Source of the DNA: Pseudomonas viciae
GTDB taxonomy: Bacteria > Pseudomonadota > Gammaproteobacteria > Pseudomonadales > Pseudomonadaceae
NCBI RefSeq assembly: GCF_004786035.1
Contig: NZ_CP035088.1
Span: forward strand, 5,158,001-5,222,000
Direction: 5' to 3'
DNA: 64,000 nt
The position numbers and the translations under genes were made by a program. Positions within the stretch are counted from its first letter, which is position 1; each line of letters opens with the position of its first letter. The notes beneath the pieces are model-generated. The model was not told the origin of the DNA. It did not search any database and saw only the letters and a list, made by a program, of their open reading frames with translations. This document shows positions 1-64,000 of this stretch, piece by piece.

Positions 1-567
1 TGCCTTGACCACCCATTTACCCGGCCCTTTCGGGTCGAAGTAGCGTTGCAGACGATCAGGCGACAAGCCGCGGCCAATGGCCAGGCTGTCGTACTCACCG
101 GTCTTGCAGTTATTGAGCATGGTCCCGGACAGGTCCGTGGCAACGATCTGCACGCCGCCTTTCAACTGGCCGATGTTGGTCCGCTCGAATTCATCGATGG
201 ACATCGACAGCGAATAGGGTTCCTGCCCCGACGAGCAGGCCGCCGACCAGATCCGCAGGCGTTGGCCCGGGCTGGCCTTGATGGCCGCCGGCAACACTCT
301 GTTCTTCAACACCTCGAACGGATAGGTGTCGCGAAACCACAGGGTTTCGTTGGTGGTCATGGCGTCCACCACCATCTCGCGCAAACCACTGCGCGGCTGG
401 GTCTGGATACGTTGCACCAGTTCGCCCAACGATTTAAGGCCCTGTTGCTCCATCAACTTGTTGAGACGGCTCGACACCAGGTATTGCTTGTTCTCACCAA
501 GCAAAATGCCACAGGCTTTTTCCAGGAAGACCCGGAACTGTTCGAAATCCAAATTACCCGTAGACAA
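1..567 (-). CDS. cheR: Chemotaxis methyltransferase CheR (3' part cut off)
   Basis: SAM-dependent glutamate O-methyltransferase that methylates chemoreceptors in the cytoplasm. The first 189 codons are present and the frame runs off the window at base 1. The N-terminal helical domain is followed by the methyltransferase core, with the motif RIWSAACSSGQEPYS (about residues 109-123), typical of CheR. The start is taken as TTG at 567, with GAGGCGG about 8 nt upstream; the nearby ATG at 584 is in another frame. It follows cheV on the same strand with a gap of about 50 nt, so the two are probably cotranscribed. The same cheV-cheR order is known from P. aeruginosa. The end of the gene cannot be judged. 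Confidence 0.93.
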   Translation of the reverse strand, partial: MSTGNLDFEQFRVFLEKACGILLGENKQYLVSSRLNKLMEQQGLKSLGELVQRIQTQPRSGLREMVVDAMTTNETLWFRDTYPFEVLKNRVLPAAIKASPGQRLRIWSAACSSGQEPYSLSMSIDEFERTNIGQLKGGVQIVATDLSGTMLNNCKTGEYDSLAIGRGLSPDRLQRYFDPKGPGKWVVKA

Positions 568-620
568 GATACCGCCTCTTTCATTGTGTTGGCTTGCCGG
601 GCGCACAACGCGCCCGACCT

Positions 621-1547
621 TTATTCTGCTGCTTTGATCCGGTCGACGACTCGGGAGGCCAGGTCATCGGGCCGGAACTTGGCCAGGAAGTCATCGGCAC
701 CGACCTTCTTGACCATCGCCTGGTTGAAAACCCCCGACAACGAAGTATGCAAAATGATATGCAGCTTTTGCATACGCGGGTCGTTGCGAATTTCCGACGT
801 CAGGGTGTACCCGTCCATTTCCGGCATTTCGATGTCGGAGATCATCATCAGGAACTCTTCTTCGGGCTTCTTGCCCTCATCGACCAGTTGGCGCAGGTAA
901 TCCAGCGCCTGCCGCCCGTCATTCAACGCTACCACTTCAACGCCGATCGTTTGTAGACAACGGGTGACCTGCTTACGTGCTACCGAAGAATCATCGACAG
1001 TCAGTACCCGCAGCGATATCGCCTTGTGCTGGGTTTCGGCATCCACCACACCCAAGGAGATCGTCTCGGTGGTCGGCGCCACCTCGGCGAGGATCTTCTC
1101 CACGTCGATGATTTCCACCAACTGGTTATCGACCCGGGTCACCGCCGTCAGGTAGTGATCGCGGCCCGTGCCCTTGGGTGGTGGATGAATCTCTTCCCAG
1201 TTCATGTTGACGATGCGCTCCACCGAGCGAACCAGGAAACCCTGGGTCTTGGTGTTGTACTCGGTGATGATCACGAACGGATTGCTCTGATCCAGCAGCC
1301 GACCGGAACCGGTCGCCATGGCCAGATCGAGAATCGGGATGGTCGCTCCCCGGATATTCGCCACACCGCACACGACGGGACTGGACTTGGGCATCAGGGT
1401 CAGCTTAGGACATTGCAGCACCTCGCGGACCTTGAATACGTTGATTCCATACAATTGCTGGCCGTCGAGACGGAACAGCAACAGCTCCAGGCGATTCTGA
1501 CCGACCAGCTGTGTACGCTGGTTTACCGAGTCCATTACTCCCGCCAT
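621..1547 (-). CDS. cheV: Chemotaxis coupling protein CheV
   Basis: A CheW-like coupling domain (about residues 15-155) is fused to a response-regulator receiver domain (about 175-300), which is the defining CheV architecture. The receiver shows the acidic pocket VDDSS, the phospho-acceptor Asp in SDIEMPEMDG and the conserved Lys near LAKFRP. It couples chemoreceptors to CheA and can be tuned by phosphorylation. The chosen start is ATG at 1547 (MAGVMDSVNQ), with AGGAG 8 nt upstream. A longer frame to 1604 would run into the flgA promoter region. It is divergent from flgA and upstream of cheR. 308 aa is normal for the family. Confidence 0.95.
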   Translation of the reverse strand: MAGVMDSVNQRTQLVGQNRLELLLFRLDGQQLYGINVFKVREVLQCPKLTLMPKSSPVVCGVANIRGATIPILDLAMATGSGRLLDQSNPFVIITEYNTKTQGFLVRSVERIVNMNWEEIHPPPKGTGRDHYLTAVTRVDNQLVEIIDVEKILAEVAPTTETISLGVVDAETQHKAISLRVLTVDDSSVARKQVTRCLQTIGVEVVALNDGRQALDYLRQLVDEGKKPEEEFLMMISDIEMPEMDGYTLTSEIRNDPRMQKLHIILHTSLSGVFNQAMVKKVGADDFLAKFRPDDLASRVVDRIKAAE

Positions 1548-1598
1548 GCCCTGACTCCTACCTAACGCTAATGTGTCCGACGCGCATTCATCACTAAA

Positions 1599-1614
1599 CG
1601 GCACGGGGCTTGCT
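1599..1614 (+). promoter_or_regulatory. Putative sigma-54 promoter of flgA
   Basis: The sequence CGGCACGGGGCTTGCT has GG at 1600-1601 and GC at 1612-1613, separated by exactly 10 nt. It matches the RpoN consensus TGGCACG-N4-TTGCW at all but the first base. Many flagellar genes of Pseudomonas depend on RpoN and FleQ. The expected transcription start, about 12 nt past the -12 element, falls at or just before the flgA ATG. Confidence 0.65.
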
Positions 1615-1625
1615 ATTCAACCGGC

Positions 1626-2390
1626 ATGAACGCACAAACGACATTTTCTCGACGCCTGATCACTCACTGCCGCCATTGGCTCGGTGCACTGTTGGCTGTC
1701 TGCCTGTTCACTTCGGGCGGCCCTGCCCTCGCTGCTGTTCCGGTTACCTTGCCTGATCTACTTATCGGCGTCACTCAGGGCTTTCTTGAATTCACCGTAG
1801 AAGACTACCTGGCTACCAGTCAAACCGAAGGCCGCTACGAAATCGAAGTCAACCAACTCGACCCACGGTTGCGCATGCCGATGTGCGACAAGGAATTGAC
1901 TGCTTCGCTGGAGAGCCCGGCCCGGCCCATGGGCCGCGTCACCGTGAAAGTGCGTTGTGACAGCGCTGCGCCCTGGACGGTGTTCGTGCCCGCTCAAGTG
2001 CGCCTGTTCCGCGAAATTGTCACCACCACCCGTCCGCTCAAGCGAGCCGGGATTGTCGAGCCTCAGGACGTGGTGTTGCGCGAACGGGATATCAGCCAGA
2101 TCACCCAGGGTTTCCTGACCTCCGTCGACCAGGCGATCGGCCAGAAACTTGTCCGACCAATGGTCGCCGACCAGGTCGTTACCCTGGTGCACCTGGAGCA
2201 GGCCGAAGTGATCCGCAAAGGCGACCAGGTAGTCATCACCGCCCGCAGCGGAACCTTGGCCGTGCGGATGCCGGGCGAAGCCCTGTCCAACGGCGGTATG
2301 CGTGAACAGATCCGGGTAAAGAACCTCAACTCCCAACGGGTAATCAAGGCGCAGGTGATGGCCCCAGGCCAGGTGGAAGTGGCTATGTAG
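1626..2390 (+). CDS. flgA: Flagellar P-ring assembly chaperone FlgA
   Basis: Periplasmic chaperone for assembly of the flagellar P-ring. The 254 aa product begins with a Sec-type signal: basic residues followed by the hydrophobic stretch LGALLAVCLF and an ALA cleavage site near residue 36. The mature part contains a SAF/ChapFlgA domain, recognisable by RPLKRAGIVEPQDVVLRERDI-type sequence around residues 138-158 and by the C-terminal IRVKNLNSQRVIKAQV. The ATG at 1626 has no Shine-Dalgarno sequence, and a sigma-54 promoter sits only 12 nt upstream. No other start keeps the signal peptide. It is divergent from cheV and precedes flgM. Confidence 0.94.
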   Translation: MNAQTTFSRRLITHCRHWLGALLAVCLFTSGGPALAAVPVTLPDLLIGVTQGFLEFTVEDYLATSQTEGRYEIEVNQLDPRLRMPMCDKELTASLESPARPMGRVTVKVRCDSAAPWTVFVPAQVRLFREIVTTTRPLKRAGIVEPQDVVLRERDISQITQGFLTSVDQAIGQKLVRPMVADQVVTLVHLEQAEVIRKGDQVVITARSGTLAVRMPGEALSNGGMREQIRVKNLNSQRVIKAQVMAPGQVEVAM

Positions 2391-2500
2391 CGATAAGGTA
2401 GAGACGGGTAGAAAGCTGGCGCTTGATCCCGGTGTTCCCTAGACTGTGCCTTACGCAAAGGCAAGCGCAGACGTGCGCACGTTCATTGAATAAATGAGCC

Positions 2501-2527
2501 TAAAGTTTTTTTGGGGATGGCCGAAAA
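2501..2527 (+). promoter_or_regulatory. Sigma-28 (FliA) promoter of flgMN
   Basis: TAAAGTTT at 2501-2508 and GCCGAAAA at 2520-2527 are separated by exactly 11 nt. This matches the flagellar sigma-28 consensus TAAAGTTT-N11-GCCGATAA with a single mismatch. It lies 36 nt upstream of flgM, consistent with FliA controlling its own anti-sigma factor. Confidence 0.85.
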
Positions 2528-2563
2528 CATGGCAAGCGTCCAAATACCCAGAGGTTTTTTACC

Positions 2564-2881
2564 ATGGTCATCGATTTCAATCGTTTAAACAGCTCTTCAC
2601 CGTTGACAGGCACTACGCGTACCAGCGTGAGCAAGGAAACTGTCGAAACCGACAAATCCGCACCGCTGCCTACCCCGGCCGAACAAGTCAGCAACGGAGA
2701 GTCGGTACACCTCAGCAATGAGGCTCAGCAGTTGCAGAAGGTCACTGACAAGCTGCGCGATCAACCTGTCGTCGACAACGCCCGCGTGGCCGAGTTGAAA
2801 GCAGCAATCGCCGATGGCAGCTATAAAGTCGACAGCAGCCGCGTAGCCAGCAAACTGCTCAACTTCGAAGCCCAGCGCTAG
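2564..2881 (+). CDS. flgM: Anti-sigma-28 factor FlgM
   Basis: Small anti-sigma factor that binds FliA until it is exported through the completed hook-basal body. The 105 aa product has an unstructured N-terminal half rich in S, T and P. The C-terminal sigma-binding region carries the usual signatures: [25 protein letters not shown] and [11 protein letters not shown]. It starts with ATG at 2564 after a FliA-type promoter. flgN follows after 48 nt, the standard flgMN pair. Confidence 0.95.
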
Positions 2882-2929
2882 GCTGCCGCCAGCGCCAGGC
2901 TTTTGGACGCTTAAGACCCAAGGCCAGCC

Positions 2930-3397
2930 ATGCACGACACTAATTTGTTGCAACTGATCACCGACGACTTTATTCCAGCACAACAATTGCTGGAGTTATT
3001 GCAGGCCGAATCCCTGGCACTGCATGGTCGCGATATGCCCTTGCTGGAAAATATCCTGGCGCAGAAACAGGCATTGATCATCTTGCTCGATCAGCATGGC
3101 CGCAAGCGCAGCGAGACCCTCGCCAGCCTCAACCTGCCCGCCAACCACGAAGGCCTTGAACAACTGGCCAGCCAATCATCGATCGGCGATCAGTTGCTGT
3201 CCCAAAGCGCAGTGCTCAATGAGCTGCTCGCCCAGTGCCAGGCCGCCAACGTTCGCAATGGCCAGTCGATCCAGGTCCAGCAGGCCGCCACTGCCAACCA
3301 GTTGCGCATCCTCAATGGCGGCGAAGTGCCGACCCTGTATGACGCTCGCGGCTCGACCGCCAAGATGGTCAAGCACCGCCCGCTCAGCCAGGCATGA
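2930..3397 (+). CDS. flgN: Flagellar export chaperone FlgN
   Basis: Cytoplasmic chaperone for the hook-filament junction proteins FlgK and FlgL. The 155 aa, mostly helical product matches the FlgN family in length and pattern. It has heptad-like helices around LLELLQAESLALHGRD and NILAQKQALIILLDQHGRKR, and a polar C-terminus. It follows flgM and precedes ycgR, the P. aeruginosa order. The identification rests on context plus sequence pattern, because this family is weakly conserved. Confidence 0.9.
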   Translation: MHDTNLLQLITDDFIPAQQLLELLQAESLALHGRDMPLLENILAQKQALIILLDQHGRKRSETLASLNLPANHEGLEQLASQSSIGDQLLSQSAVLNELLAQCQAANVRNGQSIQVQQAATANQLRILNGGEVPTLYDARGSTAKMVKHRPLSQA

Positions 3398-3489
3398 AAC
3401 GAACAATGCCTGCGCTCTATCAACGCGCGATACATGCTGGCAAAATGCTGGCTTTTTGTAGTCGTATTTTGCCTGGAGATTGACCCACC

Positions 3490-4236
3490 GTGTTCAATGA
3501 CTCAAACGCGGATGATGCTCCGCAGCCACCCAAGGTGCTCAGCACGCCCCTGGAAATCGCCGGCAACCTGCGGATGCTGCAAGATAGCCATGACCCGTTG
3601 ATCATTACCTTCCACGAACGTACCCAGCGCTTCCAGAGCTACCTGGTGGACATCGATCGCGAGAGCAACTCCATCGCCCTGGATGAAATGATTCCCCGGG
3701 ACGGTGAACGCTTCCTGCTGGCAGGCGAACCGTTTCGTGTCGAGGGTTTCCATGACGGCGTGCGCATCGCATGGGAAGGCAAAGGCCCCTTGACCATCAC
3801 CGAATCCAGCGACGGTCGCTGCTATCGCGGCGCCTTGCCCGACGAAGTGGTCTACCACCAACGCCGCAACGCCTTCCGCGCCGCCCTGAAACTGGCGCAA
3901 CTGGTGGACGTCGAACTGGGTGGCGAAAAGCTCAAGTCCTCCGTCAACGGCAAGCTGCTGGATATCTCGGCAACCGGTTGCAAGCTGCGCTTCGAAGGCG
4001 ACATTACCGCGCGCCTGCAATTGGGCCAGGTTTACGAACGTTTCATCGCAGCCCTGCCCTTTGGCAACATGACTGCACCGGTTGAACTGCGTTACCTGCA
4101 TTTCGAAGAGCGGATCAACACCACCTTCGCGGGTGTGCGCTTCCACAATATCACTGGCCTGGTGCAACGGCAGGTCGAGCGTTTCGTCTATCAGCTGCAG
4201 CGCGAAGCCCGGCGTTTCGATAAAGACGACCTCTGA
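3490..4236 (+). CDS. ycgR: Flagellar brake protein YcgR (PilZ, c-di-GMP effector)
   Basis: Binds cyclic di-GMP and acts on the flagellar motor to slow swimming. The N-terminal YcgR domain (about residues 15-110) is followed by a PilZ domain (about 115-235). The PilZ domain carries both ligand motifs: the RxxxR-type QRRNAFR near residue 117 and DISATG near residue 158. The start is GTG at 3490 with GGAG about 12 nt upstream. It lies 92 nt downstream of flgN, and a strong terminator follows it. Its place in the flagellar cluster supports motor control rather than a general PilZ role. Confidence 0.94.
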
Positions 4237-4252
4237 TCTGCTTCGCGCCACG

Positions 4253-4290
4253 AAAAACGGGCAGTCCCTTGCGGTAACTGCCCGTTTTTT
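4253..4290. terminator. Bidirectional terminator between ycgR and the MFS gene
   Basis: The stem AAAACGGGCAGT / ACTGCCCGTTTT has an 11-nt loop (CCCTTGCGGTA) and runs of A and T on opposite flanks. It can terminate ycgR on the plus strand and the convergent MFS gene on the minus strand. Confidence 0.9.
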
Positions 4291-4299
4291 ATGCCTGGT

Positions 4300-5667
4300 T
4301 CAAGGCCTGGCTTGAGTAAAACTGGGGGTCTCTGGCTCGTCAGGCGCCGCTTCGGTTTCAGCGACCGGCTCTGCAGCCGGTTCTGACTCAACGTCCGGAT
4401 TGGCCGGCGCCTGCATCTGCTCCTGCACCACCTGCTCATCCACTCGCGGATCGAGGCACGCCACCAGGGGTGAACTCGACATGCTGTCGGGCATTGCCAC
4501 GTGATGCAGCGGTGCGTCATCGACCTGATGCAGGTTGGTCACCGCTTTCGGCCGGATCCGCCACACCAGCACCAACGCGAAGAACGCGAAGAACGCATAT
4601 AGCATCTGACTGCCAAACATCTTCATCAGCACCCCGGCCACCAGCGGCCCGATACTGGCACCGACGCCGTAGGTCACCAACAGCATTGCCGTGAGCGACA
4701 CCCGACGATCCCCTTCGACATGGTCGTTGGAAAACGCCACCGCCAGCGGATACAGGCAGAACTGCACCAGCGAACAGAAGAATCCCGCGACGAACAGCAC
4801 CTCCAGCGGTACTTTCGGCAGGATCGCCAGCGGTAACGCGCACACCACCAGGACCAGCGCAAAACACCGAATCAGCAACGCCCGATCATAGCGGTCGGAC
4901 AGCCAGCCCAGCGGCCACTGCACCAACAGTCCGGCGAAGATGCAGCTACCCATGAACAGACCGACCTGCTCGGTCGACAGGCCCTGCTGAGAGGCGTACA
5001 GCGGTGCCAGGCCATAGAACGAGCCGACGATCAGCCCGGAGCCCAACACCGTGCTCAACGACTGCGGCACGCGCTTGATGAAGAATCGCGGCTCCATCGG
5101 CGCCGGATGCAGCGCCGCCGGGTGAATCCGCCGGGTCAGCGCCACCGGCACCAGGCACAGGGCGAAACACAGCGCCACCAGCATCAGCAGCTCCAGCCCA
5201 AGGGCCGGGTGCATGACCAGGATCAGTTGACCCAGTACCAGCCCCAGGTACGAGGCGATCATGTAGCCACTGAACACCACGCCACGCTGCTTGGCCTCCG
5301 CCTGTTCGTTGAGCCAGCTCTCAATGACCATGTACTGGCACATCATGCCCAGGCCGACAATCGTCCGCAGCACGATCCAGGCCGGCAACCAGTCCACCAG
5401 TCCATGGCCCAGCACCGCCGCCCCGACGATCCCGGCGCAGGCCGAATAGGCGCGGATATGCCCGACGCGAGCGATCAGCCGGTGGCCGATCTTGCCACCC
5501 AGCACCAGGCCAAAGTAGTTGGCGGCCATCAGCGCACCGACCCACAGGCTGTCGACATGGTCGGCGGCCAGACGCAGGGCTAGGTAAGTACTCAACAAGC
5601 CCGAGCCGATCAACATCATCAGCGAGGCGAAATACAGTGCTCGAAAAGGTTTCCAGATTTGGCGCAT
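4300..5667 (-). CDS. MFS transporter, YcaD-like
   Basis: Inner-membrane permease of 455 aa with about twelve hydrophobic segments. Family signs include GGKIGHRLIARVGHIR after TM2 (the MFS loop 2-3 motif) and its repeat GWLSDRYDRALLIR in the second half. The last 60 residues form a soluble tail rich in P, E and A, longer than in typical YcaD proteins. The substrate cannot be read from sequence. It shares strand with the following glutamine synthetase-like gene 69 nt upstream, so cotranscription and a role in polyamine or amine traffic are possible but inferred. Confidence 0.85.
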   Translation of the reverse strand: MRQIWKPFRALYFASLMMLIGSGLLSTYLALRLAADHVDSLWVGALMAANYFGLVLGGKIGHRLIARVGHIRAYSACAGIVGAAVLGHGLVDWLPAWIVLRTIVGLGMMCQYMVIESWLNEQAEAKQRGVVFSGYMIASYLGLVLGQLILVMHPALGLELLMLVALCFALCLVPVALTRRIHPAALHPAPMEPRFFIKRVPQSLSTVLGSGLIVGSFYGLAPLYASQQGLSTEQVGLFMGSCIFAGLLVQWPLGWLSDRYDRALLIRCFALVLVVCALPLAILPKVPLEVLFVAGFFCSLVQFCLYPLAVAFSNDHVEGDRRVSLTAMLLVTYGVGASIGPLVAGVLMKMFGSQMLYAFFAFFALVLVWRIRPKAVTNLHQVDDAPLHHVAMPDSMSSSPLVACLDPRVDEQVVQEQMQAPANPDVESEPAAEPVAETEAAPDEPETPSFTQARP

Positions 5668-5698
5668 CGGCGTTCCGAGCGGCTCCTTGAGATAAGTA

Positions 5699-5722
5699 AG
5701 GGCTACCCCTGAAGATAGCCCT
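5699..5722. other. Short hairpin between MFS and glutamine synthetase-like genes
   Basis: AGGGCTA and TAGCCCT form a 7-bp stem with a 10-nt loop. There is no U-tract on either side, so it is more likely an mRNA processing or attenuating stem than a full terminator. Confidence 0.4.
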
Positions 5723-5736
5723 AATGCGACGGTTCG

Positions 5737-7080
5737 TTATGCCTGGGCCGCTAGAACACGCCGCTCCCAGGGAGTGATTTCATCAAAGAAGCTGGTCAGT
5801 TCCATGGACTTCGAAGCGACGTAGCCTTCGATGAACTCCGCACCGAACAGTTCCTTCGCCAGATAGCTACGCTTCAGACGCTCCAGGGCGGCATGCAAGG
5901 TACATGGCAGCGACAGATTATCCGGCACTTCGAACTCGCCCTGGATCGCGGCGCTCGGCTCCAGGTGATTTTCAATGCCATAGAGCCCGGCTGCCAGGCT
6001 GGCGGCAATCGCCAGGTAAGGGTTGGCATCCGCTCCCGGCAAGCGATTCTCGACCCGACGAGCCACCGGCGAACTGGCAGGGATACGCAACCCGGCCGAA
6101 CGATTGTCATGGGACCAACAGGCATTGTTCGGCGATGCAAATGGGTGGCACAGGCGCTGGTAGGAGTTCACGTTCGGCGCGAACAACGCAGTGAAATCGG
6201 CCATGCCGGCCTGTTGTCCGCCGATGAAGTGCCGGAAAGCTGCCGTCGGCTCACCCGTCGCATCACTGAACACATTGCGACCGCTGCCCAGCTCGACGAC
6301 GCTCTGGTGGATATGCATCGAACTGCCTGGTGTATGGGCCAGGGGCTTGGCCATGCAAACCACAGTCAGGCCGTGCTTGAGCGCCACTTCCTTGAGCAGG
6401 TGCTTGAACAGGAACGTCTGGTCGGCCAGCAACAAAGGGTCGCCGTGGAGCAGATTGATCTCGAACTGGCTCACGCCCATTTCATGCATGAAGGTGTCGC
6501 GAGGCAAGCCCAGCGCCGCCATGCATGCATAGACTTCACTGAAGAACGGTCGCAGGCCATTGTTGGAGCTGATACTGAATGCCGAATGACCTTCTTCTCG
6601 ACGGCCATCCAGGCCCACCGGCGGCTGGAACGGCTGGGTCGGGTCCGGGTTGGGTGCGAAGACAAAGAATTCCAGCTCGGTGGCCACGACTGGCGCCAGG
6701 CCCAGGGCCGCATAGCGAGCGATGACGGCCTTGAGCTGCCCGCGCGTGGAAAGCCGGGAGCTTTCGCCGGTCAACTCATCGGCGTCGCAAATCGCCAAGG
6801 CACGGGGCTGTTGGCTCCAGGGCAGGCGATGGATCTGTTTCGGATCGGCCACCAGCGCCAGATCGCCGTCGTCGCTGCCATAAAAGCGCGACGGCGGATA
6901 ACCACCCATGATGCATTGCAGCAGCACGCCCCGCGCCATCTGCAACCGTCGACCTTCGAGGAAACCCTCGGCGGTCATCACCTTGCCTCGCGGCACGCCA
7001 TTCAAATCCGGCGTAACGCATTCAATCTCATCAATGCCCGTCAGTCGCTGCGCGAGTGAACGCTGGCCATCGGTCGTCAT
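5737..7080 (-). CDS. Glutamine synthetase family gamma-glutamyl-polyamine ligase (PauA/PuuA-like)
   Basis: ATP-dependent ligase of 447 aa that probably joins glutamate to a polyamine or other amine. It has the N-terminal beta-grasp domain with DLNGVPRGK, and the catalytic domain with ELEFF (about 145), the metal/ATP motif GSSMHIHQS (about 270) and NRSAGLRIP (about 343). The sequence resembles the PuuA group more than GlnA: it lacks the adenylylation-site tail, and the DLNGVPRGK start is characteristic. The ATG at 7080 has AAGGA about 8 nt upstream. Its position close to the flg cluster matches the P. aeruginosa PauA5 gene as I recall it. The exact amine is not known. Confidence 0.85.
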   Translation of the reverse strand: MTTDGQRSLAQRLTGIDEIECVTPDLNGVPRGKVMTAEGFLEGRRLQMARGVLLQCIMGGYPPSRFYGSDDGDLALVADPKQIHRLPWSQQPRALAICDADELTGESSRLSTRGQLKAVIARYAALGLAPVVATELEFFVFAPNPDPTQPFQPPVGLDGRREEGHSAFSISSNNGLRPFFSEVYACMAALGLPRDTFMHEMGVSQFEINLLHGDPLLLADQTFLFKHLLKEVALKHGLTVVCMAKPLAHTPGSSMHIHQSVVELGSGRNVFSDATGEPTAAFRHFIGGQQAGMADFTALFAPNVNSYQRLCHPFASPNNACWSHDNRSAGLRIPASSPVARRVENRLPGADANPYLAIAASLAAGLYGIENHLEPSAAIQGEFEVPDNLSLPCTLHAALERLKRSYLAKELFGAEFIEGYVASKSMELTSFFDEITPWERRVLAAQA

Positions 7081-7193
7081 GACGCAATCCTTGTTATGTG
7101 CGAGCCGCGAACGGCAACCCGTACAAAATAGGCTTCACCTGTTCGGAATATCAAGCATCCCAGGACAATAAACCCCAAGCTTCTGGAATACAT

Positions 7194-7221
7194 TGTGGGA
7201 GCGAGCTTGCTCGCTCCCACA
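7194..7221. repeat. REP element (perfect palindrome)
   Basis: A 13-bp perfect inverted repeat TGTGGGAGCGAGC with a 2-nt centre. It is the dominant REP family of this window, placed between two same-strand genes. Confidence 0.95.
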
Positions 7222-7259
7222 GGGGATTTGTGTTGGTAGGGTTATTTGCGCAGGCAGGC

Positions 7260-7952
7260 TCAGGGCAGATAAATCCGGAACACCCCACCACCGAGCACAC
7301 CGCCATTGGCAATCTCGGTGCGCCCGCACAGGCCGCCACGCTGATGCAGCCCGGCGATCCGCGCGGCGAAGTACAAGCCCAGCCCGGTGCTGCCGCTGCT
7401 GTGGTTGATGCCCTGCACATACTCGGCCTGACGCTCGATCATCTCGGGCGGATAACCTTCGCCGTCATCATTGATGGTCAGCACCAACTGCCCGGCTTCG
7501 TCGCTCGCACTGATCAACAACGTTTGGCGCGCATGGCGAATGGCATTGTTGATGCTGTTATCGAGCACCGAAGCAATCAGCTCGCGATCGAAAAAGCCCA
7601 GAGGACTGAGCGGATCGACTTCGTACGTCGCCATGATCCCGCGGCTACGGAACACGTCCTGATGGCCGGCCAGCTGCGCTTCGATAAAGTCATCCAACTC
7701 ATGGTAGGCCGGGTGCAGCGGCAGCTGGTTGACGCCCAGCTTGTACAGCCCCAGCAGTTGCACCAGCAAGCCATTGAGATGAGCGAACTCGAACTCGATG
7801 ACGCCCTGCTCCGAAGTCTGCCGCTCGGGATCGGGCAAACGCTCAAGCCATTGCGTATGCGCCTGCATGAGCAAAGTCAGGGAGTTCTTCATGTCGTGTA
7901 CGGTAGACGCGATCACCGTGGAAAAATCGAGTGCCTGTTCGCTGTCATTCAT
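7260..7952 (-). CDS. Sensor histidine kinase
   Basis: A small soluble kinase of 230 aa without membrane segments. It has an H-box (VHDMKNSL, His near residue 18), an N-box (DNSINNAIRHA), a G1 box (NDDGEGYPPEM) and a G2 box (GSTGLGLYFA) of the HATPase_c fold. The start is ATG at 7952, overlapping the stop of the upstream TPR response regulator by 8 nt, so the two genes are translationally coupled and are very likely a two-component pair. It has no input domain of its own; the signal may come through the partner. A frame extending to 8000 lies inside the upstream gene and is not favoured. Confidence 0.88.
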   Translation of the reverse strand: MNDSEQALDFSTVIASTVHDMKNSLTLLMQAHTQWLERLPDPERQTSEQGVIEFEFAHLNGLLVQLLGLYKLGVNQLPLHPAYHELDDFIEAQLAGHQDVFRSRGIMATYEVDPLSPLGFFDRELIASVLDNSINNAIRHARQTLLISASDEAGQLVLTINDDGEGYPPEMIERQAEYVQGINHSSGSTGLGLYFAARIAGLHQRGGLCGRTEIANGGVLGGGVFRIYLP

Positions 7953-9552
7953 CGCCAAATGCCTTGCTTCGCAGTTTCTGATAACGCGCAAAACGCGCAT
8001 CGGTGTCGGGCATCATGCCCACCAGTTTCAGGCAGGCGCGACATTCCTGCAGCAGCTCCGATTCCACGCTGGTATCGGTACCATGCAGCAGGGACTGCGC
8101 CATGTTCAGGGCAATACTGATGTTCTTCGGTTGCATCTTCAGGGCACGACGGAACAGCTCCCGCGCCTCGGGCAACGCGCCGGTCTTGTAGACGCGCACG
8201 CCTTCGCGGTTCAGCTCGGCGGCGGCATTGCCTTGATTGAGAATGTTCGGGTCGTCGGTCAGCTTGGCAATGCCTTGCATCACCGTCGGGTCGTCGCCGT
8301 AGATCTCCGCGCAGTTCTTGAGCATCGACTCGCCGGCACTGGTCTGGCCGAGCATTTGTAGCTGCTTGGCCACCAACAAGGCCGCTTCGGCACTCATGAA
8401 CTGCTCCATGCCGTCGAGGCGCTGCAAGGCCTGCTCAGTGAGCTTTTCGGCAGTTTCAGCATCGTTCAACAGCAGGCTCGTGGCCTTCATCAGCCGCGCC
8501 CGCACCTGCAGTCCCGGGTCATTGAGGTTTTCCTTGGCCACAGCACTGAGGGTCGTGTTGATCTCCAGCCGGGTCCGGGTATCCAGACCCTTCTCGCTGC
8601 CCTTGCTGATCAGTGCATGGGCCAGGCCTAAATTGCTTTCCGGATCCTTGAAGCGCGACTGCGCCCCCTGCCCGACCGCCTGGCGATAAGCCTTGGACGC
8701 CGTTTCGTAGTCTTCGTTGGTCATCGCCAACTTGCCCAGCAGCGATTGCCGGCGCACCGCCAGCGGCGACAGGCGCACCGCCTCTTCCAGTACGTGTTGC
8801 GCCTGTTTCGTATCGCCTTCGGCCACCAATACTTCTGCCATGCCGTCGTACAACGCCGGCATCATCGGAAATACCTTCAGGGCCTTCTCATAAACATCCT
8901 TGGCCTGGCCGACCTGGCCACGTTTGAATAGCAACTTCCCCAGGCCCGCATAGGCCCATGGCAACGGACGGTCGGCGAGGATGGTGTTGTACAGACGCTC
9001 CAGGGCTTCGTTCTGATTCAAGTCGCGCAACGCATCGGCCCGATAACGCAGGCACAACGGTCCATAACGCGGATCCTGTTTGCACAGGGCGATGCAGGCA
9101 TTGAGCACCTCCATCGGCTTGCCACGATCAAGGGCTTGCAGGATCGGCTTGAGCAGGGTCTTGCGCTGCTCCAGCCGCTCCAGCCGCTGAGCCAGGCCGG
9201 AGCGATTGAACGGCTTGGTCAGGTACGCATCGGGCTCATGCTCCAGGGCACTGAGCACCATCGCCTGACTGCTTTCAGCCGTCACCATGAGAAACACACT
9301 TTCATGGCTGATCAGCTTCTCGACCATCAAATCTTCAAGCACCTGCTGGCCGTTCTTGCGGCCGTCGCCCAGGTGATAATCCTGCAAAATGAAGTCATAG
9401 CGTTTCTGCGAGCACATGCGCAGCGCGACTTCACCGGTGTCAGCGGTGTCCACGTCCTTGACACCCAGCTCACGCAGCATGGACCGGACGGAGCTGCGAA
9501 AATCCGAGAAATCATCGACGATCAGAAAACTTTTTTGGTGGTACGCCAGCAT
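7945..9552 (-). CDS. Response regulator with TPR repeats
   Basis: A 535 aa protein with an N-terminal receiver domain (about residues 5-130) and a long helical C-terminus with tetratricopeptide repeats (about 150-520), for example YAGLGKLLFKRGQVGQAKDVYEKAL-like units. The phospho-acceptor Asp lies in ILQDYHLGDG, the acidic pair in LIVDDFSD and the conserved Lys in YLTKPF. It has no DNA-binding domain, so the output is probably protein-protein contact. The start is ATG at 9552 (MLAYHQKSF); the longer frame to 9648 adds a hydrophobic stretch not expected of a receiver. It is coupled to the kinase downstream by an 8-nt overlap. The pathway is unknown. Confidence 0.88.
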   Translation of the reverse strand: MLAYHQKSFLIVDDFSDFRSSVRSMLRELGVKDVDTADTGEVALRMCSQKRYDFILQDYHLGDGRKNGQQVLEDLMVEKLISHESVFLMVTAESSQAMVLSALEHEPDAYLTKPFNRSGLAQRLERLEQRKTLLKPILQALDRGKPMEVLNACIALCKQDPRYGPLCLRYRADALRDLNQNEALERLYNTILADRPLPWAYAGLGKLLFKRGQVGQAKDVYEKALKVFPMMPALYDGMAEVLVAEGDTKQAQHVLEEAVRLSPLAVRRQSLLGKLAMTNEDYETASKAYRQAVGQGAQSRFKDPESNLGLAHALISKGSEKGLDTRTRLEINTTLSAVAKENLNDPGLQVRARLMKATSLLLNDAETAEKLTEQALQRLDGMEQFMSAEAALLVAKQLQMLGQTSAGESMLKNCAEIYGDDPTVMQGIAKLTDDPNILNQGNAAAELNREGVRVYKTGALPEARELFRRALKMQPKNISIALNMAQSLLHGTDTSVESELLQECRACLKLVGMMPDTDARFARYQKLRSKAFGDE

Positions 9553-9825
9553 CGAGGATGTCCAGGCAAGTAAGAAGATAACCCAATGGCAAGCAACGAA
9601 ACGCTGTCTCATAGCCGGCAAGGCGCGCAGATGATAGCCACCAGCCACTTACGATCAAGGGTTTTCCGAACCTCTTGTCCTGGCTGTGCCGTGGTGCACA
9701 TTGCACGCCGTTCCTGCACGCCGAAACGCTGGAGAGAACGGGGCTCAACAGGTTATCGGCCGAAAATGACGTTCCGTTAAGCAGATTATAGGCAAGAGGC
9801 TTGAAGGGTTTGGTGCGAGAAAATA

Positions 9826-9902
9826 TGGTGTCCCAGGGCAGGTTCGAACTGCCAACCTTCCCCTTAGGAGGGGGATGCTCTATCCAATTGAGCTACTGAG
9901 AC
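9826..9902 (-). tRNA. tRNA-Arg (anticodon CCT)
   Basis: A complete cloverleaf on the minus strand. The acceptor GTCTCAG pairs with CTGGGAC, the T-arm is GGCAG-TTCGAAC-CTGCC, and the anticodon loop CTCCTAA gives CCT. Discriminator A and CCA are encoded. No integrated element is seen next to it. Confidence 0.97.
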
Positions 9903-10075
9903 ACGAGTCGACCACGAGAAACGCGGTGCGAAGGACGGCGTGCATGTTAACGGCCAGTCCTGCGTTTGTCATGTCGTCCATGGTTTTTAAGTGTAGCCAA
10001 AGGGTACCGCTGGCCAGACTCACAGGTCGAAGACAGCTGATATTCAACCGCCACTCATCTGCCCTGACTCACCTC

Positions 10076-10234
10076 ACGCTAGTAAATCGGCAAATTGCCA
10101 CTATCCTATACAAAACAAGGACAGCACGCGCCTTTGCCCTCGCGCCGGTTATCCGCCGGACGGTATGGCACATAGACACGATGCAGTGGTCACAAATGCG
10201 GACCTGTTGATTTTTCAAACCAGTCCGCATTTTT
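10076..10234 (+). ncRNA. Candidate small RNA upstream of amrZ (5' end uncertain)
   Basis: The 526 bp between the tRNA-Arg and amrZ contains no convincing ORF, but it ends a transcript: a strong rho-independent terminator lies at 10194-10234 on the plus strand, about 195 nt before amrZ. No protein gene upstream points into it, since the flanking tRNA is on the other strand. A plus-strand RNA of roughly 100-150 nt is therefore inferred. TATCCTATAC near 10102-10111 resembles a -10 region, but no good -35 is visible. GGA motifs occur near 10119, 10158 and 10200. The 5' boundary given is a guess. Confidence 0.4.
10194..10234 (+). terminator. Rho-independent terminator in the amrZ upstream region
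   Basis: AAATGCGGAC (10194-10203) pairs perfectly with GTCCGCATTT (10223-10232), and a T-run follows. The loop contains further partial pairing. The orientation fits plus-strand transcription only. Confidence 0.8.
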
Positions 10235-10285
10235 GATGAAGGGTGCTGGCATAACGCCTTTACCCGGATCAATATTTGTCACAGA

Positions 10286-10297
10286 ATTGGCGCCAAT
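10286..10297. promoter_or_regulatory. Palindrome in the amrZ promoter region
   Basis: ATTGGCGCCAAT is a perfect 12-bp palindrome about 130 bp upstream of amrZ, followed by TGGCAATTTTGAGGC. A second one, GGCAA-A-TTGCC, is at 10089-10099. AmrZ is known to repress its own gene and to bind GGCA/TGCC-type sequences, so these are operator candidates, not proven sites. Confidence 0.4.
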
Positions 10298-10428
10298 GAT
10301 CTGGCAATTTTGAGGCATGATGCGGGCCTCTTAACAATTCAGGTTGAACATTTGGCTACAGGCCTTGTCCTAACGACATCCTGCGGCCAATCCCGAGAAC
10401 CGCTCCCCTGAACTAACCGGTTAAATAT

Positions 10429-10755
10429 ATGCGCCCATTGAAACAGGCAGTTTACTCCAGCCGTACAGCTGACAAGTTCGTGGTACGTCTGCCAGACGGA
10501 ATGCGGGAACGCATTGCCGAGGTGGCTCGCAATCATCATCGCAGCATGAACTCTGAAATCATCGCGCGCCTTGAGCAAAGCCTTATTCAAGAAGGCGCTC
10601 TTGGTGAAGAGCTCAGCATGCGCTTGGACAGCCCTGAGCTGTCCTTGCATGAGCGCGAGCTGCTGCAACGATTCCGACAACTCTCCCATCGCCAGCAAAA
10701 CGCCCTTGTTTCGCTGATTGCCCATGATGCCGAAATGGCCGCAGACGCGTCCTGA
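10429..10755 (+). CDS. amrZ: Ribbon-helix-helix transcription factor AmrZ (AlgZ)
   Basis: An Arc-family DNA-binding protein that controls alginate, motility and cyclic di-GMP genes in pseudomonads. The 108 aa product shows the RHH fold at residues 13-55: the beta strand KFVVRLP followed by helices [17 protein letters not shown] and [12 protein letters not shown]. Its C-terminal part ([23 protein letters not shown]) is the AmrZ tetramerisation region. It starts with ATG at 10429 and is monocistronic, with a terminator 16 nt after the stop. It regulates motility in fluorescent pseudomonads, which relates it to the flagellar cluster upstream, although they are not in one operon. Confidence 0.95.
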
Positions 10756-10771
10756 TCGCAACGAATATCTT

Positions 10772-10799
10772 AAAGCCAGCCTTGTGCTGGCTTTTTTTT
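10772..10799 (+). terminator. Terminator of amrZ
   Basis: AAAGCCAGC - CTTGT - GCTGGCTTT followed by a run of T. A textbook intrinsic terminator directly after amrZ. Confidence 0.92.
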
Positions 10800-10840
10800 G
10801 CCTGGCGTTTGGCCCTGATTTGAATTTTTGAGCATCCATG

Positions 10841-10870
10841 AAAAAGCCCGCCAGATAGGCGGGCTTTCTT
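10841..10870 (-). terminator. Terminator of mgtE
   Basis: AAGCCCGCC and GGCGGGCTT flank a 5-nt loop, with a T-run in the minus-strand direction. It lies immediately after the mgtE stop. Confidence 0.88.
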
Positions 10871-10880
10871 GACGAGTGAT

Positions 10881-12323
10881 TCAGAGCAGGAAAATCGTCG
10901 CCAACCCCAGGAAAATAAAGAACCCACCGCTGTCAGTCACAGCGGTGATCATTACGCTGGCACCCATGGCAGGGTCACGCCCCATGCGGGCCAGGGTCAT
11001 GGGAATCAATACCCCCATCAGCGCCGCCAACAACAAGTTGAGGGTCATCGCGGCGGTCATGACCACCCCCAGCGACCAGCTGCCGTAGAGCAGATAAGCC
11101 ACCACACCGATCACCCCACCCCAAATAACGCCATTGATCAGGGACACGGCCAGCTCCTTGCGCATCAATCGCGAGGTATTGCCGGTACTGACCTGGTCCA
11201 GCGCCATCGCGCGGACGATCATGGTGATGGTCTGGTTGCCGGAGTTGCCACCGATGCCGGCAACGATGGGCATCAACGCCGCGAGCGCCACCAGCTTCTC
11301 GATGGAGCCCTCGAACAACCCGATCACCCGAGAGGCGACAAAAGCCGTAATCAGATTGATTGCCAGCCAGGCCCAACGGTTACGCAGGGATTTCCAGACC
11401 GAAGCGAAGATGTCTTCTTCTTCGCGCAGACCGGCCATGTTGAGGACTTCGCTTTCGCTTTCCTCACGAATCAAGTCGACCATTTCATCGATGGTCAGAC
11501 GGCCGATCAGCTTGCCGTTCTTGTCGACCACCGGCGCAGAAATCAAGTCATAACGCTCGAACGCCTGGGCCGCGTCATACGCGTCTTCGTCCGGGTGGAA
11601 GCTCACCGGGTCGCTGGCCATCACCTCGGCCACTTGCTTTTCCGGATCATTGACGAGCAAACGCTTGATGGGCAGCACGCCTTTGAGCACGCCGTCGTAA
11701 TCGACCACAAACAGCTTGTCGGTATGCCCCGGCAGCTCCTTGAGACGACGCAAGTAACGCAAGACCACTTCAAGACTGACATCCTCACGGATGGTCACCA
11801 TCTCGAAGTCCATCAGCGCACCGACCTGCTCCTCGTCGTAGGACAATGCCGAGCGCACACGCTCGCGCTGCTGGCCGTCGAGGGTTTCCATCAGTTCGTG
11901 GACAACGTCCCGTGGCAGCTCGGGCGCAAGGTCTGCGAGTTCGTCGGCGTCCATTTCCTTGGCCGCCGCCAACAACTCGTGATCATCCATGTCGGCGATC
12001 AGGGTTTCACGAACCGAGTCGGACACTTCGAGCAGGATGTCACCGTCGCGATCAGCCTTGACCAACTGCCAGACCGTCAGACGCTCTTCCAGTGGCAGGG
12101 CTTCAAGAATGTAGGCGACGTCGGCGGAGTGCAGGTCATCGAGCTTGCGTTGCAGCTCAACGAGATTCTGCCGGTGGACCAGGTTCTCGACCCGGTCATG
12201 ATGCGGGCCTTCCTGGCGATGCGTCAGGTCTTCCACGACCCGCTGGCGCTGCAGCAGCTCAACGACTTGAGCGAGACGATCCTGAAGGCTTTCCTGCGTT
12301 TTTTTGACTTCTACTTGGGACAT
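10881..12323 (-). CDS. mgtE: Magnesium transporter MgtE
   Basis: Inner-membrane Mg2+ channel of 480 aa. The architecture is complete: cytosolic N domain (about 20-130), two CBS domains (about 135-260), a connecting helix and five transmembrane helices (about 285-480). The segment ALMPIVAGIGGNSGNQTITM, with its GNSGNQT core, is the conserved pore region. The Mg2+-sensing N and CBS domains gate the pore in known homologues. The start is ATG at 12323 (MSQVEVKKTQ), with GGAG 8 nt upstream; an extension to 12353 is possible but lacks support. It is monocistronic, between amrZ and a small secreted protein gene. Confidence 0.95.
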   Translation of the reverse strand: MSQVEVKKTQESLQDRLAQVVELLQRQRVVEDLTHRQEGPHHDRVENLVHRQNLVELQRKLDDLHSADVAYILEALPLEERLTVWQLVKADRDGDILLEVSDSVRETLIADMDDHELLAAAKEMDADELADLAPELPRDVVHELMETLDGQQRERVRSALSYDEEQVGALMDFEMVTIREDVSLEVVLRYLRRLKELPGHTDKLFVVDYDGVLKGVLPIKRLLVNDPEKQVAEVMASDPVSFHPDEDAYDAAQAFERYDLISAPVVDKNGKLIGRLTIDEMVDLIREESESEVLNMAGLREEEDIFASVWKSLRNRWAWLAINLITAFVASRVIGLFEGSIEKLVALAALMPIVAGIGGNSGNQTITMIVRAMALDQVSTGNTSRLMRKELAVSLINGVIWGGVIGVVAYLLYGSWSLGVVMTAAMTLNLLLAALMGVLIPMTLARMGRDPAMGASVMITAVTDSGGFFIFLGLATIFLL

Positions 12324-12644
12324 AGGCGAACTCCACTCCCAGCAGTGGAGCACGCCGGAAGGATCAATCAGTTAATTCATGATTGGCAAAACTAGATATT
12401 GAGTAACTACTGGGTAAGTCCATGGAAATATTCCAAAGCCCCGGCGGGGCTGACGGGCGCAATCATACACCGCTTGACGCTTTAAAACGCTAAAAAATCA
12501 TGGCAAGAACAAGCGCTTGCGAGACAAACCTGAACGCAGGCTGAACCTCTGGCTTTGGACGACTTATCCTGAAAAGAAAACACACGCCCCAGGAGAGATG
12601 CAGCGGCTAGCCTTCTGTTTTTTATCGTCAAGGAGGACGCTCGC
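12324..12644. other. Intergenic region between mgtE and the BamE-like gene
   Basis: A divergent regulatory region without a plausible ORF. It holds the short hairpin AGCCCC-GGC-GGGGCT at 12437-12451 without a U-tract and an AT-rich tract around 12480-12500. I could not recognise a Mg2+ riboswitch. Confidence 0.5.
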
Positions 12645-13148
12645 ATGCCCGCCAATCATTACCTTTTTTTGCTCGCCACCCTGCCCTGCCTGCCTGTATG
12701 GGCTGCCGGGCAGACCGTGCATCGCTGCGAAAGTAGTGTGGGGCACGTCACATTCACGACGTTGAGCTGCGGCCCGGGAGAAGACCTGTCGCTGCAGCAG
12801 ATTCATCCGTACAGCCCGGGCACCAGCGGACCGATAACCGAGTCGTTACTGCCCGAAGCAGAGCCCCGACAAACATCCAGTAATAGAACCTCGCGCAAGG
12901 AGCTGACCGTTGTCGGCCAGTTCGAAGACCGCTGCGCAAATCTGATCGACGCCAGGCAACGCCGCGACGCGATCATGAACCAGCGCATCATCGCCGGCAT
13001 GAGCCAGCAGGACGTAGAGAGCGCCCTGGGCAAACCCCACTCAATCAAAATAAGGAATTCGAGCACGCGGTATACCTACAAAGCGAAAAAAGGTCGCAGC
13101 GCGGAGATCGTGTTCGACGAGAAAGGATGCGTGAAAGGCAAATCGTAG
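12645..13148 (+). CDS. Secreted protein with DUF4124-like start and BamE/OmlA-like C-terminus
   Basis: A 167 aa protein of unknown role with an N-terminal signal peptide (cleavage near PVWAAG, about residue 21). The next part, VHRCESSVGHVTFTTLSCGPGEDL, resembles the DUF4124 module with two cysteines. The C-terminal 60 residues (IIAGMSQQDVESALGKPHSI...YTYKAKKGRSAEIVFDEKGCV, seen in pieces) resemble the BamE/SmpA fold, found in small envelope proteins. There is no lipobox. The ATG at 12645 has a perfect AAGGAGG 9 nt upstream. It is monocistronic with its own terminator. Function is inferred only as envelope-located. Confidence 0.8.
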   Translation: MPANHYLFLLATLPCLPVWAAGQTVHRCESSVGHVTFTTLSCGPGEDLSLQQIHPYSPGTSGPITESLLPEAEPRQTSSNRTSRKELTVVGQFEDRCANLIDARQRRDAIMNQRIIAGMSQQDVESALGKPHSIKIRNSSTRYTYKAKKGRSAEIVFDEKGCVKGKS

Positions 13149-13153
13149 ACAGC

Positions 13154-13182
13154 AAAAAGCCCGCGTTAAACGCGGGCTTTTT
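13154..13182 (+). terminator. Terminator after the BamE-like gene
   Basis: AAAAAGCCCGCG - TTAAA - CGCGGGCTTTTT. It may also serve as a terminator in the minus direction for the tRNA genes that follow. Confidence 0.9.
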
Positions 13183-13188
13183 GGTGTT

Positions 13189-13265
13189 TGGTGCACTCGA
13201 CAGGATTCGAACCTGTGACCGCTCGGTTCGTAGCCGAGTACTCTATCCAGCTGAGCTACGAGTGC
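13189..13265 (-). tRNA. tRNA-Arg (anticodon ACG), copy 1
   Basis: Acceptor GCACTCG/CGAGTGC, T-loop TTCGAAT, and anticodon loop CTACGAA giving ACG. CCA is encoded. It is identical to the second copy 72 bp away. Confidence 0.97.
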
Positions 13266-13337
13266 AGATTGTGGTTTTATACCAGATCACAACTGGTTGA
13301 AGCCAAGTAATTTGCATTGCTGCAAACAACTCTTAAA

Positions 13338-13414
13338 TGGTGCACTCGACAGGATTCGAACCTGTGACCGCTCGGTTCGTAGCCGAGTACTCTATCCAGC
13401 TGAGCTACGAGTGC
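13338..13414 (-). tRNA. tRNA-Arg (anticodon ACG), copy 2
   Basis: The same 77-nt sequence as the first tRNA-Arg(ACG), again with encoded CCA. The tandem copies follow tRNA-Ser(GCT) on the minus strand and are probably one transcript. Confidence 0.97.
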
Positions 13415-13522
13415 ATTTGTTGCCGCGCATTATAGGTCGTCGAATCTTTTTGTAAAGCGCTTTTTTCCAGTAATTTCAACAACTTACGGATGAAGCCAGA
13501 TTGCGTCGCACTAAATAAATAA

Positions 13523-13613
13523 TGGCGGAGAACGGGGGATTCGAACCCCCGACACCCTTTTGAGGTGTACTCCCTTAGCAGGGGAGCGCCTTCGGCCACT
13601 CGGCCAGCTCTCC
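13523..13613 (-). tRNA. tRNA-Ser (anticodon GCT)
   Basis: A 91-nt class II tRNA. Acceptor GGAGAGC/GTTCTCC, anticodon loop CTGCTAA giving GCT, a long variable arm (TACACCTC...GGGTGT) and encoded CCA. It is the first tRNA downstream of rsmA. Confidence 0.97.
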
Positions 13614-13675
13614 GCAACACGGGGCGTATATTAACCACCTTCATCCCCGTTTGCAAACATAAAAATCGATAAAAA

Positions 13676-13864
13676 TTAATGGCTTGGTTCGTCGTCCTTC
13701 TCTTTCTTGATACGCAGGTAAATTTCCTCCCGGTGCACAGCGACCTCTTTCGGGGCGTTCACGCCAATACGCACTTGGTTTCCTTTGACGCCGAGCACGG
13801 TCACGGTGATTTCGCCATCACCAATAATCAGGCTTTCTGCGCACCGACGAGTCAGAATCAGCAT
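13676..13864 (-). CDS. rsmA: Carbon storage regulator RsmA/CsrA
   Basis: RNA-binding dimer that represses translation by binding GGA motifs near ribosome-binding sites, and is itself sequestered by Rsm small RNAs. The 62 aa product is nearly canonical: [31 protein letters not shown] and [13 protein letters not shown], including Leu4 and Arg44-type contact residues. The start is ATG at 13864, with GAGGAG 7 nt upstream; a longer frame to 13930 is an artefact. It lies between lysC and the tRNA cluster, as in P. aeruginosa. Confidence 0.97.
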
Positions 13865-14004
13865 ACCTTTCTCCTCACGCAATTCAGTAAAGGGACAACA
13901 GTCTGCAAAAAAAAGGCATTGGACCGACAACCGGAACGGTCGCAGCCTACAGGCCTAAGTATTGACCAGCGCGCGCAAAAGAACAGTTTTGGGACGCGCC
14001 ATTC

Positions 14005-14040
14005 AAAAAAACAAAGGGCGCGGTATAACCGCGCCCTCAA
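14005..14040 (-). terminator. Terminator of lysC
   Basis: In the minus direction GAGGGCGCGG-TTATA-CCGCGCCCTTTGTTTTTTT forms a strong stem with a T-run, directly after the lysC stop. Confidence 0.9.
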
Positions 14041-14048
14041 GGCAACGC

Positions 14049-15290
14049 TTACTCGCCCTGTCGGGCAGCTGCGTCGAGTTCGAAAGCCGTGTGCAGGGCG
14101 CGCACGGCCAGCTCCAGGTACTTCTCTTCAATCACTACGGAAACCTTGATTTCCGAAGTAGAGATCATCTGGATGTTGATGCTTTCCTTGGCCAGGGATT
14201 CGAACATGCGGCTGGCCACGCCTGCGTGGGAGCGCATGCCGACACCAACGATCGAAACCTTGGCGATCTTGGTGTCCCCTACCACTTCCCGGGCACCGAT
14301 CTCGCCAGCGGTCTTGTTCAATACAGCTTCAGCGGCCTGGTAGTCGTTGCGGTGTACGGTGAAGGTGAAGTCGGTGGTGTTATCGTGCGCGACGTTCTGC
14401 ACGATCATGTCGACTTCGATGTTCGCGGCACTGATCGGGCCGAGAATCTTGAACGCCACGCCGGGGGTGTCTGGCACGCCACGGATGGTCAGCTTGGCTT
14501 CATCGCGGTTGAAAGCGATGCCGGAAATGATCGGCTGTTCCATGGATTCCTCTTCATCAATAGTAATGAGGGTGCCCGGACCCTCTTTGAAGCTGTGCAG
14601 AACGCGCAGCGGAACGTTGTACTTGCCAGCGAATTCGACCGCCCGGATCTGCAGCACCTTGGAACCGAGGCTGGCCATTTCCAGCATCTCTTCAAAGGTG
14701 ATCTTGTCCAGGCGCTGAGCCACAGGCACTACCCGTGGGTCAGTGGTGTAGACACCATCCACATCGGTGTAGATCTGGCATTCGTCAGCCTTGAGGGCTG
14801 CCGCCAGTGCTACGCCAGTGGTGTCGGAACCGCCACGGCCGAGGGTGGTGATGTTGCCCTGCTCGTCCACGCCCTGGAAACCGGCGACAACCACAACGCG
14901 GCCCGCCTTCAGGTCGCCGCGAATTTTCTGATCGTCGATCTGCAGAATACGCGCTTTGTTGTGCGCGCTGTCTGTCAGGATACGCACCTGATTACCGGTG
15001 TAGGACACCGCTGGCACGCCACGCTTGATCAGCGCCATGGCCAGCAAAGCAATGGTCACCTGCTCGCCGGTGGAAACGATCACATCCAGTTCACGGGGAA
15101 CCGGTTGCTGGTCGCCGCTGATTTGCTTGGCCAGATCGATCAGACGGTTGGTCTCGCCGCTCATTGCCGACAGCACAACCACCAGGTCATCGCCCGACTC
15201 ACGGAACTTCTTAACCTTGTCGGCGACCTGTTCGATTCTCTCGACAGTGCCGACCGAGGTGCCTCCAAATTTCTGTACGATCAAAGCCAT
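14049..15290 (-). CDS. lysC: Aspartate kinase
   Basis: Phosphorylates aspartate in the first step of lysine, threonine and methionine synthesis. The 413 aa protein has an amino-acid kinase domain (residues 1-245) starting with VQKFGGTSVG, with FQGVDEQGNITTLGRGGSD around residue 145-165. Two ACT regulatory domains follow (about 265-410), the site of feedback inhibition in homologues. The start is ATG at 15290 (MALIVQKFGG), with AGAGGCGG upstream. The next gene upstream, alaS, is 89 nt away on the same strand, matching the alaS-lysC-rsmA order of P. aeruginosa. Confidence 0.97.
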   Translation of the reverse strand: MALIVQKFGGTSVGTVERIEQVADKVKKFRESGDDLVVVLSAMSGETNRLIDLAKQISGDQQPVPRELDVIVSTGEQVTIALLAMALIKRGVPAVSYTGNQVRILTDSAHNKARILQIDDQKIRGDLKAGRVVVVAGFQGVDEQGNITTLGRGGSDTTGVALAAALKADECQIYTDVDGVYTTDPRVVPVAQRLDKITFEEMLEMASLGSKVLQIRAVEFAGKYNVPLRVLHSFKEGPGTLITIDEEESMEQPIISGIAFNRDEAKLTIRGVPDTPGVAFKILGPISAANIEVDMIVQNVAHDNTTDFTFTVHRNDYQAAEAVLNKTAGEIGAREVVGDTKIAKVSIVGVGMRSHAGVASRMFESLAKESINIQMISTSEIKVSVVIEEKYLELAVRALHTAFELDAAARQGE

Positions 15291-15379
15291 TTCAAAGCCG
15301 CCTCTGCCCATGAAGGGCGCCCAATAATCAATCAACAGCGACCGGGCCCGCCACTAGACTGCAAGCCCGGGACGCTGCC

Positions 15380-18001
15380 TTAAATACCCTGCTCTACAAA
15401 TGCAACGGTCTGGGCCAGTGCCGCGTCCAGTGCGCCGGCGTCGGTACCGCCGCCTTGCGCCATGTCCGGACGACCACCGCCCTTGCCGCCCACTGCCGCA
15501 GCGGCCTGCTTCATCAAATCACCGGCTTTGAGTTGGCCAGTCAGGTCCTTGGTCACGCCCGCGACGAGAACGACCTTTTCCTCATGGACACCGCCGAGCA
15601 GGATCACTGCGCGGCCGAGTTTGTTTTTCAGTTGATCGACCAGCCCCAACAGAGCCTTGCCGTCCTGGCCGTCGAGACGCACAGCCAGCACTTTCACGCC
15701 CTTGACGTCCACGGCCTGGGCCGACAGATCGTCGCCCGCGGCGCTGGCAGCCTTGGCCTGCAACTGCTCGAGTTGCTTTTCCAGCAGACGGTTGCGCTCC
15801 AGCACAGCCGACAGCTTGTCGATCAGGTTGTCACGGCTGCCCTTGATCAGGCTCGCCGCTTCCTTGAGTTGTTCTTCAGCCGCGTTGAGGTACGCCAGGG
15901 CCGCAGCGCCGGTGACCGCTTCGATACGGCGTACACCAGACGCCACGCCGCCTTCGCTGATGATTTTCATCAGACCGATGTCGCCGGTGCGGTTGGCATG
16001 AATGCCACCGCACAGCTCAACGGAGAAGTCGCCCATGCTCAGCACGCGCACGCTGTCACCGTACTTCTCGCCGAACAGCGCCATCGCACCTTTCTGTTTG
16101 GCGGTCTCGATGTCGGTTTCTTCGGTTTCTACCGGGGAGTTCTTGCGAATCTCGGTATTGACGATGTCTTCCAGCGCCTTGAGTTGCTCAGGCTTGATGG
16201 CTTCGAAATGGCTGAAGTCAAAGCGCAGGCGCTGACTGTCGACCAACGAACCTTTCTGCTGGACATGGTCACCCAGTACCTGGCGCAACGCCGCGTGCAG
16301 CAAGTGCGTCGCGGAGTGGTTCAGCGACGTGGCGTGACGAACCTCGGCATCGACATGAGCGGCCACCGGGGCTGCGATCATCAGGCTACCCGAAGCCAAA
16401 ACGCCGTGGTGCAGGAACGCCCCGCCGGTCTTGGTGGTGTCGCGCACATCGAAGCGCGAGCTACCGGCCTGCAGGTAACCGCTGTCGCCGATCTGGCCGC
16501 CGGATTCAGCGTAGAACGGCGTCTTGTCCAGCACGATCACGCCCTCCTGGCCTTCGCTCAGGATGTCGACCGACTGTCCGTCCTTATAAATAGCCACGAT
16601 CTTGGCCGAACCGGTGGTGCCGGCATAACCGGTGAATTCGGTGGCGACGTCAACCTTGACCAGGCTGTTGTAGTCCATGCCGAAGGAGCTGGCGGAACGC
16701 GCGCGCACCCGCTGGGCTTCCATCTCGCGCTCGAAACCGGCCTCGTCGAGGGTCAGGTTGCGTTCGCGGGCGATGTCGCCGGTCAGGTCCATCGGGAAGC
16801 CGTAGGTGTCGTACAACTTGAACACCACGTCACCCGGGACTACGTTGCCCTTGAGCTCGGCCAAGTCCTGCTCGAGGATCTTCAAGCCTTGCTCCAAGGT
16901 CTTGGCGAATTGCTCTTCTTCAGCCTTGAGCACACGTTCGATGTGAGCCTGCTGGGATTTGAGCTCCGGGAAGGCTTCGCCCATCTCGGCCGCCAGTGCC
17001 GCGACGATCTGGTAGAAGAAGCTGCCCTTGGCGCCCAGCTTGTTACCGTGGCGGCAGGCACGACGGATGATGCGGCGCAGCACATAACCGCGGCCTTCGT
17101 TGGACGGCAACACACCGTCGGCAATCAGGAAGCCGCAGGAACGGATATGGTCGGCCACCACTTTCAGCGAAGCCTGGTTGTCGTTGGTGCAACCGATGGC
17201 CTTGGCGGACGCGCTCAGCAGGCTCTGGAACAGGTCGATTTCGTAGTTGGAGTGAACGTGCTGCAACACCGCACTGATTCGCTCCAGGCCCATGCCGGTG
17301 TCGACCGACGGCGCAGGCAGCGGATGCAACACGCCATCGGCGGTGCGGTTGAACTGCATGAACACGTTGTTCCAGATCTCGATGTAGCGGTCGCCGTCTT
17401 CTTCCGGCGAGCCTGGTGGGCCGCCCCAGATGTCGGCGCCGTGATCGTAGAAAATCTCGGTGCACGGGCCACACGGGCCGGTATCGCCCATGGTCCAGAA
17501 GTTATCGGACGCGTAAGGCGCGCCTTTGTTGTCGCCAATGCGCACCATGCGCTCAGCCGGGACACCGACCTCTTTGGTCCAGATGTCATAGGCTTCGTCA
17601 TCGGTGGCGTAGACCGTTACCCAGAGCTTTTCCTTGGGCAGGTTCAGCCACTTGTCGGAGGTCAGGAAGGTCCAGGCGAAGGTGATGGCGTCGCGCTTGA
17701 AATAGTCGCCGAAGCTGAAGTTACCCAGCATTTCGAAGAAGGTGTGGTGACGGGCGGTATAGCCGACGTTTTCCAGGTCGTTGTGCTTACCGCCGGCGCG
17801 CACGCATTTCTGGCTGCTCACCGCACGGGTGTAGGCACGTTTTTCCTGGCCCAGGAAGCAGTCCTTGAATTGGTTCATCCCCGCGTTGGTGAACAGCAGG
17901 GTCGGGTCGTTGCCCGGAATCAAAGAGCTGGAGGCTACTCGGGTGTGGCCTTGCTCTTCGAAGAAGCGAAGGAAGGCTTCACGGATTTCTGCGCTTTTCA
18001 T
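15380..18001 (-). CDS. alaS: Alanyl-tRNA synthetase
   Basis: Charges tRNA-Ala and hydrolyses mischarged Ser/Gly-tRNA-Ala. The 873 aa product has the class II catalytic core at the N-terminus ([19 protein letters not shown], then [10 protein letters not shown]). The editing domain zinc motif is visible as SATHLLH (about 565) and [13 protein letters not shown] (about 665). The C-terminal C-Ala domain is glycine-rich, as in [15 protein letters not shown]. The start is ATG at 18001 and the length equals the family norm. It is probably cotranscribed with lysC. Confidence 0.97.
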
Positions 18002-18147
18002 TAGGTTCTTCCACGGAGGCTGCGGCCAAAGGCCTGTGCAAAACGTCAACAGACGAAGCAACGGCAAAGGGCCGCATTATATCGGCCCTTCGCGTGGGGT
18101 ACAGCGTGTTTATGCGATAGAAACGCTCAATTGGCGCGCTTGACGGG

Positions 18148-19152
18148 TCAGTGGCGGGAAAAATCGACGAAAGTGGCGATCACTTGGTCGATTTGCGCCC
18201 CGCTCACGTCCATGTGCGTCACCATTCGCAGGCGTGGCGCCGCGCTGAGCTTGACGCCCCGTTCATCGGCAAATGCCTTGATCGCCTCGGCCCGCTCGCC
18301 CATTTGCACGTAGACCATGTTGGTCTGCACCGGCTCGACCTCGTAACCCGCCGCCCGCAAACCCTCGGCGAGCCGCTGGGCATTGGCATGGTCATCGGCC
18401 AGGCGCTGGACCTGATGTTCCAAGGCATACAACCCCGCCGCCGCGAGGATCCCGGCTTGGCGCATACCGCCGCCGACCATCTTGCGCAACCGCCGCGCCT
18501 TGCCGATCAACTCGGCGCTGCCGCACAGGACCGAGCCAATAGGTGCGCCAAGGCCTTTGGATAGGCACACCGAGACCGAATCGAAATATTGCGTGATCTG
18601 CCGAGCATCGACGTTCAGCTTGATGGCGGCGTTGTACAGCCGCGCGCCGTCCAGGTGCAGGGCCAGGCCATGCTCCTGGGTGAAACGCCGGGCCTGGGCC
18701 AGGTAATCGAGCGGCAACACCTTGCCCTGCATGGTGTTTTCCAGGGCCAGCAGACGAGTGCGGGCAAAATGAAAGTCATCGGGTTTGATCGCCGCCGCGA
18801 CATGCGCCAGGTCCAGGGAGCCGTCCGCCTGTACCTCAAGGGGCTGGGGCTGGATCGAACCGAGTACCGCCGCGCCGCCACCTTCGTATTTGTAGGTGTG
18901 GGCCTGCTGGCCGACGATGTATTCGTCACCGCGCTCGCAGTGGGCCATCAACCCCAACAGGTTACTCATGGTACCCGTAGGCACGAACAGCGCCGCCGCG
19001 AACCCCAGACGCCCAGCCAGTTCGGCTTCGAGGCGATTGACGGTCGGATCTTCGCCGTAGACATCGTCGCCGGTAGGCGCGCTGGCCATGGCGTCGAGCA
19101 TGCCGGCGGAAGGTTGGGTGACGGTGTCGCTGCGAAGATCGATAACGCTCAT
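18148..19152 (-). CDS. ltaE: Low-specificity L-threonine aldolase
   Basis: A PLP enzyme of fold type I that cleaves threonine and allo-threonine to glycine and acetaldehyde. The 334 aa product opens with MSVIDLRSDTVTQPS. It shows GDDVYGEDPTVN near residue 28 and the PLP-Lys motif SVCLSKGLGAPIGS near residue 195. The start is ATG at 19152; the extension to 19200 has no family support. It lies upstream of alaS on the same strand with a 146-bp gap, so it may be transcribed separately. Confidence 0.94.
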   Translation of the reverse strand: MSVIDLRSDTVTQPSAGMLDAMASAPTGDDVYGEDPTVNRLEAELAGRLGFAAALFVPTGTMSNLLGLMAHCERGDEYIVGQQAHTYKYEGGGAAVLGSIQPQPLEVQADGSLDLAHVAAAIKPDDFHFARTRLLALENTMQGKVLPLDYLAQARRFTQEHGLALHLDGARLYNAAIKLNVDARQITQYFDSVSVCLSKGLGAPIGSVLCGSAELIGKARRLRKMVGGGMRQAGILAAAGLYALEHQVQRLADDHANAQRLAEGLRAAGYEVEPVQTNMVYVQMGERAEAIKAFADERGVKLSAAPRLRMVTHMDVSGAQIDQVIATFVDFSRH

Positions 19153-19270
19153 GAATCTGGCCTCGGGTGCGGGTGAGGGGAATTCCCTTTCGAAGGTCAA
19201 TTACTGCGGTCATGGCGACGATTAATCAAGGCCAGTCGAAGGAAAAGATCACCTGCACCTGAAGATCACT

Positions 19271-19316
19271 CATAACCCCTGTGGGAGCGAGCAAGCTCGC
19301 TCCCACAGGGGTTATG
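19271..19316. repeat. REP element, 46-nt perfect palindrome
   Basis: CATAACCCCTGTGGGAGCGAGC and its exact complement surround AA. It extends the REP core by flanking symmetric bases and sits between ltaE and the FMN riboswitch. Confidence 0.95.
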
Positions 19317-19357
19317 TGTTAAAAATCCTCCGCCGCCAAAAACCATGGCGGCAAAAC

Positions 19358-19519
19358 GTTCTCAGGGCGGGGTGTAATTCCCCACCGGCGGTAATTGCAC
19401 GCAAGGTGCATAGCCCGCGAGCGCTTGGCGATACACGGCTTTGGCGGTGTAGCGGCAAGGTCAGCAGACCCGGTGTGATCCCGGGGCCGACGGTCATAGT
19501 CCGGATGAAGAGAGAACGG
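19358..19519 (+). promoter_or_regulatory. FMN riboswitch (RFN element)
   Basis: It has the conserved RFN blocks in order: TTCTCAGGGCGGGGTG, AATTCCCCACCGGCGG, AGCCCGCGAGCG, GTCAGCAGACCCGGTG, TCCGGGGCCGACGGT-like sequence, AGTCCGGATGAAGAGAGAA. It binds FMN and lowers expression of the downstream gene. Between aptamer and gene there is a GAATC-CCCTTC-GATTC hairpin (about 19569-19584). CGCCCTGTTTTT at 19589-19600 is complementary to CAGGGCG at the aptamer 5' end (19363-19369) and could be part of the switching platform. Confidence 0.95.
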
Positions 19520-19621
19520 GATCGACACCCAAGGGCCGACTGCGACTGTCTGTGCGCGGCGTACCCTCGAATCCCCTTCGATTCATGACGCCCTGTTTTT
19601 CACACAAACAGGAACCAGAAC

Positions 19622-20131
19622 ATGCAACCCACTGCAATCGACAGCAAAAGCAAAAGTCATCCGGGCGAGCGCGTTGCGTTCATCCAGGCCTGCTGGCACA
19701 AGGAAATCGTCGACCAGAGCCGCAAAGGCTTCGTCGCGGAAATGATCAGCCAGGGGTATCAGGAAAGCGACATCGATTTCTTCGAAGTCGGCGGCGCCTT
19801 TGAAATCCCGCTGCACGCCAAGCTGCTGGCCAAGTCAGGCCGTTACGCCGGCATCGTCGCTGCCGGCCTGGTGGTGGATGGCGGCATCTACCGTCACGAA
19901 TTCGTCGCCCAATCGGTGATCAGCGGCCTGATGCAGGTTCAGTTGGAAACCGAAGTGCCGGTGTTCTCGGTCGTGCTCACCCCCCATCACTTCCATGCTG
20001 GGGAAGAGCATCAGAAGTTCTTCTTCGAGCATTTTGTGCACAAGGGCCAGGAAGCGGCGAAGACCTGTGCCGATACGCTGCACAAGACCCGGGCGTTGCG
20101 GCGTAGTGAGCAGCGGGCGGTAGCGGTTTAA
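19622..20131 (+). CDS. ribH: 6,7-dimethyl-8-ribityllumazine synthase, type II (RibH2-like)
   Basis: Catalyses the penultimate step of riboflavin synthesis. The 169 aa sequence resembles the decameric type II enzymes known from Brucella and Mesorhizobium more than the icosahedral type I. Supporting segments are VAFIQACWHKEIVD, DIDFFEVGGAFEIPLHAK and VPVFSVVLTPHHFH. It stands alone, outside a rib operon, behind an FMN riboswitch. This suggests an accessory, flavin-repressed isozyme; the housekeeping copy should be elsewhere. The ATG at 19622 follows AGGAACC. Confidence 0.92.
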   Translation: MQPTAIDSKSKSHPGERVAFIQACWHKEIVDQSRKGFVAEMISQGYQESDIDFFEVGGAFEIPLHAKLLAKSGRYAGIVAAGLVVDGGIYRHEFVAQSVISGLMQVQLETEVPVFSVVLTPHHFHAGEEHQKFFFEHFVHKGQEAAKTCADTLHKTRALRRSEQRAVAV

Positions 20132-20145
20132 AGCTGCAAAAAAAC

Positions 20146-20173
20146 TGTGGGAGCGAGCTTGCTCGCTCCCACA
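20146..20173. repeat. REP element (perfect palindrome)
   Basis: The same 28-nt palindrome as at 7194, between convergent ribH and astE. It may add to transcription termination there. Confidence 0.95.
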
Positions 20174-20190
20174 TTTGTTTTGTGGGGACT

Positions 20191-21198
20191 TCAGATCAGG
20201 TTTTCGTCAGTCGCCGGCACGATCAGGATTCCCGCCCGCAAGCCATTCTTGACCTTGGGGTTCGGAAAAATGATCCGGGCACCCTCTTCTTCAATCACCC
20301 AGCGTGTCTGGGCGATGTCTTCGGCCAGCACATAGCCTTTGGCCAACTCCGAGAAGTTTTCAACGCTCGCCGGCAGATTCAGGCGGAAGCTGTCGCTGTG
20401 CTTGATGATTTCCCGCGCCACGCTGAACAGCTGCAGACCATCGAGCCCCTCATCCATTTCAGGTTCGCGGCCTTCGATGATCTGTTGCAGGCGGGTTTCC
20501 AGCAGGCTGACGTTGACGCCGTCGTTCTGCCCGAACGGCCGGGCCTTGCCCAGTTCCAGTGTGAAGGACTCGGCGCCGAGCTGGTCGTAGGTATAGGCAC
20601 TGAACACAATGGACGGTTTGTTCTGCAGCAGCACCGCTTCCATGCCGGCGGCGCGCAGGCGTGCCAGTTCACGGCGTGAATGCTGGCGGCCTTCTTTCCA
20701 CGGGTAGAGGGCGAACTGCTCGATCTTCGAACCGCGAATGGCAGTGTGCAGGTCGTAATGCAGGCGGCTGCGTTCTGGCCGGCTGAAGAAACTCGCGGCC
20801 AACCGTTCCAACTCACAGGCCCGCAGCGCCTCGACACCACCGCTCAGCTCATGGCGACCATTGAACAGCCGGTTGACGTCCTGTTCGACGAAACGCTCTC
20901 CGCGCCGAATGGCCTCGGGGTTGCCGAACAGAAACAGAATGCGTGCCCGAGGCTTCAAATCGCCTCGGGCAATGTCATGCAGCAAGCGGTCGAGCAATTC
21001 GATGGGCGCGGTTTCGTTACCGTGGATACCGGCCGACAACAGCAGGTCCAAGCCGTTATCCCGGGCTTCGGGCGGTTTGACCTCCAGCGCGCCCTCACTC
21101 AACCAGCGCATCCGTACGCCTTCGACAGTCAGTTGAGTCTTCTCCGCCGGTTCACGGCCAGCGAGGGTCAGTTCAAGCAGTTTGCCGAGGGCGAGCAT
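20191..21198 (-). CDS. astE: Succinylglutamate desuccinylase
   Basis: Last step of the arginine succinyltransferase pathway: hydrolysis of N-succinylglutamate to glutamate and succinate. The 335 aa product is a zinc M14-type amidohydrolase. Metal ligands are seen in [17 protein letters not shown] (HxxE, near residue 60) and DLHTAIR (near residue 150). It equals aruE of P. aeruginosa. It lies last in the ast cluster, 12 nt after a small His-tailed protein gene. Confidence 0.95.
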
Positions 21199-21210
21199 AG
21201 CGCGGTTTCC

Positions 21211-21498
21211 TTAATGGTCGTGGCCGCAATCCGGGCCATGGACATGGTCATCGTCGCCGACGTCCGCCGGTTCCATTTCCAGTTGCAGGCTGACCAGATT
21301 GGTCGCCAATGGACGCAACAACAGGTTGGCGTATTCCTCATCCCCTTCTTCGACATCGACGCCAATCAACAGCTGGCCGCGGCCGTCCTGCTGGATCCAC
21401 AACTCCTTGCCTTGCCACATCACCGCGACGCGGGTGCAGGAGGTTTCCAGTTGGGTGCCGTCGGTGTCTTCAAGGATCAGCTGCAGGGTATCGCTCAT
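21211..21498 (-). CDS. Small conserved protein with His-rich C-terminus in the ast cluster
   Basis: A 95 aa soluble acidic protein of unknown function. Residues 1-75 look like a small beta-rich domain (LILEDTDGTQLETSCTRVAVM...ELWIQQD), and the tail ends in H85-V-H87-G-P-D-C91-G-H93-D-H95, a likely metal-binding motif. It is inserted between astB and astE, 12 nt from astE, where P. aeruginosa also has a small uncharacterised gene as I recall. Because AstE is a zinc enzyme, a role in zinc delivery is conceivable; this is inference only. Database names such as topoisomerase for this type of protein would not be supported by the sequence. Confidence 0.85.
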   Translation of the reverse strand: MSDTLQLILEDTDGTQLETSCTRVAVMWQGKELWIQQDGRGQLLIGVDVEEGDEEYANLLLRPLATNLVSLQLEMEPADVGDDDHVHGPDCGHDH

Positions 21499-21567
21499 GT
21501 TTTAACGTTCTCGTCTGGGGATAAGGCAACGCGCCCTGCTTTGACTGTAGTCAGGTCGCGCGCGCTT

Positions 21568-22914
21568 TCAATTGATCTGGAAAGGATAAACCGCGCCAAG
21601 TTTAAGGATTTGTGTCAGTTCATCCAGTGCCGCACGGCACTCGAGCAACAACTGCGGGTCCGCCAGATCGTTTTCGGCCATGCGGTCGCGGTAGTGCCGC
21701 TCGACCCATTGGGTCAGCGAATCGTACAACGGCGCGGTCATGATAACCCCTGGGTTGACGGCCGCCAGCTCGGTTTCATTCAGGGCCACGCGCAACCTCA
21801 GGCACGCCGGGCCGCCACCGTTCTGCATGCTCTGCTTGAGGTCAAAGACCTTCACCTCGCGAATCACCCCGCCGGAGCCCGTCAGGCCTTGCAGGTATTG
21901 CCAGACGCGCTCGTTGCTGCGGCACTCTTCCGGGACGATCAACAGCATCGAGCCGTCGGGACGCGACAACAACTGGCTATTGAACAGGTAGGAACGCACG
22001 GCGTCATCGACCGTCACCGCCGAACGCGGTACACACACCGACTGAAATTTCCCACCGACTTTGGCGAGTTTGCTGCTCAGCTCGGCCAGCATCTTGTCGG
22101 TCTCGAGGAACGCATCCTCGTGATAGAACAGCACTTCGCCGTTGCCCACCGCGATCACGTCGTTGTGGAACACACCCTGGTCGATCACCGACGGGTTCTG
22201 TTGGGCGTACACCACGCCCTCTTCCCTCAACCCATGCAGACGGGCAACGGCCTGGGAGGCTTCCAGGGTCTGGCGCGCCGGGTATTTCTGCGGTGCGGGG
22301 TAACGGGTGTCGAAAGCACTGCGACCGAAGACGAAGAATTCGACACCGGCCTCGCCGTAGGCGCGGCAGAAACGGGTGTGGTTGGCCGCGCCTTCGTCGC
22401 CGAACTGTGCCACCGCCGGCAATGCGGCGTGATGGGCGAAGTGTTGCTGGTTGGCGAACATCGCCCCCAGCACGCGACTGGTGGTCGGGTGTTCGATACT
22501 GCGGTGGTATTTGCAGTTCAGGTTGGCGGCGGTGAAATGCACGCGACCGTCAGCGGTATCAGCACTCGGGCTGACGGTGGCGGCGTTGGCCACCCACATG
22601 CTGGAGGCCGAGCAACTGGCGACCAGCAGCGGCATCGCTTCTTTCGCGGCCTGCTGGATGACCTGGGCATCGCTGCCGGCAAAACCCAACCGACGCAAGG
22701 CCGCCACGTCCGGGCGCTCCTGTGGCGCCAGCACCCCTTGCTGGAAACCCATGTCCATCAGCGCTTTCATTTTCGCCAGGCCCTGCAACGCCGCTTCCTT
22801 GGGGTTGGAGGACTGCTGGCTGTTGCTCTGGGACGCGACGTTGCCGTACGAGAGCCCGCCGTAGTTATGGGTCGGCCCCACTAGACCGTCAAAGTTGACT
22901 TCATAGGATTTCAT
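21568..22914 (-). CDS. astB: N-succinylarginine dihydrolase
   Basis: Converts N-succinylarginine to succinylornithine, CO2 and two ammonia. The 448 aa product starts [20 protein letters not shown], typical of AstB, and shows the amidinotransferase-fold residues in DNSQ-like and H-containing segments, such as GQNGGG-like [12 protein letters not shown] near residue 365. The start is ATG at 22914; the longer frame includes REP sequence upstream and is not real. It is part of the aru/ast cluster between astD and the His-tailed gene. Confidence 0.96.
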
Positions 22915-22985
22915 CAGCGAGGCTCCACGAGAATCTGTTTTTTTATAGGCATCAAGTAACGGTTCATCGAACACCGCGGCGCGGC

Positions 22986-23053
22986 TATCGCGGGCAAGCC
23001 TTGCCCCACAGGTTTTGCATAACGCCTGTGGGAGCAAGGCTTGCCCGCGATGG
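22986..23053. repeat. REP pair (inverted, GGGCAAGCCTTG variant)
   Basis: Two oppositely oriented copies, TCGCGGGCAAGCCTTGCCCCACAGG-like and its complement, separated by about 15 nt between astD and astB. They can fold as a large stem in mRNA. Confidence 0.92.
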
Positions 23054-23058
23054 CGGTC

Positions 23059-25550
<2,492 letters not shown>

Positions 25551-25604
25551 GCTATCTCCTCAAACGGGCCGCTTGCGCCACCCGCGAAACTCAGCTGTAA
25601 GGCG

Positions 25605-26624
25605 TTAAACCGCCACCAGGCGCACGCTGGCACCTTCACCAACGCCCAAGGCCTCGGCCGCTTCCATGTCCAATGTCACAGGTTTGCCCGGCGCGTAGTC
25701 GAGCTCGAGCAGCACGGCGCGGTAGTCCTGCAACTGGGCATTGGCCACCAGGTATTGGCGGCCGGCGCCCTTGACCGGTTCGCCGATCTTGACCGGCACC
25801 ACGCGGCTCTGGGCAATCGAGCGGATTCCCGAGACACGCGCATGCAAGGTCGGGCCACCGTCAAAGATGTCGATGTAATGATCGGTCTCGAAGCCTTCGC
25901 GCATCAGGATGTCGAAGGTGATCTGCGCCCGCGGATGAACCTGGCCCATGGCCTCCTGGGCAGCGTCCGGCAACAGCGGCACGTAGATCGGGTAATGCGG
26001 CATCAGCTCGGCGAGGAAGGTGCGGCTTTTCAGCCCGCACAGACGCTCGGCGGCAGCGTAGTTGAGGTCGAAGAAATTACGGCCGATAGCGTCCCAGAAC
26101 GGCGAGTCGCCATTCTCGTCGCTGTAGCCAACGATCTCGGTCACCACCGAATCGGCGAACCGCTCCGGATGGCTGGCGACGAACAACAGGCGCCCGCGAG
26201 AATTGAGTTCCGACCATGGCGAGCCGACCAACTCTGGAACCACATAGAAACTGGTCAGCAGGCTGTTACCGGTCAAGTCGTGGCACTGGGAGAGCACGTG
26301 GATCTTGTTGTGGATCTTCAGCTCACGGGAGGCGTGGACGAAGGTCTCGTTGCGAAAGCTGTAGAACGGCTCGGAATAACCGGCCGACGCGACGATGGCC
26401 GAGCAACCGGCCAGTTTGCCGGTGGCGGTGTCTTCAAGGACGAAGAAATAGCTTTCCTCGCCGTTGAAGCTGACTTCGGCGGCAAACGAGGCTTCGCTCG
26501 CGGCGATCTTGTCGCTCAGGCGTTCCACGTCATCCGGCAAGGAAGTGACACCGATCGGACTGTCCGCAGCCAGACGCTGTACCTCGCCCAGATCCGCCAT
26601 TTGCGCGGGGCGCATCACCAGCAT
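25605..26624 (-). CDS. aruF: Arginine/ornithine succinyltransferase, alpha subunit
   Basis: A 339 aa paralogue of AruG, with the same landmarks: MLVMRPAQMADLGEVQRLA, SFYVVPELVGSPW, TEIVGYSDENGDSPFWDAIGRNFF and GQVHPRAQITF. It forms the succinyltransferase with AruG. The start is ATG at 26624 behind AAGGAGTG; an in-frame extension to 26675 is unsupported. It is followed by aruG after 54 nt. Confidence 0.95.
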   Translation of the reverse strand: MLVMRPAQMADLGEVQRLAADSPIGVTSLPDDVERLSDKIAASEASFAAEVSFNGEESYFFVLEDTATGKLAGCSAIVASAGYSEPFYSFRNETFVHASRELKIHNKIHVLSQCHDLTGNSLLTSFYVVPELVGSPWSELNSRGRLLFVASHPERFADSVVTEIVGYSDENGDSPFWDAIGRNFFDLNYAAAERLCGLKSRTFLAELMPHYPIYVPLLPDAAQEAMGQVHPRAQITFDILMREGFETDHYIDIFDGGPTLHARVSGIRSIAQSRVVPVKIGEPVKGAGRQYLVANAQLQDYRAVLLELDYAPGKPVTLDMEAAEALGVGEGASVRLVAV

Positions 26625-26750
26625 GGTGTCACTCCTTAACTTGAAATAAAGGGTTCGACCGTCAGGTCGATACACAGAAAAAAACTAAACGAACACGCTG
26701 GCCCGCATTGCATCTGCGGCGGTCTTCGATTTTTCAGCCGCTGCAAGACT

Positions 26751-26843
26751 CCTGTGGGAGCGAGCTTGCTCGCGATAGCGCAGTGTCAGCCAACATTCAT
26801 TTCACTGAGACACCGCCATCGCGAGCAAGCTCGCTCCCACAGG
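26751..26843. repeat. REP pair (inverted)
   Basis: CTGTGGGAGCGAGCTTGCTCGCGAT and its inverted copy, separated by about 40 nt, in the aruC-aruF gap. A BIME-like unit. Confidence 0.93.
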
Positions 26844-26867
26844 GGGATTCAGCTCAGCCCTCAGCCC

Positions 26868-28233
<1,366 letters not shown>

Positions 28234-28350
28234 AATAGCGTCGCAAAGGCGCAGTTTAAACGTTGGCAGCGGATTTGAGGCGCCCGCCTCGAGATTTGAT
28301 TCAGACGCTTCCCCCTTGCCAGGCACAACACTTGTGGCGAGGGGATTTAT

Positions 28351-28442
28351 CTGTGGGAGCAAAGCTTGCTCGCGATGAACGATAACTCGGTTAGCCTGCA
28401 CAAACGTGGCGCCTGCATCGCGGGCAAGCCTCGCTCCCACAG
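28351..28442. repeat. REP pair (degenerate, inverted)
   Basis: CTGTGGGAGCAAAGCTTGCTCGCGAT, then an inverted GCGGGCAAGCCTCGCTCCCACAG, in the argR-aruC gap, which is about 400 bp long and carries no gene. Confidence 0.9.
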
Positions 28443-28488
28443 GCCCTGCTCCCACAGACCCACTCACCACAAGGCGGCTGTGCCAGCC

Positions 28489-29469
28489 TTAGCCCCGCTC
28501 GGACGGCACCGACGACAGTTCGAACGGGCTGCTGCTGCGCCGCTGGTTCCGATCTTCTCGCGGCGTGGCGCCGAAGAAGTTGCGGTAGGCGCTGGAGAAG
28601 TGTGGCCCCGAGGAGAAACCGCAAGAGAGGCCGATCTGGATGATGGATTTGCTGGTCTGCATCAGCATCTGCCGGGCCTTGTTCAGGCGCAGTTCCAGGT
28701 AGTACTGGCTCGGCACACGATTGAGGTACTGCTTGAAGATTCGCTCCAACTGCCGACGGGACACGCACACATGCTGGGCGATTTCGTCAGTGGTCAGCGG
28801 CTCTTCGATGTTGGCCTCCATCAACAGCACGGCCTGGGTGAGCTTCGGATGGCTGGAGCCAAGACGGTTCTGCAACGGGATACGCTGGCGCTCGCCACCC
28901 TCGCGGATGCGCTCGACCACCAGTTCTTCCGACACCGCACCGGCCAGTTCCGCGCCATGATCGCGAGCCAGCACCGCCAGCAACAGGTCAAGCACCGACA
29001 TGCCGCCGCAAGCGCTCAGGCGATCACGGTCCCAGTCGAACAGATGGCTGGTGGCGATGACCTTGGGAAAGCGTTCGGAGAAGTCGTCCTGCCAGCGCCA
29101 ATGCACGGCGGCACGGTAGCCGTCGAGCAAACCCAGTTGAGCCAAGGGATAGACCCCGGCGGACAAACCGCCAATCACACAACCGGCCCGCACCAGTTGC
29201 TTGAGGGCGCTACTCAGGGGTGAGGCCAGCGCGGTCGGCGGCTCATCGGCCAGCAGGAACAGCTTCTGGAAGCCTTCGAGCTTGCCGACCCAGGGTTCAC
29301 CCGGCAATTGCCAGGCGCCCTCAGCGGGCGGTTCGGCCTGCAAGAACGACAGTTCGTAGACAACATCCGGATGCACCCGCTGAGCAACACGCAAGGCCTC
29401 CTCGGCCAGCGCCAGCGTCAAGGCTTTAGTGCTGGGCCAAATCAGGAAACCAATTCGATGGGCAGTCAT
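28489..29469 (-). CDS. argR: Arginine-responsive regulator ArgR (AraC/XylS family)
   Basis: Transcription factor that activates arginine catabolism and uptake genes and represses biosynthetic ones. The 326 aa protein joins an N-terminal GATase1/DJ-1-like domain (about 5-180) to a C-terminal AraC HTH pair (about 215-315; EIAQHVCVSRRQLERIFKQYL and IIQIGLSCGF). The start is ATG at 29469 (MTAHRIGFLIWPS). It lies downstream of aotP on the same strand, the position it has in the P. aeruginosa aotJQMOP-argR operon. It differs from the E. coli ArgR family. Confidence 0.96.
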   Translation of the reverse strand: MTAHRIGFLIWPSTKALTLALAEEALRVAQRVHPDVVYELSFLQAEPPAEGAWQLPGEPWVGKLEGFQKLFLLADEPPTALASPLSSALKQLVRAGCVIGGLSAGVYPLAQLGLLDGYRAAVHWRWQDDFSERFPKVIATSHLFDWDRDRLSACGGMSVLDLLLAVLARDHGAELAGAVSEELVVERIREGGERQRIPLQNRLGSSHPKLTQAVLLMEANIEEPLTTDEIAQHVCVSRRQLERIFKQYLNRVPSQYYLELRLNKARQMLMQTSKSIIQIGLSCGFSSGPHFSSAYRNFFGATPREDRNQRRSSSPFELSSVPSERG

Positions 29470-29582
29470 GGCGGGCAATCCGAAGCGAAAACAGTGTTAA
29501 AGCCGAAAGCGGCTGCAACCAAATTAGACCATCTGGCGCGCGGCGCGCAGCATGACCCAAATCAGGTGCGTAACGGGAGCGA

Positions 29583-30347
29583 TTACTTGAGGCTGCCCGA
29601 AAGAAATTGTTGCAGGCGCTCCGATTGCGGATTGACCAGCACTTCGCGTGGGTTGCCGCTTTCTTCGACGATGCCTTTGTGCAGGAACACCAGTTGGTTC
29701 GAGACTTCGCGGGCAAAGCCCATTTCGTGAGTCACCACCACCATGGTCCGGCCTTCCAGGGCCAGGGCCTGCATCACTTTGAGCACGTCACCCACCAGCT
29801 CCGGATCGAGGGCCGACGTCGGCTCATCGAACAGCATCACCTCAGGCTCCACCGCCAGCGCCCGGGCAATCGCCACGCGCTGTTGTTCGCCGCCGGACAT
29901 GTGGCCCGGGTAAGCGTCCTTGCGATGCGCCACGCCGACCTTGTTCAGGTAATACTCGGCCTTTTCGCGAGCCTCGGCCTTGGCCACGCCCAGCACATGC
30001 ACCGGCGCTTCCATGATGTTTTCCAGCGCGGTCATGTGGGACCACAGGTTGAAATGCTGGAACACCATCGACAATCGCGAACGCATGCGCTGCAGCTGCT
30101 TGGCGTCCGCAGCCTTCAAGGCGCCATCCTTGCCGGCCACCAGTTTCAGCTCTTCGTTGTTGAGCAGAATCTTGCCGGCATGGGGTTGCTCAAGCAGGTT
30201 GATGCAACGCAGGAAAGTACTTTTGCCCGAGCCACTGGAGCCGATGATGCTGATCACATCGCCGGCGGCGGCTTTCAGGGACACGCCCTTGAGCACTTCG
30301 TGACTGCCATAGCGTTTATGCAGGTCTTGGACTTCAAGCTTGTACAT
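29583..30347 (-). CDS. aotP: Arginine/ornithine ABC transporter, ATPase AotP
   Basis: ATP-binding subunit (254 aa). Walker [10 protein letters not shown] (residues 36-44), signature [14 protein letters not shown], Walker [13 protein letters not shown], and an H-loop in VVVTHEMGF. It closely resembles HisP/AotP for basic amino acids. The start is ATG at 30347 ([10 protein letters not shown]); a five-residue extension is possible. Only 56 nt separate it from aotM, so there is no room for aotO. Confidence 0.95.
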
Positions 30348-30403
30348 GCGGTCGGTTCTCACAAAACGTCAGTCGTTGAGCAGTCGATCGGATCGATGCG
30401 TTA

Positions 30404-31102
30404 TCAGTGCTTGCGCGGGGCCAGGTAACCCAGCCAGCGGCGTTCGGCCAGTTTGAACAGGCGCACCAGGATGAAGGTCAGGCACAGGTAGAAAACGCCG
30501 GCCGTGATGTAAGCCTCGAACGGCAAGTAGTACTGCGCATTCACCGTGCGCGCGGCACCGGTGATGTCAATCAGGGTCACGATGGACGCCAGACTGGTGG
30601 TCTGCAGCATCATGATCACTTCGTTGCTGTATTGCGGCAGCGCCCGGCGCAGGGCCGACGGCAGCAGGATCCGGCGATACAGCTTGTAGCGCGACATGCC
30701 CATGGCCTTGGCCGCCTCGATCTCACCGTTAGGCGTGGCCCGCAGGCTGCCGGCGATGATTTCGGCGGTGTAGGCACTGGTGTTGATGGCAAAGGCCAGG
30801 CATGCACAAAAGGTCGCGCTGGACAGCCACGGCCAGAGGAAACTCTCGCGCACGGCTTCGAACTGCGCCAACCCGTAGTAGATCAAGAACAGCTGCACCA
30901 GCATCGGCGTGCCGCGAATCACGTAGGTGTAGAGCCACGCCGTCATGTTGACGACCGGCTGCTTGGACACCCGCATCAGCCCCAGAGGCAGCGCCGCCAG
31001 CAGACCGAAAAACAGCGACAGCGCCAGCAGCTTCAAGGTGGTCAGCAGGCCACTGAAGTACAGCGGCAGGGCTTCATAAATGACGTTGTAGTCGAAGATC
31101 AT
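30404..31102 (-). CDS. aotM: Arginine/ornithine ABC transporter, permease AotM
   Basis: A 232 aa inner-membrane permease of the HisM type with about five hydrophobic helices. The cytoplasmic coupling loop is EAAKAMGMSRYKLYRRILLPSALRR, within about residues 130-155. It pairs with AotQ. Its ATG overlaps the aotQ stop (ATGA). Confidence 0.95.
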   Translation of the reverse strand: MIFDYNVIYEALPLYFSGLLTTLKLLALSLFFGLLAALPLGLMRVSKQPVVNMTAWLYTYVIRGTPMLVQLFLIYYGLAQFEAVRESFLWPWLSSATFCACLAFAINTSAYTAEIIAGSLRATPNGEIEAAKAMGMSRYKLYRRILLPSALRRALPQYSNEVIMMLQTTSLASIVTLIDITGAARTVNAQYYLPFEAYITAGVFYLCLTFILVRLFKLAERRWLGYLAPRKH

Positions 31103-31788
31103 AGATCAGCCGCCCTTACGCCTACCGAGTAGCGCTTCTCAAGGTGACGCAATGCCAGCAACGAGACACTGGTGATCACCAGGTACATCGCCGCCACTGC
31201 CAGGAAGAAGGTGAAAGGCTCGCGAGTGGCATCCGCTGCCTGCTTGGCCTTGAACATCATGTCTTGCAGGCCCACCACCGAAATCAGCGCCGTAGCCTTG
31301 GTCAACACCAGCCAGTTGTTGGTGAAGCCCGGAATCGCCAGCCGGATCATCTGCGGCACCAGCACCCGGAAAAACACCTGGAACCCGTTCATGCCGTACG
31401 CCATGCCCGCCTCGGCCTGCCCCTTGGGGATCGCCATGAACGCACCGCGAAAGGTTTCCGACAGGTACGCACCGAAGATGAAACCCAGGGTGCCGATACC
31501 GGCCGCCAGCGGGTTCAGGTCGATGTAATCGTCATAACCGAGCATCGGTGCTACGCGGTTGAGCAGGTCCTGGCCGCCGTAGAAAATCAGCAGGATCAGC
31601 ACCAGATCGGGAATGCCGCGAATGACCGTGGAATACAGGTCACCCAACCACGCCAACCAACGCACCGGCGAGAGGCGCAACGCGACCCCGATCAGCCCCA
31701 GGACAATGGCCAGGACCATGGACGACAAGGCGAGCTGAAGCGTCAACCATGCGCCATCGAGGATGACAGCCCCGTAGCCTTTCAACAT
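31099..31788 (-). CDS. aotQ: Arginine/ornithine ABC transporter, permease AotQ
   Basis: A 229 aa inner-membrane permease of the HisQ type. EAA loop AEAGMAYGMNGFQVFFRVLVPQM around residues 120-145, and VIRGIPDLVLILLIFYG as the conserved early segment. It is translationally coupled to aotM and lies 90 nt after aotJ. Confidence 0.95.
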   Translation of the reverse strand: MLKGYGAVILDGAWLTLQLALSSMVLAIVLGLIGVALRLSPVRWLAWLGDLYSTVIRGIPDLVLILLIFYGGQDLLNRVAPMLGYDDYIDLNPLAAGIGTLGFIFGAYLSETFRGAFMAIPKGQAEAGMAYGMNGFQVFFRVLVPQMIRLAIPGFTNNWLVLTKATALISVVGLQDMMFKAKQAADATREPFTFFLAVAAMYLVITSVSLLALRHLEKRYSVGVRAADL

Positions 31789-31878
31789 GATTCAGGTCCT
31801 CGAAAGTGGGATGAAAAAATGGCGCAAACCGCAGAGATCCTGTTGCTTGCGCCATTTCGCACGAGTGGCGGGACGTCG

Positions 31879-32652
31879 TTACTTGCCGTAGATGTCGAAG
31901 GCGAAGTACTTGTCCTGGATTTGCTTGTATTTGCCGTTCTCGCGAATAGCGGCAATCGCGCTGCTGATCTTGTCTTTCAGCGCATCACCCTTGCGAACCG
32001 CGATACCAATACCGTCGCCGAAGTATTTCTCATCGGTGAAGGCCGGGCCGACGAACGCAAAGCCTTTGCCGGCGTCGGTTTTCAGGAAACCGTCATCCAA
32101 CAGCGTAGCGTCTGCCACGGTACCGTCGAGACGGCCGGCGGCTACATCCAGGTAGATCTCGTTCTGCGAACCGTACGGTTTGATCTCGGCACCCAGCGGG
32201 GCCAGGACTTCACGGGCGAAACGCTCGTGGATCGAACCGCGCTGCACGCCGATGTTCTTGCCCTTGAGCTCGGCCAGGCCGTCGCTGACCTGGGTACCGG
32301 CCTTCATCACCAGACGCGCCGGGGTGTTGTAGTACTTGTTGGTGAAATCAACGGATTTCTTGCGATCTTCAGTGATCGACATGGACGACAGAATCGCGTC
32401 GATCTTGCGGACCTTGAGCGCCGGGATCAGGCCGTCGAATTCCTGCTCGACCCACACACACTTGACCTTCATCTCTTCACACAGCGCATTGCCGATGTCG
32501 TAGTCGAAACCGACGATGCTGCCATCCGGGGCTTTCGAGGCAAACGGAGGGTACGCCGCTTCGATACCGATCTTCAGAGGCTTCTCATCGGCGAATGTCG
32601 GCAGGGACAGCACGGACAGTGCCAGGGCGCCAAGCAGCACAAGTTTCTTCAT
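31879..32652 (-). CDS. aotJ: Arginine/ornithine-binding periplasmic protein AotJ
   Basis: Solute-binding protein of 257 aa with a signal peptide ([18 protein letters not shown], cleavage after TFA). The mature protein matches the lysine/arginine/ornithine-binding family: [37 protein letters not shown], and the ligand-site segment [14 protein letters not shown]. First gene of the aot operon, reading toward aotQ-aotM-aotP-argR. Confidence 0.95.
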
Positions 32653-32814
32653 CTTGGAACTCCATCGGTAAAGGGCGAAAACGGCAGAGTGAGCAACAGC
32701 CCAATATGCGAATGGGTGGAACGAACTTTGGTGCTGCGTCCTAGGAAGCCCACGTTTTATTCAACGTGAGCCACGACGAGCGAGTGATCGGCATTCTAAC
32801 GACAGGTCCGAAGC

Positions 32815-32835
32815 CGATATTTCTTCAATGCGACA
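32815..32835 (-). promoter_or_regulatory. Candidate ArgR half-site upstream of aotJ
   Basis: On the minus strand TGTCGCATTGAAGAAA at 32835 matches TGTCGC-N8-AA. It lies about 165 bp upstream of the aotJ start. A clear second half-site in the adjoining 21 bp is not visible. Confidence 0.45.
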
Positions 32836-33148
32836 ACAAATTACAGAAGCACCGAGAAAGCTGTTCAAGCACATTGACAGCCCCGCAAATTCATGCAAGA
32901 GCAAAAGAAGGGAAACCGATCTATGCTGCAAATAGCGGGCCCATTATTCGCAAACCCTTCTAATCCGGCAAGCACAGCGTGTCGGCTTATTTTATGAGGG
33001 GTAGGCAAAGGCCCTGAAACGGGGCTTTGCGTTTCCCGCCGCCCCGTTGTGGCGCCTTTGGTTACACATTTCGAAACACGGGTAACGTTCGGAAGCGTCC
33101 TGCTTTGAAGGTCGATATTTATTCGCCGACTGCTCCAGGCGCGCTGAG
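32836..33148. other. Gene-free stretch between aotJ and acsA
   Basis: No ORF with acceptable codon use or start. This is the far upstream part of the aotJ regulatory region; the REP pair and the acsA terminator follow it. Confidence 0.5.
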
Positions 33149-33237
33149 TTGTGGGAGCAAAGCTTGCTCGCGATGCAAGCGCCTCGGTTTCTGAAGGACC
33201 GCATCGCCTGCATCGCGGGCAAGCCTTGTTCCCACAA
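33149..33237. repeat. REP pair (degenerate, inverted)
   Basis: TTGTGGGAGCAAAGCTTGCTCGCGAT and inverted ATCGCGGGCAAGCCTTGTTCCCACAA flank about 35 nt. The same variant as at 28351. Confidence 0.9.
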
Positions 33238-33282
33238 ATCGGGGATAAATCCCCTCTCCACAAGGATCCACGCCGGACGCAT

Positions 33283-33321
33283 AAAAAAGCCCCACCCGGC
33301 AAATACCGGGCAGGGCTTTTC
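33283..33321 (-). terminator. Terminator of acsA
   Basis: In the minus direction AAAAGCCCTGCCCGG-TATTT-GCCGGGTGGGGCTTTTTT, a long stem with one imperfect pair and a T-run. Confidence 0.9.
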
Positions 33322-33338
33322 GGTGTTACACGCTACCG

Positions 33339-35294
33339 TCAGGCGACGTTCATGGTCTTGTGCGTCTCGATCAGATGCGCCACCACACCCGGGTCGGCCA
33401 GGGTGGAGATATCACCCAACCCATCGTATTCCGCCGTGGCGATCTTGCGCAGGATGCGGCGCATGATCTTGCCGGAACGGGTTTTCGGCAGGCCCGGGGC
33501 CCACTGGATAACATCCGGCGAGGCAATCGGACCGATCTCCTTGCGCACCCAGTTCTTCAGCTCCAGGCGCAGGGCTTCGCTGGTTTCCTCGCCAGCATTC
33601 AAGGTGACGTAGACATAGATGCCCTGCCCCTTGATGTCGTGCGGCACACCGACCACCGCCGCTTCGGCGACTTTCGGGTGGGCGACCATGGCGCTTTCGA
33701 TCTCGGCCGTGCCCATGCGGTGGCCGGACACGTTGAGCACGTCATCCACTCGACCAGTGATCCAGTAGTAACCGTCTTCGTCACGACGCGCACCGTCACC
33801 GGTGAAATACATGCCGCTGAAAGTCTTGAAATAGGTGTCGACAAACCGATCGTGGTCGCCGTACAGCGTCCGCGCCTGGCCTGGCCACGAATCGAGGATC
33901 ACCAGGTTGCCTTCGGCAGCGCCTTCCACCAGGTTACCGAGGTTGTCCACCAGCGCCGGCACCACACCAAAGAACGGACGCGTGGCCGAACCCGGTTTCA
34001 ACGCCGTAGCACCTGGCAACGGGCTGATCAGCACGCCACCGGTTTCGGTCTGCCACCAGGTGTCGACGATCGGGCAACGCTCCTTGCCAACATTCTTGTA
34101 GTACCAGCCCCAGGCTTCCGGGTTGATCGGCTCGCCCACCGAACCCAACAGGCGCAGGCTGCTGCCATCAGCGCCTTCGACGGCGGCGGTACCCGAAGCC
34201 ATCATCGCGCGGATGGCGGTCGGCGCGGTGTAGAGGATGTTGACCTTGTGCTTGTCGATGACCTTGGCCACCCGGGTAATGTCCGGATAGTTCGGCACGC
34301 CTTCGAACAGCAGCGTGGTCGCGCCATTGGCCAGCGGGCCGTAGACGATATAGCTATGGCCGGTGACCCAACCCACGTCAGCGGTGCACCAGTAGACTTC
34401 GCCAGGCTTGTAGTCGAACACCCGCTCATGGGTCAGCGCCGCGTACAGCAAGTAGCCGGCCGTGGTGTGCTGCACGCCCTTGGGCTTGCCGGTGGAACCG
34501 GAGGTGTAGAGGATGAACAGCGCTTCCTCGGCACCCATTTCCTTCGGCGCGCAAACGGTGCCGGCCACTTTCATCAGGTCTTCGTACCAGATGTCACGGT
34601 GCTGGTTCCACTTGATGCCGCCACCGGTGCGCTTGCACACGATGACCTTCTGGATGCTGCTGGTTTCCGGGTTGGTCAACGCGTCATCGACGTTGGCCTT
34701 GAGCGGGATCTTCTTGCCGGCGCGAACGCCTTCGTCGGCGGTGATCACCACTTTGGATTTGCAATCGATGATCCGACCGGCCAGTGCTTCAGGCGAGAAA
34801 CCGCCGAACACCACCGAGTGAATCGCGCCGATCCGGGCACAGGCCAGCATGGCGACCACGGCCTCGGGGATCATCGGCATGTAGATCGTCACCACGTCGC
34901 CGCGATGCACGTCCTGGCCGCGCAGGGCATTGGCGAACTTGCAGACTTCTTCATGCAGCTCGCGGTAGGTGATATTGCGGCTCTCGGCAGGGTCATCGCC
35001 CTCCCAGATGATCGCAATCTGATCACCGCGCTCGGCCAGGTGACGGTCGAGGCAATTGTAGGAAACGTTCAAGGTGCCATCGGCAAACCACTTGATATCG
35101 ACATGGTGATCATCGAAGGATGTCTGCTTCACCGTGGTGAAAGGCTTGATCCAGTCGAGACGCTTGGCCTGCTCGCGCCAGAAGCCATCCGGGTTGACCA
35201 CCGACTGCTGATACATGGCCTTATAGGTCGCCTCGTCAGTCAACGTGTTAGCCGCAACCTCGGGACGAACGGGATACAGAGAAGCCGCACTCAT
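33339..35294 (-). CDS. acsA: Acetyl-CoA synthetase
   Basis: Activates acetate to acetyl-CoA through acetyl-AMP. The 651 aa length equals known AcsA. Motifs: [15 protein letters not shown] (AMP-binding P-loop, about 265), [11 protein letters not shown] (about 410), [15 protein letters not shown] (about 500) and the C-terminal [11 protein letters not shown] with the acetylation-regulated Lys (about 610). The start is ATG at 35294 ([10 protein letters not shown]), with GAGG 9 nt upstream; the frame extends to 35384 but without family support. It is monocistronic, next to aot as in P. aeruginosa. Confidence 0.97.
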
Positions 35295-35436
35295 GTTTCT
35301 TACCTCGGTGACATAGTTGTTTTTGTATGGTCCCGTTGTAGCCCGGGGCGGGCCTATAGAACCATTCGACGATGGTAGTAACAAGTCCCTACAAAATGTC
35401 GGTACTAACGTGCAAGGCCCTGCCCGCAGGCTTTTC

Positions 35437-35605
35437 CCTGTGTGAGAGTGGGCTTGCTCGTGAGGGAGGTGGGTCAGTCAATATCAATGTTCGATGCACG
35501 CCGTCTTCGCGAGCAAGCCCGCTCCCACAGTTGAATTTCAGTAAACGCCTATTTTGTGTCCAACACAGCCCCCCCTGTGGGAGCGGGCTTGCTCGCGAAG
35601 ACGGC
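35437..35605. repeat. Three REP units (GTGGGAGCGGGCTTGCTCGCGAAG variant)
   Basis: A diverged copy at 35437, an inverted copy ending at 35530 and a third, forward copy at 35573-35605, in the 567 bp between acsA and the DUF2790 gene. This variant carries GCGGGC and GAAGACGG instead of GCGAGC and GATGGCGG. Confidence 0.9.
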
Positions 35606-35805
35606 AGTAAATCCAGCATAGATGTAACAGACAGCCAACGGTCCCTAGGACGATTATTACCAGATCAACCAACAGTGTTTATCAAAACCCGGTCTTTTTG
35701 CGATTAACCCCACCCCCTAAAATCCACCTCGCCAACCGGCAAACACGATTAACGCAACACAGCCCCCACGAAGGCCGTTAATCCAACCTCCAAAACCAAG
35801 CTCCA
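35606..35805. other. C-rich, gene-free stretch upstream of the DUF2790 gene
   Basis: The plus strand is strongly biased toward A and C from about 35690 to 35820. No ORF is supported. It probably holds the promoter of the DUF2790 gene, but no box is recognisable. Confidence 0.4.
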
Positions 35806-35830
35806 CACGCAACCCCAGAAAGGTTGCGTG
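35806..35830 (+). promoter_or_regulatory. Stem-loop in the DUF2790 gene leader
   Basis: CACGCAACC-CCAGAAA-GGTTGCGTG is a perfect 9-bp stem ending 31 nt before the ATG. There is no U-tract. A regulatory or stabilising leader hairpin is possible. Confidence 0.5.
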
Positions 35831-35861
35831 ACCCCACTCGACCTCAAGAAAGGTGAATCAG

Positions 35862-36125
35862 ATGAAAGCTTTATGGGTTCCAGTCCTCGTCGGCCTTTGC
35901 GCCAGCGCGATGGCAGACGAAGCCCCGGCCGATGTCGCCCAGCAAAAACCCGCCATTGAGGAGTACACCTACTCCACCCACCTGGACATCGCCAAAGTCA
36001 TCTCCATGAGCGAGATCCCCAATGTCTGCGAAGTGGTCCCGGCGAAGATGGAATACGACGACTCCAAGGGCCAACGCCACATCCTGCGCTACAGCGTCAT
36101 GGGCAACGGCTGCTCCAACGGCTGA
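35862..36125 (+). CDS. DUF2790 domain protein (small, exported)
   Basis: An 87 aa protein with a signal peptide (MKALWVPVLVGLCASAMADEAPA, cleavage after AMA). The remaining 65 residues match the Pseudomonas DUF2790 family: EEYTYSTHLDIAKVISM, VCEVVPAKMEYDDSKGQRHILRYSVMGNGCSN, with two cysteines that may form a disulphide. ATG at 35862 with AAAGGTG upstream; an in-frame GTG at 35853 is less likely. It is followed after 31 nt by a repeat-protein gene and probably shares its mRNA. Function unknown; some family members respond to copper, which is not shown here. Confidence 0.85.
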   Translation: MKALWVPVLVGLCASAMADEAPADVAQQKPAIEEYTYSTHLDIAKVISMSEIPNVCEVVPAKMEYDDSKGQRHILRYSVMGNGCSNG

Positions 36126-36156
36126 TCGACCTTTAACCCCATCGGGAGCAACCACC

Positions 36157-36372
36157 ATGAAAACCCCACTGATCCTCGCCCTGACCCTGTCCGTGCTGGC
36201 CGCCAATACCTTCGCCGCCGACGGTTTCGATCGCACCGGTTCCGCGGTCGCTGAAGACGGCTACGACCGCACCGGTTCTGCCACCGTCGCGCAAGACGGC
36301 TACGACCGTACCGGCTCCGCTACCGTCGCGGAAGATGGCTACGATCAAACCGGTTCGGCCCGCATCGGCTGA
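36157..36372 (+). CDS. Small exported tandem-repeat protein (DGYDRTGSA repeats)
   Basis: A 71 aa protein not recognised by name. The signal peptide MKTPLILALTLSVLAANTFA is followed by four near-identical repeats of 12-13 residues: DGFDRTGSAVAE, DGYDRTGSATVAQ, DGYDRTGSATVAE, DGYDQTGSARIG. The mature peptide consists almost wholly of repeats, is acidic and has no cysteine. The start is ATG at 36157, behind GGGAGC; a longer frame from 36022 overlaps the DUF2790 gene and is rejected. The repeats also match at nucleotide level, so copy number may vary between strains. Confidence 0.8.
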   Translation: MKTPLILALTLSVLAANTFAADGFDRTGSAVAEDGYDRTGSATVAQDGYDRTGSATVAEDGYDQTGSARIG

Positions 36373-36447
36373 TCATTACTGGCATTTTCCACGGCCCGGT
36401 TTCGATCGGGCCTGGTTGTGTCTGGAACCGCTTAAAACCCTCCACAA

Positions 36448-36463
36448 ACACAACATGTAGTGC
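36448..36463. promoter_or_regulatory. NrdR-box-like sequence upstream of nrdB
   Basis: ACACAACATGTAGTGC fits the NrdR consensus acaCwAtATaTwGtgt at most positions. A second box about 31 bp away, usual for NrdR, is not obvious. It lies about 400 bp before nrdB. Confidence 0.45.
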
Positions 36464-36631
36464 AAAACCGCAAAAAACGCTGGTTTTTTGATCAAAAAAA
36501 ACCGCCATGCGATCCATGCAAAAAAAATCTTCAGCGGCCAAAGCCTTGTAAACCCTCGCTCCCACGCGGATATGCCACCCGCCAGCCCCTGCGTGGGCTA
36601 TTTCGCCGCACCACGTAGGCAAAAAAGTCCT

Positions 36632-36637
36632 TATAAT
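36632..36637 (+). promoter_or_regulatory. Candidate -10 element of nrdB
   Basis: A perfect TATAAT at 36632-36637, although the matching -35 region is poor. It would give a leader of about 215 nt. The remaining upstream stretch 36373-36859 shows no ORF that I support. Confidence 0.4.
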
Positions 36638-36859
36638 GCCGCCTTAAACGGGCCTGCAATATTCCCTTACAGGGAATCACGCCAGCCTGAAGCCACGCAG
36701 GGGCCAATCACCGCCCAGCGTTCACAGCCGCTTCAGCATGACCCGTACATTTTTCTGTTTGTTGCCTGCGTCAGCTGCAAGAAACGATTTTTCCAAGATC
36801 CACCGTGGCCAGTAGGGCCCTCATCGGGCATCTGGCCCTCACGCAGGAGACGACACGTC

Positions 36860-38107
36860 ATGCTGAGCTGGGACGAATTCGACAAAGAAGACGGCGAAGT
36901 CGCTGTAAAAGGCGCCAACGCCGGCCACGCTTCTGAAGCCAACATGGACCGCCTCGACAGCGCCGGCGGTGCCGCCGCCCTCGAAGCCCGGGCCGTGACG
37001 GCCAGCGACTCGGCCGCGATCATTCGCGCCAAGGCCGCCCTCGACAAACTCGACGTCGCCGAAGGCCTCGCCGAACTCGAAGGCGCCTCCGCCCGTGTCG
37101 CCGTCGATGAAAAGCGCATGATCAACTGCCGCGCCGACCTCAACCAGCTCGTGCCGTTCAAATACGACTGGGCCTGGCAGAAGTACCTGGACGGCTGCGC
37201 AAACCACTGGATGCCGCAAGAAGTCAACATGACCGCCGACATCGCCCTCTGGAAAGACCCGGAAGGCCTGACCGACGACGAGCGCCGCATCGTGATGCGC
37301 AACCTGGGCTTCTTCTCCACCGCCGACTCCCTGGTTGCCAACAACCTGGTCCTGGCCGTGTACCGCCTGATCACCAACCCGGAATGCCGCCAGTACATCC
37401 TGCGCCAGGCCTTCGAAGAGGCGATCCACACCCACGCCTACCAGTACTGCATCGAATCGCTGGCCATGGATGAAGGCGAGATCTTCAACATGTACCACGA
37501 GATCCCATCGGTCGCGAAAAAAGCCGCCTGGGGCCTGAAATACACCCGTTCGATCTCCGATCCGAAGTTCGAAACCGGCACCCCGGAAACCGATAAAGAG
37601 TTGCTGCGCAACCTGATCGCCTACTACTGCGTTCTGGAAGGCATCTTCTTCTACTGCGGCTTCACCCAGATCCTCTCCATGGGCCGCCGCAACAAAATGA
37701 CCGGCGTCGCCGAGCAGTTCCAATACATCCTGCGCGACGAATCCATGCACCTGAACTTCGGCATCGACGTGATCAACCAGATCAAAATCGAAAACCCGCA
37801 CTTGTGGGATGCCGAGATGAAGGAAGAAGCGACCCAGATGATCCTGCAAGGGACTCAGCTGGAAATCGAATATGCACGCGACACCATGCCTCGCGGCGTG
37901 CTGGGCATGAACGCGGCGATGATGGAAGACTATCTGAAGTTCATCGCTAACCGTCGCCTGTCGCAGATTGGTCTGAAGGAAGAGTACCCAGGGACGACTA
38001 ACCCGTTCCCTTGGATGAGCGAGATCATGGACTTGAAGAAAGAGAAGAACTTCTTTGAGACTCGGGTGATTGAGTATCAGACGGGTGGGGCGCTTAGCTG
38101 GGATTGA
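36860..38107 (+). CDS. nrdB: Ribonucleotide reductase class Ia, small subunit NrdB
   Basis: Provides the diferric-tyrosyl radical for deoxyribonucleotide synthesis with NrdA. The 415 aa product shows the metal-ligand segments [11 protein letters not shown] (about 195) and [14 protein letters not shown] (about 295), with Tyr in the helix between. A proline-poor, Ala-rich N-terminal extension of about 60 residues ([20 protein letters not shown]) precedes the core, as in other pseudomonads. The start is ATG at 36860, behind AGGAG; an in-frame extension to 36488 is non-coding leader. nrdA is not in the window, unlike the usual nrdA-nrdB neighbourhood. Confidence 0.96.
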
Positions 38108-38144
38108 TTCGAAAGAAAAATCCTAGGCTGCACGCGTAACTAAG

Positions 38145-38168
38145 AACCCCGTGAAAACGGGGTTTTTT
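38145..38168 (+). terminator. Terminator of nrdB
   Basis: ACCCCGT-GAAA-ACGGGGT with six T residues, 37 nt after the stop. Confidence 0.92.
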
Positions 38169-38305
38169 GTATTCTACGGAACCAAAACCGCGTTTAACTT
38201 CAGGACAGGTACGTTACCTCTGCCCTACGAAAAACTCAGAATCGTTCCGTATTGACGCCGTATTGCCTAGTCGGATTTTTGCGAGGGTTTTGAGATTCAA
38301 TCAGA

Positions 38306-38338
38306 AGCCGTCGTCCATTGTTCGGGCGGCGGTTTTTT
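38306..38338 (+). terminator. Second plus-strand terminator after nrdB
   Basis: AGCCGTCGTCC-ATTGTTC-GGGCGGCGGTT pairs over 11 bp (with G-U pairs) and ends in T6. No ORF lies between it and the nrdB terminator, so it may end a small RNA of about 140 nt or be a relic of a lost gene. Confidence 0.6.
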
Positions 38339-38380
38339 GTTGGTGATATGGAATTTGGGGCTGCTCCGTAGCCCAGCGGT

Positions 38381-38484
38381 AGCAAGCTCCCTCGCCACAG
38401 GTTGGTGTCAGGGCGCAGGTGGGTGGCAGGTTTGATGGCCGGGTTGATTTTGGGAATCGCGAGCAAGCTCGCTTCCACAGGGGG
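38381..38484. repeat. REP pair (degenerate)
   Basis: AGCAAGCTCCCTCGCCACAG and GAATCGCGAGCAAGCTCGCTTCCACAG have the same orientation here and are separated by about 55 nt, in the gene-free stretch before the zinc-ribbon gene. Confidence 0.8.
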
Positions 38485-38565
38485 TTTATGGCGTGTTGAA
38501 ACTTTGGGTGCAGCCCGCCGCGTCCTTCGGTATTAATACACTTCCTCTCACGGACCCGAGCCCCG

Positions 38566-39555
38566 ATGAAATTTGACACCGCCTACTGCCTCAGCCTCGA
38601 TGCCAAGCTTTCGATCTATGACGTTCGAGATCTGAATTTCGACGAGACCATGGCATTCGATTCGGCCAAGGAGCGTTTTCAGTGCCCCAACGATGCCTGT
38701 CGGGCGGCGTTTGATGAGGAGAACCGGCTGACGACGTTCAACGCCAAGAACGTCAACTACATCCGCACGCCACATTTCAAGAATCAGCCAACGACCCAGC
38801 ATATCGAGGGCTGTCCTTATGTCAGTCCGAAAACGCAGGGGTTGGGTGCGGAGGGTGTTGAGGCGGAAACGGATGACGACCGTGAAGAGCATTTTCCGTC
38901 GGAGCTGTTGCTGACTCGGCGTCAGTACGTGCGTAAGCCGTCCGAACTGTCAAAGGATGTTGAAGCGACTCGGCCTACGCCCCCCTCCGTCTCGTCCCAC
39001 GGTGATAACACTCATTCCGCCCAGGACTCGACACCGGACAAGACCAGTGTCTTCGCCCACCCGGTGGAATGTTTCGTCTCGAATTTCGATAACAAGGACC
39101 TGCTCAAGCGCATGCCATTGAAGATTGGCGAGCACACGGCGCCCTATGGGTCGTTCTTCAAGAAGATCGAGTACCTGCTGGACAACAAGGGGTTGATTTA
39201 CTGGGGCAAGATCAAGGAGATCAAGGATTACACCCAGAGCTTTCGCATCGATTTCGAAGCAAAGGTCTGGTTCAAACAGCCGGACGAGGAGAAGAAAAAG
39301 CCATACTCGGTCAACGTTTACCTGAGCAAGAAGCTGATCGACAACTACCGCAAGCGCAAAGCGTTTCTGGAAGAGATCAGGCACGCCGTCGACAGTGAGC
39401 GGGATTTGTATTGCTTCTTTTATGGCGTGACGCCGGAGTTGAAACAGGTGCCGAGCAAGAAGAACCCCGAGCAGACGTTCGGGGTGTTCAGTGCCAATAT
39501 TGAGAATCTGGATCACTTCATTATTCGAGAGGCGCCAGGATTGACTGATCAGTAG
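38566..39555 (+). CDS. Protein of unknown function with N-terminal zinc-ribbon-like module
   Basis: A 329 aa soluble protein I do not recognise. Residues 40-84 hold a Cys/His set: C40-P-N-D-A-C45, then PHF near 70, H79 and C83 (QHIEGCPY). This spacing recalls the putative zinc module at the start of CoiA-like nuclease-related proteins. A polar linker follows (about 95-160). The C-terminal half (about 165-320) is a folded alpha/beta region: FAHPVECFVSNFDNKDLLKRMPLKIGE, SFRIDFEAKVWFK, PYSVNVYLSKKLIDNYRKRKAFLEEI, YCFFYGVTPEL. No signal or membrane segment. A stand-alone gene; its lower GC content and isolated position suggest accessory DNA. Nucleic-acid binding is a guess. Confidence 0.75.
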   Translation: MKFDTAYCLSLDAKLSIYDVRDLNFDETMAFDSAKERFQCPNDACRAAFDEENRLTTFNAKNVNYIRTPHFKNQPTTQHIEGCPYVSPKTQGLGAEGVEAETDDDREEHFPSELLLTRRQYVRKPSELSKDVEATRPTPPSVSSHGDNTHSAQDSTPDKTSVFAHPVECFVSNFDNKDLLKRMPLKIGEHTAPYGSFFKKIEYLLDNKGLIYWGKIKEIKDYTQSFRIDFEAKVWFKQPDEEKKKPYSVNVYLSKKLIDNYRKRKAFLEEIRHAVDSERDLYCFFYGVTPELKQVPSKKNPEQTFGVFSANIENLDHFIIREAPGLTDQ

Positions 39556-39560
39556 TTACC

Positions 39561-40373
39561 CTACCCCTGCCACATCCCAACCATCACCAACATCAACAGC
39601 CCCACATACACTCGCGCATGCAGGCGATCCGGTATCCGCCCGATCCATGGCGTTGCCAAGCGAATGCCCAGTAGCGCGCCAAGCGTGAGTGCAACAAAGG
39701 CCAGTAGGTCGACATAACCGATAAACCACGGGCCGAAGTCTATATCGGTGAAACCGGCCAAGGCCATGTAGGTAACAGTACCGGCCAGGGCAACGGGCAA
39801 GCTCAGCGGGTTAGCCATGGATGTGGCCTGGGACATGCTCAGGCCACAACGGCGCAGCAGCGGCACGGTCATGACGCTGCCGCCAACCCCCAGGACCGTG
39901 GCGATGATTCCGATGGTGGTGCCGCCCAACGCGCTCTCCATCGTCGCCAAAGGGCGTGGGACGGCATCGCGGGAGTGTGTCAGAAAACCTCGCCGCAGCA
40001 GGCAATCCAGAATGGTCAGGCCCAGGTAGGCAATGAAAGCGTAGCGAATAATCTCGCCGCTGAGCCAAGTGGCGGCCGCTGCGCCGAGGATCGCCCCCAG
40101 GGCAATGAAGCCGCCGAACGGCCACAAATAATGACGAATCAACTGACCGGCTCGGTGATGTTTTCCTGTGGCGACCAGGGCGTTGACGATCATGACGCAG
40201 GTGGAGGTGGCGACGGCGATGTGCATCGCCGACTCACCGATGACATCACCGGCGTGATGAGCCGTCAGCATGCGATACATCAAGGGCACCACGACAAAAC
40301 CGCCGCCGAACCCGAACAGCACGGCTGTCACGCCACTCAGGCAGCCGAAGCATGCGAGCAATACATAGGACAT
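39561..40373 (-). CDS. TSUP-family membrane permease (TauE/SafE)
   Basis: A 270 aa inner-membrane protein with about eight hydrophobic helices and the two glycine-rich family motifs: GFGGGFVVVPLMY near residue 20 and VLGVGGSVMTVPLL near residue 160. These proteins export or import sulfite, sulfoacetate or related organic anions; the substrate here is unknown. The start is taken as ATG at 40373 (MSYVLLACFGC); the frame extends to 40547 but would cross the divergent regulator. It is divergent from an AraC-type regulator with a 112-bp gap, a frequent regulator-target arrangement. Confidence 0.85.
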   Translation of the reverse strand: MSYVLLACFGCLSGVTAVLFGFGGGFVVVPLMYRMLTAHHAGDVIGESAMHIAVATSTCVMIVNALVATGKHHRAGQLIRHYLWPFGGFIALGAILGAAAATWLSGEIIRYAFIAYLGLTILDCLLRRGFLTHSRDAVPRPLATMESALGGTTIGIIATVLGVGGSVMTVPLLRRCGLSMSQATSMANPLSLPVALAGTVTYMALAGFTDIDFGPWFIGYVDLLAFVALTLGALLGIRLATPWIGRIPDRLHARVYVGLLMLVMVGMWQG

Positions 40374-40485
40374 TGAGGTGAATCCGTGAAATGGGGGGCG
40401 CCCACGATAGGTAAGCGACGCCTGGCCTGCTGTAGCAAACAAGCCAATAATGTTCGCGTTTACGCCAGCCACGAGTGGCCCTTCG

Positions 40486-41262
40486 ATGCGCAACACTTCG
40501 ATCGATTTATTGGATGCAACCCCCAGGGCGGTCGTCGCCATTGGCACCGATTACTCCCACGGACATTTGCTGCCGTTGCACCGCCATCGTCGGGCGCAGT
40601 TACTCTATGGCGCCACCGGTGTGATGCAGGTGAGCACGGCGGACGGCAATTGGGTGGTGCCGCCGCAACGGGCGGTGTGGATTCCGCCCGGGGTTGCCCA
40701 CGAAGTGCTGATGCTGGGCGTCAGCACTCGCAGTTTGTACATCGAACCGGCAGCGGTGACGGCCATGGACACCCGCTGCCAGGTGATCAATGTGTCGCCC
40801 TTGATGCGCCAGTTGCTGATGGAAGCCGTGGAGCTTGCGCCGGACTACGATGAGGTTGGGCGCGATGGGGCGCTGATCGACTTGCTACTGCACGAACTGC
40901 TGCGCAGCAACCATCTGCCGCTGCACCTTCCACTGCCCCAAGACCCACGCCTGCTCGGCCTGTGCCAGGCATTTCTGAAACACCCAGACGCCCACGCCTC
41001 GCCCGGGCAATGGGCGACGCAGTTACATATCAGTTTGCGGTCGTTCAACCGCCTGTTCAGCCAGCAAACCGGGGTAAGTTTCAGCCAATGGCGGCAACAG
41101 GCGTGTGTGATGTCGGCATTGTCTCGATTGGCCGTAGGCGATTCGGTAACCCGCATTGCCCTTGATCTGGGCTACGACAGCCCCGCCGCATTCTCCACCA
41201 TGTTCCGCCGGATACTGGGTCACGCGCCGAGTGCCTGGTTGGAAAAGACCGCTGGTCATTGA
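40486..41262 (+). CDS. AraC-family transcriptional regulator (cupin type)
   Basis: A 258 aa regulator with an N-terminal cupin domain (about 20-100; SHGHLLPLHRHRRAQLLYGATG and WVVPPQRAVWIPPG) and two C-terminal HTH motifs (about 165-255; ATQLHISLRSFNRLFSQQTG and ITRIALDLGYDSPAAFSTMFRRILG-like). The layout resembles NimR. It probably controls the divergent TSUP permease gene. The start is ATG at 40486 (MRNTSIDLLD); an earlier frame start at 40450 lacks support. Confidence 0.87.
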   Translation: MRNTSIDLLDATPRAVVAIGTDYSHGHLLPLHRHRRAQLLYGATGVMQVSTADGNWVVPPQRAVWIPPGVAHEVLMLGVSTRSLYIEPAAVTAMDTRCQVINVSPLMRQLLMEAVELAPDYDEVGRDGALIDLLLHELLRSNHLPLHLPLPQDPRLLGLCQAFLKHPDAHASPGQWATQLHISLRSFNRLFSQQTGVSFSQWRQQACVMSALSRLAVGDSVTRIALDLGYDSPAAFSTMFRRILGHAPSAWLEKTAGH

Positions 41263-41283
41263 TCAAAAAAATGAGATTGATCC

Positions 41284-41326
41284 GGATTCAAAACAACTGT
41301 ACAAAAACACAGTATTTTTTGAATCC
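41284..41326. promoter_or_regulatory. Nested dyad upstream of the XRE gene, with LexA-like core
   Basis: Outer inverted repeat GGATTCAAAA (41284-41293) / TTTTGAATCC (41317-41326), perfect over 10 bp. Nested inside and nearly concentric is CTGT-ACAAAAAC-ACAG (41297-41312), which fits the LexA box CTGT-N8-ACAG. It lies 18 bp upstream of the XRE gene start. Confidence 0.55.
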
Positions 41327-41344
41327 ACAGCTTTGGAGAATCCC

Positions 41345-41662
41345 ATGGCCTCTCTCGCAATCAAAACCACCCTGCAACGCATCGCTGTCTATCAATTCAC
41401 CCCAGCCCACAGCGCGCAGGCCCGAGCCATGCTGGGCTGGAGTGTCGAGGAGCTGTCGCGGCAGTCCGGCGTTTCGGTCCAAGCCATCCGGCGCTTCGAA
41501 GCCGGGGGTGAGCTGCTCGACGTGACCCGCCTGGCGTTGGCCTTTCGGCTGGAAGCCGAAGGCCTGGTGTTCTTCCCTGGGTTCGCCCCGGGGCGAGGCA
41601 TGAACATCAAGGGCGCCACGCCGGATCCGATGGAGCGCCCAGACTACGCAATGATCGAATGA
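41345..41662 (+). CDS. Small XRE-family HTH regulator
   Basis: A 105 aa DNA-binding protein. A Cro/CI-type helix-turn-helix covers about residues 22-62 (AQARAMLGWSVEELSRQSGVSVQAIRRFEAGG). The C-terminal part (EAEGLVFFPGFAPGRGMNI) is typical of chromosomal XRE proteins with a short tail. ATG at 41345. It has no toxin partner: the next gene is convergent. The elaborate dyad in front of it suggests autoregulation or SOS control. Confidence 0.82.
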   Translation: MASLAIKTTLQRIAVYQFTPAHSAQARAMLGWSVEELSRQSGVSVQAIRRFEAGGELLDVTRLALAFRLEAEGLVFFPGFAPGRGMNIKGATPDPMERPDYAMIE

Positions 41663-41677
41663 TCGATGCGTCTGGAG

Positions 41678-42736
41678 TCAGGCCATGTCGGGCTGGTCCT
41701 GATAAGCCGAGGGCTCCACGTCCAGCCACCAGGCCCGGCCACGTTGTGGCTGAGTCAGGGTGAATGCTTCGCCCATTTGCGGCGTGGCGATGCTGACGTT
41801 GCGCTCCCAGGCCAGGGCCAGGATACGATCGAAGGGTTCATACCAGGCATGCATCGCCAGGTCGAATGTGCCGTTGTGGATCGGCAGCAACCAGCGGCCC
41901 TTGAGGTCGATATGAGCCTGTAGGGTTTGTTCCGGCTGCATGTGGACATGCGGCCAGTCGACGTTATAGGCACCGGTTTCCATCAGCGTCAGGTCAAAGG
42001 GGCCGTATTGCTCGCCGATGCGTTTGAAACCATCGAAATAACCGGTGTCGCCGCTGAAGAAAATCCGGGTGTCGGCGTCGATCATCACCCACGAGGCCCA
42101 TAACGTACCGTTGCTGTCGAACAGGCCGCGACCGGAAAAATGCTGGGATGGCGTGGCAATGAACTCGATACCCTCCACTTCGGTGCCTTGCCACCAGTCC
42201 AACTGACGGACCTTGCTGGCGTCGATGCCCCATTTGATCAGGGTGTCGCCCACGCCCAAGGGAGCCAGGAAGTGGCGAGTCTTGGCAGCCAGTTTGAGAA
42301 TGGCCTGATGGTCGAGGTGATCGTAATGATCATGGGAAAGGATCACTGCTTCGATCGGTGGCAGTTCTTCCAGGCTGATGGGTGGCTGATGAAAACGCTT
42401 GGGACCGACCCATTGCACGGGTGAGGCGCGTTCGGAGAAAACCGGGTCGGTCAGCCAGAACTTGTCCCGCAGCTTGAGCAGCACGGTGGAATGGCCGAGG
42501 CGCCAGACACTGTTGTTCGGCGCGGCCAGCAGGGCGTCACGCGTCAGCGGTTGAACCTCGATGGCGCCGGTAGGCCGGGTAGCGCGCGGCTTGTGGAAGG
42601 TCATGTTCCAGATGATGCGCAGGGTCGTGCCAAACCCTTGCCGCGGAGTGAAAGCGTGATTGCGATACTTGCCCTGTTCCTGCCGGGATGAAGGCTGGGC
42701 GGACGGGTTGTCGGTGGGAAAAGAGGGGATGGTCAT
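41678..42736 (-). CDS. MBL-fold metallo-hydrolase (UlaG/NAPE-PLD-like)
   Basis: A 352 aa hydrolase. The metal motif SHDHYDHLD (HxHxDH) is near residue 155. Further ligands are in TPSQHFSGRG (about 215), FFSGDTGYFDGF (about 245) and LLPIHNGTFDLAMH (about 305). The arrangement resembles the NAPE-PLD/RomA-type lactamase-fold enzymes acting on phospholipid-like substrates, but the substrate is not established. The start is ATG at 42736 with TTGGAG 10 nt upstream. It is divergent from a TetR gene sharing a clear palindromic operator, so probably repressed by it. Confidence 0.86.
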   Translation of the reverse strand: MTIPSFPTDNPSAQPSSRQEQGKYRNHAFTPRQGFGTTLRIIWNMTFHKPRATRPTGAIEVQPLTRDALLAAPNNSVWRLGHSTVLLKLRDKFWLTDPVFSERASPVQWVGPKRFHQPPISLEELPPIEAVILSHDHYDHLDHQAILKLAAKTRHFLAPLGVGDTLIKWGIDASKVRQLDWWQGTEVEGIEFIATPSQHFSGRGLFDSNGTLWASWVMIDADTRIFFSGDTGYFDGFKRIGEQYGPFDLTLMETGAYNVDWPHVHMQPEQTLQAHIDLKGRWLLPIHNGTFDLAMHAWYEPFDRILALAWERNVSIATPQMGEAFTLTQPQRGRAWWLDVEPSAYQDQPDMA

Positions 42737-42829
42737 GGTGCGATAACTCCAAGGGCGTCGTCGGAACTCCGATTCGCCGTTGTGGGACGCTGGATGGCCG
42801 TTGCATGCACGCTCAGCCGTTTGACGCAC

Positions 42830-42853
42830 AAACTACACCACTCGGTGTAGTTT
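42830..42853. promoter_or_regulatory. Palindromic operator between MBL and TetR genes
   Basis: AAACTACACC (42830-42839) and GGTGTAGTTT (42844-42853) are perfect inverted repeats with a 4-bp centre. It lies 71 bp before tetR and 93 bp before the hydrolase, as expected of a TetR-type operator. Confidence 0.75.
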
Positions 42854-42924
42854 CTAGATTGCATGAATCCCGGGAGCAAGTAAACTGCCGAGTGTAAATT
42901 CCCTCCTCAACCGACGAATGCCCC

Positions 42925-43533
42925 ATGACCGTACCGCAGCGCCTTACCGAGCGAAAACGCGAAGCCATCCTTCAGGCCGCGATTGCTGAATTTCGTAGCA
43001 GCGGGTTCGAGATCACCAGCATGGACAAGATCGCGGCGACCGCTGGCGTATCGAAACGCACGGTGTACAACCACTTCCCCAGCAAGGAAGAACTGTTTGC
43101 CGAGATTCTGAATCGGTTATGGAACAGCATTACCGCAGAACAGGACATGCCTTACAGCTCGCAGAAGCCTCTACGGGAGCAGCTTCGGACATTGCTGCAA
43201 GCAAAATTGCACATGCTCGCGGACGATAACTTCCTCGACCTGGCGCGCATCGCCATCGCCGCCACGATTCATTCTCCCGAGCGGGCCCAGGACATGGTCG
43301 CGCGCATGGGCCAACGCGAAGAAGGCTTGACCGCCTGGATTCGTCTGGCACTGGCCGATGGTCGATTGAAACCCGTGGAACCGGCATTTGCCGCCCAGCA
43401 AATGCATGGGCTGCTCAAGGCATTCGCCTTCTGGCCACAAATATCCATGGGGCAACCGAGCCTGAACCAGGATGAACAGACGCGGGTGATCGAGTCAGCC
43501 CTGGACATGTTTCTGGCCCGCTACCAGGCCTGA
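42925..43533 (+). CDS. TetR-family transcriptional regulator
   Basis: A 202 aa repressor. The N-terminal HTH (about residues 10-55) includes AAIAEFRSSGFEITSMDKIAATAGVSKRTVYNHFPSKEELF-type sequence; the C-terminal ligand domain has the helical AefR-like pattern. It is divergent from the MBL hydrolase gene, with a 24-bp palindrome between, so both autoregulation and control of the hydrolase are likely. The ligand is unknown. Confidence 0.88.
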   Translation: MTVPQRLTERKREAILQAAIAEFRSSGFEITSMDKIAATAGVSKRTVYNHFPSKEELFAEILNRLWNSITAEQDMPYSSQKPLREQLRTLLQAKLHMLADDNFLDLARIAIAATIHSPERAQDMVARMGQREEGLTAWIRLALADGRLKPVEPAFAAQQMHGLLKAFAFWPQISMGQPSLNQDEQTRVIESALDMFLARYQA

Positions 43534-43559
43534 GCGTCAGTTCACTGCGGATAGGGCTA

Positions 43560-44090
43560 CTAAAGCGAAGGCTTACTGACAAATTTCTGGTGCATTTCGG
43601 TGGTCAGGCTGTCGATACGCTCAGTCAATGCCTTGGTCATTTCCGTCAGGCGGGTGTTCTGCTCCAACAACTCGAGCAACTGCGCGGTGTTCTGCGCGGC
43701 CTGGGCCTGACGTTCACTGTTAGCAATCGCCAGGGCTTCACGATGTTGAGCGTCGGCTTCCGCCTGGGCTTTATCCCGAGCAGCCTGTCGGGTTTGCGCC
43801 AGCAGGATCAGTGGGGCGGCATAGGCCGACTGCAGGCTGAACGCCAGATTCAACAAAATGAACGGGTAGGCATCGAAATGAAAGACCCCCATCAGGTTCA
43901 GGCTGATCCATAGCAGCACGATCAGGGTTTGCGCACCGAGGAACATCGGCGTCCCGAAAAAGCGCGCGAACGCCTCCGCGCGCAGCGCAAAGCGGTCATT
44001 GCCAAAGGTCGGCGCCAGATGAGCGTGAGGGCGATGAAAACGCAAGTGGTCAACTGGAGCTGCGGTAGAAGGTTGCGAGGGTTTCGTCAT
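43560..44090 (-). CDS. DUF1003 membrane protein
   Basis: A 176 aa inner-membrane protein. Two hydrophobic helices lie at about 48-70 and 75-98 (MFLGAQTLIVLLWISLNLMGVF; PFILLNLAFSLQSAYAAPLI), followed by a coiled-coil C-terminus (about 105-165, rich in A, Q and E, ending EMTKALTERIDSLTTEM). The pattern NLAFSLQSAYAAPLILLAQ is the DUF1003 signature. ATG at 44090 with GGAGAT upstream. Function unknown. Confidence 0.85.
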   Translation of the reverse strand: MTKPSQPSTAAPVDHLRFHRPHAHLAPTFGNDRFALRAEAFARFFGTPMFLGAQTLIVLLWISLNLMGVFHFDAYPFILLNLAFSLQSAYAAPLILLAQTRQAARDKAQAEADAQHREALAIANSERQAQAAQNTAQLLELLEQNTRLTEMTKALTERIDSLTTEMHQKFVSKPSL

Positions 44091-44183
44091 CGTGATGATC
44101 TCCGCCTGGGGCTAGGGCTTAAGGCACTATAACCGCTGGGGGGCATCCTCCATTGATGCCATACGCACCCTGCTCGTTAAAAG

Positions 44184-45068
44184 TCAGCGCCACCGTAGAT
44201 TACGCCCCAACTCGTCGAACAAGGTCACCACCGAACGCAAGGCTCGGCAGTCCGGGCGGGTCAGGAGCCACAGGGCCGTGTCATATCCCTCCAACGGTTC
44301 GCCAAGAGGCATCAGGCCCTGGCTTTCATCGATCAGAAAGTCCGGCAGCGCCGCGACCCCCAAACCGGCCCGCACCAACTCGGTGACCGAAAGCATGCTG
44401 TTGCAGCGATAAGCAGGCACCACGCCGGGTAAATATTGCCGACGCCAGGCCACGGTGGGGTGATCCGGGAGGAAATCGTCCGGCGCGATCCAGGTCATGA
44501 CCGCCAGATCATTCGGGTTCACCGAGCGCAGATAGGTGGCGCCGGCACATACCCGGTAAGCCACATTGCCCAGGTTTCGACCGACCAGATGTTCCGGCGG
44601 CGTACGGGTCAAGCGCAATGCAATGTCGGCATCACGGCGGCTCAGGTTGGCGAAGTCATTCGAGGTGCTCAGTTCAAGAGTCAGTGCCGGGTAGGCGGGC
44701 ATGAACCGCGCCAGCGCAGGCAGCAGCAATGCTTGCAGGACCGAATCGGTGCATGTCAGTCGTACCGTGCCGCTGACGACCTCACCGCCCTGCTCCACAC
44801 CGATCCGCGCCGCATCCAAAGCCTGCTCGGCGCGCTCGGCCTGCTCAGCCAATGCCTGGGCCAGGCTCGTAGGCAGATACCCGGAACGGCTTTTTTCGAA
44901 TAAGGGTTGGCCCAAGGCCGCCTCAAGTCGGCGTACCGCGCGAAATACCGTGGACACGTCCACATGCAGCAGTCGCGCGGCTCGGGCCAACGAGCCGCCA
45001 CGGACCAACGCCAGGATCAGGGACAGATCGGGGTAGTCCAGACGATAGTGCGTCGATGCATTGAACAC
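44184..45068 (-). CDS. LysR-family transcriptional regulator
   Basis: A 294 aa regulator with an N-terminal winged HTH (DLSLILALVRGGSLARAARLLHVDVSTVFRAVRRLE, about residues 12-46) and a C-terminal substrate-binding domain (about 85-290). The start is set at GTG 45068. The longer frame to 45131 would translate through two direct repeats AACGCCAAT that look like its operator, and would reach within 14 bp of the divergent gene. No strong ribosome-binding site is seen, so the start is uncertain. It probably regulates the divergent amidotransferase gene. Confidence 0.85.
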   Translation of the reverse strand: MFNASTHYRLDYPDLSLILALVRGGSLARAARLLHVDVSTVFRAVRRLEAALGQPLFEKSRSGYLPTSLAQALAEQAERAEQALDAARIGVEQGGEVVSGTVRLTCTDSVLQALLLPALARFMPAYPALTLELSTSNDFANLSRRDADIALRLTRTPPEHLVGRNLGNVAYRVCAGATYLRSVNPNDLAVMTWIAPDDFLPDHPTVAWRRQYLPGVVPAYRCNSMLSVTELVRAGLGVAALPDFLIDESQGLMPLGEPLEGYDTALWLLTRPDCRALRSVVTLFDELGRNLRWR

Positions 45069-45075
45069 TTGGGTA

Positions 45076-45105
45076 AACGCCAATATTGATTGCGTGAACG
45101 CCAAT
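45076..45105. promoter_or_regulatory. Direct repeats (LysR operator candidate)
   Basis: AACGCCAAT occurs at 45076-45084 and 45097-45105, exactly 21 bp apart, two helical turns. TATAGT at 45107-45112 could be the -10 of the divergent gene at 45146. Confidence 0.55.
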
Positions 45106-45145
45106 CTATAGTGGCCACCAGGAATCAACAAGCGGCGAATCTCTC

Positions 45146-45856
45146 ATGGAAAACCAGCGTCCTTTACACATCGCTTTGGTCGGCGACTATGACCCCCAGA
45201 TAACGGCTCATCGGGCAATCCTTATCGCCCTTGAGCTCATCACCAGACAAACCGGCCAAGACATTCACTTCCAATGGTTGGCAACCGACTCCATCGCTGA
45301 CAACAGCGTTCTAAATGACTTCAACGGCGTCTGGTGCGTGCCCGGCAGTCCTTACCGAAGTGAAGACGGCGCCATGCAAGCGATTCGTTTTGCCCGCGAA
45401 CAGCGTCGCCCTTTCCTCGGCACCTGCGGTGGTTTTCAGCATGCCGTGCTGGAATACGCTCGCCATGTGATGGGTTGGGCCGATGCCGCCCATGGCGAAA
45501 CCGCTCCCGAGGCTGAACGGGCGCTGCTGACACCGCTGAGCTGTGCCCTGGTCGAAACCATCGATAGCCTTCAGCTCGAAGCGGGCTCCTTGATCGCCAA
45601 GGCCTATGATCGCCAGACGGTTTTCGAGGGCTATCACTGCCGCTTCGGGGTCAATCCGGATTTTGAAAAAGACTTGCTGAGCCAGCGCCTGCACGCCGTT
45701 GCCCGGGATTCGGCCGGCGACTTGCGGGCCGTGGAATTGCGTGACCATCCATTCTTTGTCGCGACGCTATTTCAGCCGGAACGCGCTGCGCTGGAGGGTC
45801 GTGTGCCGCCGTTGGTTGCTGCGTTTGTGGAGGCCTGCGCGAGGACAAGGCCATGA
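45146..45856 (+). CDS. CTP-synthase-like class I amidotransferase domain protein
   Basis: A 236 aa protein related to the C-terminal glutaminase domain of PyrG, present without the synthetase domain. It opens with IALVGDYDPQITAHRAI. The nucleophile elbow is GTCGGFQHA with Cys94, and EGYHCRFGVNP lies near 161. Where class I glutaminases have the catalytic FHPE, this protein has F-Q210-P-E212, so the His of the triad is missing. The relatives called CTP synthase C-terminal region-related (seleno)proteins show the same overall layout. Glutaminase activity is therefore doubtful. It overlaps the next gene by ATGA. Substrate unknown. Confidence 0.82.
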   Translation: MENQRPLHIALVGDYDPQITAHRAILIALELITRQTGQDIHFQWLATDSIADNSVLNDFNGVWCVPGSPYRSEDGAMQAIRFAREQRRPFLGTCGGFQHAVLEYARHVMGWADAAHGETAPEAERALLTPLSCALVETIDSLQLEAGSLIAKAYDRQTVFEGYHCRFGVNPDFEKDLLSQRLHAVARDSAGDLRAVELRDHPFFVATLFQPERAALEGRVPPLVAAFVEACARTRP

Positions 45857-46167
45857 GTGCACACTACTACGCGGTGATTTTCACCTCCCTGCGCACCGAG
45901 GGAGACCAAGGCTACGCTGAAGCCGCAGAACGCATGCTGGCCCTTGCGCGAGAGCAGCCGGGGTTCCTCGGCGTCGAGTCGGCCCGTGGCGAAGATGGCT
46001 TAGGCATCACCGTGTCCTACTGGAGCAGCGAAGCGGCGATCCTGGCCTGGAAACAACACCCCGAACATAGCGCAATCCGGGAGCGCGGCCGTTCAACCTG
46101 GTATGCCCATTGCCACACGCGTGTGTGCAAGGTTGAACGCGATTATGCGTTCCGACGACAAACCTGA
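45853..46167 (+). CDS. Antibiotic biosynthesis monooxygenase (ABM) domain protein
   Basis: A 104 aa ferredoxin-like-fold protein with the ABM pattern: YYAVIFTSLR, MLALAREQPGFLGVESARGEDGLGITVSYWSSEAAI, AWKQHPEHSAIRERGRSTWYAHC. Such proteins act as small monooxygenases or as heme- or quinone-linked enzymes, but many are uncharacterised. It is translationally coupled to the amidotransferase-like gene (ATGA), so a shared function is likely. Confidence 0.88.
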   Translation: MSAHYYAVIFTSLRTEGDQGYAEAAERMLALAREQPGFLGVESARGEDGLGITVSYWSSEAAILAWKQHPEHSAIRERGRSTWYAHCHTRVCKVERDYAFRRQT

Positions 46168-46188
46168 TGCCAGGATACAAAACCTGAT

Positions 46189-46279
46189 GTGTGTGCGGGC
46201 TTACTCGCGAAAGCGGTGGGTCAGCTTGCAGCGATGTTGAATGTGTCGACGTCTTCGCGGGCAAGCCTTGCTCCCACAC
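46189..46279. repeat. REP pair (GCGGGC variant)
   Basis: Diverged TGTGTGCGGGCTTACTCGCGAAAG and inverted CTTCGCGGGCAAGCCTTGCTCCCACA, in the gap before the DUF2025 gene. Confidence 0.88.
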
Positions 46280-46318
46280 TGAATCTCGGGTGTTCACAGA
46301 TCCTGCCTTCACCACAAT

Positions 46319-46415
46319 CCCCTGTGGGAGCTGAGCTTGCTCGCGATAGCGGTGGGTCAGCTTGCATCAATACTGAATGTTCCGCCGCCATCTCGGGCAA
46401 GCCTTGCTCCCACAG
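46319..46415. repeat. REP pair
   Basis: CCTGTGGGAGCTGAGCTTGCTCGCGATAGCGG and inverted CTCGGGCAAGCCTTGCTCCCACAG. The spacers of this pair and the previous one share GGTGGGTCAGCTTGCA, so the two pairs are duplicates of one unit. Confidence 0.9.
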
Positions 46416-46442
46416 TGTCTTTGTTCAACTCGAGATCGGGGT

Positions 46443-46769
46443 TCAGCCTGTCACCAACTGCCGCACCGCCATGATCTCCGGCAGGTCGCTGCGCGCCATG
46501 TACACCCGCAAAGGTTCGCTGAGGTTGATCCGGTCGTCGATGTGCTGGTCCAGCAGTAACTGGATCCGCTCGCGTTTGAGGGCCATGGTGCCGTCCGCCA
46601 CGGGGGCCCAGACAAATTCGCAGGTGGGGATGATGCCGTCGTCGGCCACGTCCATGCCGAAGGCGTCTTCGCTGAAACGTACGATGTATTGGCCGGTCTT
46701 GCGGTTCAGGCCGACAAAACCCTTGAGCTGGTCGGCGGCCTGGCAGATGAATGTCGAAGTGGTGCGCAT
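46443..46769 (-). CDS. DUF2025 family protein
   Basis: A 108 aa soluble protein that matches the Pseudomonas DUF2025 family: STFICQAADQLKGFVGLNRKTG, RFSEDAFGMDVADDGIIPTCEFVW, LLLDQHIDDRINLSEPLRVYMARSDLPEI. ATG at 46769 with TGAGGT upstream; the longer frame is not supported. Function unknown. It is divergent from glpQ. Confidence 0.85.
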   Translation of the reverse strand: MRTTSTFICQAADQLKGFVGLNRKTGQYIVRFSEDAFGMDVADDGIIPTCEFVWAPVADGTMALKRERIQLLLDQHIDDRINLSEPLRVYMARSDLPEIMAVRQLVTG

Positions 46770-47013
46770 GGTAAACCTCACGGATGCGTCTCGCAGGACG
46801 TCTGATCGATGGTTTACACACAAGGCAAGTGAACGATGGTTTCAGGTTTCCCTCTGCCGGGGAAACTGGTGCGGCTAAGGGTACTGCAAAGCATCCCGAA
46901 AATGCGTGGGAAAAATCTGCTTTGCACATATTTATGTCGGTATAGCGATAGCGCCGCTGGCGTTCAGTTGTTAAAAGATAGGTCTTTGCAAAACCTACGA
47001 AAGGATCTCGAGC

Positions 47014-48141
47014 ATGCCTGTCACCTTCACCCGCAGTGCGTTGATGCTGAGCCTGTTGCTCGGCCTCGGTCAGACACAGGCCTCCGAGGCCCCGACTCCC
47101 AAGGCCTTGGCGGCCCTTCAGGGGATCCCCCACCCGGCAGTGATCGCCCACCGCGGCGCCTCGTTCGACGCGCCGGAATCGACCGCGGCAGCCTACAAAC
47201 TGGCCCGCGACCTGGGCGCCGACTACTTGGAACTGGACCTGCAACGCAGCAAGGACGGCGTGTTGTTCGTCCTGCATGACGACAGTCTGCTGCGCACCAC
47301 GGATGTCGCCAGCAAGTTTCCCGAGCGCAAGGACAGCACCGCCAACCAATTCACCATGGCGGAACTCAAAACCCTCGACGCCGGCAGTTGGTTCAACGCG
47401 GCCTATCCAGACCGCGCCCGCCCTTCGTTCGTGGGCCTGAAAATCCTGACTCTGGATGAAGTGATCAATATCGCCGAGGGCAACACGCAGCAAAAACCCG
47501 GGCTGTACATCGAAACCAAGGAGCCGAAACTGTTCCCTGGCATCGAGCGCGACCTGAAGGATAAATTGCAGGACCGCGGCTGGCTGAGCCCGTCCGGCTC
47601 AAAACTGGCCAAGCGCGCCACCGGAGTGGGCCAGGGCAAGGGCAAGGTGGTCTTGCAGACCTTTGAAAGGAGCAGCCTCGAACTGCTGCACAAAGAGATG
47701 CCGAAAGTGCCGAAGATCCTGCTGCTGTGGGTGGGCGAAGGCAACATCGAGCCCAAGTCCAAGGTGCCGTTCGCCGAGTCCGGCGAAACCGACAAAGCGG
47801 CCTATTACGCCAAACAGGAACCCAAGGACCGGGCGGAGTTCGAAAAATGGGTGCAGTACGCCAAGACCCTGGGCGCCATCGGCACCGGACCGTCTGCAGC
47901 GTTGACCCAGGGTGGCAGCCAGAGTTACTCGAACCTGGTGCAGCCGTGGATGAACCAGTACACCCATGATCAGGGTCTGTTGGTGCATGTCTACACCGTG
48001 GACGATGCGGTGGACTTCAAGAAAGTCATGGAGGCCGGCGTCGACGGCATCTTTACCAACCGCGCCAGTGAACTGCTCAAATACTTCAAGCGCCCCGAGA
48101 CTGGCAACGTCGCGCAGTTGCTGGAAAAGAACGGTTACTGA
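47014..48141 (+). CDS. glpQ: Glycerophosphodiester phosphodiesterase, periplasmic
   Basis: Hydrolyses deacylated phospholipids to glycerol-3-phosphate and an alcohol. The 375 aa product has a signal peptide (LMLSLLLGLGQTQA, cleavage about 23) and the GDPD catalytic set: VIAHRGASFDAPEST (about 43), DYLELDLQRSKDGVLFVLHDD (about 70-90) and GLYIETKEPKLFPG (about 168). It has an insertion typical of the longer periplasmic GlpQ. ATG at 47014 follows AAAGGATC. It is monocistronic. A Pho box is not evident. Confidence 0.94.
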   Translation: MPVTFTRSALMLSLLLGLGQTQASEAPTPKALAALQGIPHPAVIAHRGASFDAPESTAAAYKLARDLGADYLELDLQRSKDGVLFVLHDDSLLRTTDVASKFPERKDSTANQFTMAELKTLDAGSWFNAAYPDRARPSFVGLKILTLDEVINIAEGNTQQKPGLYIETKEPKLFPGIERDLKDKLQDRGWLSPSGSKLAKRATGVGQGKGKVVLQTFERSSLELLHKEMPKVPKILLLWVGEGNIEPKSKVPFAESGETDKAAYYAKQEPKDRAEFEKWVQYAKTLGAIGTGPSAALTQGGSQSYSNLVQPWMNQYTHDQGLLVHVYTVDDAVDFKKVMEAGVDGIFTNRASELLKYFKRPETGNVAQLLEKNGY

Positions 48142-48293
48142 ACCCAAACACGCCCATAGGGGTAAAGACTTTGCCCCATGGGCCCTATTCGGCACTTCAG
48201 AAGTTTTTTCGAATTAAGGGTGAATTAAGTTGCCAGAGATAATCTGGCCCCACTTAAACGACTCACCCCTTAATGACACCAAGGAAAGAACTT

Positions 48294-48599
48294 ATGAAAA
48301 CTTTGACTGCCCTGTTTACCGCCGCTGCCCTGACCCTCAGCGCTGGCCTGGCCCAGGCGGATGTGCGAGTTGACCAGATCCCACAACTTGTCAAGGAAGG
48401 CAAGATCAAGTCGCTTGAATCGATGAACGAAGAAGCCCTGAAGTTGCACCCGGGCGCGAGCATCACCGACACCGACCTGGACAACCACTTCGACGGTTAT
48501 GAATATGAAGTGGAACTGAAAACCGCTGACGGCAAAGAGTTCGACGTGGACTTCGATGCCACGACCGGCAAAGTACTGAGCAACAAGCAAGACACTTGA
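48294..48599 (+). CDS. Exported PepSY-domain protein
   Basis: A 101 aa protein with a signal peptide (MKTLTALFTAAALTLSAGLAQA) and one PepSY domain (about 25-100): IPQLVKEGKIKSLESMNEEALKLHPGASITDTDLD, YEYEVELKTADGKEFDVDFDATTGKVL. Small PepSY proteins may bind or inhibit peptidases in the periplasm; this is a family inference. The start is ATG at 48294 behind AAGGAA. It is followed by its own terminator. Confidence 0.9.
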   Translation: MKTLTALFTAAALTLSAGLAQADVRVDQIPQLVKEGKIKSLESMNEEALKLHPGASITDTDLDNHFDGYEYEVELKTADGKEFDVDFDATTGKVLSNKQDT

Positions 48600-48607
48600 T
48601 CCATCGG

Positions 48608-48648
48608 CAAAAAAGAGCCGCGTAACCCTAAGGTTGCGCGGCTTTTTT
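48608..48648. terminator. Terminator between the PepSY and chemoreceptor genes
   Basis: AAAAAAGAGCCGCG-TAACC-CTAA-GGTTG-CGCGGCTTTTTT. An A-run and a T-run on both sides serve the two convergent genes. Confidence 0.92.
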
Positions 48649-48677
48649 GCATCTATCAACAACTACGCTAACTGCTG

Positions 48678-50303
48678 TCAGGCACTCAACCGCGCCGTCA
48701 CTTCATTCAACTGCCCAGACAAGCCGTGCAGGTTACGACTGGCGGCTTCGGTGCGCTGCACGTTGTCCAGGTTGGTGCTGGCGATACAGGTGATCTCAGT
48801 CAAATTGCGCGAAATGTCTTCGGCCACGGAGGTCTGCTCTTCGGCGGCGGTGGCGATCTGACGATTCATGTCGCGGATCGCTTCGACAGCCTGGGTGATG
48901 CGTTCGAGCATCGCACCGGCCTGGGTCACCTGTTCCACACTTTCTTCGCTGCGCGACTGCCCGCTTTCGATGGCCTGGGCCGCGTCCACCGCACCGGTTT
49001 GTACGGTCTGGATGATCTGGTTGATCTCGATGATGGATGAAGCCGTGCGCTGGGCCAGGCTGCGCACTTCATCGGCGACCACCGCGAAACCGCGCCCCGC
49101 CTCACCGGCCCGAGCCGCTTCGATGGCTGCGTTGAGGGCCAGCAGGTTGGTCTGCTCGGCGATCCCGCGGATCACCTCCAGCACCTTGCCGATGCGCCCA
49201 CTGTCGGTTTCCAACTGACGAATGACCGTGGCGGTGTTGGCGATCTCTCCGCGCATGCGGGTGATGGTGTGGATGGTCCCTTGCATAACCTTCTCGCCCT
49301 GTTGCGCCGATTGATCAGCGTCATCGGCCGCCCGTGCTGCGTCGGCGGCATGACGGGCGACTTCCTGGGCCGTGGCGGACATTTCGTTCATCGCCGTCGC
49401 CACCTGATCGGTGCGTTCGAATTGCTCGCTGGTGCCCTGGCTCATCAGGCTGGCGATGGCATTGAGCTCACCGCTGGCACTGTCCAGTTCCGTGGCACTG
49501 CGTTGCAGCCGGGTAAAGGTTTCAGCCAGGAAATCACGCAGTGTGTTGGCCGCTACCGCCAGATTGCCCAACTCGTCCTGACGGTTACTCGTCACACGCT
49601 CAGCGAAACGCCCATGACTCAGTCGGGTCACGTATTCGATCAGGTTACGGATCGGCTGAACCAGGTTGCGATTGACCAGCCACAGGCTGAACAACCCGAT
49701 CAGCAGGCCCGACACCAGCATGACCACAGTGCCCAACATAATCGTGCGGTCAGCGCCGACACTGATTAACGTCGATTGCTCGGTGGCCAGTTTGCGCAAC
49801 TCCACCACCAGCGCACTCATCTGCTCACTGGCCGCACGGTCCACACCTTTGACCGCCGCATCGCCCGCCGCTGCGTCGCCACCGGCCGCCACAAATGCAT
49901 CGCGGCCCTTTTGGTACGCCGCGCCCAATTGACGGTGTTCGTCTCGCAAGGCCTCGATACGCGTCTTGATCGGCGCCGGCACACCCTCACGCCCGATCAA
50001 TTCACCCAGAATGCCCTGGACATCACGCTGGCGCTCCTCGAACTGCTTCCAGTATTTATCCAGATCCGCCGGCTGCTTGCCGCGCAGCAGGACGTTTTTC
50101 CATTCCTGCACCTGCACCTTGAATTGCAGGTTGGCCTCATCGATCAACTGCGAGGCACGCAATGGGCCGTCGATCAGGTTGCGATAATTCTGGATGCCAT
50201 CGGAAAGAAAATGAAAAGACGCCAGGGCGATCAGCAGCATCGCCAGTAGGCTGCCGCTCAGCAGGGTGAGAATCTGGGCTCTCAGGGATTTTTGTAGAAA
50301 CAT
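48678..50303 (-). CDS. Methyl-accepting chemotaxis protein
   Basis: A membrane chemoreceptor of 541 aa. TM1 at about 12-34, a periplasmic four-helix-bundle type ligand domain (about 35-185), TM2 at about 190-212, a HAMP domain (about 213-265), and the signalling domain with the conserved tip [19 protein letters not shown] and [15 protein letters not shown]. It has no CheR-binding pentapeptide at the end. The ligand is unknown. The start is ATG at 50303 ([10 protein letters not shown]); the frame extends upstream without support. It is not adjacent to the che genes at the window start. Confidence 0.94.
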
Positions 50304-50665
50304 AGAGGGGATCTCTTGAGAAGAAAAAATAATCGAACCCACGGAACGACGTGTCCCAACCTCCATGTTCGTGCCGCAACCGAATGCGGTGGATATGTAC
50401 ACACCATCGGCCTGCCAGGGGCGTTCTTGAGCCTTCCCGACCATCGGTAGCCAGCAGGAGTGGTCGGTTGTCGGACCTCACAAAAACGATGCGACAACCA
50501 AAGCGCGGCGATCTGCGCCATCCATCATCGATGGACATTGCAACTCCCGGTAACTGCCGGTTTGGCGGTGCTGCACAACTGTCACAAAAGCATCAAGAAA
50601 GCTTGCGATGATGCCCTCCAAGTGAACCTGTAGCCGCCACAGGCACTTCCCGCCAGCGAGACTTC
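50304..50665. other. Divergent intergenic region, chemoreceptor and CorA-like genes
   Basis: 362 bp without a supported ORF. It contains GCGCCATCCATCATCGATGGACATTGC-type short symmetry near 50516-50541, but no recognisable promoter. Confidence 0.4.
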
Positions 50666-51688
50666 ATGAACCACAGCATCGATCAAAGCCACCGCGATCC
50701 GGATCTGTTCGGCCTGCTGTACGGGTTTCGTTTCCGTCCCGGCGAGCGTGGGCAGGAGATTGATTCGGCTCAGGCCTTACGGAGCCTGCAACACCCGCAA
50801 GAGGCCGATGAGTTCCTCTGGCTGCACCTGAACCTGGCGCATGCCGCGTGCGAGCGCTGGATGAAAAGCCATCTGACCTTGCCAGATGAGTTTTTCGAAG
50901 CCCTGCACGAAGGCTCGCGCTCGACCCGCATCGAGCACGTGGACTCGGCGCTGCTGGCGGTGGTGAACGATGTCGTGTTCAACCTCAGCAACCTGGTGTC
51001 TTCGGACGTCTCCACATTGTGGGTGTGCGTGCACAGTCGCTTGATTGTCAGCGCGCGACTGCAACCGTTGCACTCGGTCGATAAGCTGCGCTCGTCGGTC
51101 AAGGCCGGCGAGCGCTTTCGCTCGCCGCTGGAGCTACTCGTACACCTGCTGCGCGACCAAGGCGAAGTGCTGACCCAGATCGTGCGCAAGACCAGCCTTA
51201 GCGTCGACCAGATCGAAGATCAGTTGCTGTCCTCACGACTGTCCACCAACCGCGCCGAGTTGGGCAGCCAACGTCGGATACTCGTGCGCCTGCAACGCCT
51301 GCTGGCCCTGGAGCCGGGTTCGTTGCTGCGTCTGCTCAACCGCCCGCCACAATGGTTGCAGAAGGAAGACGTCAAGGAGCTGCGTAAATCTACCGAGGAG
51401 TTCGCCCTGATCATCAACGACCTCACCGCGCTGGGCGAACGGATCAAGCTGTTGCAGGAAGAAATCGCCGCCAACCTCAACGAACAAAGCAACCGCACCC
51501 TGTTCACCCTGACGGTGGTCACCGTGTTGGCGTTGCCCATCAACATCATTGCCGGCTTCTTTGGCATGAACGTCGGAGGCGTGCCGCTTGCCGGCGATCC
51601 CGAAGGCTTCTGGATCCTGGTGGCGCTGGTGGCAACCTTCACCCTGATTGCCGGCCGATGGGCATTTCGCAAGCGCCGCGACTATTGA
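50666..51688 (+). CDS. CorA/ZntB-family metal transporter
   Basis: A 340 aa inner-membrane protein. A long cytoplasmic domain (1-275) with a stalk helix (about 225-280, LRKSTEEFALIINDLTALGERIKLLQEE), then two C-terminal helices (about 282-305 and 315-335) separated by the GMNVGG pore motif. GMN is the family selectivity signature. The sequence around GMNVGGVPLAGDPEGFW is closer to ZntB than to CorA, so zinc export or uptake is as likely as Mg2+ transport. ATG at 50666; weak SD GCGAG. Confidence 0.9.
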   Translation: MNHSIDQSHRDPDLFGLLYGFRFRPGERGQEIDSAQALRSLQHPQEADEFLWLHLNLAHAACERWMKSHLTLPDEFFEALHEGSRSTRIEHVDSALLAVVNDVVFNLSNLVSSDVSTLWVCVHSRLIVSARLQPLHSVDKLRSSVKAGERFRSPLELLVHLLRDQGEVLTQIVRKTSLSVDQIEDQLLSSRLSTNRAELGSQRRILVRLQRLLALEPGSLLRLLNRPPQWLQKEDVKELRKSTEEFALIINDLTALGERIKLLQEEIAANLNEQSNRTLFTLTVVTVLALPINIIAGFFGMNVGGVPLAGDPEGFWILVALVATFTLIAGRWAFRKRRDY

Positions 51689-51843
51689 GTCACAGCATTG
51701 AGCATGACCTGTCCAGACAACCCCTTTTGTCGGCACAGCGGGATTTAAAAGTCTTTTTGTCATTTCTCCTGGGGTATCCTGCCCAGGCTTTTTAAAAGCG
51801 CGGATCTACCAGATCTATCAACAGACTTTGCGAGGAGCGCGAT

Positions 51844-51987
51844 ATGCACGAGATCCCTAATCTCCCCTTCCCAAGCCTGCACGACACTGAGCAGACGACC
51901 ACGCTACAAGCCGGGGGGCAACCAGACGCCCAGCAACCCGAGCCCAAGGAAGCCACTGAACGCCGCCAGGCCGACAGCGAAGACTGA
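51844..51987 (+). CDS. Small protein of 47 residues
   Basis: MHEIPNLPFPSLHDTEQTTT is followed by a polar tail rich in Q, E, P and A. The ATG at 51844 has GAGGAG 8 nt upstream, a strong ribosome-binding site, and the codon use resembles its neighbours. It has no membrane segment or cysteine. Probably a real short gene; function unknown. It lies after the CorA-like gene. Confidence 0.65.
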   Translation: MHEIPNLPFPSLHDTEQTTTLQAGGQPDAQQPEPKEATERRQADSED

Positions 51988-52064
51988 TTCACCCGCACCA
52001 CCAGACCGTGTGGAAAGCGCTAATATGCGCTTTCCACACTGCCTGAATCCCGAGCCCCCGCACC

Positions 52065-52259
52065 ATGACCGATGACACCCCGACCTTCAGCGAAGCCCAG
52101 GCCAGCGTACTGATCGGCACCGCCGAGAAAATGGTCGAGATCTGGACACGCCTTTCTCCTGAGAAACAAGCCGCCCTGCTGGCTCGTTTCGGCACCGAAG
52201 AAAACGCCCTTGCGGCACTCGTCACCACGCACCTGGTCGGCGGGCAAAACGACCGCTGA
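52065..52259 (+). CDS. Small protein of 64 residues
   Basis: A short, predicted alpha-helical protein (SEAQASVLIGTAEKMVEIWTRLSPEKQAALLARFGTEENALAAL within residues 9-54). No known domain. It is on the same strand as the 47-aa gene 77 nt upstream and the MFS gene 102 nt downstream. Function unknown. Confidence 0.65.
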   Translation: MTDDTPTFSEAQASVLIGTAEKMVEIWTRLSPEKQAALLARFGTEENALAALVTTHLVGGQNDR

Positions 52260-52361
52260 GCAACCATTGGACAAATAGTTTTACTTTTCCACGCGCTGCC
52301 GCCACGGTCGCCGTTATCATAAGCAGCCTATCTATCCTGCTGCTCCGTGGACCTTTACCCC

Positions 52362-53561
52362 ATGTCAGATTCCCAGCGCCCCCTGGCGGTCACGCTGCAA
52401 GTCGTTTCCATCGTCCTGTTCACGTTCATTGGTTACCTGAATATCGGTATTCCCCTGGCCGTGCTGCCTGGCTATGTCCATGGCGAGTTGGGTTTCGGCG
52501 CGGTGATCGCCGGGCTGGTGATCAGCGTTCAGTACCTGGCCACCTTGCTCAGCCGTCCTTATGCGAGCCGGATCATTGACAATCTGGGCAGCAAACGCGC
52601 GGTCATGTTCGGCCTCGCCGGCTGCGGGCTGAGTGGTGTGTTCATGCTGGTGTCTGCCTGGACGCCACACCTGCCCATACTCAGCCTGATCAGCCTGTTG
52701 ATCGGGCGCCTGGTGCTGGGCAGCGCGGAAAGCCTGGTGGGCTCCGGTTCGATTGGTTGGGGCATCGGCCGGGTCGGCGCGGCCAATACCGCCAAGGTGA
52801 TTTCCTGGAACGGGATCGCCAGTTATGGCGCGCTGGCGATTGGTGCGCCGTTGGGGGTCTGGCTGGTCAATCACCTGGGGCTGTGGAGCATGGGCGTCAG
52901 CATTATCTTGCTGGGTTTGTTGGGGTTGGCACTGGCCTGGCGCAAGACCGCTGCGCCCATCGTCGCTGGCGAGCGCCTGCCGTTCATGCACGTGCTGGGG
53001 CGCGTCTTGCCGCACGGCTGTGGCCTGGCCCTGGGCTCCATCGGGTTTGGCACCATCGCTACGTTCATCACCCTGTATTACGCAACACAGCATTGGGACA
53101 ACGCGGTGCTGTGCCTGAGTCTGTTCGGCGCCAGCTTCATCGGCGCGCGTTTGCTGTTCGGCAACCTGATCAACCGCCTGGGCGGCTTCCGCGTAGCGAT
53201 CGTCTGCCTCTCGGTGGAAACCTTCGGCCTGTTGCTGCTGTGGCTCGCACCGGATGCCCATTGGGCCCTGGCGGGTGCGGCGTTGAGCGGTTTCGGCTTT
53301 TCCCTGGTGTTCCCGGCGCTCGGCGTGGAAGCGGTCAACCTGGTACCGGCCTCCAGCCGTGGGGCGGCGGTGGGTGCTTACTCGCTGTTCATCGACTTGT
53401 CGCTGGGGATCACCGGCCCACTGGCTGGTGCAGTTGCGGCAGGCTTTGGCTTTGCTTCGATCTTTTTGTTCGCCGCACTGGCAGCCCTGGCCGGGTTGTC
53501 GCTGAGTGTCTACCTGTACCGGCAGGCACCGGGGTCTCGCCAAGGGCGGGAGAAAAACTAG
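52362..53561 (+). CDS. MFS transporter, YhhS/YfcJ-like
   Basis: A 399 aa inner-membrane permease with about twelve hydrophobic helices. The loop 2-3 motif [16 protein letters not shown] is near residue 68, and its second-half counterpart [14 protein letters not shown] is near 268. The sequence resembles the YhhS group of arabinose/glyphosate-type exporters, but the substrate is not determinable. The start is ATG at 52362, 15 nt after an in-frame GTG. Its stop overlaps the convergent arfB by 4 nt. Confidence 0.85.
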
Positions 53562-53971
53562 AAGTCCACCTTACCGCGACCGGCCTTGATCGAGCCGCGC
53601 TTGGTCTTGGATTCCAGGCGACGTTTTTTCGAGCCCAGGGTCGGTTTGGTCGGGCGGCGCTTCTTTTCGACCTTGGTGGCGCTGAGGATCAGTTCGCTCA
53701 GGCGCTCCAGGGCATCGGCCCGGTTCTGTTCCTGCGTGCGATATTGCTGGGCCTTGATGATCAGCACGCCGTCGCTGGTAATGCGACTGTCGCGCAAGGC
53801 CAGCAAGCGCTCCTTGTAGAACTCGGGCAAGGACGAGGCCGGAATGTCGAAGCGCAAGTGCACGGCGCTGGACACCTTATTGACGTTCTGCCCCCCGGCG
53901 CCTTGGGCGCGGATGGCCGTCAACTCGATCTCGGCGTCCGGGATGTGCACAGTGTTGGAAATCGCCAGCAT
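53558..53971 (-). CDS. arfB: Ribosome rescue hydrolase ArfB
   Basis: Releases stalled ribosomes by hydrolysing peptidyl-tRNA when no stop codon is present. The 137 aa protein has the release-factor GGQ motif ([23 protein letters not shown] at about 26-28). Its basic tail ([34 protein letters not shown]) inserts into the mRNA channel. It is convergent with the MFS gene with a 4-nt overlap. Confidence 0.94.
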
Positions 53972-54031
53972 GGAAAACGTCCGGGTTCAGGCCCCACAGG
54001 ATACCCCGAATCCCCCAGCCAACGATCAACC

Positions 54032-54123
54032 TTGTGGGAGCGAGCTTGCTCGCGATTGCAGCGTGTCAGTCACCATTGATGCTGCTGACCCAACGCCATC
54101 GCGAGCAAGCTCGCTCCCACAGG
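54032..54123. repeat. REP pair (inverted)
   Basis: TTGTGGGAGCGAGCTTGCTCGCGATTGC and inverted GCCATCGCGAGCAAGCTCGCTCCCACAGG, close copies of the pair at 26751. Confidence 0.93.
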
Positions 54124-54132
54124 GTTTCGTGC

Positions 54133-55551
54133 TTACTTGGCAGCCGCTGCCACGGCCATTTCATGCCGGGCACTGCGCTTGTTCTTGATCACGTAGCACA
54201 CCCACATGAACACCACCCACACCGGAATCGCATAGACCGAGATCTGGATGCCGGGGATCAACAACATCACGCCCAGAATGAACACCACGAACGCCAGGCA
54301 GACGTAGTTGCCGTACGGGTACCACAGCGCCTTGAACAGCGGCGTCTGGCGGGTCTGGTTCATGTGCTGGCGGAACTTGAAGTGCGAGTAGCTGATCATC
54401 GCCCAGTTGATCACCAGGGTCGCGACCACCAGGGACATCAGCAACTCCAGCGCATGCTGCGGGATCAGGTAGTTCAGCAACACCGCCACCAGCGTGACCG
54501 CAGCCGAGGCGAGGATCGAACGCACCGGCACGCCACGCTTGTCAATCTTCGCCAAAGCCTTGGGCGCATCGCCCTGCTCGGCCATGCCCAGCAACATGCG
54601 GCTGTTGCAGTAAGTGCCGCTGTTGTACACCGACAGCGCAGCGGTCAACACCACGAAGTTGAGGATGTGCGCCGCCGTGTTGCTGCCCAGCATCGAGAAC
54701 ACCTGCACGAACGGGCTGCCGCTGTAGGCATCGCCGGAGGCGTTGAGGGTGGTCAGCAGGCTGTCCCAAGGGGTCAGGGACAACAGCACCACCAGGGCAC
54801 CGATGTAGAAAATCAGGATCCGGTAAATCACCTGGTTGATAGCCTTGGGGATCACGGTTTTCGGTTTGTCCGCCTCAGCCGCGGTGAAGCCAAGCATCTC
54901 CAGGCCACCGAAGGAGAACATGATGATCGCCATGGCCATCACCAGCCCGCTCACGCCGTTGGGGAAGAATCCACCGTGGGCCCACAGGTTGGTCACCGAC
55001 GCTTGTGGGCCGCCGTGACCGCTGACCAGCAAGTAGCTGCCCAGGGCAATCATGCCGACAATCGCCACGACCTTGATGATCGCGAACCAGAATTCGGCCT
55101 CGCCGAAGACTTTGACGTTGGCCAGGTTGATCGCGTTGATCAGCACAAAAAACGCGGCAGCCGAGGCCCAGGTTGGAATGTCCGGCGCCCAGTAGTGGAT
55201 GTACTTGCCCACCGCCGTCAGCTCGGACATGCCCACCAGGATGTAGAGAATCCAGCAGTTCCAGCCCGACAGGAACCCGGCGAAACCGCCCCAGTATTTG
55301 TGGGCAAAGTGACTGAAGGAACCGGCCACCGGCTCTTCGACGATCATTTCGCCCAACTGGCGCATGATCATGAAGGCGATGAAACCGCAAATAGCGTAGC
55401 CGAGGATCATCGACGGGCCAGCTGACTTCAGCACCCCCGCCGAACCAAGGAACAGGCCGGTGCCGATCGCGCCGCCGAGGGCGATCAGTTGAATGTGGCG
55501 ATTTTTCAGGCCGCGTTTCAGCTCGCCTGAATGCGAGTTTTGTCCACTCAT
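54133..55551 (-). CDS. APC-family amino acid permease (AroP-like)
   Basis: A 472 aa inner-membrane symporter with about twelve helices. The start, LKRGLKNRHIQLIALGGAIGTGLFLGSA, holds the first conserved helix. FGGLEMLGFTAAEADKPKTVIPKAINQV-type sequence (about 220-250) is typical of the AroP/PheP/AnsP group. The likely substrates are aromatic or other neutral amino acids. The start is ATG at 55551; a 6-residue extension to 55569 is less likely. It is monocistronic, with the largest gene-free region of the window upstream. Confidence 0.88.
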   Translation of the reverse strand: MSGQNSHSGELKRGLKNRHIQLIALGGAIGTGLFLGSAGVLKSAGPSMILGYAICGFIAFMIMRQLGEMIVEEPVAGSFSHFAHKYWGGFAGFLSGWNCWILYILVGMSELTAVGKYIHYWAPDIPTWASAAAFFVLINAINLANVKVFGEAEFWFAIIKVVAIVGMIALGSYLLVSGHGGPQASVTNLWAHGGFFPNGVSGLVMAMAIIMFSFGGLEMLGFTAAEADKPKTVIPKAINQVIYRILIFYIGALVVLLSLTPWDSLLTTLNASGDAYSGSPFVQVFSMLGSNTAAHILNFVVLTAALSVYNSGTYCNSRMLLGMAEQGDAPKALAKIDKRGVPVRSILASAAVTLVAVLLNYLIPQHALELLMSLVVATLVINWAMISYSHFKFRQHMNQTRQTPLFKALWYPYGNYVCLAFVVFILGVMLLIPGIQISVYAIPVWVVFMWVCYVIKNKRSARHEMAVAAAAK

Positions 55552-56237
55552 GAAAAGGGTCTCACGCAAGGTTTGATGATGTTCGTTAGACGTTGCCGCT
55601 CAAATCGGATTTCAAGCAGCGCCGATCAAACCCCAGCGCAGGCACCAGGAATTCAGCGTTTTAACAACGGTCATGCGTCACCTGTTTGTTTTTATCTGTG
55701 ACGAAATCGAACCCGACACGCTTGTGACGTGGCGGAGTGAACAAGGCGGATAACCTTGAAAGTGCGTGGGTACGCGAAGGGTCACAGTAAAACGCGGCGC
55801 ATTGTACACCGCCGACCCCCTGCTGCCAGACACCACCAGATCAGCGTGTCATTTGCCGGGATTGCACGTGGCCGCCTCGAAGGTCTCGGGCGACTGCAAA
55901 AATGCGTCCAGGCCCTTGCGAGCCCTCGATGGGTGTGGCGCGAAAAACGCCACGACGGGAGAAATGGAATCGAGCTACGGCGTTCATTGCGCCTCCTTCT
56001 TGTTATGCACCTGCACGACAGGCATGGGACGCATCTCACCCTTCCCGCAGACTTGAAACAAGCGGGTCAGAGCCCTGGAAAACCCACCAGCACAGGCCCT
56101 GCGGAAGTTTTTTCTTACAGCCTTTGAAAACACCGTTCCCGGCCATCCCCACGGGCGCCAATCGTCAGTATTTCTTTACAACCTGTAACGCATCATTTCC
56201 ACGTAGGAATTTCCGTAACCCGACTGCAAATTGACGG
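55552..56237. other. Long gene-free region upstream of the peptide locus
   Basis: Apart from the palindrome downstream, I find no gene here. Short frames exist but have no ribosome-binding sites or consistent codon bias. A GTGGCG-CGAAAAA-CGCCAC hairpin lies at 55935-55953. The stretch holds the aroP-like promoter on the minus strand. The total gene-free span up to 56485 is about 930 bp, with a very AT-rich part at 56240-56360, unlike the surroundings. Confidence 0.5.
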
Positions 56238-56251
56238 TAGGTAGCTACCTA
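56238..56251. promoter_or_regulatory. 14-bp perfect palindrome upstream of the peptide gene
   Basis: TAGGTAGCTACCTA directly follows TTGACG (56231-56236), a -35-like sequence, and is followed by an A-rich tract. It has the form of a repressor operator and lies 235 bp upstream of the 45-residue peptide gene. Confidence 0.5.
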
Positions 56252-56485
56252 ATAAAAAAACTCTTCAGCCGGCTGTTTTTGAATGAGTAATTTCTTCGCC
56301 GAAAATGGAATAAAAAATTCAAAAGAAAAAAATAAAATTATTTTTTGCATTCCAAAAAACCCTGGACTAGGTTTCAGCGACTTGCCCACGCATCGTGCCG
56401 GCAAGTTTTGCGGTGGCGCTTGCGGTCAGTTTTCACTCAGCCCATCGCTCCGCACTTTCCGTAAAAGTCATCTAGGAGATTCACT

Positions 56486-56623
56486 ATGCAAGCACTGGAC
56501 AAAGACTTGGAAACCGAACTGCAACTGGACGAATGGTTTGAAGCACCGACCCATGAGGCCGCCGTTGAAATGATGCAAGCCGACGCCGTCGTTCCGTTCG
56601 GCACGGCGATGTGGCCGCTCTAA
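56486..56623 (+). CDS. Small acidic peptide gene (45 aa), precursor-like
   Basis: The product MQALDKDLETELQLDEWFEA (first 20) continues with PTHEAAVEMMQADAVV and ends PFGTAMWPL. The first 30 residues are acidic and helical, and the last ten are hydrophobic with Pro, Phe, Trp and Pro-Leu. This resembles a leader plus core layout of a ribosomally made peptide, but I do not recognise a family. The ATG has AGGAG 8 nt upstream, an excellent site. The next gene (M29-like) starts 94 nt after the stop, on the same strand, and there is no visible terminator between them. Confidence 0.75.
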   Translation: MQALDKDLETELQLDEWFEAPTHEAAVEMMQADAVVPFGTAMWPL

Positions 56624-56717
56624 GCACTACCCGGCGGTGCTGATCCGGCCGGTCAGCTCCGCCACTGTCGCGGATGTGTCAGGGAAGCCAACTACATTTG
56701 TCAGGGGAAGAAAAAGC

Positions 56718-57683
56718 ATGGACACACAACGAGCCATCTCACATTTCCTTTACTACCTCGAACACCATCCCGCCCTGGCCGGCATCCAGCCCGCCAAGGT
56801 GTTGCTCGGCCATACCGCCGACTACGAAGCACTGACCGGTGCCATCGCCGAACAGGCCGGCAGTGGCTCGCCCTTCCGGTTCAGCGCCATGCGCCTGGAC
56901 CTTGAACCCACCGAGCGCCTGTCCAAAGCCATTGCCGACAGCGATCTGTATATTTTCTTCTACGACTCCTCCACCCTGCCCAACCCGCGCCCCGAAGGCC
57001 CGGACTTTGTCCGCGCGCTGCAAGGCGTGATGGCCGACAACTGGAAGAAATCGCTACTGTTCAAGGACTACGGCGATTATTTCTACGACACCTTCAGCGT
57101 CATTCCCCAGCGCATCGCCGGGCTCAACAGCCACCTGATCCGGCGCATGTCCCAGGCGACAACCTTGAGCTTCCAGGATGACCTGGGGTCGTATTTCGAC
57201 ACGCCCCTGCACAGCGTCAAAAAATGGACCGACATCAACGGCCTCGGCAACTATGACTTGGCCCCCGGCGAAATCGCCACCCACAGCGACACCATCAATG
57301 GCCGGGTGAGTTTCCTCGGCACATTCCTGAGCACCATCCCGTTTGCGCGCAAATACGGCGTGCTGCAATCGCCGCTGGAGCTGTGGATTGAAGACTCCAC
57401 CATCCAGAAAATCGCCACCGACGTGCCAGGCCTGGAGCACGACTTCAACAAGTACCTGGACGCCAACCCATCCAACCGCCGCATCGAGGAACTGGGGATC
57501 GGCACCAACGAAGGGGTCAAGAGCCTGTACGCCCGCAATGCCGGTTTCGAGGAGCGCCATTGCGGCCTGCACCTGGGGCTCGGTGGCGGGGCCAAGGGTA
57601 GCCATCATCTGGATCTGATTTTTGAGCGGGGGATGTTGGCGCTCGATAATGAGCCGATGTTTGATGGGCGGTTTGTGCTTTAG
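56718..57683 (+). CDS. M29 aminopeptidase-like protein of unknown role
   Basis: A 321 aa soluble protein. The C-terminal half matches the pattern of M29 metallo-aminopeptidases (AmpS/AmpT): PGEIATHSDTINGRVSFLG at about 183-201, IEELGIGTNEGV at 256-267, CGLHLGLGGG at 282-291 and GSHHLDLIF at 294-302. Candidate metal ligands are E185, E258, E278 or E279, H285, H297 and D299. The N-terminal half is diverged, and the protein is about 80 residues shorter than usual M29 enzymes (about 400 aa). ATG at 56718 with AGGGGAAG about 10 nt upstream. Its only same-strand neighbour is the 45-residue peptide gene, which suggests a processing enzyme for that peptide; this is inference. Confidence 0.75.
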   Translation: MDTQRAISHFLYYLEHHPALAGIQPAKVLLGHTADYEALTGAIAEQAGSGSPFRFSAMRLDLEPTERLSKAIADSDLYIFFYDSSTLPNPRPEGPDFVRALQGVMADNWKKSLLFKDYGDYFYDTFSVIPQRIAGLNSHLIRRMSQATTLSFQDDLGSYFDTPLHSVKKWTDINGLGNYDLAPGEIATHSDTINGRVSFLGTFLSTIPFARKYGVLQSPLELWIEDSTIQKIATDVPGLEHDFNKYLDANPSNRRIEELGIGTNEGVKSLYARNAGFEERHCGLHLGLGGGAKGSHHLDLIFERGMLALDNEPMFDGRFVL

Positions 57684-57708
57684 GTTGGGATTTCTGTAAG
57701 GCTGATGC

Positions 57709-57810
57709 CGCCATCGCGAGCAAGCTCGCTCCCACAGTTGAGCTTCAGCGAATGGAAGATCTGCGACCGACACCGTCCCAGTGTAGGAGCGAGCTTGCTC
57801 GCGATGGCGG
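57709..57810. repeat. REP pair (inverted)
   Basis: GCCATCGCGAGCAAGCTCGCTCCCACAG and, 45 nt on, GTAGGAGCGAGCTTGCTCGCGATGG. The inverse order to the pairs at 26751 and 54032. It separates the peptide locus from rluB. Confidence 0.93.
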
Positions 57811-57844
57811 ACTATCTGTACCGCATCACTAAACCAAGCTAAAA

Positions 57845-57876
57845 AAAAACGCCAACCACAAGGGGTTGGCGTTTTT
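57845..57876. terminator. Terminator after rluB
   Basis: AAAAACGCCAACC-ACAAG-GGGTTGGCGTTTTTT, with A and T runs on either side. In the minus direction it ends rluB; it also works for the M29-like gene in the plus direction. Confidence 0.92.
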
Positions 57877-57903
57877 TCTTGCAGCTAGAAACTCACAGCT
57901 GCC

Positions 57904-59139
57904 TCACTCCGGCTTGCGACGCCCAAACCCCGGACGCTGCCCGGAACCTGCCGGTGCCCCACGGCGCTTGCCCGATGGCGTGTCGCGGTCGACCAGGACG
58001 ATGCCCGGGCGCTTTTTCGGTGCGGGCTTGGCCGGGCGCTTGGTGTCGGCCGGGCGATCAGCCACTGGCGTGCCACGGCCTGCAGGAGCACCGCGACCTT
58101 CACTGCGTTCAGTGCGGCCATTGGCCGGGCGTGGCGTGCGCGGGCCGCGCTCGCCATCCTGGCGTGGTGCTGGCTTGCGGGCCGGGCGCTCGCCTTCGAT
58201 CTGTGGCTCGCGCGAAGGACGTGGGCCGGTCGGCGCACCGTCAGCAGCCGGACGCAGGGTACGCACGCGCTCGGTCTTGCCCATCGGACGCGAGGATTTA
58301 CGCTGCATCCGCTCCAGTTTGTCCTTGCTCTTGGCGGTCATCTGCGGCATCGCCACCGGCTTGAGGCCTACTTCGGCCGCCAGGATGTCGACTTCATACT
58401 GGCTCATTTCGCGCCAGCGGCCCATCGGCAGGTCGGAGTTGAGGAACACCGGGCCGAAACGCACGCGCTTCAGGCGGCTGACCACCAGCCCCTGGGATTC
58501 CCACAGGCGACGCACTTCACGGTTACGGCCTTCCATCACCACGCAGTGGTACCAATGGTTGAAGCCTTCACCGCCGGGCGCCTGCTTGATGTCGGTGAAA
58601 CGCGCCGGGCCGTCTTCCAGCACGACGCCAGCCTTCAGGCGCTCGATCATTTCGTCATCGACTTCACCACGTACGCGCACGGCGTATTCGCGGTCCATCT
58701 CGTAGGACGGGTGCATCAAACGGTTGGCCAGCTCACCGTCGGTGGTGAACATCAGCAGACCGGTGGTGTTGATGTCCAGGCGACCGATGTTGATCCAGCG
58801 GCCTTCTTTCGGACGTGGCATTTTATCGAACACGGTCGGACGGCCTTCCGGGTCGTCACGGGTGCAGATCTCGCCGTCGGGTTTGTTGTACATGATCACG
58901 CGGCGCACCGTTTCGGCGGCCTCTTCGCGCTTGATCACCTTGCCATCGATGGTGATGGCGTCGTGCATGTCGACACGCAGGCCCAAGGTGGCATCTTTGC
59001 CGTTGACCTTGATCCGGCCCTGGGTGATCCAGGCTTCCACGTCGCGGCGCGAGCCTACGCCGATACGGGCGAGGACTTTTTGCAGTTTCTCGCCTGCTGG
59101 GCCGATTTCCTGGCTGTCGTTCTGGTCTAGGTCTTTCAT
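57904..59139 (-). CDS. rluB: 23S rRNA pseudouridine(2605) synthase RluB
   Basis: Modifies U2605 of 23S rRNA. The 411 aa protein begins with an S4 RNA-binding domain (EKLQKVLARIGVGSRRDVEAW, about 15-60), then the RsuA-type catalytic domain with GRLDINTTGLLMFTTDG (catalytic Asp about residue 123). The C-terminal 110 residues are a low-complexity tail rich in R, K, P, G and A, common in Pseudomonas RluB and probably RNA-binding. The start is ATG at 59139, behind GGGAGG; a longer frame to 59256 is unsupported. First gene of a same-strand run with scpB further upstream. Confidence 0.95.
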   Translation of the reverse strand: MKDLDQNDSQEIGPAGEKLQKVLARIGVGSRRDVEAWITQGRIKVNGKDATLGLRVDMHDAITIDGKVIKREEAAETVRRVIMYNKPDGEICTRDDPEGRPTVFDKMPRPKEGRWINIGRLDINTTGLLMFTTDGELANRLMHPSYEMDREYAVRVRGEVDDEMIERLKAGVVLEDGPARFTDIKQAPGGEGFNHWYHCVVMEGRNREVRRLWESQGLVVSRLKRVRFGPVFLNSDLPMGRWREMSQYEVDILAAEVGLKPVAMPQMTAKSKDKLERMQRKSSRPMGKTERVRTLRPAADGAPTGPRPSREPQIEGERPARKPAPRQDGERGPRTPRPANGRTERSEGRGAPAGRGTPVADRPADTKRPAKPAPKKRPGIVLVDRDTPSGKRRGAPAGSGQRPGFGRRKPE

Positions 59140-59320
59140 TCTGGGCACCTCCCGGTGTGGTCGGGTCAGGCCAGGCCTGACACTTTGAAAACGGGTCTTC
59201 GACGAAGGGATCGCCAAAGGGTCGCGAATCATACGCCTGTTGTGGCGTTTGCGCATCAGAGACTAGTTGATCAACCCACGCTCAGCGGTTTTTCCGCCGA
59301 CCGGTGATGCACTGTATTCA

Positions 59321-59349
59321 TGTGGGAGCGAGCTTGCTCGCGATAGCGG
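59321..59349. repeat. Single REP element
   Basis: TGTGGGAGCGAGCTTGCTCGCGATAGCGG, one unpaired copy in the gap between scpB and rluB. Confidence 0.9.
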
Positions 59350-59393
59350 TGCTCCGGTCGCGGAGCCACAGAGGTGTGTTCCAAAAAACGAGA

Positions 59394-60353
59394 TCAATCG
59401 TCGAACTGACGCCGTTCGTTTTCAATCGCTTCAGCCAAGGCCCGGGCTTCGGCTTCTTCATCGCTCAGCTCAGGCTCGGGTTCACGCGGTTCGAGGGCGG
59501 CGACGGCGGCCAGGAGTTTTTCCCGAGCCTCGGCAACGCCAAGAATGTCTTCTTCAGGCTCGGGTTCAGGCTCGGTCTGAAGCTCAACTTCACCGTCGGG
59601 CGGCGAGAGTTCATCCGGCTCGCCTTCAGGACCGGGGCCTTCACGCAGCAGGTCGTCGAAATCGGTCTTTAGGCCCTCCTCCATGGTGTCCAGCTCCAAC
59701 AACAACGTGTGGAAACTGGTCTCCTCCTTGGGCTCCTCCGGCTCGGCGCTGGCGTCGGCCAGTTCCTGCAGGCCCTGGGGCACCGGGGCGTCGTCGAAGT
59801 CCAGCATCGGCTCGGGTTCAAGCTCCCGCAGTTCAGCCAGGGGCGGCAGGTCGTCCAGATTCTTCAAGTTGAAGTGATCGAGAAAAGCCTTGGTGGTGGC
59901 GAACATCGCCGGCTTGCCCGGCACATCGCGATAGCCGACGACCCGGATCCACTCACGCTCCAGCAACGTCTTGACGATATGGCTGTTGACCGCCACGCCC
60001 CGTACATCCTCGATCTCGCCCCGGGTGATCGGTTGGCGATAAGCGATCAACGCCATGGTTTCGAGCATGGCGCGGGAATAGCGTTGCGGCCGTTCCTCCC
60101 ACAGACGCCCGACCCAGGGCGCGAACTTCTCGCGAATCTGCAGGCGATAACCGGAAGCCACTTCCTTGAGCTCGAAAGCCCGCCCCTCACAGGATTTACC
60201 CAGCAGTGTCAGGGCTTTCTTGAACACGGCCGGCTCAGGCCGCTCGCCTTCTTCGAAGAGTTCGAACAGCCGCTCCATCGATTGCGGCTTTCCCGAGGCC
60301 AACAGGAAAGCTTCAAGCAAGGGGGCCAGCTCGCGGGGTTCAGTCAGATTCAT
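59394..60353 (-). CDS. scpB: Segregation and condensation protein ScpB
   Basis: Subunit of the SMC-ScpA-ScpB chromosome condensation complex. The 319 aa product has two winged-helix domains (about 1-175), with RYSRAMLETMALIAYRQPITRGEIEDVRGV near residue 95 as the family signature. It carries a long acidic extension (about 180-319, rich in E and P) not found in shorter ScpB. It starts 11 nt after scpA. Confidence 0.94.
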   Translation of the reverse strand: MNLTEPRELAPLLEAFLLASGKPQSMERLFELFEEGERPEPAVFKKALTLLGKSCEGRAFELKEVASGYRLQIREKFAPWVGRLWEERPQRYSRAMLETMALIAYRQPITRGEIEDVRGVAVNSHIVKTLLEREWIRVVGYRDVPGKPAMFATTKAFLDHFNLKNLDDLPPLAELRELEPEPMLDFDDAPVPQGLQELADASAEPEEPKEETSFHTLLLELDTMEEGLKTDFDDLLREGPGPEGEPDELSPPDGEVELQTEPEPEPEEDILGVAEAREKLLAAVAALEPREPEPELSDEEAEARALAEAIENERRQFDD

Positions 60354-60364
60354 TGATTTGCTCG

Positions 60365-61192
60365 TTATTCGGCTCGTGCCCGCACGTGGATCGCTGCGAA
60401 CGGCTCATTCTGCACCAGCTCGACCAAGGATTCCTTGACCAATTCCAGGACCGCCATAAACGTCACCACCACACCCAGCCGCCCTTCCTCGGCGGTGAAC
60501 AGCTCGACGAACGGCACAAAGCCGCCGCCCTTGAGCCGCTCCAGCACATCGCTCATGCGTTCGCGGGTGGACAGCGCTTCGCGGCTGACCTGGTGACTTT
60601 CAAACATATCGCCGCGGCGCAGGACCTCGGCCATGGACATCAGCAACTCTTCCAGGCTGACATCCGGCAGCAACTTGCGCGCCCGCGCTTCGGGGGCATC
60701 GAGCTTGGGCACCACCACATCGCGCCCGACCCGGTTCAAGCCATCGAGGCCTTCGGCCGCGACCTTGAAGCGCTCGTATTCCTGCAAGCGGCGGATCAGC
60801 TCGGCCCGCGGGTCGTCTTCTTCCGCTTCGACCTCGGCCGAGCGCGGCAGCAGCATCCGTGACTTGATCTCGGCGAGCATGGCCGCCATCACCAGGTATT
60901 CAGCCGCCAGCTCCAGGCGCACCGACTGCATCAGCTCCACATAGCCCATGTACTGGCGGGTGATTTCCGCCACGGGGATGTCGAGGATGTTGATGTTCTG
61001 TTTGCGGATCAGGTACAGCAGCAGATCGAGCGGGCCCTCGAAGGCTTCGAGAAACACTTCCAGCGCGTCCGGCGGAATGTACAAGTCCAGGGGCATTTCC
61101 ATGACCGCCTGGCCATAAACCATGGCGAACGGCAGCTCCTGCTGGGCGCCGGCCTGGCTGTCGGCGCTTTCCACTGTTTCCACAGCCGACAT
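60365..61192 (-). CDS. scpA: Segregation and condensation protein ScpA
   Basis: The kleisin that bridges SMC heads. The 275 aa protein has the N-terminal kleisin signature FEGPLDLLLYLIRKQNINILDIPVAEITRQY (about residues 53-84) and a C-terminal winged helix (about 200-270). The frame starts at 61192, directly after the stop of the YciO-like gene (no gap). An internal ATG (MEMPLDLYI) is an alternative start, which would remove about 30 poorly conserved residues. Confidence 0.94.
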   Translation of the reverse strand: MSAVETVESADSQAGAQQELPFAMVYGQAVMEMPLDLYIPPDALEVFLEAFEGPLDLLLYLIRKQNINILDIPVAEITRQYMGYVELMQSVRLELAAEYLVMAAMLAEIKSRMLLPRSAEVEAEEDDPRAELIRRLQEYERFKVAAEGLDGLNRVGRDVVVPKLDAPEARARKLLPDVSLEELLMSMAEVLRRGDMFESHQVSREALSTRERMSDVLERLKGGGFVPFVELFTAEEGRLGVVVTFMAVLELVKESLVELVQNEPFAAIHVRARAE

Positions 61193-61822
61193 TCAGGCCT
61201 CGACCATGAACGGCGCCGGGTCGCCACAACCGACACGTACCACCTGCGGCTCGCCGTCGGCCAGGTTGATCACCGTGGACGCCGACATGCCACCGAAACC
61301 GCCATCGATGATCAAGTCCACCTGATGTTCGAGTATCTGGCGCATCTCATAGGGGTCGGTCAACGGCTCCGTGTCGCCGGGCATGATCAGCGTCACGCTC
61401 ATCAGCGGCTCGCCCAGTTCCGCCAGCAGCGCCAGGGCAATGGGATGGCTCGGCACCCGCAGGCCGATGGTGCGTTTTTTCGGGTGCAGCAACAGCCGCG
61501 GGACTTCCCGCGTGGCGTTGAGAATAAAGGTGTACGGCCCCGGCAAATGGGCCTTGAGCAGACGGAAGGTGCCGGTGTCGATCTTGGCGAACAGGCCAAG
61601 TTGCGACAGGTCGCTGCAGATCAGCGCGAAGTTGTGCTTGTCATCCAACTGACGCAGGCGTCTTACCCGCTCAACAGCGTTCTTGTCACCGATCTGGCAA
61701 CCAATGGCGTAGGCGGAATCGGTGGGATAGACCACCACACCACCACCACGGATGATTTCCACGGCCTGTTTGATCAGGCGCGCCTGCGGGTTTTCCGGAT
61801 GAATCTGGAAAAATTGACTCAC
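61193..61822 (-). CDS. Sua5/YciO/YrdC-family protein
   Basis: A 209 aa protein with the YrdC fold (LIKQAVEIIRGGGVVVYPTDSAYAIGCQ, residues about 17-44, KKRTIGLRVPSHPIALALL near 125 and SVTLIMPGD). It is the YciO paralogue type rather than TsaC, judged by MSQFFQIHPENPQ at the start. TsaC makes threonylcarbamoyl-AMP for tRNA; the activity of YciO is less certain. Start GTG at 61822; the track of longer frames upstream belongs to the PHP gene. It abuts scpA. Confidence 0.9.
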   Translation of the reverse strand: MSQFFQIHPENPQARLIKQAVEIIRGGGVVVYPTDSAYAIGCQIGDKNAVERVRRLRQLDDKHNFALICSDLSQLGLFAKIDTGTFRLLKAHLPGPYTFILNATREVPRLLLHPKKRTIGLRVPSHPIALALLAELGEPLMSVTLIMPGDTEPLTDPYEMRQILEHQVDLIIDGGFGGMSASTVINLADGEPQVVRVGCGDPAPFMVEA

Positions 61823-61835
61823 GTGTTCTACCTGT

Positions 61836-62699
61836 TCAGACGGCGGCGGTAACGAGATCATGTTTGAATCTACACCATAGTGGCGGCAGATCTTCCGGCA
61901 ACGGGCGATATTCGCCGATCTCGGACCAGCCTCCAGGGCCATGGAAATCACTGCCGGCGGTGACCAGCAGACCGAACTCACGGGCCAGAATCGCCAGGCT
62001 GCCGACCTGCTCGGCCGGCTGATGGCCGTTGACCACCTCGATGGCATGGCCCCCTGCTTGAATATAGTCGGCGACCAGGCGACGACGCTTGCTGCGGGTG
62101 AAATCATAGTGCCACGGATGCGCCAGGCTGACCCAGGCCCCGGCGGCCCGCAGGGTTTCGACGGTCTGCTCCAGCGTCGGCCAGTGCTGCTTGACGTCCC
62201 CCAGCTTGCCGGCCCCCAGCCATTTGCGGAACGCTTCGGCGCGGTCCTTGACGAACCCTTCGTGCACCATCCAATCGGCAAAGTGCGGCCGGGCCGGTGC
62301 GTTGCCGCTGTCGCCCAGCTCCTGCTGGATCTGCCGGGCACCGTCCAGGGCACCGGGCATGCCCTTCAGTGCCAGTTTGCGGCTGATCTCTTCGGAGCGT
62401 AGCCAGCGGCCGTCGTGCAGTTGCGCGATGGCCTGGACCAGCGCCGGCGCATTCACATCAAAACCGTAGCCCAGCACGTGAATGGTCGCCCCGCCCCAGG
62501 TACAGGACAACTCGACCCCATTGACCAGTTGCATGCCCAGCGCAGTCGCGGCGCTGCGGGCCTCGTCGAGACCTTCAAGGGTGTCGTGATCGGTCAGGGC
62601 CAGGACCCGCACGCCGTGCTCGAACGCCCGCGCCACCAGAACCGCAGGCGCCAGGGCACCATCGGAGGCCGTGCTATGGCAGTGCAAATCAACATTCAC
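61836..62699 (-). CDS. PHP-domain 5'-3' exoribonuclease (RNase AM / TrpH-like)
   Basis: A 287 aa metal-dependent PHP enzyme. Ligands are visible in [14 protein letters not shown] (HxH, residues 5-7), [11 protein letters not shown] (D/H near 36-40), GVELSC (near 61), LAHPWHYD (near 194) and AGSDFHGPG (near 248). Homologues act as 5'-3' exonucleases maturing rRNA 5' ends. Start GTG at 62699 (an ATG nearby is out of frame), with GAGGTAAC upstream. It is followed by yciO-scpA-scpB-rluB on the same strand. Confidence 0.93.
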
Positions 62700-62786
62700 G
62701 AGAGTTTGTTACCTCAAATCAGCTGGCCCTATCGCGGCCAAGGATGTTTGTTATTATGCCGCCACATCCTGCTTCTGGCTGCCACT

Positions 62787-63383
62787 GTGAAACAATTCAT
62801 CGACTTCATCCCGCTCCTGCTGTTTTTCATCGTCTACAAACTTGATCCACGAACCGTCGATATCGCCGGTCACTCCTTGACTGTAGGCGGTATTTACAGC
62901 GCCACCGCAGTGCTGATCATCAGTTCCCTGGTGGTTTATGGCGCACTGTTCGTGTCCCAGCGCAAGCTGGAGAAAAGCCAGTGGCTGACCCTGATCGCCT
63001 GCCTTGTGTTCGGCAGCCTGACCCTGGCCTTCCACAGCGAAACCTTCCTTAAATGGAAAGCCCCGGTGGTCAACTGGCTGTTCGCCCTGGCCTTCATCGG
63101 CAGCCACTTCATCGGTGATCGCCTGCTGATCAAGCGCATCATGGGCCACGCCATCAGCCTGCCAGACCTGATCTGGACCCGGCTGAACATCGCCTGGATC
63201 GCGTTCTTCCTGTTCTGTGGTGCCGCCAATCTATTCGTTGCGTTCACGTTCCAGGACTACTGGGTCGACTTCAAGGTCTTCGGCAGCCTGGGCATGACGC
63301 TGTTGTTCCTGATTGGCCAGGGCATCTACCTGTCCCGTCATCTGCACGATGCCGACCCCACTACGCCAAAAGCCGAGGACTGA
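62787..63383 (+). CDS. yciB: Inner-membrane septation protein A (YciB)
   Basis: A 198 aa membrane protein with about five hydrophobic helices, implicated in cell-envelope growth and septation. Start [21 protein letters not shown] after GTG at 62787 and the conserved segment [31 protein letters not shown] (about 92-122) identify the family. It is divergent from the PHP gene and 1 nt before yciI. Confidence 0.95.
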
Positions 63384-63384
63384 C

Positions 63385-63684
63385 ATGCTCTACGCAATCA
63401 TTGCCACCGACGTCGCCAACTCCCTGGAAAAACGCCTGGCCGCTCGCCCCGAGCACCTTGCACGCCTGCAACAGCTCAAGGCCGAAGGCCGTATCGTGCT
63501 GGCCGGCCCGCACCCGGCGGTAGATAGCAATGACCCGGGCGCAGCGGGTTTCTCTGGCAGCCTGATCGTGGCCGAGTTCGATTCCCTGGTCGCCGCCCAA
63601 GCCTGGGCCGAGGCCGATCCGTTTGTTGCGGCCGGTGTCTATGCCAATGTCGTGGTCAAGCCGTTCAAGCAAGTCCTGCCGTAA
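63385..63684 (+). CDS. yciI: YciI-like protein
   Basis: A 99 aa protein with a ferredoxin-like alpha-beta fold. The start [28 protein letters not shown] and the His/Asp pair in [29 protein letters not shown] (His about 43) are the YciI signature. The biochemical role is unclear. It is immediately after yciB (stop TGA at 63381-63383), one operon. Confidence 0.93.
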
Positions 63685-63691
63685 ATCCCCA

Positions 63692-63722
63692 AGCGCAATG
63701 AGCCTGCGCGGCTCATTGCGCT
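63692..63722 (+). terminator. Stem-loop after yciI
   Basis: AGCGCAATGAGCC-TGCGC-GGCTCATTGCGCT is a perfect 13-bp stem. A T-rich stretch follows only loosely, so termination efficiency is uncertain. Confidence 0.65.
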
Positions 63723-63790
63723 CAATTGCTCATTGTTCTCGTTTGCCTGCCGACAACCTTTCTAATCTCGATTGGAAATCAGGAGTGGCA

Positions 63791-64000
63791 ATGCGCAAAG
63801 GTCCGTTGTGCCTGTTATGGGTCACGTTGGCGATCGGGGCACCCGCCCATGGCGAGGAGAGCACCGAGGGCAGCCATTCGGCGCCCTTGTCCCTGAGTGC
63901 CGGCGGCCAGATCGCCGAACTGCAGCAACGCTTGAAAGACAGCGAGCGCCAGCGCGAGGAGTTGAGCAAACAATTGCAAAACGCCGACAGCGAACGCGAG
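63791..64000 (+). CDS. Exported coiled-coil protein, truncated by the window end
   Basis: The first 70 codons of an envelope protein. The N-terminus has a signal peptide (RKGPLCLLWVTLAIGAPAHG, cleavage near 21). Coiled-coil heptads follow: AELQQRLKDSERQREELSKQLQNADSERE (about 41-70). The ATG at 63791 has AGGAG 6 nt upstream. It may be an OmpA-like or TolC-adaptor-like protein, but the rest lies outside the window. Confidence 0.75.
   Translation, partial: MRKGPLCLLWVTLAIGAPAHGEESTEGSHSAPLSLSAGGQIAELQQRLKDSERQREELSKQLQNADSERE

Follow-up and report, generated by a model that had tools for sequence, protein, structure and literature searches.

In the window analysed here, a 64,000-nucleotide stretch of the Pseudomonas viciae contig NZ_CP035088.1, a gene for a 45-residue acidic peptide adjoins a gene for a 321-residue metalloprotein with a predicted M29 peptidase fold, and the association of the two genes in Pseudomonas, Burkholderia and a further family is far beyond chance. 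Rather probably, they form a minimal two-gene RiPP-like unit, in which the metalloenzyme would cleave or else modify or rearrange the Trp-containing C-terminal core of the peptide. The features of the locus are collected in Table 1.

Table 1. Features of the peptide-enzyme locus (positions in the window; A1, A3, A5 and A7 are alignments)
Feature	Position	Strand	Basis and remarks
Putative promoter, TTGCAT - 17 nt - TAGGTT	56345..56373 (56345-56350, 56368-56373)	+	recurring blocks
Peptide gene (candidate precursor)	56486..56623	+	45 aa, ATG start, AGGAGA upstream; purifying selection
Conserved peptide part, residues 14-44	56525..56617	+	representative alignments A3 (8 rows), A7 (9 rows)
Hydrophobic C-terminal core AVVPFGTAMWP	56585-56617	+	within the conserved part
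Hairpin between the genes, GGCGGTGCTGATCCGGCCGGTCAGCTCCGCC	56633..56663	+	stem and folding analysis; not in the terminator scan list
Enzyme gene, 321-aa predicted M29-fold, CgnB-like metalloprotein	56718..57683	+	ORF list, ligands, fold
Putative metal ligand codon Glu185	57270..57272	+	CgnB Glu161; invariant in A1, A5
Putative metal ligand codon Glu258	57489..57491	+	CgnB Glu252; position of NicX His265
Putative metal ligand codon Glu279	57552-57554	+	A1, A5
Putative metal ligand codon His285	57570-57572	+	A1, A5
Putative metal ligand codon His297	57606-57608	+	A1, A5
Putative metal ligand codon Asp299	57612-57614	+	A1, A5

Re-derivation of the coordinates reproduced the gene pair described in an earlier note on this DNA, i.e., a 45-codon gene with a good ribosome-binding site, followed after 94 nt on the same strand by a gene for a 321-aa protein. 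The surroundings given there were likewise recovered: a divergent amino-acid permease gene on the left (Pfam AA_permease, E 2.4e-127), rluB on the right (an S4/pseudouridine-synthase protein according to Pfam), and upstream of the peptide gene a stretch without any supportable gene, which measured 916 bp. The neighbours within positions 53000-61000 comprise an MFS protein, an RF-1-domain protein, the amino-acid permease, rluB, scpB and scpA, three of these labels having been assigned via Pfam and the rest by eye.

The full-length enzyme, at 69-100% identity, was found in 72 of 199 genomes assigned to Pseudomonas by inference from named records, and in all 72 loci it is preceded, at a distance of 58-94 nt, by a small ORF whose product ends with FGTAMWP and a single further residue. 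When a peptide profile was searched separately, the same 72 of the 199 genomes were retrieved at E<1e-27 (four weak hits, E 0.03-0.09, were not counted as peptides). Neither gene occurs alone in these genomes, except for an enzyme remnant in G034 (L033, 4486-4572), where nothing but the last 29 enzyme codons persists in the customary position, both the peptide gene and the rest of the enzyme gene being gone; L031-L033 were excluded from the 72-locus counts. The site itself is conserved, with the permease present in 72/72 loci and rluB in 70/72, the two remaining loci ending before the rluB position is reached. Among named Pseudomonas, the pair was present in all 80 loci kept from 177 relatives, a collection overlapping with the 199-genome set.

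In the genus Burkholderia, enzyme matches were revealed in 51 of 65 genomes, at 55 places, and the peptide in 50 of the 65. All 54 clear peptide matches (E<1e-20) adjoin the enzyme, standing 55-86 nt ahead of it as measured from match to match, while two further peptide hits (E 0.007-0.009, in frames of ~3300 aa) were not counted; the sole enzyme match lacking a peptide is fragmentary and comes from a 3.6-kb contig in a genome that is 82% complete. The check proposed in the earlier note, namely whether the small ORF is kept upstream of homologues of the enzyme, thereby came out positive at 72/72 Pseudomonas loci and at 54 of the 55 places in Burkholderia. The genus of the 65 genomes, that of G864, was taken as Burkholderia because L198 shares 84-89% DNA identity with three named records. 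Three named Burkholderia replicons from a plasmid collection also code for the enzyme (46-47% identical), with a 40-aa peptide 58 nt ahead. The Burkholderia pairs occupy sites other than that between permease and rluB, and over the ~15 kb compared by blastn B. stagnalis has in common with three other loci of the genus only a block of 1.2-1.3 kb, which holds the two genes. A second type of enzyme was found at five places in the genus (L224-L228), in 5/5 cases with its own diverged peptide (MNENQEKQDLPLIEWMQEDQHEDWVEMMKDSAVIPFATALWA, ending in SAVIPFATALWA). Four of the five genomes also hold a type-1 pair, the type-2 enzymes keep the ligand motifs as judged by eye, and peptide and enzyme have co-diverged.

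Beyond these two genera, G518, a member of another family, contains an enzyme of 53% identity, preceded at a distance of 95 nt by a peptide of 38 aa, and among 360 genomes sampled across the class only G000 and G518 gave clear matches to the peptide profile (three weak hits, E 0.008-0.04, were not counted). Two results run against the pairing: in G837, where the contig ends inside the enzyme gene (46% identical to P0005), no peptide was found either upstream or genome-wide, and none was found in G225, which holds a broken enzyme copy. Three distant CgnB-like proteins (P0003, P0004 and that of L201) each follow a Trp-containing small ORF of 60-84 aa, unrelated to the present peptide, one of the three ORFs having an internal Met that gives 55. 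No clear peptide was found for a third clade (L086, L087, L097, L199 and L200; ~355-390 aa, motif MCGxHLSLGAKH).

Across Pseudomonas and Burkholderia the peptides are 38-45 residues long and combine a helical middle, LxxWxxxxxHxxxVxMM, with the C-terminal pattern AV[VI]PF[GA]TA[ML]W[PA]. In nine representative peptides Leu14, Trp17, His23, Met29, Met30, Ala34, Val35, Phe38, Thr40, Ala41 and Trp43 are invariant; residues 1-13 and the C-terminal residue are variable. Conservation is cited here from alignments A3 and A7, as a pattern search required some of the invariant columns by its own pattern. The window peptide ends in MWPL, and across the loci the residue before the stop is L, F, M, V, P or A. 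The net charge of the peptide is -9 in three representatives and that of the enzyme -12, so that overall charge complementarity is absent. In 11 codon comparisons with the window, the small ORF displayed pN of 0-0.12 against pS of 0.11-0.67; judged from these substitution patterns, the peptide is under purifying selection, in agreement with what the earlier note had asked of its third-base pattern. The peptide gene had lower pN than the enzyme gene in 11/11 comparisons and lower pS in 10/11, and this lowered pS suggests that part of its conservation may sit at the RNA level. A chance ORF was rejected on the grounds of the 72/72 pairing, pN below pS and the matching genome sets.

The enzyme is distant from the established families. 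Neither window protein had a match in Pfam or NCBIfam at E<=1, nor in PHROGs or PADLOC at E<=0.1; Peptidase_M29 was found once among 13 enzyme members, at E 0.4. The best member scored 9.9 bits against the PF02073 cut-off of 27 bits, the window enzyme (P0001) having no match at all, and a plain M29 member was rejected on this basis. A phage or defence gene was rejected as well, with no phage match and the PHROGs and PADLOC searches blank; a scan of viral contigs gave no relative. The best fold matches of the enzyme model are NicX, AmpT, PepS/AmpS and CgnB/CgnE, the structural alignments with the last two showing 10-15% identity. At the sequence level the likeness is weak: a profile had the CgnB structure 6zsv as its sole match at E 0.13 and, in a second search, as the second-ranked one at E 0.3. 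The residues E185, E258, E279, H285, H297 and D299 are invariant in A1 (15 sequences) and A5 (13 sequences) and match E161, E252, E274, H280, H291 and D293 of CgnB, respectively. By these alignments and the model, the window enzyme has a complete two-metal site and a predicted M29 fold, and the M29 likeness put forward in the earlier note held up through the six M29/CgnB ligands and the fold match, despite the blank Pfam and NCBIfam searches.

M29 enzymes have a catalytic Tyr. Compared with the M29 aminopeptidases AmpT, AmpS and PepS (PF02073), with which it shares the predicted fold and, by way of CgnB, the metal ligands, the window enzyme is missed by the Pfam model, is shorter (321 aa versus ~400 aa) and is accompanied by a dedicated peptide gene. 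The closest described parallel is the crocagin pathway, in which CgnB binds its own precursor, and CgnB and CgnE bind the peptide and need the Fe/2-oxoglutarate dioxygenase CgnC; CgnB had no aminopeptidase activity, worked only with the dioxygenase, and its catalytic role is a proposal within a multi-protein pathway (PMC10070186). The same study reports single-copy CgnB-like genes with intact metal sites from Actinobacteria, Cyanobacteria and Beta-, Gamma- and Deltaproteobacteria, for which RiPPER proposed precursor peptides (PMC10070186), and some of the present pairs may already stand in its supplementary homologue list. The window enzyme resembles CgnB/CgnE (PDB 6zsv, 6zsu) in the M29-derived fold, the lack of a Pfam family and the shortened N-terminal part, and resembles the single-copy members in the intact two-metal ligands and the small peptide gene nearby. 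Unlike in crocagin clusters, there is no metal-dead second copy (genome G000 has one enzyme match) and no CgnC dioxygenase or CgnD hydrolase was seen adjacent (53000-61000, partly by eye); in addition, the core ends in x-W-P-x and not in the Tyr-Trp given for crocagin, and the peptide is acidic as opposed to the basic, lysine/arginine-rich crocagin leader. By analogy, the pair may work like a CgnB-type peptide-processing unit without being a crocagin cluster, for which antiSMASH 7 includes a rule (PMC10320115). Judging by titles and the beginnings of abstracts, the only relevant paper yielded by the literature search was the one on crocagin, and none dealt with the peptide or the pair described here. 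The statement of the earlier note that the arrangement is not a described class should consequently be narrowed: the pair is not a crocagin cluster, but the structurally related CgnB/CgnE, which have a peptide partner, are already described (PMC10070186).

As in RiPP loci, a dedicated peptide gene adjoins a candidate modifying enzyme, both in Pseudomonas and in Burkholderia, and we assume the following sequence of events. The first gene would yield the acidic 38-45 residue peptide in excess; its variable N-terminal end and helical middle would serve as the recognition part, and the AV[VI]PF[GA]TA[ML]W[PA] stretch would be the part acted on. The M29-fold protein with its putative two-metal site would bind the peptide and cleave or rearrange the Trp-containing core. 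Since there is scarcely any variation in the core from one genus to another, a single fixed product is probable, either a peptide or a small molecule (such as a signal, cofactor or metal ligand), rather than a diversifying antibiotic. That the enzyme trims or modifies the peptide, as the earlier note proposed, remains the best inference from pairing and selection, but gained nothing from structure prediction, since in an AlphaFold model of the fused proteins the peptide failed to settle against the enzyme: the peptide blocks were disordered and undocked (pLDDT 22-41), and neither predict nor structurally support binding. PQQ, mycofactocin and 3-thiaglutamate are each made from a conserved precursor peptide to one product by several dedicated enzymes, whereas no third gene was seen to accompany the present pair or to be common to its sites (ORF lists inspected by eye in Pseudomonas, Burkholderia and G518, and blastn), which leaves export and leader removal without an explanation in the two-gene reading. 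The two-gene reading is also weakened by the undocked model, by G837 and the third clade with no clear peptide, by the missing charge complementarity, by the possible RNA-level share in the conservation of the peptide gene, and by the behaviour of CgnB, inactive as an aminopeptidase and dependent on a dioxygenase. Tentatively, we go further and propose that one M29-fold metalloenzyme alone turns the near-invariant Trp core (AVVPFGTAxWP) into a fixed product common to Pseudomonas, Burkholderia and one or more other families, some Burkholderia having a second pair that has co-diverged; no pathway of this kind from peptide to product would then be smaller.

The division of labour known from crocagin could hold here too, so that the M29-fold protein would only bind and present the peptide, leaving the chemistry to an oxygenase or a different enzyme with its gene elsewhere in the genome. 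Such an arrangement has precedent in CgnB and CgnE, which bind the precursor and require CgnC (PMC10070186), and the enzyme model matches the fold of both, but no oxygenase-type gene was seen by eye beside the pair in Pseudomonas or Burkholderia and in B. stagnalis the two genes appear to make up a separate block; we consider it rather unlikely. A NicX-like Fe(II) oxygenase that would use the peptide Trp as its substrate is highly improbable. NicX holds a mononuclear Fe by His265, Ser302, His318 and Asp320 (PMC7910607); in a weak alignment with this 2,5-dihydroxypyridine dioxygenase, His318 and Asp320 fall on His297 and Asp299 and Ser302 lies outside, but Glu258 takes the place of His265, and Glu279 and His285 complete an M29-type two-metal site.

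Alternatively, the peptide might be a dedicated inhibitor, a subunit or an antitoxin-like partner of a peptidase with another target, which it would control by occupying the metal site with its hydrophobic end in the manner of a pseudo-substrate. The order of the genes, with the small acidic one first and the enzyme second, the intact metal site and the rarity of the enzyme without the peptide are consistent with this; on the other hand, a clear peptide (E<1e-20) without the enzyme is absent from the 199, 65 and 360 genomes, which is unusual for a tolerated antitoxin, and there is no PADLOC match, so that we regard this role as distinctly improbable. Still less probable, in our estimation, is a leader or arrest peptide, functionless in itself, the translation of which would control the hairpin and the enzyme gene in cis. 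Although the small ORF directly precedes the hairpin and the enzyme gene, has a Trp near its end and lowered synonymous change, and in Pseudomonas neighbours an amino-acid permease gene, about 31 residues are conserved through synonymous change, codon runs are absent, the residue before the stop varies, and the permease was not seen at the sites outside Pseudomonas; this explanation fits worse than that of a precursor.

Under the precursor reading, the peptide excess would arise because the hairpin between the genes lets only part of the transcripts pass into the enzyme gene. A stem of at least 10 pairs occurs in 69/72 Pseudomonas intergenic regions versus 122/1440 shuffles and 15/360 coding windows, and in 40/40 examined Burkholderia-genus regions versus 71/800 shuffles (41 of the 55 places were taken, one of the 41 being the enzyme fragment). 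Total folding energy gave a weaker signal, with a median z of -1.95 and values below -2 in 34/72 Pseudomonas regions, and the arm sequences differ among clades. Seven T follow the hairpin of G518, which the terminator scan lists, with 0.8 expected there by chance; in Burkholderia type 2 a T run forms part of the stem or follows it, and in the window a T run is absent. The element is perhaps a partial terminator or an RNA-processing element. A known RNA element was rejected, Rfam giving no match, and a search of the literature on hairpins behind precursor genes returned nothing usable. Upstream, blocks resembling TTTTGCA and CTAGGTT/CTAGTTT come up repeatedly when 23 regions selected from the 72 Pseudomonas upstream regions are aligned, and may mark the promoter; a consensus promoter scan did not list the pair in the window. 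The stretch 56240-56350, ahead of these blocks and reaching into them, is strongly A+T-rich.

Apart from CgnB and CgnE, we found no member of this protein family that has been studied, and a two-gene CgnB relative, if self-contained, would make the chemistry proposed for CgnB testable with two components. The carriage of the pair in 72/199 Pseudomonas and 50/65 Burkholderia-genus genomes, together with the peptide gene changing less than the enzyme gene within Pseudomonas, suggests that bacteria common in soil and associated with plants share a conserved metabolite or signal.

Several minor features were observed in addition. Repeats of GCGAGCAAGCTCGCTCCCACA and its inverse, which we take to be REP-like, occupy positions 57704-57815 directly 3' of the enzyme gene and recur at ~59320-59349, upstream of rluB. 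Three tRNA-Arg genes and one tRNA-Ser gene lie on the minus strand at 9826-13613. Finally, L031 (6350-9710, minus strand) codes for a distant CgnB-like protein of 373 aa with Cys-Cys near its end and a Trp-containing ORF of 64 aa ahead of it, along with ORFs labelled by eye as cupin-like and aldolase-like, and is possibly another peptide cluster.
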